Positions 1 to 64,000 of a stretch of 64,000 nucleotides of DNA are shown in pieces. The number at the start of each line of letters is the position of its first letter. The first letter of the stretch is position 1. The stretch is from NCBI RefSeq assembly GCF_905475395.1, contig NC_058342.1, positions 36,414,140-36,478,139 on the forward strand. Reading direction: 5' to 3'. The notes below the pieces were generated by a model. The model was not told the DNA's origin, made no database searches, and saw nothing but the letters and a program-made list of their open reading frames with translations. The DNA is from Chrysoperla carnea. Its lineage: Eukaryota > Arthropoda > Insecta > Neuroptera > Chrysopidae. Made by a program: the position numbers and the translations under genes.

Positions 1-46
1 CACCCAATGCTGATCAAAACCAGAAACAGTTTGTAAATTTTCGACA

Positions 47-445
47 AATGAACCAAAAAGGTATACCCGGAGACTTTTGGGGTCGCTGATCACCATTCCG
101 AAGCTAGAATTCCGATATACTCCTCCACTCCTGATATAATTTACCTCACGCTGCTCCAAAACAGCAATATTCTGTAATTATTCAAGAAAATGTGTCAAAA
201 AAGTATACTCGGGGAATTTTTGGGGTTGCTGATTTGGGCTTTACCTCCAGAGTAAAAATTCCAATATAGCCTCCCTCCCTCTGAAATAATTCATAATTTT
301 GTAAAATATTCACAGAATGTTGTTGTTTTAGACCAGCGGGGGCAAATTATCCCAGAAAACAAGGAGTATATCGAAATTCTGAATTGTGATAAGCGACTCT
401 GAAAACCTTTGGGTATAATTTTTTGGTCCAGTTTGTTAAATATTT
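47..445. repeat. Two direct copies plus one inverted copy of a ~135-bp repeat
   Basis: The motif around 'ttttggggtcgctgat' near 75-92 recurs as 'ttttggggttgctgat' near 217-232. Both copies are followed by related text ending in a ctgatataatt or ctgaaataatt block. A third copy lies in reverse orientation around 345-445, where 'gataagcgactctgaaaac' pairs with the complement of the first copy. Family unknown; no coding content seen. Confidence 0.6.
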
Positions 446-802
446 TCAAAAATCATTTCAGAAATGGATTCCAATAATAAACTTTCTAGCGGCACCAAGT
501 TAGATGTAGATTTTGATCTATACACCTTCCTATGTGCTCATCGATTTGAACATACTCAAAGCCAACTATCAAATCGCCGACTATTCTCTATTCTTATTAC
601 CCACTATATTATCTATTACCCTTCATGGTGACATTGTTTACCAAACAAATGACTAAGTAGTAAGTGAAGTCACTACTCAGTACTCAGTGGTTGTGAGACA
701 TGCGCTAAAGCATTTCTCATTGCTATCCGGATTGATCCGAACGATCCGAACACACCCGAATCGAACGCGATTTGTTAAATAAAAACACGGTAAGTTTAAG
801 TT

Positions 803-827
803 ATAATATATATATATATATATATAA
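803..827. repeat. TA dinucleotide microsatellite
   Basis: An uninterrupted run of about 12 TA units is visible. It has no associated gene. Confidence 0.85.
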
Positions 828-3800
828 ATATAATACCTTGATACTGAATTCTTACAAATACAAAAGGTGCTCAGCAAAAACCAATATCTTACCTGTTTTG
901 AGTTAAGTGAGTTCAATTTTTTTACTTAAAGTGATTCATTTTTAATATTTATTGAAAAGTGAGAATTTAAAGTGTGTCTTTTCTTTTGTTTTGTAGCCTC
1001 AATTTATTCAAAATACGTCCGAGTGTTACCCGTTTTTCATTGTTCTGAATAGTTTCAAGTTTTTGTTTTGTTTTGTTTTGAAATTGCAGGTAAATATTTA
1101 TTGAATTTGCATTTTACAACGCATTTATTTTAAACACACCTGCAGTATGCACAAGTTGACCATTTTTTATTCTGAAAAAGGCCTTCAATTTTTTATAAAA
1201 ATTAATAAATTTTCTTGGACGCCAGTCTAGACTAGATAATCGAATTTTCTATTGCAAAAAGAATTGTGTAAATTTTTTTTTTCACAGTAGTCATTTAGTT
1301 AAGTTTATTAAGTTGGATTTTTTTTAGTGTTTGTTATCACTTAATAGGTAATTAATAAAGACAAAAGCAAGATAAGATAACAAAAGCAATAATAATAAAG
1401 TGATAACATACTTTACGTGACAATTTTAAATAGAATAAAATTAAATTTCAAATGATAAACATTCTTTGGGTACAAACACAAAGGTATGCTTTTTTTAATA
1501 TTTAGCATTTAGCATTCATTAGCATTTTATTTTTATTGTATAGGTAGGTCTAGGTATTTGTAGTAAGCGCATCATATTTTAGCTTCATGAGGTATTGGCT
1601 GAGCCATTTCGAAAATTGGGATTCCCCAATAATTTCTTTTCTTTCCCCAAAAATTTAAACTATGCTAGTAAATTATATAAATACTCTATAAACGACAGTC
1701 AAAATCGGCTATAACGCCTTTCAAGAGCCTCACAATTATGGGTCTTTATAAAACCTGGCCTTAGAGTACTATATTTAACGTCTTATTATTTATAAAATTC
1801 ATAATGCTCAAAATTGGTACATTTTGAACCGCTAGGCTGTCTCAAACTGTCAATATTGACAGGTCTGTACTTACATATTGGGCCACATGGACCATGGCCT
1901 TAGGTGAAAAATTTTGGGGGCTCCAAATTGATCGAAAGGTCAAAATATTTGTACTTACATGTGCTTTCATACGCTTTCTGAAATAATGACGAATTCTTAA
2001 GCATCGATACAAAATTGCAGGGGAGTATTTATACCAAATTTCCAAATAATTTGACCGAAATATTTAAAAATAACTTAAACGAATAATTTGAGTTTGGGCT
2101 TGATTCAGAACCCAGTAAAAATTTTTTTGAAAAACAGTCAAAATAATAACACCAAATTTAGAGGCAAATAGTTGTAACCATGTTTTGTCGCTCCAAGCGA
2201 TAAGCCGCTTTATTAAATTTATCAATTTTCCAAAAGTGAATAATCTTTGAACATTCTTTAAACAAATCCTTAAAAGAAATTGCAGATAATGGTTATTGTA
2301 GGACCTTAATTTTTAAATAATTAAAAAAACAAGTCTTTTTTGGAATATTTCGTTCCACAAAACGATGAACTTAGCATGTTTTACTCTGCACGACGAACAC
2401 TTGCTATTGCACTGTATACGAAATTTTAAAGCTCGATTTCTATGTGACTACACTTGCTAGCGGAAAAAAGATTTGGTCGTAGCATTCTACTGCCTTTGGC
2501 GCTTGTACTACCATAAGAAGTACTTCTTCGGTAATAACAAATAAAATAATTTATAAATAATGTAAACAAATAATACAATAGTACCGAAATCTCCTGCTTA
2601 CTAAATGTCATGAAAATCGTTGGAGCCTTTTCCGAGATTAAATTCTTAAAATAAAACCTAAGTAGGTCAATTTTTTCATCCCAAAAACTCCCTGCATACT
2701 AATCGGGTAACAACGTCATCTACTGAAACTTTTCTTTAGTGTTTCAGTGTCGGTAAAGCAGTTAGTTGCTCCCAATTAAATGAAAATTCGCAAAGTTATA
2801 ATAAAATTCATCAATAATGTTGAAAATAAGGTACAAATAATTTGAATCACAAGTCTAAACTTGACTTGACGCTTGTACTACCTTAAAAACTTGCAAAAAT
2901 GTGACTTAAAAGTAGAAATAATCGTCATAATAATCGTGGGTCGTTACAAACGATGTTCGGTATAACAGATTTTGATTGTATTTGCAAATTGTGTGCGCTA
3001 TGATAAGCTACGCTAAGCAGATATCAGTCTCAGTTTCAATCACCTTCGCTTGACGATTCATAATCGATTTTTTTATTTAATTTTTACTGTACATAATATT
3101 GTGAAATAATTCATGATATTTTTTTCAAATATTACTCTGATGATAAATTTATTTTCGTTAGCAACTAATTCTAAACAGACAGGGGTGGATTAAGTGTGAA
3201 GTGTAAGACACGCTGTCAGATTACTTCAGAGTTTTCAAAATCTATTGTGAGATACGAAAAAGCTTATTTTGTAATTAAATTGTTATAATTTAATCGGGTT
3301 TTTATCAGACTTACGTGCGACGTGCGATTATTTTTTAAATACAAATGATTGATCACTCATCCGTAATGAGCATTAAACAATGCTCATTGAAATTTGAATG
3401 GCCTAAATATATGGACATTGTTGCCAAAAAAACAATTTTTTTAATTGAATATTCATTTATGCTAATGAAAATTCACCCACTATCTATTCCTTTTAATACA
3501 TTAAAACATTATGTTTTAAAATAACTAACAGAATAAATTGTTTAATTACTTTGCATATATTGAGTTGGACATGAAAGTTTGAACTGTTTTTATTTAGTTT
3601 CACCTGTCCCGTTGTCTGTCTGTAGTTCCCCGAGTAGTTCATGGAAGAGGACTTTTCATCTTAGAATTTTGTTTTGGGACACCCAGCGTGCGTTACTTTT
3701 GGCACACCCGGTATAGAAGGTGTAAAATATATGTGTTCATTCAACATTTGCTATTCACAAAACAATAACAAAAATGTTTTTAACAAAAAAATTTGCATAC

Positions 3801-4105
3801 AACATATTTTTTTAAACAAATAAACATTATTACGAATTCTTTGATATGATGACAGATGTGTTATTTCTGTTTTAAAATGAAAATATCTATTACAAGGAAA
3901 ATTGTAGAAAATGAATTTTATCATAATTTATGAATGAATACGATTATTTTTACTGAATCAGAAAATTAATGGACATTAAAAGCGAAATTAAAAATGTATA
4001 AAACCGATTCTGTTTCCAAATTTAAGTTTTGAGTTTAAGCGAATTAAGAAATTTTGATATAGGTGCAGAAAAAAACACGTTAATTTCTACTAAAGAAATT
4101 TTTCT

Positions 4106-4424
4106 AGTTAGAGCAGGCATGGGCGAGTTATTTTAAGTCGAAGTCACCATTGTTATAACTTTATTGTGTGTCATAAACTTTATGGTGTATCTCTTAATCC
4201 AAGTCCGCATTGCTCATAAAAGAGGAAGCGAGACGGATATACGACCCTTTTACCTATCTCAGTTTCTCTAATAGTAATGAGATAGGTAGAAAAAAACATG
4301 TTGTCTCTCTGTCTTACTCGTATTTTAGATTGTAACTGGTTAGGTTGTCACTGTATTACTCGTATTTTAAATAAGGATTCCGCGGGATTTCTGTAAGTCC
4401 CATTTGCCCATACCTGAGTTAGAG
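4106..4424. mobile_element. Non-autonomous hAT-type miniature transposon
   Basis: The element runs from 4114 to 4416 (303 bp). It starts CAGGCATGGGC and ends GCCCATACCTG, an inverted pair. It is flanked on both sides by the identical 8-bp direct repeat AGTTAGAG (4106-4113 and 4417-4424). An 8-bp target duplication with termini beginning CAG is the signature of the hAT superfamily. There is no transposase frame inside, so it would depend on a related active element elsewhere. Confidence 0.8.
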
Positions 4425-4794
4425 TTAAAGTTAGAGTCCTTCCTAGAATTTTTGTTCACAATGTTTGAATAAATTAGAATATTATATAATATATGTTAAC
4501 GTAGAAGATATTAAACATATTTATGATTTATGAGTTTGTTTAAATTCTCACGACTATCTCAGATCATGTGTTATTTATATAACAATTTAATGTACATAAA
4601 GTTATGACCGCCATTAATCATATCATAAATTCAATCCAAACTTTATTACTATGTCAAGTAATTGTTCAACAATCATTATTTAAGTAGCCATGCCATTAAT
4701 AGAAAATTTTGTACAAGATTTTCTGACGTCGTTAAAATCCAAAACAGTTAATTTTTGGTCTATCATACTAACTTGACTTTACTTGGTCGAAACT

Positions 4795-4895
4795 CACTAG
4801 AACATCCGGATTCCAGTATCTGTGACCCCCCCCCCCCAAAATCTATCTCTAGATTCACGCCTATTTTCAGGGAAATTAATGGTAAAATAGGTCTA
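4795..4895. repeat. Dispersed repeat with a 12-C tract (copy 1)
   Basis: The segment contains twelve consecutive C at 4826-4837, then text including 'ctctagattcacgcc' and 'attaatggtaaaa'. A second copy at 12565-12690 shares the same order: a C tract, then 'ctctagatccacgcc', then 'attaatggtaaaa'. Both copies are non-coding; family not recognised. Confidence 0.7.
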
Positions 4896-4924
4896 ATCTA
4901 ACAGAGACCACCCACTTCATTCTT

Positions 4925-5135
4925 TGTTAATCTTTATTTTATTAAATTACATGTATTGATGTGGGTGGAGTTGGTTACTTCGTTCTTATCCAAGCGACGA
5001 CAATGTGATCAATTCAACCGCCCCATTATAATTGCTCATACTGCCGTCGCCTGGATTCGAACCCGCAACCTATTTCCAAGTAAACAAACGGTTAAAGTCT
5101 GAAAAGCCTTAGACCGTTTAGCCATGTTTGTTTAT
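4925..5135 (-). mobile_element. tRNA-derived SINE, family A (copy 1)
   Basis: Read on the minus strand, the element begins with a tRNA-like head near 5125 (TGGCTAAACGGTCTAAGGC). It has a B box GGTTCGAATCC preceded by GCGG and then a unique body ending ACCCACATCAA plus an A-rich tail with ATAAAGATTAACA. The copy at 15355-15605 on the plus strand has the same head, body and tail, which rules out a lone tRNA gene. The head resembles a Leu- or Ser-type tRNA with a long variable arm. Confidence 0.85.
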
Positions 5136-5365
5136 TTAAAAAAAAAAAATGGCCGTGTTAACTTTAAGTGCACTATTTATTGACTTTTATTTATGAAATA
5201 ATTAATAACAAATAATTTATTTTTAGGTTAAATAAATATTGACAAGATTAACAACTCTACGTGAATTGATTACCAAGAAAAATTATTCAAGAAAGTGAAA
5301 AAAAAAAACGTTACAAGCTTTATGAGGACTTAACTTCAAACAAAGCTCAATTTACATCAAACAAG

Positions 5366-7747
5366 ATGTATAAATTTATCATATTATCATTACTGATAAT
5401 AGTCTGTACCGGTGATAACACCGGTGACGTACAAATCAAATGTCCACGCGATTGTGTCTGCGAAGATACCACATCAACAGCCACATGTCGATTTATCGAT
5501 GAAAATTATCAACAATTCGGTGAAACAAATATTAAAACATTGGTCATTCGAGACAACCTCACCTACAAACCACGTATTCAGCTCACACCGAATATCTTTA
5601 AGAATATTGGATTGAAATACGCCCAAAAAATTGTCATCTCGAATGTGACAATCGATTCGATCGATGAAAACACATTCGCTGACTTGGAATATTTAACAAG
5701 TGTCGAATTACAACATGCAAACATTTCGAAGTCGAATATACACATGTTTAAAGAAGTTTTTAACACCAACACGACTAAACATTTAAAGGCAATCGATTTG
5801 AGTCATAATCGAATCGGAAATGAATTATTTAATTCGAATACCTGCGAGGAATTAATGTTACAGAATAATGAAATCGAAGTACTTGACGGGAAAACATTTA
5901 ACGGATTGTTAAATTTAATTTACATCAATTTAAAAAACAATCAAATCCAAAAAATCGATGTAATGACTTTTAAAAAGTTAATCAATCTCGAAGAAATCGA
6001 TTTATCGAACAATCATATCAAAACAATCCCCTTACTTCTATTCACAACAAACACGGAACTCAGTTACTTAAAACTGATTAATAATCCGTTAGCGACACCA
6101 ATCGAACAATCGATTATCAATTCCGAAAGTTTAGAAACATTAGACTTAAATAACAGCGATTTAACGGATATCAGTGAACATATGTTCATACAAATACCGA
6201 ATATAATCGATTTAAAATTACAATCGAACATGATTCGAACGATTCACGAGAATGCATTTAAACATTTAACGGAATTATACGATTTAGATTTATCGGATAA
6301 TCAAATACAAGAATTACCGGAAAATCTTTTTAAATATAACCTCGAATTAAAGTTGTTAAACGTTAGTAATAATTACGATTTAACGAATTTACCATCAAAC
6401 GGTTTTAACATACTTGTTGGGTACACATTCGATATAAACACGTTCGATGTATCGTTTTGTTCGATTCAAAACTTAACAAGTCGAGTTTTCGATCGTATGG
6501 CTGCGTTAACTGATTTATATTTAAACGATAACAACTTAAGTCATTTACCCGAGGATATTTTCGAACACTTATACTCCTTGAAATATATCAACTTGGCAAA
6601 TAATAAACTTTCTACATTACCGACCAATCTATTCAGGAATAATTTTAATTTGAATCATTTAAATTTATCGAATAATCGAAATATTAAGGTCGTTACGTTA
6701 AATATGTTTAATTCGTTACAAAATTTAATTATTTTGGATTTAAGTCAATGTGGTTTGATTAGCACAATCGAGTGGACCTCCCCCGCCGGACATGATCGAT
6801 TGGTTAGCCTTAAATATTTAAACATCTCGAATAATTACATAACCGAATTAGATGGGGACAAGTTCATGGATTATATTCCAAATGTAATCAATATCGATTT
6901 AACTGGTAATCAATTGCAGTGTAATCAACAATTTACATCGTTCCTACAATCGTTAATCGCGCATAATGTACAAGTTGAGATTAATCGTGAACAATCTGAG
7001 GACTTGGATAAGAAATCACGATGGAATTTACTTACAAAAACTGTTTGTAAAGATGAACCAATCGTTCAACAAATTCCAAGCACAAATCAAACGAAAATCG
7101 ATAATAAAATCGATAACGATAACGATAACAATGATGATATCGATGATGAATACTATGATGGTGATTTCTCTGAAGATGAAGATGAGGAAGATGAAAGTAA
7201 CGATACGTATGATGAGACGATTTCATCATCCACGATTGCCTCGAACGATGATTTCGATTCAGATGAAGATGACGAAGAAGAAGATGAAATTTTACTCGAT
7301 AGTTATTATTTAAATAAAGATTATAGCAATTACACGAAAGTCTTAATGTTTTTAGTTGGTGCGATAACATCCGCCGCGATTGTATTCCTTTTATCGTGGT
7401 GTTCAATCGTTTTATATCGACGTCGATTGGCGAACAATAAGTACAATCAAAACATCAATAATATTATAACGAAAACGTTACAACAACCGTACAACAATGG
7501 AAGTGATTCGTTTAAAACGAAGAAAGATTGTGGTCTGGTTTATAAACAATTGTCTGAAGAATTAACTCCACAACAATCGAACACAACAAATTCAACTTCA
7601 ATGATTAATCCATCAGTGATATTAACACGATTATATTCGATAATCAATCATCAAAATGCGTCTGCGACTTCACGTTATCAACAGATTCAACCAGAAGATC
7701 AACAATTACATCAATCAACAATTACAATTACAACAATTAATCAATAA
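5366..7747 (+). CDS. Leucine-rich-repeat single-pass membrane protein
   Basis: Single-exon 793-residue protein. It has an N-terminal signal peptide (residues 1-16, rich in I/L). A cysteine cap of LRRNT type follows (CPRDCVCEDTTSTATC, about 26-41), then a long array of leucine-rich repeats of the 'L..L.L..N.I..I....F..L' type to about 530, and a short C-terminal cap with Cys. A strongly acidic Asp/Glu/Asn stalk spans about 575-645. A transmembrane helix at about 657-683 is followed by RRR, and a ~110-residue cytoplasmic tail is rich in Asn, Gln, Ser and Thr. There is no TIR or Ig domain, so it is neither Toll nor Kekkon. Extracellular LRR proteins of this shape act in cell adhesion and neuronal targeting in insects, but I cannot name an orthologue. 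The ATG at 5366 opens directly into the signal peptide. An AATAAA overlaps the stop codon. Confidence 0.9.
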   Translation: MYKFIILSLLIIVCTGDNTGDVQIKCPRDCVCEDTTSTATCRFIDENYQQFGETNIKTLVIRDNLTYKPRIQLTPNIFKNIGLKYAQKIVISNVTIDSIDENTFADLEYLTSVELQHANISKSNIHMFKEVFNTNTTKHLKAIDLSHNRIGNELFNSNTCEELMLQNNEIEVLDGKTFNGLLNLIYINLKNNQIQKIDVMTFKKLINLEEIDLSNNHIKTIPLLLFTTNTELSYLKLINNPLATPIEQSIINSESLETLDLNNSDLTDISEHMFIQIPNIIDLKLQSNMIRTIHENAFKHLTELYDLDLSDNQIQELPENLFKYNLELKLLNVSNNYDLTNLPSNGFNILVGYTFDINTFDVSFCSIQNLTSRVFDRMAALTDLYLNDNNLSHLPEDIFEHLYSLKYINLANNKLSTLPTNLFRNNFNLNHLNLSNNRNIKVVTLNMFNSLQNLIILDLSQCGLISTIEWTSPAGHDRLVSLKYLNISNNYITELDGDKFMDYIPNVINIDLTGNQLQCNQQFTSFLQSLIAHNVQVEINREQSEDLDKKSRWNLLTKTVCKDEPIVQQIPSTNQTKIDNKIDNDNDNNDDIDDEYYDGDFSEDEDEEDESNDTYDETISSSTIASNDDFDSDEDDEEEDEILLDSYYLNKDYSNYTKVLMFLVGAITSAAIVFLLSWCSIVLYRRRLANNKYNQNINNIITKTLQQPYNNGSDSFKTKKDCGLVYKQLSEELTPQQSNTTNSTSMINPSVILTRLYSIINHQNASATSRYQQIQPEDQQLHQSTITITTINQ

Positions 7748-9367
7748 AAATCTATTACTTACTTTCCAAAATTTTTATTTAGCTCAATCAATTTGTCGAT
7801 GTCTCTGTTAACCTCTAAAATACATTCTTCTAGGGCGGGGAATCCCCACGTCTTTTTTGTCGTCAACGGGGGATTGTCTACTTTTATCTAAAGAAAAGAA
7901 ATATTTCGAAATGTCAAGTTCCCGAAAACGAAAGAAATGAAGGCGAAAAACTGAGTTATATATCGAAATCTCGACAAATTGACTGAGTTAATTGTTGATC
8001 ATAATTTTATTGTTATTTTTACAGTGAAATTCGTTTTGGGTCGACAGAGGGTCAGCCTGTTACACCAAAAACAATTAGTACAAAGACTAAAAATGCCAAA
8101 GTGAAATAAATGCACAACCAAGTCGAATTTCGAGTTACTCAAAATATTAAAATTTTGAAGAGTCTAATTTGTTACATGTTCCATGAGAACCCCCCCCCCC
8201 CCGGCGTATACATCGGTTATCTGTTTTGAGTCGTAATTTGAAAGAATGAACCCGGCTGTGGTCCCATTCATACAAGCAATTCAGGATCGGAGTAATCATG
8301 TCGGGGGCCCTTTCAAATACAATTCTCAGCCTTTTGAAGATCATCAGGTCTTTTCAAGTTGATGAACGGATATGAGTAAAATGAGACACGAGTTTTTTTA
8401 ATTTTAACTTTATTCTTGTTAAATACAATAAAGTACAATAAACGAAAGATGATATTTTTTAACGCATGCGTAACGTAACGCATCCATATTATTAGTTCTA
8501 CTTCTCGATACTAGATGGTTCTGTTCCGTATGCAGTATTTCATTAACTGACTTTTTTCATCAAATTGTGCCAATTTATAATTTAAATTTGAAAAACAGAA
8601 AGGCAATCATTGATAAAGGATAATTGGGATGGTATTCCTAGGAAAACTAGCGTAATCCTGGAGTGGAGCCCAAATTGAAACGAATTTCACTGAATCGAAG
8701 GTGATGTTATTTTCTAATTTCTCTTTACTGCATATTTTCTTTTTTTAAATAGTTATTTTTGTGTTTTTGTGAATAACCAATAAATAATGACTGACGTCAC
8801 AATGCAGTACAAATTATGATGAACAAATTTCAAAATATATTTTCAATTTGTTTTGAGCAAATCATTTATTTTGTTTGCTTGTGTTCTTTTATGATGCCAT
8901 TACAGCTCATGTTTGACATTTCATATAACGATGACGTCGTTGTATACGTCATAATGTCATCAATAAAAAGAGCACAAGCTTTATTATTATTATTTTTTTG
9001 TGTAGTAATATTTGATGATTTTATGTTTTAACAATAATAAATATTATTTTTTTCCAAGTCATTATTAATTAGATATAATAAATTAATTAAAACTTATTAA
9101 TGAATTGAATTGAATTAATTTGAGCTTATTAAATGATTGTAACGTTAACGTTAATTACGTGTATTGACGTGTATTATTAGAATGCATTTATTTTAATTAT
9201 TATTACTATTAATTATTTTATTATTAATTATATTAAATTAATAAAAATATTATATTTTAAATTTATTGTGACTATTCTTTCATATCTATAAGAGGCCATA
9301 TCCATAGAAAATGCCAATAAGATCCTAGTTACGGACCTGCTTTTATATTTAAACTATCTAAAATATC

Positions 9368-9690
9368 CATGAAGGTTATAAAGAAGGAGAACGATCGCTA
9401 CGTGTAAAAGCATTAGCGCACCTGTCCCTGAAAATTTAGAATTTATAGTTCATTTTTCAGCCACCAGCCGCGCTGTCGTCGTTAAGTAGTATCTGCGAAG
9501 TTAGCTGTTTATGAGTACAAGTAGATGAAGTTAGTTGCATAATGTACAAATTGATATATCATTTCAAATTAGCGCACAACAGCCCGCTTTTATTGATACT
9601 ACTTAGCGGTCGCAGCGCCTCACTTATTTTATCCATATTTCGGGGACAATATTTTCTATAGCGATCGTTCTCCTTCTTATAACCTTCATG
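9368..9690. mobile_element. Foldback miniature element, 323 bp
   Basis: Left end CATGAAGGTTATAAAGAAGG at 9368 is matched in reverse at the right end (CCTTCTTATAACCTTCATG, to 9690). The arms continue through GAGAACGATCGCTA, about 33 bp in all. A second, inner inverted pair surrounds 'taagtagtat'/'atactactta'. ATC flanks both ends, a possible 3-bp target duplication. No protein is encoded; superfamily uncertain. Confidence 0.75.
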
Positions 9691-10571
9691 ATCACATCGT
9701 AGATGTAACAGCAATTTGAACTATAACTGTTACGTGTTCGTATTAATTTATAAATTAAAATACAAATGGAATAAATCTCTTTGCGATGAGAATCTGTTTG
9801 CGATTTACAATTGAATCTAAAAAAAAAGATTGAAATAGTGCAGGAGCAAAAGGAAATACAGGGATGGTTTAGATTGAAACTAAATTTAAATAATAACAAC
9901 ACAACATTAAATTTAAAAAATACTTTAATTAAACATTTAACTTGATTTAATATTTAAAACACTTAACATTTAAATCACTAGCATTGCGTTGCGTCATTCA
10001 AAATACTGTAAATAATCAAGTAAATGTCAACTGAACGTTCAAATAAAACTTATAAATCATTCATATCTTATTTGGTTTGTGTTGGATGCTTGGAACAAAC
10101 GAACCGAACGTATCGGAGCACAAAGTTTATTTATCAGGAATGCCGATTTAAATCTTATACAATTCCCTGACTTTTTCGTGAGCAAAAATTCCCTGGCTTT
10201 AACGAGTATAAAATAAATATTTCGAGGTAGTTAGTAGTCAGGGCCCCTATTCTTGAGGGCGAATATTTACCGCCCTTTACGCTCAAAGCCTATACAGAGT
10301 GTCTTTTTAAGTTGACATATGCTTGAAACTCGATAAATAAATTTAATTGAGGATAATTGGGCCCGGCTCGCCCCCCCCCCCTTTTGGATCCAACACAAAC
10401 CGCATGCAAACATGCGTCTATTAACAGCAAATAATATTATAATACATTTAAATTGATTCCCATTCAACATTTTTAAAATACTTGTAATTGTAATAAATAA
10501 AGCTTTGTTTTTCGAATAGAGTTACATAATAGCTTACAAATCTCATGTCTCATGTTTTACTTTACGTCCCA

Positions 10572-10946
10572 ACTGAAATATTGAGAGACTGGAACGCTCA
10601 CTGCCTATAGCGCCCAACAAGCGGGGACGGTGCAGCATGATTCGGGTGGGTATACGTGTTTCTTCCTAACTCTTCTGCTCTTACAACTTTATTCGTCATG
10701 GGAACTGATGACAGGTACTTTAACTTTTGACAGGTTCGTACTCTGATTTCTGTTGAAATTTGACTTGTCATAGACAGGTTCTATTTTCTACCACTAGATA
10801 GCGCTAGAATCAGTTCCCATGACGAATAGTCAGTCACTTTCAAATCAGACTGTTGTACGAGAACAACATGTATACCCGTCATTTTCTTTCTCTGTCTCTT
10901 CGCTGCCAGAAGACTAGATAGCGTTCCAGTCCCTCTGTATTTCAGT
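10572..10946. mobile_element. Foldback element (type 1) carrying a nested second element
   Basis: The outer ends form an inverted pair: ACTGAAATATTGAGAGACTG at 10572 and the reverse of its relative at 10925-10946. A separate inverted-repeat element occupies 10691-10827, with ends ATTCGTCATGGGAACTGAT and ATCAGTTCCCATGACGAAT. It is of the same family as 25132-25348. A left arm of the outer element recurs at 39445-39566. This suggests one miniature element inserted into another. Confidence 0.75.
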
Positions 10947-11106
10947 GTCCTAACTACAACTCAACTCATTTAGCTTGGCTTCAACCAAATATCACTAAGT
11001 AAATATTATAAATCCGTTCATCATTTGTAAATTTATTAAGAGACATTTAAATTTGACATTCTCTATTCGTTTGATATCTGTAGGTGATTGTGTTTGCAAA
11101 TTAAAC

Positions 11107-13051
11107 TTAACCTAAATTGAGCAAATTTGAGATCTCGAAAATTGATTGTGTTCTGTTATAAACTTCATCCGTAACCTCTAACATTGTTGGTAATAACTGC
11201 AACGTATTTTGAATTTCAACGTCACTTCCACACACCTAAAATAACAAAATTCAAATATTTATATTCGAATTGAGAAGCTTCTCCTTTTTTTTTGAAGTCG
11301 ATTAATAAATAATGTTGTAGGATTGTTTTACCTTATTGAGTAGTTGTCGTTGAGTAGGCATCGTATAGGTGGCAAGATTAACAGCTTTTCGTATAAACCA
11401 GGAATGATACTTTGATAATGTTCGATCGTACGCTTGCTTACAACATTGTGCCACACAAACTGTTGACTGTAATTGAGACAAATCACGTAAGAACACTCTT
11501 ATAAAATCTAAAAAACACGTACACTTACAAATACTACTGAAATTCTTTAATTAATACTTGGTAAGTAGTCTTAGTGGTTTAAAACAGTAACGTAACGTAA
11601 CGTAAAGGATTTAACAAACAACAAACAATTCATTTTAGACCTAGAATAAAGGAATCGATTCCCCTTGGTCCAATATGCGACAGATTTTCAATTGGAAGCC
11701 CAGATCTGTAACTCGAAAGGTTACAGTGTGGCACTTATCAGCATCATCTCAGATAGCCAAGCTGCTCTTCAAGCCCTTGACGCGTCAAGATTCCAATCAA
11801 GGATAGTTTATGAATGCTTCGAGGAGCTGAATCACCTGGCACTGAACAACACATTCAGGCTGATCTGGGTTCTGGGTCACTCTGGCGTTAAAGGGAATGA
11901 CGCAGACGAGAGGGTACAATCAATATCAATATAAATGAATTGTTTGCAGTTAAGGTCAAGATAAGATCAAATAAGATAAAATAAAATCAACAAAAATGTT
12001 ACCTAATCCTCTATGCAATCGTAACAACGTACGACTTCCTGAAACGTAATCCTTTTTAGTTAATAAATCGTTGGATCTCTCATAATCGATCATTGAATTG
12101 ATTGATTCAAATGGATTTGAAGGGTCATGAACAACGCTGCCATTCATATTATTTTCAACTTGTTCACGAGCACCATTTGTAGATGTTTCTAGATGTGATG
12201 CCTCAATTAATTTTTCAAGAATCGCTACTTTTGTATCGATTTCACTCGATACAAAACTAAACATTGATCCCATCAATACAAAAAATCTGTTTCAAAAATA
12301 AATTCATTTTACTAAATATCAAAAAGGAAAAAATTAATGCATCTTTGAAATTGTTTATTAGGTTGTTAAAACTTCGTAAAAAAAAGTCGAGCTCTCAGAG
12401 GCGAACCTAATCCCCTTTTTTGATGTTGGTTTATGAATCCCAATTCTTATCACAATCCCAGGGCGTCGCCAAGAGGGGGGGGGGTAGGTAGGAGCAGCTA
12501 ATCCCCCTAGAAATTCACAAAAATGGTTCAAACTACCTACTTGCTTTAACAAAGTAAAATACCAAAAGTCCACGGTTCTCACCAGTATAAATCCGGATTT
12601 CAGGGTCTGTGCCCCCCCCCCAAAATTTAACTCTAGATCCACGCCTGTTTTCAGGTAAATTAATGGTAAAAAAGATCTAATTTTTACTTGTACATACAAT
12701 TCATAATTTTGCTATTGGCTGGCGACACCCTTGTCCCAATTCCATTTAAAACAGCCCAAAAACAATTGCTTATATTGGCCAGCTGTGGTTCTTTAATAAC
12801 AATGAACACTTGAACAATGGACTTGGGACCATAACAATAAATTTGTACAGACTGGGCTAATTGATAAATTATGATAAGACTCACTTATTTAACTCTTTAT
12901 AAGCTTCCAAATAAGCACTCAAATAAATATCTTCGGATTCTTTTAAACTGTCCGTAAATAGATCATGAACTTTTTCTAAATTGAATGCCCGTACTTTAAT
13001 TTCACTATCTTTTTCTATGTTTTCAGTCGCATCTAAACTATTTTTCTCCAT
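11107..13051 (-). CDS. CPTP: Ceramide-1-phosphate transfer protein (GLTP fold)
   Basis: Four exons on the minus strand: 13051-12885, 12286-12003, 11507-11332 and 11235-11107, joined in frame to a 251-residue protein. It matches the glycolipid-transfer fold of human CPTP along its length: AYLEAYKELNKFF, then GSMFSFVSSEIDTK, then SGSRTLLRLHRGLD, then KYHSWFIRKAVNLA, then a closing helix around EVYNRTQSIFE. The headgroup-binding pattern is largely kept: Lys in the DTK segment, the two Arg of SRTLLR and the His of YHSW. The acidic residue before the Lys is Glu where human has Asp. The family moves ceramide-1-phosphate between membranes in the cytosol. There is no signal peptide, as expected. Intron 2 holds an antisense LINE fragment and intron 1 a C-tract repeat. 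Confidence 0.93.
11643..11935 (+). mobile_element. LINE fragment, RNase H domain
   Basis: The plus strand reads SDSQAALQALDASRFQSRIV, then LIWVLGHSGVKGNDADE, the RNase H domain of I/R1-superfamily non-LTR elements. It is a truncated piece with no reverse transcriptase. It sits in intron 2 of the lipid-transfer gene, antisense to it. Similar pieces lie at 29740, 34290, 49735, 63160 and 63880. Confidence 0.85.
12565..12690. repeat. Dispersed repeat with a 10-C tract (copy 2)
   Basis: Same layout as the copy at 4795-4895: 'atccggatttcagg', a C run at 12612-12621, 'ctctagatccacgcc' and 'attaatggtaaaa'. It lies in intron 1 of the lipid-transfer gene. A separate 10-G run is nearby at 12475-12484. 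Confidence 0.7.
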
Positions 13052-14841
13052 GATTATTGATTGTTCGTTTGGCTTTTTGGTTTAATATTAATGTAATTGA
13101 ATAATATTTATTGTTAAGTATGCCAACAAATTTTTTAAAACGTGTCAAATAATAAAAATTGTAAATTTTTATTTTCAAAGTCAACTCATGATTTTTATTA
13201 AAACAAATATGTTGTTGAATAATCACTACATAATCTACCACTAATCATTTTGACAGTCATGAAAATGAAAGTGATTACATAATAACATAGGTATATGGTT
13301 TATTTTATTTAATAGCTGCCATCGAAAATTTCAATCAATAGATGATGCCTCATTAAATGCAACTTGTTTTTTAGAAGAAGAACCAAAATCAGCTTCAAAA
13401 TTCTATCGTGCTCATAGGCTTCTCAAAAAACTGTGTAATTGAGTTTTAATTACCACACCTAAATATTCTGTCATTGAGCGTCTTTAACCCCTCGATTCCT
13501 TCAAAACAGGTTGTAAAGGTTAAAAGTCATTACTGGTCACCCCAGGAATGGGTAATTATCTTATATCTAAATTATTGAGATCCCCCAAACTTCTTGGTCC
13601 TTCCTTGAGCTAAAAGTTAGACGTGTGGAAACTATAAAACTTTAGAGGTATAAATACCATATTATAAACATGGCGAGCCCTAGGATTTCCACCTCAAAAT
13701 TTCGGGAAATCGGAAGGTAGATGAATCTTATTACTTAATCGAATCCTAATAGTGTACGATATTTTTGATGTTTTGTAAACCCTTTTATTTCTTAATTACA
13801 AATTTAAATAACTATCCTTGAAATAATTTAAAATAAAAGCTCAGAATTTACTAAAATCTAAAGAGTCGGAAAAAACTGCACGACTGATGCAGTCTCTCGA
13901 TCAAATCAGGGGAGTGGGCAGCCCTAACGTGCCTCGAACAGTGATTTTAGACAGTACCTCAATAAGCCTGGCATAGATGTCGCTAAAAACTGGTATTTAT
14001 TTTTGGAACATTTAGAACGTGATAAATGGTACGTATACCAAGAAATTGGTACGTCTAACATCACTGGCCCCGATAAAGAAGAGCCATACCAAGATGAATG
14101 TTTCCTAGATATCTAAAAATATAGATTCAGCATTGAAAATTGCATTATTAAAGAACTGCGGAAGCTTCGGAGTATTCTTGAAGGACGGCCAACGCCAGTT
14201 TGCGGTATTAAATAGACCTTTTCATTATATCAAGCGCAAGTGCAGAGTTTATGTTTTCGGATTGACAGCAATGAGTTGGACTAAGATAGAAGATATTAGT
14301 TATTTATTTTATCTCATTGATTATAAATTATTTAGTCCGAAACAAAAGTGAACCGTGAATAGCCGTTAAAAGTACAATAGCCGTTGTCACAAATGAACTA
14401 GAAACGTGACAAATGTCAATGTATCGAATTATACCATAGATAATAACTACCAGATGGCAGCGGCAGTGGTTCAGTAATGTGAATATGGTTGTGGTATATT
14501 ATCTATAAGATTGTAAAATTCGGTTCGATTACCGAATGACAATACTCAATTTTTTGTTTAAAAAAAAAAAAAATAAGAAAACAAAAGTATGATAGAAAAA
14601 TAGTAAATGTGTTTTTGAAATTAAATAACGAAAAAAAATAGTGACGTTCTCCTCGACAAGATTCTCCATAATTTTTGATAAATATCATTTTTTTTAAATC
14701 GTGTTCGAAATTTACGATTCTAAATTTGTATCCTTTCATTTTTTTGTAAACCGTAAAATCACCCAAATTTATGAAAAAATGTAACAAATATTTTTTAATA
14801 GACCTGTGTTTTTCTGGAGGGGGAGAAGTTTAGTTATTTCG
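13052..14841. other. Intergenic gap between divergent genes
   Basis: This gap separates the divergently transcribed lipid-transfer gene and receptor kinase, so both promoters should lie here. No clear core promoter motif can be assigned. It includes a 41-codon exon-like open stretch at 13317-13442 and a piece of a foldback family at 14211-14348 whose fuller copy is at 20596-20760. Confidence 0.5.
14211..14348. mobile_element. Divergent copy of the AATAGACCTTTTCATT foldback family
   Basis: It starts AATAGACCTTTTCATT, identical to the left end of the element at 20596. Near its right side it has 'agtccgaaacaaaag', which matches the reverse of the left arm of that element. The rest has diverged. 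Confidence 0.55.
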
Positions 14842-17800
14842 ATGAAAATGAGCCGTTTTAAAATGTTTTCTGTGTGTTTGTTCTATTTGTTTCTAATACA
14901 GAATATTATTGCTACGGACACTGCAACAAGTCAATTTGAAAATGCGATGGATTTGAATCAAACGTCAGGATATTGTTCCCCATACATGGGAAAGGTGATT
15001 AATTATTATCCAATTATTTTTTTTTTTTAAAATTGTAAATAGGAGCGGCTTTTAAAGTCAAACAAGGATGTTGGGTCCTGGGTCCTACGTATAGTTTTGG
15101 CATTTTGATGCTGGTAAATTAACAACGGTATTATTATATAAGACTTGATATTATACAATTTTCACCTTCTTACTTAGTTTTTAAAGTTAGAAATCCGGTT
15201 AATTTGAGAATTAATTGAGTAATTAATAAAAATCTGGCCAAAATATAAGGATTTAAAGCGATTCCATACCACAATACTCGAACAATTGTTAAATTAACCC
15301 GATTTTCGATCGACATTATCGTATGTAATGAAATTTATCGAAATTGGAAACCAAAATTTAGCCTAAATAGCCGAGCGGTCTAAGGCGTTTGTCTTTGGCT
15401 GTTTGTTCATTTAGACTTAGGTTGCAGGTTCGAATCCAGGCAGCGGGAGTGTGAACAATTATGATTAATGAGGGCGGTAGAATTGATCCACATTGTCGTC
15501 GATAGGATAAGAACGAAGTAACCGACTCCACCCACATCAAAATATAATTCTAAATATGTTTGTAATTAAATAAATAAAGATTAACAAATAATGATGTGGA
15601 TTGCCTTTGTTATAGGCGTCCATGTCAGAGAAACGGAGGCTAAACCCCATTATTATTTCGGAAATAAATCGTAATCAATATCTATTTTATTAGCTAAAGT
15701 TTTTTGGTCGGCCTCTATACTTCATCCGTCCAGAAATCTACCAAACGCTATCAATTTTTCACGCTCGACGCCGACGCTAACGCTAAGTTTGATTGCTATA
15801 GAGCTACATTTGTGAGATGTTTTAGATGAATTAAGTAAATTTCACTTTTAATTAAATCAAATAATTGTTTTAGGTGTGTCGTAATTATGTAAATAGCGTA
15901 CGATTCGTATGGTTTAACTTAACGAAAGATACGACTGGCGGCTGGTTAAATGAACAAATAACGGCTGGTTTATGGACCGAATTAATTGAAACATTAAAAG
16001 AGCCATGTCGTAGTGCTGCCGAAAAACTTTTATGTACATATGCTTTTCCACATTGTATTATCAAGGAGGGCGGTTATTCCAGAGCGTTGCCATTGTGTTA
16101 CGAGGATTGTATTGCAGTTAAACAACAGTTCTGTGCGAACGAGTGGGCTGTCATCGAGGACAACAAACAGCGAGGTATCTTTTTTAAATCGCGCGGTCAT
16201 TTCCAACTGCCCGATTGTGATAGTTTACCTCGTTTTAATCCAAACAGTAGTGTGTCTACCTGTTCGCATGCTAAGCTCACTGAAATGAAATTGGATGAAG
16301 TCACTGGTAAGTCACTAATTAGCACTTTAGCAGTTATTGATTGCTAACTAATATAGCATAGTTTACCTACGCTATTCTACTCTACTCTACGAGTCTACTA
16401 CTTCATTCCCTTCCAAAGTAGGCAGAGGGTCTCGGTAGTGGTACTTTAGACTATAGAGTAGAAATAGAAGTAGGGGTGGGATTGTAATTGACATGATAAA
16501 AAATGAGTTTTGAACTTTGCAGAGGATTGTGTTCGAGATCGTGGACGATTCTATCAAGGTAAAGTGAACGTGACTAAATATAAACTACCATGCCAAAAGT
16601 GGGATTCACAAGAACCGCATTCACATGATCGTCCTCCAGCTGTTTTCCCAGAAGTACAAAATGCTGAGAACTATTGTCGTAACGCGGGCGGGGAAGAGCC
16701 AGTCCCATGGTGCTACACCATGGATCCAAATGTACGTTGGCAACACTGTGACATACCGCTTTGTGATAATATTACGAGCGCGGATTCAACGGGTACTGAA
16801 TTTCGGGACATTGTACACATGGAAACCTTGTTCACACCTGCGTTTGTGATGGCACTAGCTGGAGCTGGATTCGCTTTCATCGTTATTACGTTGTTATTAG
16901 CGTTAATGTGCCATCGATTGTACAAACATCGTTTAGCCGCAGGTTATGGACCAACGGCAACAAATGATAACCATCGACAAGTGAATATCGATCTCGATAA
17001 GCTACCTAGCAACATGGCCTATCATAGTACAGGAGCTCAACTGAATCCACTGTTAGAGAAACTTGAATTTCCACGGAATAATATCATTTATATACGGGAT
17101 CTGGGTCAGGGCGCGTTTGGACGAGTTTTCCAAGCAAAAGCACCTGGATTAATAGCTGGTGAAGAATTCACTCTAGTTGCGGTGAAAATGTTAAAAGATG
17201 AAGCGTCCCAAGACTTGCAAGTTGACTTTGAACGTGAAGCCTGTCTATTAGCTGAATTCGATCATCCTAATATTGTTAAGTTGCTAGGCGTGTGTGCCGT
17301 GGGACGTCCCATGTGTTTGTTGTTCGAGTACATGGGTCGTGGTGATTTGAATGAGTTCTTAAGGACTTGTTCGCCAAATAATTACGTATTACGTGCTGGA
17401 GGGATGGTGCTAAACGATGGCTCAGATGTGTGGCGTGATGTTCGATTGACACATCGCGATCAATTGAGTGTTGCTCAACAAGTGGCTGCTGGAATGGTTT
17501 ACTTATCAGATCGAAAATTTGTTCATAGGGATTTGGCAACCAGAAATTGTTTGATTGATGACAACATGATTGTTAAAATTGCTGATTTTGGATTATCCCA
17601 AAAAATTTATTTACAGGTAAATTACAGCTCTTTTTCATTTCTTCTTCCAGCAAAATCCGAATATTTAGAAGAATCAGAAGAATCGATTAATGTAATAGAA
17701 AGTTGTGTTCTTGATTCTTGAGCCGAGTTCAAACGCTGGCCTCCGGTATTGGAATTCACTGCTCTGCCACTAGGCCACTGTACCTCTGTCGAAATATTAT

Positions 17801-18197
17801 AAATATAGCTAGAAATATTAGGATATTTTAAGTAAATTTTTTTGTTTTTTAGGATTACTATAAAGGAGATGAACAGGATGCGATACCAGTTCGTTGGATG
17901 CCCTTGGAAAGTATTTTATACAACAAGTATACAATCGAATCAGACGTTTGGGCTTTTGCCGTATGTTTATGGGAGATATTCTCATTTGCACTTCAACCAT
18001 ACTATGGGATGACGCACGAAGAGGTTGTGAAGTTCGTGAAGGAAGGCAACATGTTAGCGTGTCCAGACAACACACCATCATCCGTCTACAAGTTAATGCA
18101 AAGATGTTGGGCGCACAAACCATCTGATCGTCCCAGTTTCCGTACAATTTACGCTACACTCGAAGAAATTATAGATGATTTAGAGAGGACTACATAG
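14842..18197 (+). CDS. Nrk: Receptor tyrosine kinase with Frizzled CRD and kringle (Nrk/Ror2)
   Basis: Four exons (14842-14994, 15874-16306, 16523-17616, 17853-18197) give 674 residues. Order: signal peptide (1-26); cysteine-rich Frizzled-type domain (about 45-185); kringle with six Cys (198-276); transmembrane helix (about 299-325); tyrosine kinase (about 380-670). Kinase landmarks are all present: GQGAFG (390-395), VAVK with Lys417, HRDLATRN (Asp532), DFG (550-552), and an activation loop with paired Tyr562-Tyr563 in DYYKGDE, followed by PVRWMPLES. No Ig domain precedes the CRD, as in Drosophila Nrk and unlike vertebrate Ror. The activation loop is MuSK-like. I chose ATG 14842 because it leads straight into the signal peptide; the frame opens earlier only at a GTG. 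A tRNA-derived SINE sits in each of introns 1 and 3. An in-frame open extension follows the TAG stop. Confidence 0.95.
15355..15605 (+). mobile_element. tRNA-derived SINE, family A (copy 2)
   Basis: A box TAGCCGAGCGGTCTAAGGCG near 15367, B box GGTTCGAATCC near 15427, then the family body ending CCACCCACATCAAAATA. The tail contains AATAAATAAAGATTAACAAA. It is the same element as 4925-5135 in reverse. It lies in intron 1 of Nrk in the sense direction. Confidence 0.88.
17715..17790 (-). mobile_element. tRNA-derived SINE head, family C (fragment)
   Basis: On the minus strand, CAGTGGCCTAGTGGCAGAGC forms an A-box-like start. About 40 bases on, CAGCGTTTGAACTCGG resembles a B box. The two boxes are spaced as in a tRNA, but the arms do not fold into a full tRNA, so a SINE head is the better reading. 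It lies in intron 3 of Nrk. No second copy was found in the window. Confidence 0.5.
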
Positions 18198-18329
18198 CAT
18201 CCGGCCATTTCCACGAGCATTGGTCTCAGTGGAATTGGCCTTGGTGTGCGAATTAGTGCCAGTGTTAGTTCTAGTGGACATGATTCTACTAGTTTGTATT
18301 CAGTGGTTGACGTGCCCGGTATTAAATAG
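18198..18329 (+). other. Possible stop-codon readthrough extension of Nrk
   Basis: After the TAG at 18195-18197 the same frame stays open for 43 codons to a second TAG at 18327-18329. The extension reads HPAISTSIGLSGIGLGVRIS and continues Gly/Ser-rich to LYSVVDVPGIK. It is less AT-rich than the following untranslated region, and the next base after the stop is C, a leaky context. It could be ordinary 3' untranslated sequence that is open by chance; conservation would decide. Confidence 0.4.
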
Positions 18330-20595
18330 ATACATACTTCAATCTTCAACCTTCAACCTTTAACCTTACTGTTTACGTGTGCAATCCTCAATGAAGTGTT
18401 GTGCTTCAAGTGTGGTTCAAGTGTCAATTTAACTAACTGTGCACGCTCGTCCTCGTCCAAAAATAAACTATTTACTATTGGTTCGTGGGGCGAGGCACGG
18501 CCAACATGCATTTATATTGAATTGGATTGAATTGGATTCATGATGAATCTCACAATGTGATATGAATTAGTTACTCAGTCAGTACCAACCAGTAATTATT
18601 ATAAAGCAGGGAAAAGCTCATTATTTAGCTCTTAAAGAAAGATTAAGCGAATGAAAATAAGATATCTCGTACGTGCAAATGAAATCGGTTATTTTTAGCA
18701 TTCCAGTACGAATTATTCCTTCGTAGCGATGTGGAGCTAGTGCTAATTCATACTGACTGGACTAAACTGGACTGGGCTATATTCAATTCACAATAGAACG
18801 CTTTGAGAATACTAAAGTTCACAACTTTTATCTAAAGAAAATTTGCCAAATATTTTTTAAAAATCGATTTTACGTTATTTATTTTTTATTTATATTTTAA
18901 AAGTAATTTTTTTTATTGTGATTTTTACAAATACGTTTTTATGTTCTCTTAAAATGTGGCTGTGGGTGTCTTGCTTTGACTCTGACTCTGACTTTGACTC
19001 GGATTCGTTTATTTAAGCGTAATTAAAATGTAGCGACATATTTTTTTAAACTAATTGCTTTTTAATCAAATATTAAATTAGTTATTTATGAAAATCTCTA
19101 GTCAGCAGATACAGGTAGATACATAACATTTTTTTTAAACTTCAAGTGCGGATCCAGCCCTCAAAAAAGGTGATGGACACGGCACAGCATTCTAAAATCG
19201 GCCAAATGCGAATCGGAGTATGAACTCGCTCTTGATCGGTATAGTGCATTCCTACAAAAGAAATGTTTACAAAATATTTGACGCCCTGACCAAGATTTTG
19301 TACCTACAGTGTATTTGTAAATTAATGAATCTGTAAAATGTTAATTTGTTCGCTCACAAACTACTGAACCAATTTTGATGAAATTTTTACAACTTTACAT
19401 TAAATCATTTTAGTTATTACTGCTGATTTCAAAAGAACAACTAACATTTGTATTTGATTAGTCTAGAGAGTTAAGTTGAGGAGCAAAAGACAGACTTAAG
19501 CACATATCCGAGCCGAAGATGATATTTTTGACGAAAGCTTTTTGGATTTTTCCATACAAATGAAACACATATCCATATCCATAACTATAAAATAATTAGA
19601 GCAAAGTGCTTATGCTTATTTGACGAAGCGAGTTCAAGCGACCAAACGCCACTATTTTATTTTACTCGCTAATTAATACTTTTATTTTTTAAACCATTAA
19701 AATTCATCAAAAATATTTTACTTAAACTAAATTCAGTATAGTCTAGTCTCGCATAGTCGATGTATGCGAATTGGTACCTAAGAGTAATAAGAGACATATT
19801 TAAGGGATCTATCGGTTACAACAACTCATCCAACAAGAAAATCGACACGTTGATATTTTTGATGAATTTTCAATCGTTAAATTTCCATTGTTTTTGAAAG
19901 ACAGATCTGTCATTCCATTTATATAAAAACTATGTACACAGCGCTTACTTTAACTTTCGATTTTAAGTATCCCAAAATCTAAAAATCTACAAAGTCATGA
20001 GACAACTACTACGCAATATTACATCAAATATGTAATTTGTATTGCATAAAAAATTACAAAATGGGAATGGATATGAAATTTGATTATTATATAATTTTTC
20101 ATTTATATATTTTTATTATTATATGAATTTTGATGTCTTTACGAAGAAAATGACCGTCGCTGAATTTGCAGAACCCCTTTATCGACCTTTTCCTGCTGAG
20201 TTCGCCCTGTAACGAATTATTTTGTAAACAATTTGTTGTATATTTTTTTTTTCTGAAAATAATATGCAGATAATCAGATACTAAGATATTTAAAATCGAA
20301 AGCTAAAATGAAGACACCCTATATACATTGATATATATTTTTGGACATAGTTCGTAAGTGATTAAAAAAATATCTCAAGAAATCAAAATGTTACTAAAAA
20401 AATATTTTTAAATAAAAACGTTAGTAGTGTAATATAAAAATTCAAAAAAAAATAAATTTTTGCTTCCAGGTTATTGCAAATAAAAACAAGAAAATAAAAA
20501 GCTATTATATTAATAGTTAAAAATTTAAATAAAAAAATTGTTACCAGTTTAAAAAAGAAAAATGCTTTGTAATCACTTAACAGGATTATGATGCG

Positions 20596-20760
20596 AATAG
20601 ACCTTTTCATTTTAAAAAGTGATTATCTTTTGTTTCGGACAGTTTGTTAGAAAACTAATGTGATAAAATGTATAACAAATATATTGTATCTTTGTCCAAC
20701 TTATAATGTACTGACTGTACGAAACAAAAATGAATTGTACTTGAAATGAAAAGGTCTATT
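20596..20760. mobile_element. Foldback miniature element, 165 bp
   Basis: The ends AATAGACCTTTTCATTT and AAATGAAAAGGTCTATT are a perfect 17-bp inverted pair, and pairing continues with gaps inward ('ttttgtttcgg' against 'cgaaacaaaa'). No coding capacity. A divergent relative is at 14211-14348. Confidence 0.8.
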
Positions 20761-21756
20761 GATATTCACTTTGATTGATTTTATAAATGACTAGGATTGT
20801 CCTCACCTTACTAAACGGATATGCTAATCTTCTATATGTAAACGAGCAATTCGTCGCAATGTCATTTTATCCGTGTTTTCAGAGAGTGGGGAGAAGGAGT
20901 GGGAGGATATGTTAGAATAAATATCAATCAATTTGTATATCGATTAAATCGATTTGAAAAGTCAGATTGAATAATTGAAGACATTGTTAAAAAAATTAGG
21001 TTTTAGAAATTCTGTAAAATATTTATCTCTTAAATCAGATGATTGTAGTGTACTGCGCATGGTCAATTACATCTAAAACTTAACAAATTGCAAAAGAAAA
21101 TCGTAAAAACATTCGTTAAAAGTTTGAAAAATGTAGAGATCAATTTTTAAACATCTTCCTATATATGGATTCGATCGAAAATTGATAAAAGGAAAATTAG
21201 TTTTACACTCGATTTCAGAGTATTTTGAGACTCTGGAATAGTTATTTCGAAATAGACAGGGAATTTTTCCTGGAAACAGATAGGGAAAAAGTGAGTTAAT
21301 TTCATAAAAATCACACAATCCAGAACTTCGACTCAATTTGGTTTTCGAGTAAAATGAATGGTTCCAAACCAAGTTAAAAAATACAATGTTTTGCAAATTG
21401 TTTTGGGTCGGATTGTTAGATCGTTGGATGTTATTGACAAAGCCAGTAAACTATATTTATTTTTCAAAAAAAGAAAAGCGTAACGTATTTATTTAAAGTA
21501 AATTTTTCGTTGCTATTAGAATGATAAGTGTAAATGTTTTTGATTTCGATACGTTATACGTTGGTAATGATAAATAAATTGTTGAAGTTGAATTGCGCGC
21601 GCAAATGATGTCATTTAATTTTCAGTTGAGTATATAAACAATTGTAAATTTAAAAAACGCACAAAATCAGATCATCCATCATTTAAATGAAATTAAAATT
21701 TTTAATAGATTTTATACATTCATTATTTATAACTCAACTCTATAGCTGGTAGCTCT

Positions 21757-22738
21757 AACTTATAAGCCAATTTTGACCCAAAAAATTAAAAAATGGGTTT
21801 CATTTAACGATTGGGCGGCTACTTTCTCATAAAAACAATATCTTGAATCAAATTCTGGAATTATCTTGAAAATTGTTGGTCCAATCGTTAAATGAACCTG
21901 ATTTTTGAATTTTTTGGGTCAAAATTACTTTATATACTGAGTTTCATCGAAATCGGAAACAAAAAATTTGGCTCGATTTTTTGAAATTTTTCTAAGGGGT
22001 ACCCCTTAAAAAAAATCGAAAAAATCGTGAAAAAATTTTTGTTTCGGAATTCGATCAAACTCAGTTTATAAGGTCATTTTGACCTGAAAAATTCAAAAAT
22101 CGGGTTCATTTAACGATTGAGCGATTAGTTTTTGAGAAAAACAATATCTTGACTCAATTTTTGGAATTATCTTGAATAATATTCGCCCAATCGTTAAATG
22201 ATCGCGATTTTTGAATTTTTTGGGTCAAAATTACTTTATATACTGAGTTTCATCGAAATCGGAAACAAAAAATTTGGCTCGATTTTTTGAAATTTTTCTA
22301 AGGGGTACCCCTTAAAAAAAATCGAAAAAATCGTGAAAAAATTTTTGTTTCGGAATTCGATCAAACTCAGTTTATAAGGTCATTTTGACCTGAAAAATTC
22401 AAAAATCGGGTTCATTTAACGATTGAGCGATTAGTTTTTGAGAAAAACAATATCTTGACTCAATTTTTGGAATTATCTTGAAAAATATTCGCCCAATCGT
22501 TAAATGAACGCGATTTTTGAATTTTTTGGGTCAAAATTACCTTATATACTGAGTTTCATCGAAATCGGAAACAAAAAATTTGGCTCGATTTTTTGAAATT
22601 TTTCTAAGGGGTACCCCTTAGAAAATATCGAAAAAATCGTGAAAATTTTTTTTTTCGGAATTTGATCAAACTCGGTTTATAAGATCATTTTGACCTGAAA
22701 AATTCAAAAATCGGGTGCATTTAACGATTGAGCGGTTA
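21757..22738. repeat. 306-bp satellite built of alternating palindromes, ~3.2 copies
   Basis: The motif CTGAGTTTCATCGAAATCGG recurs at 21937, 22243 and 22549, an exact spacing of 306 bp. Each unit contains two dyad centres. One is AAGGGGTACCCCTT, with about 60-bp imperfect arms. The other is flanked by the inverted pair CATTTAACGATTGRGCG and CCAATCGTTAAATG. The array is therefore a chain of half-units in alternating orientation. Diverged single copies lie near 49540-49640 and 56125-56220. Confidence 0.88.
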
Positions 22739-24409
22739 GGTTACAATACCTAAATAGGTATTGTGCCTCGGACGCAAGTTAAGCTCGCAACGCCACTGAT
22801 TAGTGAATGTATAAAGCTTACTAAAATTCAATTTAATTTGTTTGTAAATAAAATAAAAAGATGTAAAAGGTTTTGTTCAACATTTAAATAAATAAATTGT
22901 AAAATTAATTGTAAAGTAAAGTAAAAGTAAGTAATGCGTGTCGTGCGAATGTAATCGTCAATTTTTATATTCCGTGTATATTTGTAAGTGTTTGGTCTGG
23001 TGTGGCCTCTATCTATGGCCTGGCCTAAATCAACTATAAATTATGTACTGTACCGATACGTCAACGTGTATCATACAAATTACACTATTTTTCATATAAA
23101 TTGAACAATCAATACAACATCAACTATTTGAATGAAATACTGGCTGTGCCAATCAAATTATTGTGGTCCATTGTCTAATGTCCAATACGTGTTCAGTTCA
23201 ACGCACCCCAAAACATTCCTAATCGTTACAGTTGCTGTATTTGGGCATATAATTTTCCAATAGCTATTTTCACTTCATCTGCATCGATTATGTGATGCCA
23301 AAAAATATGCGGAATAAAAAATAATCCATGTTATTGAGAAGCAAAAAATATATGTTTAACTATATGTTTTATTCTAACGCCCCAATTTCCAAAATTTTCC
23401 TAAATAAAAATGTTGTAGGTTGCACTGAAATGAAGCCACTCACGAATCTTCGTGAGTGCGTTAGTCACTAATTCATACCCCCCCCCCTCTGTACTGTAAA
23501 CTATCATATTTTATATGATCATGTGAGTTACGTTTTTTTGGCACACTCTGTATATAAATATATTTAATTCATTTTGTACATAGAAGTGAAATTCATTTTT
23601 AAGAAAACCATTTTGTAAATAAAAGTAAAGTAGAAGGAACAGGAGTGGATTGACTTGACGTCTTGACGGTTCAATTAATATGAAATAAACTATATATACG
23701 TATTACGTTACGTTATGTCACATTATGTTACGTTACGTATTACGTAGGTTAGGTAAAGTTTAAAAAGCGTACAAAAACAAATGAAATTGTTGATGAGATT
23801 CAAAAAGCCTTACAAATTATGAAAATAAACAAAAAAACAATTGATGTAGGTATCCATAAAAAAAAAAGTTTAAATATCTAATAATGCCAATATTTTTTCA
23901 AAATAATTATTACCAGTATTTATATTGCCCAATTTGTATTAATTTTTGTAAAATTTTAATTGAAAAATATAAGAAAAACTTACATTTGATGTTCCAAAAT
24001 TTACTATTTACTTTATTTATAATTAGTAGCTACCTAGCCTACTCTCCTGCTCTCTCTGGTTACCCCACACATCCTTTTTTTGCTCATAATTTCATAGGTT
24101 TTCTTCTGCGGAACCGCACCCCCACCCCCCATGGATGGTAATTAATAAAACAAAATGTATAAACGATTAAAAATATTTATTTAACAAAGGTTTATACTGG
24201 ATTCCCACAAAACACAGATTTGTACAACTTTTATTGCTACGTTCATACTTTTGTCGCAAAACGTATCGCATCAATTGTTGCGTTCTCTGCGAATCCAGAA
24301 TTTTATTCAACAATTGTAAAATAGAAAAAAATACATATATTAATATAAAAAACATTGTTTATACAATTTCAGTCTTTTTAGCATTCTATTGTCATGATGG
24401 GGTTTTGGG

Positions 24410-24550
24410 CTATTTATTTTGGTTTAACGACCAGATAAGGAGCGCATCAAGATTGAAAGCGACATCGGTATCGGCACTCGGTAATACAACAGGAACGGTA
24501 TACGAAGATACAATAGGAACATAGTTCCAACCGGGTGTTCCACGACTCAT
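24410..24550 (-). other. Short open frame of unknown origin (46 codons)
   Basis: The minus strand reads from ATG at 24550 to TAG at 24412-24410, giving MSRGTPGWNYVPIVSSYTVP and then VVLPSADTDVAFNLDALLIW plus a short tail. The composition is unlike the AT-biased chance frames around it. I recognise no domain. It could be a small gene, a last exon or a relic of a retrocopy. Confidence 0.25.
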
Positions 24551-25131
24551 CTCGTTTTTTTTTTATTCGTCTCCGTTTGTAAACTTGTTTATAATAATTT
24601 TTTTTTTAATAAATAGGTTAAGTTTAAGTTTCAAATTAAGGTTAAGTTTCACTTAAGTAGTTTTAGCTTAACTAAAGTATTAAATACGTTTTCTTAAATA
24701 TCAAAATTTTTAAAAATATATCTATCTATCTAATTTAAAATAAAGGCTGTACAAAATTGTCAAATTTTTTATGGAATGCCCTGAATATGAAACAAATAAT
24801 AAAAAAATATCTTGATTTATTGAAATCTGGAGAAAATGGCAGCCTGTCATCAAATGATGATGATGAAATTTAACTTAATTAACAGTTAATAAAGGTTAAG
24901 TAACTGTTGATGCTAGAATCTGAATAATAAAATAAAAGCTCCATCCAATTTTTAATAAAATAAGTACAAGTTAGAAAAATAAAATTAAGATTGAGGTTAT
25001 GCAAAAAAATCAACGAGCCGTTGAAATGGAAAACTTTTGTAAAATTTATTTGAATTTCTTGTAATTTGGTGGATTATGAAACTGAAAGAAAACGAATGAA
25101 ATAATTAATAAAATTTTGAATTGAGTATTGT

Positions 25132-25348
25132 TATTCGCCATGGGAACTGATGCTAGCGCTATCTAGTGGTAGAAAATAAAAGCTGTCTATGACAAGTCAA
25201 ATTTATGCATGGTTATGATTGAATTGTTTATTTATATTTTAATAATGAGTGAAATAAAAAAAAATAAATTAATTTATTTAACTTTTGACACGTTCGTACT
25301 CTTATTTTCTACCACCAGACAGCGCTAGAATCAGTTCCCATGGCGAAT
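25132..25348. mobile_element. Foldback miniature element, type 2
   Basis: The left end ATTCGCCATGGGAACTGAT, continuing CTAGCGCTATCTAGTGGTAG, is matched in reverse at the right end, which finishes ATCAGTTCCCATGGCGAAT. The arms are about 46 bp. The same family is nested in the element at 10572-10946. It ends about 120 bp beyond the stop codon of the clip protease. Confidence 0.82.
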
Positions 25349-25469
25349 TGGACTTGGACTACTTACGAATGGCACAAATTCATTTGATTTCATTTCCATT
25401 CATCAATTTGTTCCATTTAAATTAAAAGAAAATGATTTGATTTGATTATTATTTACTTAAGAGCGCATG

Positions 25470-28636
<3,167 letters not shown>

Positions 28637-30924
28637 TATTTCATTTATTTAAATTTTTTATGTAATATTTATTATTTATATAATTAATAAGTAGATATTT
28701 TTAATTATTTTTGATTTTGAAAAACCACCTTGTTTTAAACTTTTACTAAATAGTAAGTAGATACCTAAGCTAATAAGTGTATAAATTAGGTATGTAAATA
28801 AAATATGTTGTTTTTATTATTATTATTAATTTTATTCAAATATATGTTTATTACGTCAATCGGCTACGTTCACACCAATTTCATTTTAACCAAACGTTTG
28901 TTTATACTTCTTAAATAAATACCAAACCTCACCAATCTCACCAGACCAATAAACCTTCAAATTTTATTAATACCTAATTTACAATCAAAATATTTCCATT
29001 CAAAAGATCATGAAACTAAAATGATATTCAACTTCAACCCAGTATTTACTTTTCGCAGTCCCATAGGAGGAGTTTTTGGGGGCGTACTTGAGACGAAAAT
29101 TTTGATAGAAACGGGAAAATTAACAAATTTTAAGTTGAATTTTTTTATTTACGAATAAATGAAATAACCGATACTTCAAGTTGATTAAAAGTAAGATCTG
29201 ATTGTCACTATTTCATAGTTGTCAAAATTTGTATCCAATTTTTTTCATTTTGTGGGGCCTTTATTTTGGGGTTCATAGGCGCAGCCTAATCCACCTATAT
29301 GGTAAATCCGGCACTGCTTCAACCAAAAAATTTTGGTTTATAGTAAGCGAAAGTTGAAAAATAATGGTGAACTCACCCACGCCACAAATATTCTTGATTA
29401 ATGTGGCAATAATATTCAGACAATATAAAAAAAACTTTTTTTAAAGAGGATTATATTAAGTGGTTTTTTTTTTATGTTTGATTATGTTAATGTATAATTA
29501 TTGGTTTTTTTGAACATAAATGTTTGAAGGTTATTGAAATTTACGAATATGGAATATTTTTCTAACGTATAATTTCAAAATTTACGAGCATGTGATAAAT
29601 GTAGCCATTAAAAATTGTTTATGCTGTGGTTTTTTCTATAGGGTGGCTATATATTCAACGCCAACATTTGCAATATTGAATTATTCCACTTTGCAACCCC
29701 CCCCCCCGGAGCATAGTCTTACATGGGTTTATGCTTATAGAATAAAGGAATTGATTTCTCTAGGTTAATGCCTGAGGGCTTTTCAAGCAGAAACCCTCGC
29801 AATGTTGAGAGGTGTCCAAATTTGTAGCACGGAAAGTTAAAAAGGGTATATATCACCATTTTTCAGATAGCCAGGCCACAGTTCGGGCCATTGATAGACT
29901 GAAGCAACTGGGACTAAATAACAATCTTAGATTGATATGTCAAACACAGTCAGGCTGTAGTTAAAGTTTTTGAAATAGGAAAATTTTTATCTCTGATCCC
30001 TTTAAAAATTATTATGAACCTCTATAATGTTGAGATAGTTTGTCATTAAAATTGGTGGATGTATAGGTACATCAAATTTACTATAGTTAAACGTGAATCA
30101 TAATTAACTATTTTTCCCCTGACCACAAGGCAATTATAAAAAGGTTATAACCTCTAGTCTGAATAAAAAAACCATCTTCTTCATTTATTTTCCAATAATC
30201 TTTCCGCCTATACTGTGTTTTTGTGGCGTTCATTTGACGATTAAACTACGATGCAGATACCTCTTATAATAAACTGTTGAAAAAACTCGCCGTAGGAATC
30301 TGTGAAACGATTTAGACCGCATTTTTAATACTTACCTTAACAGTTTAAGCGCCACCACTGAAACTTCAAAAAAATTTGGAAACGTGAAATTTTATGCGCA
30401 GTTGCTACACAAGATTCCAAGAGTCTCCGAGGGTTTCCGCGGAGTATTACAACTCCGGCACTACGCCGCACAGTAACTCCGGACTAAGATAAGCAAAATG
30501 CCGTATGAAAATTGTGTCGCAACTGCACAAAAAACTTGACATTCCCACCGCTGAAATATCCCCTTAACTCCACATGAGTAGCTCCGAGTTTTTAGTGAGT
30601 CATGAGTCATCAAAATCGCTAAGATAAAGTTAATACTTTAATAGTTTTTAAGATAATTTTTTAAAATAAAATATGAACTAAATAAAATTGACTTAATATT
30701 GATTTAGTATTTGATAAATGACATGTGATACTAGCGACCCTAGTGACACGATCCGAAGATTGTACGAATTAACAAACCTAAAAGTTAATGGACGAAACAA
30801 AATGGAACAAACCAAATTAGCAAATGTTTTGAATTAGACATGTGGATGTGACAATTTAAAACATGCTTTTTAGTTTATAAGTACTTAATAATTAATTGAC
30901 AAGTTTAAAAAAATAATAATTAAA
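28637..30924. other. Divergent intergenic region between clip protease and Dis3
   Basis: No gene is supported. It should hold both promoters. Contents: an 11-C run at 29697-29707, a LINE RNase H fragment at 29740-29950, and a patch at 30390-30600 less AT-rich than its surroundings, with partial inverted repeats ('gcagttgctacacaa' against 'ttgtgtcgcaactgc'), possibly another miniature element. Confidence 0.5.
29740..29950 (+). mobile_element. LINE fragment, RNase H region
   Basis: The plus strand resembles the RNase H domain seen at 11643: FSDSQATVRAIDRLKQLGLN followed by NLRLI. It is short, with the frame broken, and is an old relic. Confidence 0.65.
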
Positions 30925-33900
30925 ATGAAATTTTTATCAGAAACATTCGTAAATCATTGCTATAAGCGAAATGCAAAATCTGGCTTACGTATCAATAAAG
31001 TAAGAGCAATTTGAACTAATTCTACCTAATTTTAAACCAATTTTAAAATCTCAAATCCTTATTTTTAGCGAATAGTTCAAGGATACCTTCGTCGTGATAT
31101 ACATTGTGGAATTGTGAAATGTAAATTATGTACAAATACGAGCAACACAAATGAACCGGTTTTGGATCAAAATCCAAAAACCGATAGTACGGTGTATTCG
31201 AATTACTATATTGTACCGGATACAGAAACACTTTTCAATCAAGTAAGCATTCATTCATTCATTCGTATCCGATTTTGTGGGTGGGTTGCTGATTTTGGAT
31301 CGTTTTGTAACTAAAATTTGTTTTGATCGGTTTTAGATTGATATTTTTGAAGATGAATCCGTGGAAAATGTTATTATTTGTATGTCCGTTTTAAAATTAT
31401 TACAGTCACGCAGTAGTGTCATTTATAAACGAATTTTGGATGTAGCGGCAAATGTTAATCGAAAATTTTATATTTACGATGATCAACATTCTGAGTAAGT
31501 TCTAAAATATCATAAAATACCTTCATAATCCTCGTTTAGCACCCTGTTTCCTTTACAAACGTATTTGAAAAGAGCTGTGTGTTTGTACAATCTTGTACCC
31601 TTCGAACACTTTGATCCGAATCGAGTCTTTAGTGAGTGCTCGACACTTGACTGTTTAAGTTGGATTAAATTGATTGATTGATTGATTCTAGGTTCACATA
31701 CGTTGAGCGATCGTTATCAAAATTGAAAGCAGATCATAAAAAGTTACTTCTAAAATCCACTTTAAGTTTTTATGTACAGCATGTTCAAGCAACATCAAAA
31801 TCAACATGCTTTGTTGTTTTAACGCGAGATGAGGAATTGGAAAATGCGTTTACTGAAAATAAAGATCGTATACATTTTTGTAAAGGTATGCTTCTGTTTT
31901 TGGGATCTGTATCTGATTCTAAATCAGCAATTTAATTTTAATATTTATTTTTTCTAGTTGAAGATTACATTCAAACGTTGAACGCATCGAAAGGCGTTTT
32001 GGAAATAAAGTTACGTGTTAAAGATGATCAAGCTAAACGGCCAGAAAATTTCCGTGAAATATTCCCACCGTATTTAACAAATGAACAACTTTTTACAGGA
32101 ATAAGACGTGGTGATGTATTACAGGGAACTTTTCGTGTCAGTGGCCATAATTTTTTGGAAGGATATGTTACGGTTGATTCATTTGATAAACCAGTAAGTT
32201 CACCAGTAATTAGATTCAAGATTAATAGTAGGGTGGGGGATCCGTCTTCGAAAACTATTCGAGACACTTGCCTACAGTGATGATGAATGGGGGAAAAGAA
32301 CTAGCCCTGATTGGTTGTATAAAGTTTAATTGATTTGTTGCAGATTTTAATTAGCGGTTACAAACGATTAAATCGTGCTATCGATGGTGATGTTGTTGGC
32401 TTAAAGTTGCTACCTAAAGAAGAATGGCTAAGACCAGTTGATATCGTTGTTGAAGATGACGCTGATGCAACTTTAGAAGAACTTGAACAGAAAACATTGG
32501 AAGAGACCCAAAAGAACAAAGAAAAGTCAGATAAAGATTGTGTGGCAACTGGACAGATTGTTGGTATTATTCGTCGTAAACATGGCCAATGTTGTGGGAT
32601 CATAATGCGTAGTCAACGTTTTCATTCGTCCAGACATTTGTTTATACCAGCGGATCGTAAATATCCACGTGTTCGAATCGATACCAACAACATCGATAAT
32701 TTAGTTGGTAAAAAGTTAATAATCGCGTATGATGATTGGCCGCTACATTCAAGATATCCATTTGTTAGTAAATGTTAATTATTATTTATTACTAGCTTTT
32801 GTCCACGGCTTCGTTCGTGATGATGATTCATTTTAATATATTCCATAAATTATTCAATTAAAGAATCGTTGATTCATTTAGAGAACCAATTGGTAAATAA
32901 GGCGGCATTTGGTTCTTTCAATTTATAAATAAGCATTCCTTACATACCGCTTGTGAGAAGAATAATTAAAATTCTCTGTAAATATTGCAAATCACATGAA
33001 TTAAAAAAAAATATAGTAACATGTCAAGCATGCGAACGTTAGGGGTAGAATTTCGGAAAATGGTTTCTTATCGGATGCCTACGTCATAAAGAGAACACAC
33101 CCTCCTAGTTTCAAGTCTCTACGATCATCAGTTTAGGCTGTGCCTTGATCCGTCAGTCATTCAGGACAAAGCATTCTATATGTATAGATTTATTACTTGA
33201 ACTGCATGCAACTAAACAACATTCAGAATTCAGTAGTGAGTCAGAGATAGTTAAACAATTAATTAACGCTTGTTCTTTATTTTTAGGGTCACTTTGTTCG
33301 GATTATTGGTGAAGCGGGAGATAAAAATGTTGAAAATGAAGTACTTTTATTGGAGCATGATGTGCCTTATGCAAGCTTTTCACAAAGTGTGCTTAGAGAT
33401 TTACCAGCAGTTCCTTGGATTATCACAGATGAGGTAAGGAGAGCTTTCAATTTTAATCAATTCAAAATTCCCACAAATTAAGAAAAAGGAAGTAAAATAA
33501 TTGTAACTTGGTTACAGGATCGTGCTAAACGTGTTGATCTGCGTGATTTAAATATATGTTCCGTGGATCCACCAGGCTGTACAGATATCGACGACGCTTT
33601 GCATTGCTTTAAGAATCCAGACGGAACATTTAACGTGGGTGTACATATAGCTGACGTATCACATTTCGTGCGTCCAAATACCGCCATCGATGCTGAAGCA
33701 AAGAATCGTGGTACTACTGTTTATTTAGTGGACCGTCGTATCGATATGGTACCAGAATTATTGAGTTCCGATCTATGCTCGTTACGTGAAAACGTTGAAC
33801 GTTTTGCATTTTCATGCGTATGGGCTTTGGACAAAAATGCCAAAATTTTAAACACAACTTTTCATAAAAGTATCATCAAATCACGCAACTCGTTCACTTA

Positions 33901-35818
33901 CGAAGAAGCTCAACTACGAATCGACGATAAATCGAAACAAGACGACATCACAAAATCTCTACGCTATTTAAATCAACTAGCGAAAATTCTGAAACGTGAA
34001 CGATTAGCGAATGGTGCTTTGGTTTTATCATCTCCAGAAGTGAAGTTCCATGTGGACAGTGAAACCCACGATCCAATCGATGTTAATGTTAAAGTCATTT
34101 TGGATACAATGTCTATGATTGAGGAGTTCATGTTGTTGGCGAATATCTCTGTTGCCAAGAAAATTTATGAAGATTTCCCTGAATGTGCGGTCCTACGTCG
34201 ACATCCAGAACCACCTGTTGCTAATTTTGAACCATTAGTTAAGGCTGCACAAAGTCAAGTAAGTTTTTTTAGCCAAACCACACACACATCTGGTTTACCA
34301 GGGGAGTTTACCTAGAATTACAGAGGGATACATATCAGTATCTTCTCGAATAGTCAGATTATCCTTCTAATCGAGGATAATCTATGAATGCTACGAAAAA
34401 CTGAATCGCTTCGCATTGAATAACATAGTCTGGCTGATCTGGGTACTGGGGGGGCGGATTCTTTTGAATGAGAGAGATAATCTCGAACACCCCTTAATGT
34501 TATAAAATCGAAGTTCGATTTCAGTAAATTTTGAGTAATTTTTAGAGATGGTTAAAATAAAATAAAAATAATAATTTTAGGGTATTACGATAAAAATTGG
34601 AAGTGGTAAAGAACTGGCTGATTCATTGAACAGAGGAATAAAGAAGGACAATCCAGATTTTAATAATATGCTTCGAATTCTGGCTACTCGTTGCATGCAA
34701 CAAGCTGTTTACTTCTCTAGTGGAATGTTCAATTACAAAGAATACTTCCATTATGGTTTAGCGGTTGAAATTTATACACATTTTACGTCGCCAATTCGTC
34801 GTTACGCTGATATTATGGTACATCGATTACTAGCCGCCACAATTGGTGCAGATACTACATATCCTGAATTATTGGATAACAAGATCTCATCGAAAATTTG
34901 CGATAATTTAAATTTTCGTAATCGAATGGCTCAATATGCGGGTCGTGCTTCTGTTGCACTCAATACTCATGTAAGTTCAATTTTTATACCATGTATATAT
35001 GAAATATACATAGTATATTAAGTTTAGTCCCAAGTTTGTAACGCTTAAAATTAATGATGCTACGAAAAAAATTTTGGTAAAGGTGTTCATAAAATCATCT
35101 AATTAGTCCATTTCCGGTTGTTTGTCTGTCTGTCAATCAATATAAAGTGGGATAATTTGACCAAATCCAATTAAATCTTTTTATAATTTTTTAAAATTTC
35201 TTCGATTTTTAAATGAAACCTACTGCTTTTGTTAAGTTTATTTTGTTAAGTTGGTTTTCTGCAGTCAATAACAGAACACCCTGTATAGATGTTATTGACT
35301 TTTGAATCTTGAACATACAGTAGATGCGTACCATGTGTACTTTACTGACTACTTGACCTACTCGACCTACTTGAATTCATTATTATTAAATTAACGTTTT
35401 GTATTTGTAATTATAGCGTTTCTTCAAGAATAAAGTATTCGAAGAAGTTGGCAACATATTATTTGTGCGTAAGAATGCGCTACAAGTTCTTATCCCGAAA
35501 TTTGGTTTAGAAGGTACAGTTTTCCTAGAACCACCACCTGGTTATACCAACGATAATAAACGATATTATCCAAAATTCGAGTACAATGAAGAGTTACAAA
35601 TTCAAACAAGTTCGACTGGTATACAATTGAAGGCATTCGATAAAGTTGTTATTCGATTAGAAGTCGATTCCACGAATATTCAACGTGAAAAAATTGTATT
35701 TTCAATGATACAACCACTCGCCGTTGGATTGTTAAAAACTGAAGTGGATAAGGTGCTTCAAGAAACTACAAAAAACACAACTGCTACGGCTACGGCCACG
35801 GGTATGGATTGCGACTAA
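30925..35818 (+). CDS. Dis3: Exosome ribonuclease Dis3 (Rrp44)
   Basis: Ten exons (30925-30999, 31069-31242, 31337-31494, 31692-31885, 31958-32193, 32344-32763, 33287-33433, 33518-34258, 34581-34970, 35417-35818) give 978 residues, against 958 in human. Order: CR3 motif CGIVKCKLC (Cys38, 43, 46); PIN domain (about 70-205); two cold-shock domains; RNB domain starting about 470 with the metal site [13 protein letters not shown] (Asp485, 491, 493, 494); S1 domain near the end. It is the catalytic 3'-5' exonuclease of the RNA exosome. The CR3 and [10 protein letters not shown] motifs mark it as Dis3, not Dis3L. The PIN site keeps Asp76 and Asp182 but has Leu104 and Lys153 where human has Glu97 and Asp146. 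Introns 6 and 8 contain transposon fragments. AATAAA lies at 35869-35874. Confidence 0.96.
32790..32835 (+). mobile_element. Fragment of a widespread insect repeat in Dis3 intron 6
   Basis: 'actagcttttgtccacggct' followed by 'tcgttcgtg' matches a well-known insect non-LTR-type repeat end (tagcttttgcccgcggcttcg type). Only a short piece is recognisable. A related piece, 'tactagcagacccggt', is at 57714. Confidence 0.4.
34290..34510 (+). mobile_element. LINE fragment, RNase H region, in Dis3 intron 8
   Basis: The plus strand encodes [20 protein letters not shown] then LIWVLG, the same RNase H segment as at 11643 (SRIVYECFEELNHLALNN). It is broken and truncated, in the sense orientation to Dis3. 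Confidence 0.75.
34981..35145 (+). repeat. Dispersed repeat, copy 1 (Dis3 intron 9)
   Basis: 'tataccatgtatatatgaaa', then 'gtttagtcccaagtttgtaa', then 'aaaatcatctaattagtcca' and a GTCTGTCTGTC run. A second copy with the same order lies at 41811-41960 in primase intron 1. The layout resembles widespread insect transposon ends, but I cannot assign a family. Confidence 0.6.
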
Positions 35819-37782
35819 ATTCATCAATTAGTATTTTTGTAAAAATCAAAAAATTCTACATTTATCAGAATAAATTTTTTGTTACAAATTTTTGTTTTTA
35901 TTATTTACACCGCTGGGAAAAAAACCCTTCAAAACTCTCTTAAAACATTTCAGGAAATGAATATATAATGATTTCAGATACCATGAATAATATTTTAATT
36001 TTTGTACTAAACGACAAGCTTTTATTGTACTAAAAAGTTGAAAATAATTTTACTCATACCCGACTATTTGTAAAAGCTTGAAGCGCTTTATATCAAGAAT
36101 GAATCGAAAAATAATTAGGCATGTGGAGTAGATGAATCGTTCTGATTCATTTTTGATATTTTAAGTTGAGCGTCTCAAGCTTTTAAGTAATTAATAATGT
36201 CAATACATGGTATTTCAATAATCAATTCAATTAATTGTTTGTTTTCAATCAAACTTATAACATCCCTCTTTCAAAGTGGGAGGGTCAAAAATAATATCGA
36301 ATCTTCAAGCCCGTGCGCAAGGGAGTGGTTTTGGATGTCAAAACCACTCCCATTGAGAAACATCCCATCTCTTCACATAAATTTTGAACTAACAATAAAG
36401 TTCTGTAAATGCACCCATTTATGAGACGCATTTCCACTGATGAATCAGATTTCCATTTATATTTTGAGTTCGGTACATTCTTTGACTTTGTTTTTGAAAC
36501 GCGGGTAAGCCTTGCTATGATGTCATATCGATATGAGTCATAGACCATCAATTAGTTTAGTGTAGACAGCTAGGTATAATATATCCATAGATAATAAGTA
36601 TTTATATTTATTATAATCACATGTCTATGAATATATCTGTCAAACTTATTTGTGTTATTTCGTGTAATGATACCGATATTACGTCATCAAATTGAATGCC
36701 CGCGTTTTTGACAGTTTAAAAAAGATTTAAAATTTAAGTTTTTGGCAAGAAAGTTTGTGTATTTTTCCGAAATAAATTTTTGTTGGCTTTTTATAAGCAA
36801 AATCAACATTTTGAAGTACTTTTTCAAAAATAGTGGAATACTCTATTTGAATCCCTTCCTTGGATAATTCCTGCGCATGGGCCTACGAATCTTTTATCTG
36901 GAAATATTGATAATAATTAAAAAAGTAGAAAGTTTTTGTTTTTATTTGAAGTAAATATATTTTATAAAAGTTAACACCAAAACAAAGAATACAATGATAA
37001 TGAATTAATAATAATTAAATGATAAATTTAATTAAAGCACAAACGTCATTTTAGATAATTAAATAAATTTTCAATAATTGAGAAACGGTCATTATTTTAA
37101 ACTAAACAACTAGAATATAGATACAATTCAATAAAATAGAACAGAATAGAATATAGAATCTTTTTATGTTTTTTGGTTTCAACTTCGACTACTAACATTT
37201 TGAGTTTCTAGCCATTAAAATTCATTCCAAAATTATGTTATGCATTATCCGAAGGGTTGTCTTAAGCCACCTTAAGCCGTCTTAACCATTCTAACAATGT
37301 TACTTATGTTATGACTCTAATTGTGTCGCCGTTTTAATTCAAAGAAGGATAAAAGTTATCAAATGAGTAGGGAATTAACATGGATTGGGACTGATTCACA
37401 GTAAGGACGGCTAAGACTCTGACGGCCAAGGTGAACGTGATATAGTTAATATAATTGTTTTTTTTTAAATGGTGGTGTGGATTTAGACTCTACTTATATA
37501 CAAAAATAAATTACTTAGTATAGTATAAAACAGTACAGTACAGTTTGAATGAACTCAACTCAACTGTCGATTTACTTGATTTAAATGAATTTCATATAAA
37601 ATAATATTTTGCGTGGACTGAAGATTTCTATCAATTTCATCAACAAATCAAATCAATTCCATAAAAAACCTGAATTAGAAATCTAGAAATATGCGATGAT
37701 GATTATTATTATTATTATTTGATTAGTTGAATTATAGAATAGAATAGAATAGAATTGATTTGATGAATTGTGTCTTTGATTT
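35819..37782. other. Convergent intergenic region between Dis3 and Dlc90F
   Basis: It holds the Dis3 polyadenylation signal (35869-35874) and a TTAA-family foldback copy (36011-36190). The rest is AT-rich with short AATAG repeats near 37130 and 37735. No gene is supported. Confidence 0.55.
36011..36190. mobile_element. TTAA-type foldback element (truncated copy)
   Basis: The left arm 'acaagcttttattgtactaa' with 'catacccgactatttgtaaaagcttgaag' written in the same order matches the intact element at 45161-45421. The right arm is cut short at 'ctcaagcttttaag'. Confidence 0.75.
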
Positions 37783-39010
37783 TCAAATAGCTAGTCCGAA
37801 CACAGAGACGATACAATACATGGATTTGTTCTCCCAACGTACTGTACAGCTTCCGTCGGTTGCATCATCCCAATAACAGGAACTAGCTGTATGGAGACCA
37901 GCGCCAACTTTTTGCATAATTGTGCACGATACTGTAACAAAACAAATTGTATGAGATTTTAAAAGATATCGAAGATCTACGCATGCAATCATCAAATTAA
38001 CCCGTCTTTTACTTATATGTTCCCCCAAAATATAGACTTATGCAATGTATCGAATGTCAACATAGAAGGATTTTGAGCAGCAGGCTTTTTTGTTCAAATG
38101 AGCTGAAATGTAGGGTTAGGTTAGGTTATATTGGCTGTCCACGAAGGCCAGCCCACACTTAGGCTATAGAGAACCTTTGTGATACCATATATGTGTTTTA
38201 CCACCTTTCCGCTGATTATACCTCATATTGGAATTGATTACGCCTTAACCAACTGAGCTAATAGGGCAATAGCTAAAATGTAAGGTTGTATACAAAGCGG
38301 ATTGATATTATTAAAACGGGACTTCAAAATCGCTTTTTCGGTACTTTTGCAACTATGCACACTTGTACAGCGTTTTCAAATTGAGCTATAGGATTGAAAA
38401 TCGGTATATAGGTTATGTTAGTTAAAAAGATGTGCCTTTTGGGGGGTATCAACTTGGAAACACTTAAACCCCTTATCAGAAAATCATTTTTTTTGGGTTT
38501 TTTAAAATTTTGCACACCTAAACGGTGTTAATTTCCCAAACTAGTTAGAGGGTTAAAAAGGTGTATTTTGAGTACCTACCCAGATTTAGAAATACAAGGA
38601 CAAGGAAGATTTAAAAGAGCCGATAACTTGATGATCTTACGGTCTTACAGTCTTACCTATATATTTGAAAGGCTTTTCTTGTTTGGATAATGAATGCAGA
38701 CATGATTCAACAACTTTGGAAGTCCATGAATTCACTTTCAATTGTTGATAATTATTTCCACCGATAACATTTTCTATAGCTTCCTTAATAATACTGCTAA
38801 CATCGTCCACAACAAAAAGACACTAAAATCAAAAAATAGATTTCATTTCATTCAAAGTGAACCTAACCACAAAAAAACAAATGTTTTTTATTTCAACTTG
38901 ATTGAAATCGGTAAAATAAGATTGATTTTTATAATAAGATTCTATTTAAATTGTATAAATTTTATTTAATAAAATAGCTTTTGGTTTACCTCCTCCGAAT
39001 GGTCATCCAT
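37783..39010 (-). CDS. Dlc90F: Dynein light chain Tctex-type (Dlc90F/DYNLT1)
   Basis: Three exons (39010-38990, 38822-38657, 37931-37783) give 111 residues, the usual family length. It begins MDDHSEE and continues [64 protein letters not shown] and [20 protein letters not shown]. This is nearly identical to Drosophila Dlc90F and human DYNLT1. The protein is a homodimeric light chain of cytoplasmic dynein that binds the intermediate chain and cargo. Exon 1 encodes only seven residues. Intron 2 carries a tRNA-derived SINE. Confidence 0.97.
38111..38269 (-). mobile_element. tRNA-derived SINE, family B
   Basis: The minus strand starts TTGCCCTATTAGCTCAGTTG then GTTAAGGCG, a clear A box of tRNA type. 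The body ends CACAAAGGTTCTCTATAGCC, then TAAGTGTGGGC, then GGACAGCCAATA and (TAACC)n. The last ~60 bp resemble the 3' end of the LINE at 50940-51355. It lies in intron 2 of Dlc90F. Confidence 0.8.
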
Positions 39011-39240
39011 TTTAAATTCTAATTCTAATTCTTATAAATATTATTCACAAATTGACAGTTGTTAAACTACAACTGCTGCAGGCAGACATGTACGCCATTA
39101 ACATAGCATACACATACACATTCTGATTCACCTTAACCTTAGATCATATTTTAATAGATAGGCCCAACGTGTACCAACCATAGAAGTAATAACATAGAAC
39201 CGTAATGTGGCCATGGCCATCAAACGGTTCATCGTTATAG

Positions 39241-39403
39241 AGAGAGACCTAAAAAAAGTACGCGTATAGCTGTCTTCATCTGTCTTATATTAACTCTATT
39301 CAAACATTCACGTGTTTATACAATAATTTAAAATATTAATATTCGCGCGTTGTGAGGCTGCGAGACAAAGAGGGAAGACGGTACTTTTTTTCGGTCTCTT
39401 TTT
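39241..39403. mobile_element. Foldback element with AGAGACC ends
   Basis: 'agagacctaaaaaaagtac' near 39243 pairs with 'gtactttttttcggtctct' near 39381-39399. The interior is unrelated AT-rich sequence. No coding capacity. Confidence 0.6.
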
Positions 39404-39444
39404 AAGCGGTCAATAATTCACTTATTACGTTTCATATGCTTTTA

Positions 39445-39566
39445 ACACTGAAATATAGAGAGACTGGAACGCTCTCTAACCTGCTGGCAGCGAGGAGACA
39501 GAGAGAGGAAATGACAGGTATAACTGTCTTTCTCGTACAACAGTCTGGTTTGAAAGTGACTGATTA
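39445..39566. mobile_element. Left arm of the type-1 foldback element
   Basis: 'acactgaaatatagagagac' followed by 'tggaacgct', then GGCAGCGAGGAGACAGAGAG and 'tcgtacaacagtctggtttg'. It matches the right arm of the outer element at 10572-10946 in reverse. Confidence 0.65.
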
Positions 39567-40359
39567 TAAAGTTATAATTAATTGTACAGATATGTGACAG
39601 ATGAAAATTTGCCTGTGTTATCAAAAAAATCGAATTTTTTAACTTGATGACGTCATCAGAATCCAAAAAATTTAATTTTGCTCTATCACATCCAAATTTT
39701 ATCCAATTTTGATAAACCAAGTATGTAATTCCACTAAATTTGGGTCATACTTTTCAAATTTATGATCAAAATTAACCTAGCTCTATTAGGTTTCAAGAAT
39801 GTGGAGGCAGGGTTTTGTAAATGGAAAGCCCTATTTAACCATGTATGCATAGTTCTTTTTTCTACCGCTTGATAGACCCTATCTAGCGTTATACGTTACC
39901 TGTCAGAGATGTAAAAAGAAAAGGAAGATTTAATTAATGAATAAACTCAATGATTGAAATCAATCGTTTATTTAATAAATAAATGGTTTAACAAAAATTA
40001 TTATCACATTTATGAACGTTATCAACGTAAAATTATCACAATTTATTCTCTTAGCATATTTTTATAAATAATTATAGATAGATAATGATCGAAATCAAAC
40101 TTTTATTCAATAAATTACTATTAAATTTATTTTTATCCACGTAAATTTATCATAATTTATTCTCTTATCATATTTAAATTATTATAGATAGATTCTTTGG
40201 CAAAAAAAAAAAAAAAAACTGACTCAACTCAATAAGCTACCCTGTCCTGATCCTCTGGTCTAATTTACATCAGCAAGACTTCATCGAAAATGTGTGTATG
40301 TTGTGGAAGTATTGCTGTTATAACTGAATCACCCTGTATTTTTAATTTAAATAAAATTA

Positions 40360-43306
40360 TTAAACATTTATGGATTTTTGTTCTTCTGTAACTTTTTCCG
40401 TTTTTGTGAAATATTTTCTGCTCTCTTTATAAAATTGATTTGGATGACTTATGTGTATCTCTGTGCCTCCATGTGTGTACTCAAAAAATTTACTACATGC
40501 AACTTGCGCATGTCCTTCTTTGGTTAAATTACTTATTTGAGTAATTTCTAAAAACCAAAAAAAGTTAAAAAAATTTAGATCTTTTATACCGTGTTTCTTG
40601 ATATACCTTCATTACTGATTCCACAATGAGCTAATCTTCTCTCCAAGCATGGTATATCCCACTCTTTAAACGGACAACCATGAAATTCCCTACGATTGTG
40701 ATTTGCTGGAGGATAATTTTCGATTATGTCCATACAATTTGGTGGAGGAACATTGATTTTGCTTCCCTTTAAGCCATAATTATATTCAATGTAGTATCCA
40801 TATTCTTTTTGAAAGTGATCTTCAGTCATTATTTTAGTAAATTCATTCCTGGAATAAAAGGGAAAACGATTACAATTCAATGGAACATTATATCGATTAA
40901 GCAAGGCTTTTTTTGACGTCAAATCCCTTTCGCTGTTCCTAAATAGCTAACAATGGTTCATGGAGTAGTGGCCGGGGATGGTATACACCTCTTTCGGTAT
41001 CATAACGGACTCTATGATCTAAGTGTGTCCCACCCCAGGACAACCACTCTAATAATCTAATCTAACCTAACATTATATAGAAGATTAACGCAGTGAAATT
41101 GATTGGTCCTTGCTTTGGCGCTCCTACTACCGTAAATGATCAGATTCAGCCAGCAATTAACCTTCGAACGGACACTATTTGGGACGGGGGTATCTTACCT
41201 AAAAAGAGTCAAACAATCGTGTACAGTTAGACCAATTCCTTTCAAAAACAATTGAAGTAATTGACGTCCATTGTATTTAAGATGATGAAATCGTTGCATC
41301 ACATCAACTAAATTTCGTGAACACAATGGAAACGAAGTTTGTGCCACAGTGTCAAATGACTCTAAAATCTTTTTGGAATTATCTACAGTCGTTTTCGTGA
41401 CATAATTACTGTCATCGGAGATCATCTTGTTGCTGCTGTACCTTGTACGATCAATTATTTCTTGTAAACGTGGTTCGAAAAAATGTTTAAGATTATCGCA
41501 ATAGTACTGAAACAAATCAAAATAATTCAATCAATTTTAGCACCTAGAAATATGAATCACAACCCAAGTAACGCAATTAGTTCACAATTTTATAGATCCT
41601 TGCTCGCTTGAGGCGACTTGCTTGTCTCAAATCTACCAATTTAGTCGCAAAAATCATAAAAATTTATTTCAATCGACTATAAGACAAATATTTTTGCAAA
41701 ATAATTGCCTGAAATCGATCATTCATGCCAAGAATCGACTGAAATTAAACTAGATTTACGCAAATAAAAGATTAAGCATTTGCGCAAAATGATTAACTAT
41801 TTCTTACATTTTTTATACCCTGTATATATGTAATATATATCAAGGTATACTACGTTTAGTTCCAAGTTTGTAAATCTTAAAAATATTGATGCTAAAATCA
41901 TCTAATTAGTCCATTTCCCGTTGTCCGTCTGTCACCACGATAACTGAAAAACGAAAAGAAATATCATGATGAAATTTTTAAAGCGTGCTTAGGGCGTAAA
42001 AAGTGAGGTCGAGTTCGTAAATGAGCAACATAGGTCAATTTGGTTTACCCATGAAGGTGCAAATTAGGTCAAAACTTTAGTATCCATTTTTTCCAAAACT
42101 ATCAAGAGATAGTTAAAAATTTGCAGGTAGCTTATTATTACAGGTATTGTATATAATTTAAATTTATACGTTCCAGTTTGACCGAAATTTCCTTGTGTAT
42201 TTTCCGCCATTTTGAAAAAAGAGTTAAATTCAGTTTTTTCATAATAACTCGGTTCTCCGTTGAGATACGAAAATTTTTATGCAATACTTTTTTGTTGCTT
42301 TTCACACGATCTACAATTAAGGTCCTATACATTTTTGACCTATCGTCCATCGTTATTGAGATATCAATCGAAAAAAAATTTCAAATTTGTTATTTATTTT
42401 TTTCAGTTGTCCCGAGTTTTTCTAAGCGAGCGTACGTGTTTGAAAATTGGATGAAACCCTCGAGGATTTCTCGAGACAATTGCGACATTGAAAAATGAGA
42501 GATGTTGCTCAATTTTTTACAATTTTTGGGTTGGCAACGCTAAATACAATTACAGCTACTGAGTTGGTACTTACCAATAAACGGTTTGTTAAATAACCTA
42601 TAAAAATATTTTTGAAAACATAAACTGAAAGATAATGAGGCACGTAGACAAAGCCTCGTCTCACAAAACAATCCAAATTTTGAATCAATTCAGGTGCTGA
42701 TGTATAAGGAACTTTATAAAAATCAGTCGAATCAAAATTACTTGTAGTCAATCGATCCGTACAATTTAATAAATCGTCACGGTATTTACTCTTCTCGTCA
42801 TTCGAAATCAATTTTAACATTCGAACATTATTAATTCGAATAAATTCTCGAACACCTGCATCTGGTAAATTGTTAAATTTGACATGAAACATATCCGCTT
42901 CCAATCGAATTAAATAATTCCGTTTAGTTTCATTCGAACAACAAGCCAAAACTAGCATGTAATGTGATAGAAAATCGCGTCGACGTCGTTCGATATCATC
43001 TAGTGAAGTTTTGAAATCAGCATGATAGAATAATCGAATATAATCTTGAAGATGGTGCGTTGTTAACATATCGAAAATATGTTTATTCCAATCTTCTGAC
43101 ATGTATTCGAATCCTAGATCAGTTGCTTCTTTAATAATCATCATTACTTGTAATCGTTGTTCGGTGAATTCTTCAATTTCCTTTAAATTGAATATGCCAT
43201 CAGGTCGATTTTCAAAGAATGTTAAATCGTGCGGATATAATTTCAATAATTCTTCTGGTATATTATCATTTAATGATTGTTTTTTATGTATTTCAACCAA
43301 ATCCAT
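40360..43306 (-). CDS. Prim2: DNA primase large subunit (PRIM2)
   Basis: Four exons (43306-42575, 41506-41199, 40848-40607, 40547-40360) give 489 residues, against 509 in human. The protein is the regulatory subunit of the primase-polymerase alpha complex that starts DNA synthesis with RNA primers. The four cysteines that hold the 4Fe-4S cluster are all present: Cys306 (FPLCSRNL), Cys385 (PPPNCMDII), Cys405 (FHGCPFK) and Cys445 (VACSKFFE). Other family landmarks are RRRDFLSHYMLVLA in the N-terminal half, LFLKGIGLT and HPNQFYKES near the end. The protein lacks the long N-terminal lead and the C-terminal tail of human PRIM2. Intron 1 carries repeat pieces and intron 2 a LINE 3' end. Confidence 0.96.
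40935..41072 (+). mobile_element. LINE 3' end, in primase intron 2
   Basis: 'caatggttcatggagtagtg' then 'gccggggatgg', then 'taagtgtgtcccaccccagg', ending 'atctaacctaacatt'. It matches the terminal ~140 bp of the LINE copy at 50940-51355. It is antisense to the host gene. Confidence 0.8.
41811..41960 (+). repeat. Dispersed repeat, copy 2 (primase intron 1)
   Basis: Same order as 34981-35145: 'tataccctgtatatatg', 'gtttagttccaagtttgtaa', 'aaaatcatctaattagtcca', then a GTCCGTCTGTC run. Confidence 0.6.
42175..42500 (+). repeat. Dispersed repeat pair, copy 1
   Basis: It contains 'gatctacaattaaggtccta', 'tcgtccatcgttattgagat' and 'tctcgagacaattg'. The reverse complement of the same series occupies 59830-60185. 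The open frames inside are short and have no domain. It lies in primase intron 1; family unknown. Confidence 0.7.
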
Positions 43307-45160
43307 TTTTATTTTTTGTTTATATTTTGATTTTTTATTTATTATTAATGGCGATTGTCAATTGTGTTTGTTGTTGCTTGTTGGCTGACTGACAAAGACA
43401 AAATGACTTAAGTTAAAACATGAATGCAAATAGGCGTTTGCCTATTTTCGCACTTTTAGCACTGCACGTAGCAGTGTCGTTAAAATCATAGACTACAATA
43501 TTCATTAGGATAAAAGCGTTGAAATCATAGACTAAAATACATAGCATAAAAGAGTTGAAATTAAATTTGAATAGGGTATTCCCCAAAAAACTTCAAAAGT
43601 GTAAACACTTATTAGTTCAAATAATTTACTTTAACTTTTTTTAAATATTTACGAAACTATTAAAAATATACCTAAAAAGTTTTCAATTAAAAATTAGACT
43701 TGAGTCAGTAAGAATGAATAAGGTTATAAATTAATTTTGAGTTATAGGCAATTTTCATAACAGTTATGTTTGGATAAAAGTATAACTCTATGGGGAATTC
43801 AAATTTCTGAAAGTTTTTTTTTGTAATTTTTGAACTTTTCCAAGAAGTTTTGTGTTTTGCTTTATAATTAAAAGATTATTTAAAAATTAATTTTTTCATA
43901 AACGATTATAGCGAAATTGAAGGGATTTTCAATCATGGTCATTATATACGATTCTCGTTGTCATCTGAGAGCTTAGTGACTACAACACTAAAAATCACCC
44001 TTCTGCGATAAACATGAAAGCTCAGTCGTCGAAGAAACTTTAATGAATTTTTAATATCTAAATTGTATTATTTAATAATTATTAAATAATTTCAATTCAT
44101 TTAGCTTTGAGTCTTTTTTGACCTCAACTTCGTTCTGTTTGTATCAACAAGGAAAATTAATAATATTTATTAAATTTACTTAAGCTACTCACGTGACTTC
44201 TGTATACAATTAAATAAAACATCCATATACATGTCATTTGTTTTAAAAATATACAACTTGAAAACGTTTATTCGTGTCTTTTCTGGAACCGTGGTTTCTT
44301 CCAGGGTTTAAAGACAAAATGAAAGCTCGATAGTTGAAAGACGAGTTGGAACATCAAAGAGTCACCAAATTAACTTTTAGTGATATTCCTTTTTAGAGTA
44401 TAATTAAATTATTTATCGGCATAATCGAGACATACATTCAATTCAAGAGAGATATTAAGGTAACAGTTCTTATGGATCTGGGATCTAGGAACACGATTAT
44501 AACACTCTATAAAATCGATGAATCGCAGTATAAACAGAGTATTTAAAGTACAACAATTATTATATTTCTAATTTTGTCTAGACTTGAACAAAAAAATTTT
44601 GTTAACATTCCATTAAAAAATACATAAAAATATTTATAAAATGTCAACAAACCAAAAAAAACGGAAAAAACATTTGATTTAAAAATAAAAATACCACGAG
44701 CAATACACCAATAAGGCAAAGGCAATGAATAAATTGAGGTTTTACAGTTTTACTCCACACAAAATAGATGAAATATTGTTGATTTTCAGAAGTAAGTAAA
44801 ACACCAATGCTGTATCTTTTGTCATGTAGAATAAAAAATTTGTATATGCGCACAAAAAGAAAAGGATTATTTCGAATTTTTTACAATTTACCCAAAAACT
44901 GTACATTTTAGAGAAAAAGTATCTCTGTCCAACATGCATTGGTGTTTTTTTAGTTAGTTTTATATTTTCTCCAAAAATATAGACTTATACACTGTATCGA
45001 AGGTCAACTAGGAAGGATGTGTATGTGACAAAATCAGTTGCATGACTTTAAAACACAATTTATGCGATTTTGAAGGTATCCCAGCGATTACCTTGGGTAA
45101 GAATAAGGCTTATTTACCAGGCGGATCGATATTAAAAAAGTGGGGACTGATTTCAGGAAT

Positions 45161-45421
45161 TTAAAGGACAAGCTTTTATTGTATTAAAAAGTAGAAAGTA
45201 ATTTTATCTACGAGTCGCTCATACCTGACTGTTTGTAAAAGCTTGAGGCGCTCAATTTAAAATATCAAAAATGAATCGGAACGCCTCATCTACTCCACAT
45301 GCCTAATTATTTTTCGATTCATTCTTGATATTAAGCGCTTCAAGCTTTTACAAATAGTCGGGTATGAGTCATAGATAAAATTATTTTCTACTTTTTAGTA
45401 CAATAAAAGCTTGTCCCTTAA
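45161..45421. mobile_element. TTAA-flanked foldback miniature element (intact)
   Basis: The element spans 45165-45417 between TTAA (45161-45164) and TTAA (45418-45421). Its ends are AGGACAAGCTTTTATTGTA and, in reverse, GGGACAAGCTTTTATTGTA. The arms pair for about 100 bp each, so nearly the whole element is a hairpin. TTAA duplication is the mark of piggyBac-type insertion. It has no coding frame. Other copies are at 36011 and 58327. Confidence 0.82.
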
Positions 45422-46351
45422 GAAGTATTTTTTATTAAAATTTTTAATTTAAAACTAAAAGAACTGGATATTATATCAAATATGGTGGAAGCGATGGGAA
45501 AATCAGGACGCCACAACCTTACCATGCATTGTCATCCAAACTAAATGTGCATGAAAAATTCTTCAGCTCAATCGGAAATCGGGAAGTGGATCAAATTTGA
45601 CTTGTAAGATTTGATTACAGGCAGACAACGGGACAGGTGAAACTAAATAAAAGCTTGTAAAAATGATGAGAATAGAAAATCAAAGTTTGTCACCCAAACT
45701 GTGTTTTGCCGGACAGGTGAAATGAAAAAAAAGCTTAGGGGAAATATGCCTTTAGTGTAAGTCCTCTGCTGCTCACAATTTTTTTTTTACTTCGTATATT
45801 TTTACCTATTTTGATTGGAGTATTTATTAGTTGCTTGGAAAAACCCAATGCGGTTACAGCGGATCAAATGATGATTATTATTATTAATGACGTAGATATT
45901 AAAAGTTTTTAATATTTACAACTTGAATATTCAAATAAAAATAATATTCAACTCTCAGACTCAGAGTTGAAATAACAAACAACTCATACTAAGTTGGTTG
46001 GAGTTGAAGTCTGAAGAACATCAACAAAGTATTAAAATTTTACATTCGTGTAGTTTTACAAATACATTCTTATTAAAATACTTAAATACTAAGTACACTA
46101 CTTAATACTAATAGTTATAGACAAGACGACATTACTTAGTGCTTAGCTCATTATCAATCTCAGCCAGAGAAGAAAAAAAAAACAGTTTTATGGTTCAAAT
46201 ACGACTGAATCTGATAGTGATTGTGAGTTTTGGATGTCAAAACATGTAAACGTTTTGTATACGCACTTAAATTTATTGTGACTTGAGAAATAAATTGTGA
46301 CGAGGACGACCTCAACGAGCACCGTGACACTGTGACTCTGTGACTGTGACC

Positions 46352-46376
46352 ATGGACTTCAAATCAACGTTACTCA
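46352..46376 (+). other. Possible first coding exon of an unplaced gene
   Basis: ATG GAC TTC AAA TCA ACG TTA CTC A is followed by the donor GTAAGTCAAG. It sits in a strong start context (gaccATGG) and follows a GTGAC-rich leader at 46290-46350, which is less AT-rich than its surroundings. I cannot find the next exon, so it may belong to a gene that continues beyond what I can connect, or be chance. Confidence 0.25.
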
Positions 46377-47357
46377 GTAAGTCAAGTTTTTGTTTATTTT
46401 TAAACTCACTTAACTGTTCTTGTTTCAAATTGTGCCAAATATTACGATTATAGAGAATTTCGCACTATTTTCTTTTTGTTGTTGTTGTTGTTTTAAGGTC
46501 AAAGGGGATAATTATTGTATGATTTAAAAGGTCAACAATGCATGTAGTCAATAAGTGGGTTTATTGGAAGGCGGGTTATTTTTTGATTCTGGTTTAACCA
46601 CATATTTTTTTTTCTTTTTTAATGTAATTTTTCCTTTGGAAATTTTGTTTTATTTTTATAAATATTTGTTCGTTTTTTTGAAACTGTTTTAACAATATTT
46701 TTGTTCAAAACATAAACAAAAATAAAAATTAGTTATTGGTTTCCATGGAAACGAGTTACCATCTTTTTACTTTATCATTAACAGAAAGGAAACTTTAAAT
46801 TTTACAGAAATACGAATTACTCTAAAGGGATACCCATAAATTACGTCACACCAATTTTATGATTTTTAGCACCCTCCGACCCTTGTCATAGATGGTCAAA
46901 TTTTTTAGCCCCACCCCTCGGTGACGTCACATATTTTATTATTTAATGGAAATAATTAAAATAAAACATTTTTATCTAAAATCAAATAATGTTGCTCCCA
47001 TAACTTTTACCGTTATCGAAATATTTTTGAACTAATACCTTCATTCGCAAGAGAACTTAAAGTCTCGAACTAACTAACTAAGTCCTAAAAGTATTTTGGT
47101 GTTCCTCCTCACAAGTTGAACAAACTTTTTCTATATAATTATAAATTTTTGCACAGTGGTATTTTATTGCAACCGGTTTTGCTATCTGATGTTGATTAAC
47201 CCGTTTCGAATTCAACATTTTGGAATTCGCACTTTTTTTGTTATAGCGGCAATAGTCATACTAGTAATACTCTGTCAAAATTTTATCTGTCTAATTTATT
47301 GCAGTTTATGCCATTCAGCTGACAGACAGGTAGAAAGACCGAGTGTTAGTAGAATCT

Positions 47358-47431
47358 TGTATCACAAAGGTTCTCTATAGCCTAAATGTGTCCTTCGTGG
47401 ACAGCAAATATAACCTAACCTAACCTAACCT
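47358..47431 (+). mobile_element. 3' end of tRNA-derived SINE family B
   Basis: 'atcacaaaggttctctatag', 'cctaaatgtg', 'cttcgtggacagc', then (TAACC)n. It matches the 3' part of the copy at 38111-38269. The tRNA-like head is missing. Confidence 0.8.
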
Positions 47432-49135
47432 TGTAGAATCTTAAAATTCCCGGGTACAAAGCCGCGTATATAGTTTGTGCAACGTAAATTTAGCTATCTG
47501 CATGATAAGTGACCACAAGAATGTGAACGGATGTCCAATCATTAACTATATACTTTTCCGGCCACAAAAAATATTTTAATCAAATCAAATTTATTGAAAA
47601 ATGATAATATTAATGAATATGAAGAATCGTAGGTATTTGAGATTAAATTTCCTTGGTTCAAAGTCTAGATCAATCTAATTTATTGATATTGATATTGAAA
47701 TGAATTTTGAAACATTCGGGCATTTTTGGGTATTTCTAGCAAGGTTTTATATAGAGTACTTACCAGGCAGATTGATTAATTTGGAGGGGATTCCCAAAAG
47801 ACTCGCATTTGACTGGTTTTTGTTGAAAAAATTCGTAATTAAAGCTACAAAAGAAAAATTGAGTCGTAAGGTGTAAACATTAAACAAGCTGTAAGGTTAA
47901 CACTGTTCATCAATTTATTATGTTAATTAAGTAACAGACCTTGTAAATTTTATGAAAAAATCACTTGTTCTTTTTGGCTCGGTGTAAGTAGAACAGTGTA
48001 ATACTGTAATAATATTTTCTATAGTGTAACACTGATTGTAAATAATGAATACACTAAAGTACAAAAAGAACACACTATATATTTACAATAAGTCTCTTTA
48101 ATCATATTTTCACCGAACATATAAACTTATACACTGTATCGAAGGTGAACGAAGAGTAGGAATATGTTGTAAGTCCGTTTTAGGAGAAATGCAAGGAGAA
48201 ATGATGAACAGAGACGACTATAGTTAGAGTATTGATGATTGAAGAGTGATATCTATATTATCAAATTTATAAGCAGCACTTGCACACAATATATTATATA
48301 TTTTTGTAGTTCCGTAGTATTGTAAAGCTAAAAATAATACATTATTTTACTACAAAGCATGTAATTGGTTTATATGTATGTACCGTGCAATAAACCAAAA
48401 CTTTTTTTACAATACTGTAGATTTACAATCACCTTAAAGGCGCCCAGAATACATACAAGACCTTTCATGTTTTCGGCGAAAGACAGAGATTTTTAAGGAT
48501 TTGCATAGCTCGATGTTCTTTGCAAAATTGAGTAAAAGGTTAAATGAAAGAGAAATATGACTTTAGTGACGGAGCTCTGCGGCTCATGATTTTTTCTGAA
48601 CACAATTGTATGATAATTAACACAAAAAAACCCTAGGATATTATTAAAAATGAATATTTTTGCAGCAATCAATGCTGCTCATCTGTCATCTTTACAAAAT
48701 GAAAAAAACCGTTTTTTATCTATTGTTTGAAATTGAAAAGATCTGTATACAAATTGACCTCGAATCAAAATGTTTACTTTTTAAAATTATTACATAAAAT
48801 TTTAAATTCTAAGTCCAATGTTTCATTTATAATATTTTCTGAGCAAATACGAAAGCCTGCTCGTTAAAAGACAAATTGGATCACTAATAAGTTACGGGTC
48901 AAGTCAAAATCCGTTCAAATTCATATTTGTCACTTCTTCCAAAAAATGTTGTGTCCACAAATGTTTAAATTTTCGTAATTACACCGGATGGCCATCCTAG
49001 AAATTTGACAAGCGTAAAATGATGGTTTTGAAAGGTTGTGTGAAATATGATATGATTAAGTTAGTTAGTCAGCCATTGTTGTTTTTAATTAGAGCATAGT
49101 TCCATCCATAATTGAAATAAAACCAAATTAATATT

Positions 49136-49188
49136 AAGGTTGTTATGAAGCGGATAATGAGACCCCCTACCACTTTCATAACAACCTT
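49136..49188. repeat. Perfect 14-bp inverted repeat with short loop
   Basis: AAGGTTGTTATGAA is followed 25 bases later by TTCATAACAACCTT. It could be a very short foldback element or a hairpin transcript; nothing else marks it. Confidence 0.55.
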
Positions 49189-49734
49189 GGGGTAATTTAC
49201 CTGCCTTGGCTCCCCTAATTTAAAATAAAGGAGCCTACATTTAATGAATGTTAAATGTTAAATAATTGTTTGATTCAATATATTTATTTTTACCTTAAAA
49301 CTGGTTTTTCCAATTCATTAGTTCATTAGTGAACAGCGGATGTAAACAAAAACTCATTAATTGTTTCAAAATGGCTTTTATCCAAAAATCATTAATTATT
49401 TCAAACTGACTTTTATCCAAAAATCATTATTTTTTCTTGTTTTGACTTCTAATTACCTTAACAACAGCAAAAATAATAATTTTAACGTTGCAATCACCAT
49501 CAACATCGGTTTTTAAAACCGCGAATCCGTTTTCTCCAAAATTACTTGTCCAACCGTTAAACGAACCCGATTTTTGTGTTTTTTGGGTCAAAATTTCCTT
49601 ACAAATTGAGTTTTATCGCCATTAGTTTTTGAGAAAAACGATCACGTTCTGAATCGATTCCGATAAGTTTTATTATAAAACTCGGTAAATGACAGAGAAT
49701 CTTGCTATGAGAATAACAGGCAGAAGGGAAAGGA

Positions 49735-49918
49735 GCGTTTTAGACGACCCGTCTCGTGCGAACGAGTCCTCTGCCTCGTTTCTTTAACGCCAGAGTGACC
49801 CAGGACCCAGATCAGTTTGACAGTACAGTGTTATTCAGTGCCAGAAGACAATAAGTAGGTTAGGTTAGGTTAGAGTGGCTGTCCTGGGGTGGGACACACT
49901 TAGACCATAGGATCCTAG
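49735..49918 (-). mobile_element. LINE fragments (RNase H piece and 3' tail)
   Basis: On the minus strand 49830-49735 encodes LIWVLGHSGVK, as at 11643. 49918-49857 carries the LINE 3' end 'taagtgtgtcccaccccagg', then 'acagccactc' and (TAACC)n. The tail stops 18 bases before the ATG of the serpin gene, so it may lie in its leader or promoter. Confidence 0.75.
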
Positions 49919-49935
49919 AAGACAAGAAGTAATTA

Positions 49936-52900
49936 ATGCGATTTAATTCTGAAATTTTGTTTCTAGTATTCTTGGTAACGATATGCAGTATCGTAAATTC
50001 TTCAGTACAAAGCACTAAATTTCGAACAAGAAATGGATCAGTCGATAAACAAAATGGAAGTACAACTCTCGATGAATACGAAGATGATTTTCTACCATTT
50101 GATGGACAACGGTACGATTCATTTGATTGGGCCCTATCGAAAGTGAGTATCAAAAATTCAAACCACACAAAAAATTGACATTTTCAAATGATGAACTTTT
50201 TTTAGAAACTTGCAGAATTAAATAGTGGCCAAAATATGATCGTTTCCCCGATTAGTGTTAAAATTCTATTGTCGTTGTTATTCGAAGGAGCAGCTGGTAA
50301 TACTTCAAAGGAGCTGAGTGAAGTGTTAGAGTTACCGTTCGAACGTAAAGCATCGCGTGAGCGAATGCAAAAAGTTATCAACTCGTTCCAAGCAAAACAT
50401 CCTGATTACGAGTTGTTAATGTCGACTCGTTTATTTTTGGATGGACATTACACGCCACGTCAAAGGTTCACAGCCATATTAGAAAATTTTTACATGACGC
50501 AAATACAAAAAATTGATTTTCGAACTCATCCAAGTTCGGCTACAAAATTAATCAATGATTGGATAACAGAGGCGACCAAAGGTCGAGTAGAATCGATCGT
50601 CACTGATGGTAAATATCAAGTCACACACACTTCTGAGAGACACTGTATCTGTATGAAATATTTGATAAAATTCTAAATTGTATTTTTCATTTTTAGATGA
50701 TATAAAAAATTCAGTTTTAATTTTGATGAATGCAATTTTCTTCAAAGGAAAATGGCGTTATGCTTTTCATCCAAATGATACCCATACTGGTAATTTTCAT
50801 ATTAATTCCAAACAAAAAGTTCCTGCCACTTACATGACAAACACTGCTTCATATTACTTCATTGAATCTGCTGAATTGGATGCAAAAGTTATCCGATTGC
50901 CATATCAAGTGAGAATTTTAGAAAGTTTGCCACAATGATACAGTACGAATAAGTCCCCTTCTTAAAGTTGTATCGCTTCCAAGGGCCTCTCTTTTGGGGC
51001 TTTCACAGGGCTCTGGCTGGGCGGCAAGCATGCTGAACGCTTAGGCCTATCAGTGTAGCACGACTACTGCAGGAGCTATCACAGTGGTGACAAGGAGGAG
51101 ACAATGTCTCATCTTCTCTGTCACTGCCCAGCTCTTGTCATGACCAGATGGACTTACTTGAGACTGTCTCTCTTTGACGACCTCTCCGACCTAAAATCGA
51201 CGTTAAAGTCCTCCTGCTGTTCTTAAACAGCTCCAAATGGTTCATGGAGTAGTGGCCGGGGATGGGCCAACCCATTTACGATATCACAACGGACCCAATG
51301 GTCTAAGTGTATCCCACCCCAGGGCAGCCACTCTAACCTAACCTGACCTAACAGTTTGCAACTAACGATACAATAAAGAAAAACTTATTTTTACTGTGCT
51401 GGCAAAAACCTCGAATTCATATATTTACAAGTTTAGAAAAATCCGATTTTTTTCCACAGGGTCATAAGTTCGCTATGTACATGTTCCTACCAAACTCCAA
51501 GAATGGATTACCCGATTTATTAAAACGTCTAACACCGAACTTATTCCATAAACAATTATGGCTTATGGACGAAGTGAAAGTTAAAGTTGTCATCCCAAAA
51601 TTAAAATACGAATCTACAGCACAATTAGGACCGATTTTGGAACAGGTAGAATTCTATAGTTCGTAAGATTTAGAATTTTTCAAAACATTCTTTTCGAAAT
51701 CGCTAATTCAACTTACAAATATTAAAGTTTCAGTCCCAGAAGATTGTATTCGTAAAATTTGGAATGAAAATGTTTATTTGCATGCCCCCATTGCTTGAAC
51801 TTTCAATCCCCCCTCCCGTAATTATTGAAGAAAGCTATCAAGAATTATCAGAATCCACAATTTTAGAAAGTTTATTGGAAAATAATTTCCATAAGAAAAG
51901 TGCGAGGTCCTACTATAAGGAATGTTTTGAAAATGTCCTAAATAATGAATTTTTGAACTTGATAATAAACGTTGGTAAATTTTCAGCTAGGTCTAGTAGA
52001 AATCTTCCAAAATACAGCAAGTTTACCAGGAATTGCACGTGGACAAAATGGTGGACAACCAAATTTAATTGTATCGGATGCCTTCCAAAAATCTGGTATT
52101 GATATTTATGAAGAAGGTAGTGAAGCGTTTAGTGCCACTTCAATCACCTTGGGCAATAAATTCAATTCGGCTGATCACATATTTAACGCGTCCCATCCAT
52201 TCTTGTTCTTAATCGAAGATGAACAAACTGGTGCAATTTTATACTTTGGCAAAGTTGAAAATCCAACGAGCAAAACTGGTGAAATTAAAGTTCCATGGCC
52301 AGCAGTTCCACCACCAAGTGCAGCATCTTTTAACCAACCTCAATCAGCGTCAGATGTTTCAACACCATTTTTAAATTCACCAGACGTGGCCAGTAATTTA
52401 CAAAATACTCAACGCGCAAATTATTTTGATGTTGAAATATTACAGGTATTACAATTTTAAGTCAGTTCAGGGCCCCACCAATACACCACCCAATGTGCAG
52501 GATAGTGTAGCAATTTGAGGGGAAATATAAAAAAAATATCTCCGTAACATTTACCATTTTATTTTAAGGCAATGGCACGAAATAAACCGGGTAATGTGTT
52601 AGTGTCACCATTAAGTGTGAAAACTGTGTTGGCAATGATATTAGAAGGATCTGCAGGAAATACAGCACGAGAATTACAATCGGCATTACGCTTTCCAGAA
52701 TCAGCCGAGGCCACCAGACTATACATGCAAAGTTTGGTTTCTGGATTAAATGTAAGTATATTATAAAAAGTGTTTTTTTACAGGTACAAATCTCTGAATT
52801 GGCAACACCCGGTAATCCCTAGCCTCTAGATCAAGGGGTCCTTTGTGCCTCCCTCTTACCCGTCCCTCTTACCCGTCTCCGGGTAAGAGATGCTGTTTAA

Positions 52901-54502
52901 GTAAATGAAGCTTATCAATTCTGTGCAGGCCAGGTGCCAAGCAGAAAGCTTGAAACTTTTTCACCGGGATTCCTCCCAGGATTGATGAATTCCAGGTTAT
53001 AGATCCAAACATTCTAAACCTGACGTCCTGCAGGTTTATGAAAGTGCAAACAGGCGTAGATTTATCTCAAATACAAAGTGGTTCAAAAAATTGTAAAGTT
53101 TTAACCATTCTGGAAGACTTTCTTTGAGAACAACTTGTTACCCGAAGGCGAGACGTCTCCCGGTAAGAAATGCTGTTTAAGTAAATGAAGCTTATCAATT
53201 CTGTGGAGGCCAGGTGCCAAGCAAAAAGCCCGAAACTTTCCCTCCCGGATTTCTCCCAGGAGTGATGAATTCCAGGTTTTAGATCCAAACATTCTAAACC
53301 TGACGTCCTGCAGGTTTATGCAAGTGCAAACAGGAGTAGATTCAGCTCAAAAAAAAGTTTTAACCATTCTGGAAGACCAGAATTATTTACTGACCCACAA
53401 GAAAAAGAGAAGTCGCAAGATTTGAGTATTTTTTAGCTAACAAAATGGTTATCTTTTACAGAATGTTAAAACAGCAGGCGTGGAAATCAATGTGGCGAAT
53501 GGAATATTCCATGCGAGTTCAATACCGCTGTATCCAACTTATAAACAATTGATTAAAAATTATTATCAATCTGAATTGCAACCGGTTAATTTCGCTGACA
53601 AAGTGAATTGTGCTCAAACGATTAATAATTGGGTAAAACAAATGACATCGAAAAAAATTGAGCAAATTGTGAAGCCAGGTAATTATTTAAAGCCTTTGAG
53701 GTGGCAACCCGAAAATTTAATGATGACTTCTAATTCGAATTCGAATTCTAACTTGTAGAACAATTGAATCCAGCAACTGTAATGGTTTTGGTAAACGCTA
53801 TATTCTTCAAAGGAAAATGGTTACATTCGTTTTCTAAACGTGATACTGTCGAACGAGCTTTCTATGTTACAGAAGATGAAAATTTATTTGTGGAAACAAT
53901 GCATATAACGGACACATATCGATTCGCTGAAATCCCTGAATTAGATTCGAAAGTTGTGGATTTACCTTATCAAGTGAGTCAAAACTTGGAGATCGAATGC
54001 AAACTAACTGAACCAGATCTGACCTTACCATTTTTAATTTTAGGGTGAAAAGTATGGCATGTTGCTGATTGTCCCCAACAAGAAAAATGGAATGAATCAA
54101 CTCCTAAGAGATTTACCCCACAAACCATTACCAGATATCTATCAATCGTTGTACGAAACGGAAGTAGAAATATCGCTACCGAAATTCAAAGTAGAATTCG
54201 AACAAGATATCACATCCGATTTACAATCAATGGGAATACATCAAGTTTTCACACCGGAAGCTGAATTAACTGGCATTGCACCGAATGAGAAAGGTTTGCA
54301 TGTGGATTCCGTCCACCATAAAGTCGTTATGGAAGTCAATGAGGAAGGAAGTATTGCGGCTGCGTCAACTGGATCAATGTTAATACCATTAATTGGTTCA
54401 ACAAATCCACAAATACGTGCGGATCATCCGTTCCTGTTATTTATTCATGATATTGCGCAAGGAAACGTGTTGTTTGCTGGAAAAATTGCAAGACCGAAAT
54501 AG
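49936..54502 (+). CDS. Secreted two-domain (tandem) serpin
   Basis: Nine exons (49936-50142, 50206-50608, 50697-50908, 51460-51645, 51987-52445, 52569-52751, 53462-53678, 53759-53973, 54044-54502) give 846 residues. Signal peptide 1-23, serpin domain 1 (about 63-428), a Pro/Ser/Gln/Asn-rich linker (about 429-478), and serpin domain 2 (about 480-846). Each domain has the helix B motif (MIVSPISVK; VLVSPLSVK), NAIFFKGKW and a reactive loop. Loop 1: EEGSEAFSATSITLGNKF, with Lys394-Phe395 as predicted scissile bond. Loop 2: EEGSIAAASTGSMLIPLI, with Leu810-Ile811. Both hinges look inhibitory, though loop 1 has a bulky Phe at P11. Exon 5 runs from domain 1 through the linker into helix A of domain 2 with no stop, so this is one protein. 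Such serpins trap extracellular serine proteases. Intron 3 holds a LINE piece, intron 6 a tandem duplication. Confidence 0.92.
50940..51355 (+). mobile_element. LINE 3' portion with zinc-knuckle C-terminus
   Basis: The plus strand encodes HAERLGLS, then DKEETMSHLLCHCPALV, then FDDLSDL, the Cys/His end of I/R1-superfamily LINE polyproteins. The 3' end 'taagtgtatcccaccccagg' and 'gcagccactctaacctaacc' follows. It lies in serpin intron 3, sense orientation. It is truncated at the 5' side and no longer fully open. Confidence 0.85.
52865..53385. repeat. Tandem duplication inside serpin intron 6
   Basis: 'taagagatgctgtttaagta' near 52884 recurs as 'taagaaatgctgtttaagta' near 53164. Nearly identical text follows, including 'ccaaacattctaaacctgac' in both. 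The unit is about 260-280 bp. It has no relation to serpin exons. Confidence 0.85.
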
Positions 54503-56464
54503 TTCTACAACTGTCACGTCTCCCCTTCAAGTTTTATTACGTTGCGTTGCGTTGCCATACTTCATACAAGATTTTAATAATAATGCGCTTTTAAGACTGA
54601 ATTTTTAAGCTTCTTTCAAAAATTATCTCAACTTAAAGGCATAAAAGTTCCTCAATTCGGTATCGAAATGTTTTCTCTTCAAAAAGAGATGCTAGCACAA
54701 TTTATTGAATTTTTTGAATTAATCAGTCGTCCTTAGATGTAGCCGTAGCCCCGTAGCCGTAACTTACTTCTTTTAGTTTCAAAAATACGGTAATCGGAAA
54801 AAATAGACTGAAAATTTTATAGACCCGGATTATTTTTGAAGTTTTTAGCCCTTGCGTTCAAAAATGGGACATTATTACAGAATTTTTGTTCGGTCTAGTT
54901 TTTCGGGATCTATTTTTTTCGGTCTATTTTTTCCTAAATTCAAAAACTACTGATTTTCATCTTCATTTGAAAATGTGGAAAATTTTTTTAGAAAATTTAT
55001 ATGGCATTATTTGATATTATATATTTTTTTTATCGTTCTTAATAAAAAAAATCCTGATAATCAGGAAACGAAGGTTTATGCTTTATGTTTATTTTTAAGT
55101 TTCTTCCCTTTTCTCAATCCTTATAGCCGTGCGATCGTCCTCTTACCCCATAATTCGAGAAATCGTCGAGAAAATACAAAAATATACAGCGTGTCCACTT
55201 AAAGTCTACCAAAAGTTATTCTTTATAAAAATCTCTGCTTTCGAAAATATTAATTTTCAATTATTCATTTTTGACATCAAATGTACAGGATGCCACAAAT
55301 TGAAAAATGAAACTGTACAACAATAGAGTTCATACATCAGAATAACACATGAGCTACAATTTCTAAGATAGAAATAAAATTTAATTTGACATTTAACTGC
55401 TCCATCTATGATCATCATTTTGAATAAAATTTAAATAGTAAATGTAAAACAATTCATCTTTTCTGATATACTCAATGAATTATGACTAATTTACACTTAA
55501 ATAAATTGAAAACTGTGCATTTAATTGAAGAGAGATAAGTAAGATTAAGAGAGGTAGAGGCTATAAAGCAGTGGTTTTTACTTTTAAGCCCAGTAAAGCG
55601 GGCGGGTATCAAGCTAGTATAAAATAATAACCATTCTCACGAATATAATTTTACTAAAGTTTTTTTAAAAATCCGTTTTCAACGATTTTAGTATTACTCA
55701 TTCGTTTAATTATTTATCCTCAATTATTGTTTTTGGATAAAAGCATAAAACGTGGATTGTGGAAAATTAACAAAGTGGATAAAACTTGTAGCCATAAACT
55801 AGATTTGTGTAGTTTGACTTCTCTTTCACAGATGGTAGCACCAGTATTGATGGAAGAGAGTTTTATAAGTTCATCATTCTTTTAAGAGATGGCTATATAA
55901 TTTAAAAGTTAGCGACTTTTTACTTTTTAAATCATTGCTTTTAAAATTGTTGTTGACTAAAAAAAGACATGAATAATTATTTTTCCCGTATACCGCGATT
56001 TTTCCCTAAATATTAAGATGTATTCAAGGTTTCATACAGAAGTCTTAATGTCGATCTAGACCAAGCATCGTAGGATTGTACGATGTAATTAAAGTGAAAG
56101 AGGCTGATTTATTTTTACCAAATAATTTATTTTTTTAAGGGGTGCACGTACCCTCTTAAAAAATCGATAAAAAAACTGTTTATAAGACAATTTGACCCAA
56201 AAATGTAATGATCGGTTTTTTTGCCTCGGTGCTTCTTTTTTGGGTACTGGTCCAAGGTCCCGCGATCGAGGGGGGCCCTCCATTCTTTGTATTTGTACCA
56301 TTTTATGCATTAAGTACACGATTCAGTCCCTGGGCCAGAATTTACCATTGATTTAGTTGGGTAAGTATATGCTTAGACCGCACCTTTCTTCTTGACAAAA
56401 AAGATTATGTATGTCAGCTCCGACGCACGACTGGAGTTTAGTCCTTAAGTGTTGTAAAGTGTAC

Positions 56465-56661
56465 TGTGCCCATCAAGTTATTGTTAGTTTCAAACAATAG
56501 ATGCTTAGTCTGTTGTACGTATTATGATGTATAATGAATTCATGATAACCCGAAGAATATAATCTAATAGCTACGTAATCATTCTGTATTGGTGGGTAAT
56601 AATTACACTGTGTGCTGTGTCCATCAGGTTATTGGCAGTTTCAAACAATAGATGCTTTTTC
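56465..56661. repeat. Direct repeat of ~46 bp, 151 bp apart
   Basis: 'gttagtttcaaacaatagat' near 56481-56500 recurs as 'ggcagtttcaaacaatagat' at 56632-56651. The flanking 'catcaagttatt' and 'catcaggttatt' also match. Confidence 0.75.
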
Positions 56662-58326
56662 AATAGCACAAAAATATTCAAGTTATATACATGCATTTCT
56701 AAAAAGTTAAAGATGCGTACTCCTATATTTTTGGTCAATATGAAAATCTTTTATTTAATAGTAAAATTCGTGTTTTGCATCGTATCCCCTTTGGATACGG
56801 CCATGATCGATTGAAATCTAATTAAAAGAAAACTGTTCTATATCTGCGGTAAATTTTTAATTATATCCGCACATAGATTATCAAAATTTGCATCGAATGA
56901 GTCACCGAAAATTTGTGACCACAATATGTGATAAACAATGTTTTAAAACACAAAAGAATAAAAGGATATGTATTAAAAAGAAAAAGAAAAAAAACTTGAG
57001 TGTGTCTTAGCGATAGAACAACGTCACACTAAAATCGGTAAACCAACGTGGCGGATAAACTAAAAATAAATTCGTGACTGTTTCCAACATATGCGTCGAC
57101 CGTCGATCGCTAAACGCATTCTTATTTCAGTATAAACGAATTCAACGTACAACGTACCTTCATTATTTTGACGTTCAAGCGTCTTTTAAAGTTCATCTTT
57201 CATAATTTTTTTTTTTGATACTTTATATTTACAAAAATTTTTTTTATTCGACAATCGAACTAAAAGACTGATCATAATTTGTGGTATGTTTGGCTCAAAT
57301 ATTTTGGATTACCTGTTTTTTGTTTAAAAATTTGTGTTTTTTATTGTTTTTGATTTTTAGATGTTAAAAAAGTAATGTTAGAGCACATTTGGATGTACAA
57401 CGATTAAGAAGGTAAATAATTTGGCTGGTGTGGTGGATGCATTTTGACCAAATTTGGATTGTTTATGTTTCAAATAAAATACGTTTTTTTATTTTAAAAG
57501 AAATATTTCAATGAATCTGACACAGATATTTTTATGAGTGTCCCGTAAATGGATTGACTGTTTATATTTAAAGCCATATTTGGAACTGAATACGCAAGTA
57601 GTTCTTTGAATTTATCTTACTTCATGAGTGAAAGTCTCTATTTGTTTGATATTATGTTTCGTTTTTTCTAAGCATGTTTATAACATCACGTCCAAAACTC
57701 TTATATTGTTTGTACTAGCAGACCCGGTAAAATTCGTCATTGAGCATGAATAATTTTCGCATAGCAAAATTTCGTTTCAAAAATGCTCCTGAACGTAAAA
57801 GTTAGTCAAATTAATAGAAAACTTACAAAAATTTCATTTTCCTTAACGCAACTTTCCGGAAAATTGGATTTCCTTTTTATCGGTGGGGGGAGGGGGGGTT
57901 GTGTTGTGGAAAATGAAATTTTTCGAACTTTTCTGTGAAATGATTGGTGAAAATAAAACTGATGCTACTAGTATACCATTAGTATCATCAGTGACATTAC
58001 AGTGTTAAATAGTACTATTCGCCAGAAGTATTGTGGATATCACCAGTCATGTATGGGCCTGACACCCATTCTGAACATCGGTCCATGCGCCCAAACTGTT
58101 CCGATACATTTAATGGTAAAATCATCAATGTTTAAATTTTATAGCCAAACAAAATAATCGAAACCACATTGCGTTCACGCCTGCGCTTCCGTAGTGATAT
58201 CGGCAAAAAATTTCTTACCGTGTAGTTTTTGTTACGCGCGTTTAATAACACGACTAAAATTTGGTCTTTTTACAAGCTTTTATTTAGTTTCACCTGTCCT
58301 GTTGTCTGTCTGTAATCAAATACTTT

Positions 58327-58435
58327 TTAAGGTACAAGCTTTTATTGTACTAAAAAGTAGAAAATAATTTTATCTATGAGTCACTCATACTCGACTATTT
58401 GTAAGAGCTTGAGGCGTTCAATTTAAAATATTCAA
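58327..58435. mobile_element. TTAA-type foldback element, left arm only
   Basis: TTAA then GGTACAAGCTTTTATTGTAC and 'taagagcttgaggcgttcaa' follow the left arm of 45161-45421. The right arm is absent. It is preceded at 58275-58320 by another repeat shared with 45600-45662 in reverse. Confidence 0.7.
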
Positions 58436-59829
58436 TAATACAAAAAATTGGGAAAAAATGTTCGATTTAAAAAACAACAACTTCAATTGATTCGTTGTTA
58501 TAACATTTTACTTGTCTGCTAGGCAATGTACAATACATTTATATATATAAGATTGCCTAATGTATACAAATGTTGAAGTTTCGACAAACACAGAAGGGTT
58601 TGTTTTATATTTTTCGGTGACTTCAATACATGGTGAATTCGAAATATTTAGAGATGTCACTCTTGACTTGATGAAATCTAAATGAATAGAACTCACTTGT
58701 CATATCTATTATGATCGATCAATAAACATTAGAATCGATTGATTTTATAATTATTATATGAGTGATGGGTTTTTGGGGGATAAAATAATAATAAATCGAT
58801 GGTTTTATGTTTGAACAGTTAGTTAGTTATTTCAAGTTTTATACTCAAAACGGTACAGTGCAATCAGAGGTAAGAGATAATACATACACAAGTTCAAATG
58901 GGGTCATTATTTTAATATTGTAACGTTTAACATGGAAGACGATTGCGATTTAGAATGGGGGCGTTATTAGGGTTTGAGTGTGCAAAAAACGGTGAGTGCA
59001 TTCGAGTTATTGCAGATGATTCCATTTCTAAGTTCATATTTTTATCGAAATTTTAAATTTCATTCTTATATTTTTCTTCAATTAAATTAAAAAAATTTCT
59101 ATTTGACGCAAACTAGATTTAAAAATTGGGACTTAAGCCTTTAGAAATTAAGGCTTAGAACCATCAGTAATAAAACCAAGGCACAAAAATTTCTTTTTTA
59201 GTTCAGTTTTTCGTGAAAACTTTTTATTTTTCAAATATTTAATTAATCCGAGTGGAGTGTTTTTAAATTTTTGGGTAGAAATAAACTTAATTTTTTTGGA
59301 AAGAACATAATTTATATTTTTTGCTTAATTCGAGGAATTTATACCTTTGTCCCGAGATCAAAGACACGTCTCGACAAACGGAAGACTTCGGCCCAAAGCC
59401 GTGGAGGTAAGAAAATTGGTCAAATTCGGTATTTCTAAATTAACTGGAATATATTGGGGTAATTTAAAAAAAATGTTTTGGAAGTTGTATGGATTAAAAT
59501 CTACATCTAATTTGGTGCTTCTAGAAATTTCGATATTGATCCTACATATTCTGTAAACAACATTCTGTAAATATTCGACCAAACTTATGTCAGAGGGGGG
59601 GGGGAGGCTAAATCGAAATTCTGGCAACAATGGATTGATCGGAACTGGTGATTCTTTCATTGTAATGCTGGTATTTACAGCCGATAAAGAGAGCACTTTA
59701 TCCTTCCGTTTAAATGACAAGGACCCGAAATCCGCTCCAATGATTCTAGTCATCATTTCGCGGCCAATTTCTTATGCACGATGACAATTAATGTTCTGGT
59801 TTGCAATAACTCCTGTGCCGATTACAACC

Positions 59830-60185
59830 TGTGAGCCACATGTCCAATTTCTCAATGTTACAATTGTCTCGAGAAATCCGTGAGGGTCTCATAAAATTTT
59901 CAAACATGTAACGCTCGCTTAAAAAGATTCGAAACAACTGAAAAAATAAAAAAAACGAATTTGAAATTTTTTCGATCGACATCTCAATAACGATGGACGA
60001 TTGGTCAAAAATGTAAAGGACCTTAATTGTAGATCGATTGTCGTAAATATAAATTTTTGTATCAATATTTTTTTTATATATTTTGCATAAAATCTTTCTC
60101 CAACTTTTATAAAATTTTCTATATTTCGAAGGTATAAAAAAAAATACACTCGCCGATTTTTACGCATAATCAAAATCGTGTAGCA
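59830..60185 (-). repeat. Dispersed repeat pair, copy 2 (reverse)
   Basis: The reverse complement follows the series in 42175-42500 ('gatctacaattaaggtcctt', 'tcgtccatcgttattgagat', 'tctcgagacaattg'). This identifies an interspersed family of at least 320 bp. Confidence 0.7.
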
Positions 60186-60573
60186 GGTACTCAATACCTA
60201 CTCTTTATAAAAGATGATGCGATTCTTGATTACGTTACGTTAGGAATGCAGTTTTTATTTAAATGAATCGGATGCGATTCAACAAGAGTTCATTGCGATG
60301 CGATTGCATATTATTTATTATCCAAAGCTGAATAAAATGTTTTGTTTTAGGTGTGGTCCAAGATAAATATTATTAATAAAATAATGATGAATAATTATAA
60401 AATTAATAAATAATTTGAATTTATAAAATATTTAATTTAAAATAAAATAAAATAAATAATTTGAAAACAATAGTTTTAAAACTAAACTAACAATACAATA
60501 GCAGCGACTGTTATCGAAATTCAAGCGAGCGCAGCGGAGAGCGTACAGTACAGTGCAGCATACACGAAACACG

Positions 60574-61090
60574 ATGAATATGAGCGAAGGTCAGCACGGT
60601 GAGCAGCAACATGCTAGTCCAAGCTCGACATTCACTGGACTGACTGGAGGTGGCTCTAGTCAAATCAAGAGCGAGACATACCAGCCGACAAATCGACTGG
60701 TCAGCGTCAGTGATTGCGAAGCCGGAGCCGGAGCCAGTGATTGTTACAATTGTAGTGTCCAACAGCAACAATTATTTGACGAAGACGCGGAAGACGACAT
60801 GGAAGCCACGGAACGTGAGTTAGCTGAAGATGCACAATGGAAACGTATCCAACAAAACACGTTCACACGTTGGGTTAACGAACATTTAAAAACAGTTGCG
60901 AAAAATATTGGAAGTTTAGAAACAGATTTAAGTGATGGTTTGAGACTGATTACATTAATTGAAGTGTTATCCGGTAAACGTTTACCAAAACACAACAAAC
61001 GACCCAATTTTCGATCGCAAAAATTGGAAAATGTGTCGGTTGCGCTTAATTATTTACAAGCAGATGAAGGAATTCGAATTGTAAACATTG
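60574..61090 (+). CDS. cher: Filamin, first coding exon (gene continues beyond window)
   Basis: The first 172 residues are visible. A Ser/Gly/Gln-rich lead (1-85) includes an acidic [18 protein letters not shown] stretch. The start of the first calponin-homology domain of the actin-binding region follows: [60 protein letters not shown]. This wording is characteristic of filamin (Drosophila cheerio), which crosslinks actin filaments and scaffolds membrane receptors. I chose ATG 60574; the frame opens slightly earlier only at GTG. The exon ends in phase 1 at 61090, before GTAAGT. No further filamin exon is visible before 64000, so the first intron exceeds 2.9 kb. Confidence 0.93.
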
Positions 61091-61667
61091 GTAAGTCACT
61101 GTTTTTATTTTTTATTATTAAATTTATAATAATTAATACCTCAAAGTTTTGACTGACTGATCAATTTGTTTTTAGCCAGTTTAATTCAAAATCAGAGGTA
61201 GAGGTTACATTAACAATAAACAACTTTGTTTGTTACTTTCATTGATAAGGTGATTCACTTCAAATAGGGTCTAAAGCTATAAATGACATCATTATTTTTA
61301 ATAAATAATCAGTAATTCTAAAAATGTTTGCAAAATTATTACATATTATTATTATAGAATTCTGAATTAGTTAGCCTTGAACATTTAAGATGTTTAAACA
61401 ATTGACGCGATTATTTATCTTAAAAATGAGTATCTAATACCTATGTTGAGAGAACACGGATCCACTTTCATTTTGTGTGTATGTTTTTTTTCAAACTTGT
61501 CTAGACTTTGCGAAAACAATTGAGTATATAAAAATCAATCCAAGTTGTTTATTTTTGATTCAAGTCATGTTAAATTGTTAGAATATACTTTTTTGGATGC
61601 GATTTGAATTGGAAATATAAAAAGACTCAAAATAAATATAAAATAGATTTTAAGTTTTGCGTTAGTT

Positions 61668-61990
61668 ACTTACGCAATGCGTTAAAAATTAAAAAACGCA
61701 CGTCTGTTTGAAATGTTATAGACAGAGATTGGCGCTTAGGATCATTTACTCAAGTACTTATTTGGTTAATTTGTGTCACTCCCAAAGATATCCTCTCCAT
61801 AGGTTCAAGCTATTGTTGGGAAAATAATATTTTCAAAATTGCTCACGCAATGCGTTACGTATTAAAAAACTCACGTCTGTTTGCAATGTCATAGTCAGGG
61901 ATTGGAGCTCAGAGTTATTTACTCAAATACTTAAAATTTGGTTAATTTGTGTGTCATTCCTAAATATACCCCTTCCATATAAGCTATAGC
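61668..61990. repeat. Tandem duplication in filamin intron 1
   Basis: 'acgcaatgcgtt' at 61672 recurs at 61845. Both are followed by 'cacgtctgtttg', 'aatgt.atag.cag.gattgg' and 'ttggttaatttgtgt'. The copies differ at roughly one base in eight, so the duplication is not recent. Confidence 0.8.
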
Positions 61991-62275
61991 GCTGTTCTTA
62001 GGTTTAAGCTAAAGCTACTTTTGACGCCTTTTTAGTGTGCCTTTAGATTCTAAACTGATGAAATTTTTAAACGATTGATACGTTCAAGGTTCCAAATTGT
62101 TCCAAAAAAAATCCATTCTGTTGGTCCAGAAATTTATCATTTTTTAAGATTTTGTAAATATTTTTGGCACGATTGCCACTTTTTTGCCATGATTGCTTTT
62201 TTAAGACACAAATACTAATTGCACTAAACTTCTGGAAATTTCGGAAATATGAAAAACTTAAGGATTTCACTTTTA

Positions 62276-62312
62276 CAATTTATGCTTCCAATTTTGAAGC
62301 ATAAATTGTCCG
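62276..62312. repeat. Perfect inverted repeat (hairpin)
   Basis: ACAATTTATGCTTC and GAAGCATAAATTGT, separated by seven to eight bases, form a perfect 14-bp stem in filamin intron 1. Confidence 0.7.
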
Positions 62313-63159
62313 TAAAATTCGGAATCAGCGGATAAAAATACTTATGAAATACTTGGGCATAAAAAGGTTAAATTAAATAGGTAACGAACCTGTCTTGTGG
62401 CTGCCGTACTATATACAGCAAAATCAATTTTTCACCCCAAAAAGATTTCCAATTTTAACAATAATTAATTGAGCTTCAATTAAAATTTCCATTTATAAGT
62501 AAAAATTAATTTAATTATGAATAAAAAATAAATTTTTTAAACATTTATAATTCATTTATGTGGAATTCAAGAAACATCACTTTTTCTATATAAAAATACA
62601 TGCTAGTGAATAGCACAACTTCATCACTCAGGTCATATTTTCCCCTCTTAAAATGTTTCTTATTATTACATGTCGTTTATTTAAATGGGATTTTTGTCTT
62701 TGAATGTTTTTAAACACATAAAAAGAGAGGTTCGTGGGACACCCGGTTGGAATTATATTTCTATCGTATCTTTGTATATTTATAAATGTAGCGCTTACTT
62801 TATTACTCAGATTTGCTTTGATTTATTTTGCTGGTTTGAATAATTGATTATGCACATTTTGTAAGATCATTTTGTGCCTTTTTCTTTGTCAATTTTGTAA
62901 AATATTCAGTGTGACTTGTAGTCGATTTGCTATTAAAAAAATACAATTCCAAAAAAATGAACGCAGCTTACAGCTTCTTTAACTCTATACTTTATGAGTT
63001 AATTGTAATATTAGTTTAAAAAAGACATACTTCTGATTTAGTAGTCAACCCAATATGCTCGTACGTTACCCACAATTTGTGCAAACAAATTATAACGTCC
63101 GATCAGGAACTAAAATATTAACATAAAAGGACTCAACAAAACTCAAATTCATTTGCAGT

Positions 63160-63350
63160 TTGCAAATGGAACTTATGCTTGTGTCCGACAGCATTGTATC
63201 ACTTCTTAGGCTTCACAATTTCCTGGAATGTCCCTGGGTCCCGGTACCTATACCAGGTTTACATTCATTTGTTCCGCCAACTCATTTAAGGACGTACGGC
63301 AGTTCTGTGCTACCTTTGAGACGTATTTGTTACACACCCCAATTTTTCTT
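63160..63350 (-). mobile_element. LINE fragment, RNase H region
   Basis: The minus strand reads KVAQNCRTSLNELAEQMNVN then VPGPRDIPGNCEA, recognisable as the RNase H 'WVPGH..I.GN..AD' region of an I/R1-type element. The spelling differs from the 11643 family, so it is a second LINE family. Confidence 0.65.
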
Positions 63351-63879
63351 CGTTGACTTGGTGCAAGTGGTATAAGTCTATCTTTTTGGGGGGAAATATG
63401 ACTAAAAATATGTGTAATGTGTAAAATAGTAGTTGTAAGTTGACTTTCTTTACAATCACTTTAAGTTCATTTGTCTGTCCGTCTGTTGCACCAATGAATG
63501 TGAATGCTATTGTACTTGTACCAACAAGAACAAGAGTGAACAGACTGAACTGAACAGACTTGTATAGTAAGTCAGTAAGTGTTATCTGTTTACATTAAAA
63601 ACATGAAGACTTTCTGTTCTAAACTTAAGTAAACGCGCTATCAACACGCTTTGCTTAACTCAGACTCAGACTCACAAGCCAGAGTTAGCTATCATTTGAT
63701 TATTCGAAATGCATTTTTTATTTTTTCTTGAAAAAAATATTAAATCGATTACATCATTTTTTATTTTATTATAAAATTTAAACATTTATCTTATATATAT
63801 ATGGAGGTTAGAGGAGAGACTCGCACCAAATTGGTAGACTTTCATTTTTTTCTGTATCTAATTCCTTGATTCGATAAAT

Positions 63880-64000
63880 TACGGAGCCCCTGGCTATAGG
63901 AATGAGAGGTTCAGGTGAATGGGATGTTTGAGACGATCCTTCTCGGCACCAACGAGTACGCTGCTTCATTCCCTTTAACGCCAGAGTGGCCCAATATCCA
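63880..64000 (-). mobile_element. LINE fragment, RNase H region (runs off window)
   Basis: The minus strand starts at the window edge with LGHSGVKGNEAAYSLVPRRI, the same family as 11643 and 49735. Confidence 0.75.

What the first reader, a model, noticed from the sequence alone, without database searches (positions are those of the whole stretch)
49936..54502. One gene encodes two full serpin domains, with intron positions repeated in both halves
Exon 5 reads without a stop from the end of serpin domain 1, through a Pro/Ser/Gln/Asn linker, into helix A of domain 2. Introns fall at matching places in both domains: before helix B (ALSK|KLAE and EILQ|AMAR, phase 0), in the middle (phase 1, VTD and KPE) and after PYQ (phase 0, PYQ|GHKF and PYQ|GEKY). 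That is direct evidence of duplication of a whole serpin unit inside one gene. Each half has one extra intron (LEQ|LGL in domain 1, GLN|NVK in domain 2). Most serpins are single-domain; double-headed forms are rare.
Basis: partly seen in the sequence, partly recalled or inferred. Interest (0 to 1): 0.85.

Follow-up and report, generated by a model that had tools for sequence, protein, structure and literature searches.

The report
Two-headed lacewing serpin gene
A green lacewing gene encodes one secreted protein with two complete protease-inhibitor (serpin) heads, one of them resembling a conserved brake on insect immune cascades; it is a further example of a two-headed kind already known from a beetle and a wasp.

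Summary
Nine exons (49936-54502) join in frame, with GT-AG borders, into an 846-aa, 95.0-kDa protein with two serpin domains. Domain 2's helix A lies in exon 5, so exon 6 cannot start a complete serpin. The genome matches Chrysoperla carnea.

Three introns coincide in column and phase, far beyond chance. But all five distinct intron positions recur in single-domain serpins of the same genome (one of them a column off). They look ancestral, so the 'extra' introns are probably retained ones; they show common descent, not duplication inside this gene. Domain 1 is nearer to mosquito SRPN2 (273 bits, 38.8% identity, support 100/99) than to domain 2 (206 bits); a D1+D2 pair is marginally rejected (p-AU 0.042).

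Closest known: twin-domain serpins, Tenebrio SPN93 and Pteromalus PpSPI3. Here the P1 residues are Lys394 and Leu810. Likely mechanism (inferred): domain 1 traps a terminal trypsin-like clip protease, domain 2 a Leu-preferring initiator such as ModSP. Verdict: new member of a known kind.

The parts
49936..50142 (+). Exon 1: start codon, hydrophobic signal-like stretch, acidic N-terminal part, helix A of domain 1
   Evidence: signal peptide judged by eye only
50206..50608 (+). Exon 2 (domain 1)
50697..50908 (+). Exon 3 (domain 1, ends PYQ|)
51460..51645 (+). Exon 4 (domain 1, ends LEQ|)
51987..52445 (+). Exon 5: end of domain 1 with its reactive loop, linker, and helix A of domain 2
52110..52145 (+). 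Domain 1 hinge EEGSEAFSATSI (residues 378-389)
52158..52160 (+). Domain 1 P1 residue Lys394 (P1' Phe), in LGNK|FNS
   Evidence: aligns with VNKF of SRPN2
52266..52412 (+). Pro/Ser/Gln/Asn-rich linker, about residues 430-478 (borders approximate)
52419..52445 (+). Helix A of domain 2 (NYFDVEILQ, residues 481-489), in exon 5
52569..52751 (+). Exon 6 (domain 2)
53462..53678 (+). Exon 7 (domain 2)
53759..53973 (+). Exon 8 (domain 2, ends PYQ|)
54044..54502 (+). Exon 9 (domain 2 to stop)
54341..54376 (+). Domain 2 hinge EEGSIAAASTGS (residues 794-805; Ile at P13)
54389..54391 (+). Domain 2 P1 residue Leu810 (P2 Pro, P1' Ile), in LIPL|IGS

Best explanation
The gene encodes a secreted twin-domain serpin of the SPN93 kind. 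Domain 1 belongs to the Spn27A / serpin-3 / SRPN2 lineage and presents Asn-Lys|Phe as bait; it should trap terminal trypsin-like clip proteases that activate Spatzle or prophenoloxidase. Domain 2 presents Pro-Leu|Ile-Gly and should trap a protease that cleaves after Leu, most likely the initiating modular protease (ModSP/MSP). One molecule would then brake the same cascade at its first and last steps. Shown: the anatomy, both hinges and predicted P1 residues, the lineage of domain 1. Inferred: secretion, inhibition, the target proteases. Origin (inferred): two serpin units of common ancestry joined long ago; the twin layout in lacewing, beetle and wasp suggests that it is old among holometabolous insects.
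For: Gene model and splice sites; two PF00079 stretches. Domain 1: AgSRPN2 (PDB 3pzf and its mutants) leads the PDB list at 279.6 bits, the next different protein, a designed consensus serpin, has 190.3 (best 60 of 200 shown); reciprocal best hit in the set, 38.8% identity, 273 bits; clade support 100/99 among 17 rows. P1/P1' Lys/Phe as listed for Drosophila Spn27A (PMC2770083, passages). Apis serpin-3, given as orthologue of Spn27A, MsSerpin-3 and AgSRPN-2, has P1 Lys (PMC1761132, passages). The Pteromalus tree groups PpSPI3-1 with AmSRPN3 and TmSPN93-1 (PMC5691223, section 6), which ties the twin form to the Spn27A lineage. Domain 2: P1 Leu is also stated for PpSPI3-2. [quoted passage not shown] In Tenebrio SPN93 domain 1 complexes SPE and domain 2 another enzyme of the cascade (PMC5691223, section 10 part 1; PMC10629668, passages, for domain 1).
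Against: No transcript, protein or activity data. Domain 2 has Ile at P13, where Glu is usual, and domain 1 has Phe at P11. Apis serpin-3 is listed with Lys|Asn, not Lys|Phe. PMC5691223 contradicts itself on P1 of PpSPI3-2 (Leu in one sentence, Lys for both domains in another), and names the target of SPN93 domain 2 as 'Spatzle activating enzyme', for which P1 Leu is not the obvious bait. Necrotic also inhibits the trypsin-like Grass, so P1 Leu does not fix the target. The sequences of SPN93, PpSPI3 and Necrotic were not at hand, so direct orthology is untested. Domain 2's place in the tree is unresolved.
Confidence: 0.72

Rival explanations
1. Duplication of a whole serpin unit inside this gene, with D1 and D2 each other's closest relatives.
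For: Three shared intron positions and phases. D1 and D2 align at 32.4% identity, 206 bits, D1's best match after SRPN2. A clade D1+D2+SRPN2 is not rejected (p-AU 0.401), so an old duplication of this kind, with later loss of domain 2 on the mosquito side, stays possible.
Against: D1 pairs with mosquito SRPN2 at 100/99; D1 and D2 held together is marginally rejected, p-AU 0.042. D2's best matches are a tick serpin and alaserpin, 213 bits each. All five intron positions recur in single-domain serpins, one of them a column off.
Confidence: 0.15
2. Two neighbouring serpin genes wrongly read as one.
For: No transcript evidence for the exon 5-6 join; intron 5 is only 123 bases; poly(A)-like words occur at 52155 (AATAAA) and 52284 (ATTAAA) inside exon 5 and at 52581 (AATAAA) inside exon 6.
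Against: Helix A of domain 2 sits in exon 5 in the frame of domain 1; the open frame that holds exon 6 begins at 52548 and carries no helix A or signal-like stretch before MARNKPGN; exon 5 has no stop before its donor. No AATAAA or ATTAAA lies between 52285 and 52568. The same layout is published for a beetle and a wasp.
Confidence: 0.04
3. Same twin-domain protein, but domain 2 acts on another target (a chymotrypsin-like or elastase-like protease of pathogen, prey or gut), or has lost inhibition.
For: Ile at P13 in the domain 2 hinge; the best PDB matches of domain 2 are general arthropod and vertebrate serpins, no close relative (best 60 of 196 shown). Lacewing larvae deploy serpins in venom, though the gene named there is an alternatively spliced one (PMC12758981, section 11).
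Against: The rest of the hinge (Gly P15, Ser P14, AAAS at P12-P9) fits inhibition (consensus recalled); P1 Leu is stated for the wasp counterpart too, which suggests a conserved target.
Confidence: 0.3

Closest known systems
Tenebrio molitor SPN93 (twin-domain serpin; Jiang et al. 2011, J Biol Chem 286:35087; paper not held, seen only through citing papers)
   Same: Two complete tandem serpin domains in one protein of 93 against 95 kDa; domain 1 in the AmSRPN3 group by the Pteromalus tree
   Different: Sequence and gene structure not available here, so not aligned; targets of the lacewing protein unknown
Pteromalus puparum PpSPI3
   Same: Two intact serpin domains; P1 Lys in the first and, by one sentence of the paper, Leu in the second
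   Different: Sequence and intron positions not seen; the paper is inconsistent on the second P1
Spn27A / Manduca serpin-3 / Anopheles SRPN2
   Same: Domain 1: best and reciprocal best hit is SRPN2; Lys|Phe reactive site as in Spn27A
   Different: These are not described as two-domain in the passages seen; D. melanogaster Spn27A is listed with 0 introns, domain 1 here has four
Drosophila Necrotic (Spn43Ac)
   Same: P2 Pro and P1 Leu as in domain 2; inhibits ModSP
   Different: P1' Ser, not Ile; has an N-terminal polyglutamine extension; its phylogenetic relation to domain 2 was not tested

Membership tests
Serpin superfamily (PF00079) | Match of both halves to the family profile | tested here: met
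   Two stretches, E 9.5e-197; best 480-845 over profile positions 3-370 of 370
Inhibitory serpins | Hinge with Gly P15, Thr/Ser P14, small residues P12-P9 (consensus recalled) | tested here: inconclusive
   D1 EEGSEAFSAT (Phe at P11); D2 EEGSIAAAST (Ile at P13); the rest fits
Inhibitory serpins | Covalent complex with a protease | not testable with these tools
   Needs protein
SPN93-type twin-domain serpins | Two complete tandem serpin domains in one open frame behind one signal peptide | tested here: met
   signal peptide by eye, transcript not seen
SPN93-type twin-domain serpins | Each domain groups with its counterpart in SPN93 and PpSPI3 | not testable with these tools
   Those sequences are in no collection at hand; indirect link through AmSRPN3
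Spn27A/serpin-3/SRPN2 lineage (domain 1 only) | Closest relative among available serpins is SRPN2, reciprocally and with support | tested here: met
   273 bits, 38.8% identity, reciprocal best; 100/99 among 17 rows
Spn27A/serpin-3/SRPN2 lineage (domain 1 only) | Lys|Phe reactive site | tested here: met
   GNKF aligns with VNKF of SRPN2; K/F listed for Spn27A; Apis serpin-3 is listed as Lys|Asn
Necrotic (domain 2) | P2 Pro, P1 Leu, P1' Ser | tested here: not met
   P2 and P1 agree, P1' is Ile. Not filed as Necrotic
Necrotic (domain 2) | Phylogenetic grouping with Necrotic | not testable with these tools
   No Necrotic sequence at hand

The most novel reading that the evidence does not exclude
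The twin form is the ancestral holometabolan state of the Spn27A gene. Flies and moths kept domain 1 alone (Spn27A, SRPN2, serpin-3), while the Leu-baited function of domain 2 against the initiating protease lives on there as a separate serpin such as Necrotic, perhaps itself a split-off domain 2 whose N-terminal extension recalls the old linker. The twin layout would then preserve a one-molecule brake on the first and last steps of one cascade.
Probability: 0.2. Interest if true: 0.55.

Novelty: new member of a known kind. Interest (0 to 1): 0.35.

Why it matters
It adds Neuroptera to the insects with a twin-domain serpin; the held papers found by my searches name the form only in Tenebrio and Pteromalus (8 of the 9 papers were opened; most subscription papers are not held). 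It ties the first head to a well-studied regulator of melanization and Toll, and gives a testable idea of why two different baits are kept on one molecule. It also shows that matching introns inside a tandem pair need an outgroup before they are read as internal duplication.

Tried and rejected
Recent internal duplication as the sole reading: weakened by the tree, the AU test and the intron survey. Misjoined neighbours: rejected on exon 5. Gain of the single intron in each half: less likely than loss, since both positions recur elsewhere.

Dropped rows: L035 (a 28-residue match) was left out of the BLAST, tree and intron alignment; L044 (divergent, long extension) was in the BLAST but not in the tree or the intron alignment. 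Some aligner models hold doubtful introns: both of L037 and one of L032 fall inside a single open frame and are probably artefacts; they match no intron of the twin gene. L043 is a long branch and its model has no transcript support.

Led nowhere or went against me: I looked for clip proteases activated after Leu, as expected targets of the protease that domain 2 would block. Of the 15 PF12032 loci an activation site could be read in 9 (8 distinct genes: L045, L046 = L050, L047, L048, L049, L053, L055, L058), and 8 of 8 have Lys or Arg (one search had read the plus strand only). L051, L052, L054, L056, L057 and L059 gave no readable site. Of four PF18322 matches three loci were fetched; no site was readable in them. 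The Hemocyanin_N search listed 11 matches but no loci, so the prophenoloxidase cleavage site was not read. Structure prediction was not run.
Full report
Source. The window is G000:C6:36414140-36478139 of a 559,487,470-base genome in 337 contigs. The length of C1, 139,979,878, and the scaffold number equal those printed for Chrysoperla carnea inChrCarn1.1 (PMC10116181, first of two parts of the text). C6 (38,561,639 bases) would then be the X chromosome (38.62 Mb in the paper). Total, C3 and C6 lengths differ slightly from the paper (560,248,701; 94.41 Mb), so this may be another release.

The gene. Reading and joining exons gives nine exons and an 846-residue product, 95.0 kDa, pI 6.1, six Asn-X-Ser/Thr sites, with a hydrophobic stretch after the start (signal peptide by eye only). 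8 of 8 introns are GT-AG, phases 0, 1, 0, 0, 0, 0, 1, 0. A spliced aligner written here recovered the same internal borders in both halves. Pfam finds two serpin stretches. The critical point is exon 5: it is open from the last strands of domain 1 through about 50 linker residues to NYFDVEILQ, helix A of domain 2. Exon 6 alone would give a serpin without helix A or signal peptide, and intron 5 carries an in-frame stop at 52458. Poly(A)-like words exist in exons 5 and 6 (52155, 52284, 52581), none between 52285 and 52568.

Introns. In a MAFFT alignment of both halves with SRPN2 and 12 other serpin models of the genome the halves share 30/0, 190/1 and 269/0 (column/phase). Under uniform placement on 1110 sites, at least 3 of 4 shared has a chance of 7e-8. 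Domain 1 also has 336/0, domain 2 has 117/0. But L033 has 30/0 and 336/0; L043 has 117/0, 269/0, 336/0 and 191/1, one column from 190/1; L034 and L036 have 336/0. So each of the five positions is seen in at least one single-domain serpin, 190/1 only with a one-column offset. Exact sharing of 3 or more of L043's 6 introns with the set of 5 has a chance of 9e-7 in the same model. The other 8 models share none of the five. This is the pattern of an ancestral serpin gene with differential loss, and it does not tell internal duplication from fusion of tandem genes. The models were made without transcripts; those of L037, and L032 in part, are doubtful.

Relations. Domain 1 against the PDB: SRPN2 of Anopheles at 279.6 bits, the next different protein (a designed consensus serpin) at 190.3 (best 60 of 200 shown). 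Domain 2: a tick serpin 212.8, alaserpin 211.6, SRPN2 192.5 (best 60 of 196 shown). In a BLAST among 18 sequences, the genome's serpins plus three PDB chains, domain 1 and SRPN2 are reciprocal best (273 bits, 38.8%), D1-D2 is 206 bits, and D2 scores 213, 213, 206, 200 and 200 against the tick serpin, alaserpin, D1, L033 and SRPN2. The 17-row tree has D1+SRPN2 at 100/99 and leaves D2 unresolved. Holding D1 and D2 together costs 23.4 log units, p-AU 0.042; holding D1, D2 and SRPN2 together costs 2.2, p-AU 0.401. So the halves parted before the lacewing and mosquito lines did, and an old common origin of D1/SRPN2 and D2 remains open. The first p-value is marginal and the sample small.

Reactive sites. 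Aligned on SRPN2, domain 1 has P1-P1' Lys394-Phe and domain 2 Leu810-Ile with P2 Pro. Spn27A is listed as K/F; Apis serpin-3 as Lys|Asn. PpSPI3 is given as Lys in the first and Leu in the second domain in one sentence, and as Lys for both in another. Necrotic has P2 Pro and P1 Leu and inhibits ModSP, which prefers P1 Leu, and also the trypsin-like Grass. These support, and do not prove, a terminal trypsin-like target for domain 1 and a Leu-preferring initiator for domain 2. From memory, not from a call: the abstract of the SPN93 paper also lists the modular protease among the targets of its second domain; the citing paper seen here names only the Spatzle activating enzyme.

A possible local partner. 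On the minus strand of the same window, 25470-28421, pieces of a serine protease gene are visible: trypsin matches in 26028-26405 and 25470-25637, a six-cysteine clip-like exon at 28143-28421 that Pfam does not recognise, a long Asn/Gln/Pro/Thr-rich linker, and an activation site read as [10 protein letters not shown] in 26541-26813. Its Leu|Ile site resembles the Leu|Ile bait of domain 2, as one would expect if both meet the same Leu-preferring protease. It is one case picked by eye and may be chance: in the PF12032 clip proteases the site is Lys or Arg in 8 of 8 genes where it could be read, out of 15 loci fetched.

Literature. Searches on twin-domain or two-domain serpins: 9 papers; 1; 1; 1, unrelated; 1, the drosophilid survey; 0. 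Of the 9 papers, 8 were opened: PMC5691223 describes PpSPI3 and SPN93, PMC10629668 and PMC10545863 mention SPN93, and five only cite the Tenebrio paper; PMC6447812 was not opened. The Tenebrio paper itself is not held. The lacewing venom paper (passages, section 11) describes an alternatively spliced serpin; whether the twin gene is among its venom genes was not seen. The library lacks most subscription papers, so absence there means little.

Verdict. A real twin-domain serpin gene of a known kind, here in a lacewing.

Noticed in passing
window 25470-28421, minus strand: Pieces of a clip-type serine protease gene with a long Asn/Gln/Pro/Thr-rich linker and an activation site read as [10 protein letters not shown] (P1 Leu), about 21.5 kb from the twin serpin. 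The clip-like exon is by cysteine pattern only; Pfam does not match it.
   Followed up: partly
window 50930-51370 (intron 3) and 49856-49915: Intron 3 holds a repeat listed at 40 further places at 87-92% identity (40 of 3337 first-look candidates scored), reading like the 3' end of a non-LTR retrotransposon with an AACCT-like tail; 60 bases of it recur in reverse just upstream of the start codon at 91.7%.
   Followed up: partly
window 52874-53079 and 53154-53358 (intron 6): A direct duplication of about 206 bases, 90.8% identical.
   Followed up: no
L044 1941-7051 (G000:C5, about 19.085-19.090 Mb): A serpin preceded, in the same open frame of 1331 codons, by roughly 1100 residues rich in Thr, Ser and Glu.
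   Followed up: no
L041 (G000:C2, about 15.642-15.646 Mb): Two separate matches to the C-terminal part of the serpin profile (278-370, and 276-367 with one TAG inside), as expected for alternative reactive-loop exons.
   Followed up: no
window 5270-7747; 15874-18197; 33482-34315; 40584-40946 (-); 60502-61152: Neighbours by Pfam (the last kinase piece, 17853-18197, by eye): a leucine-rich-repeat protein, a Fz/Kringle receptor tyrosine kinase, an RNB exonuclease, DNA primase large subunit, and a calponin-homology exon.
   Followed up: no
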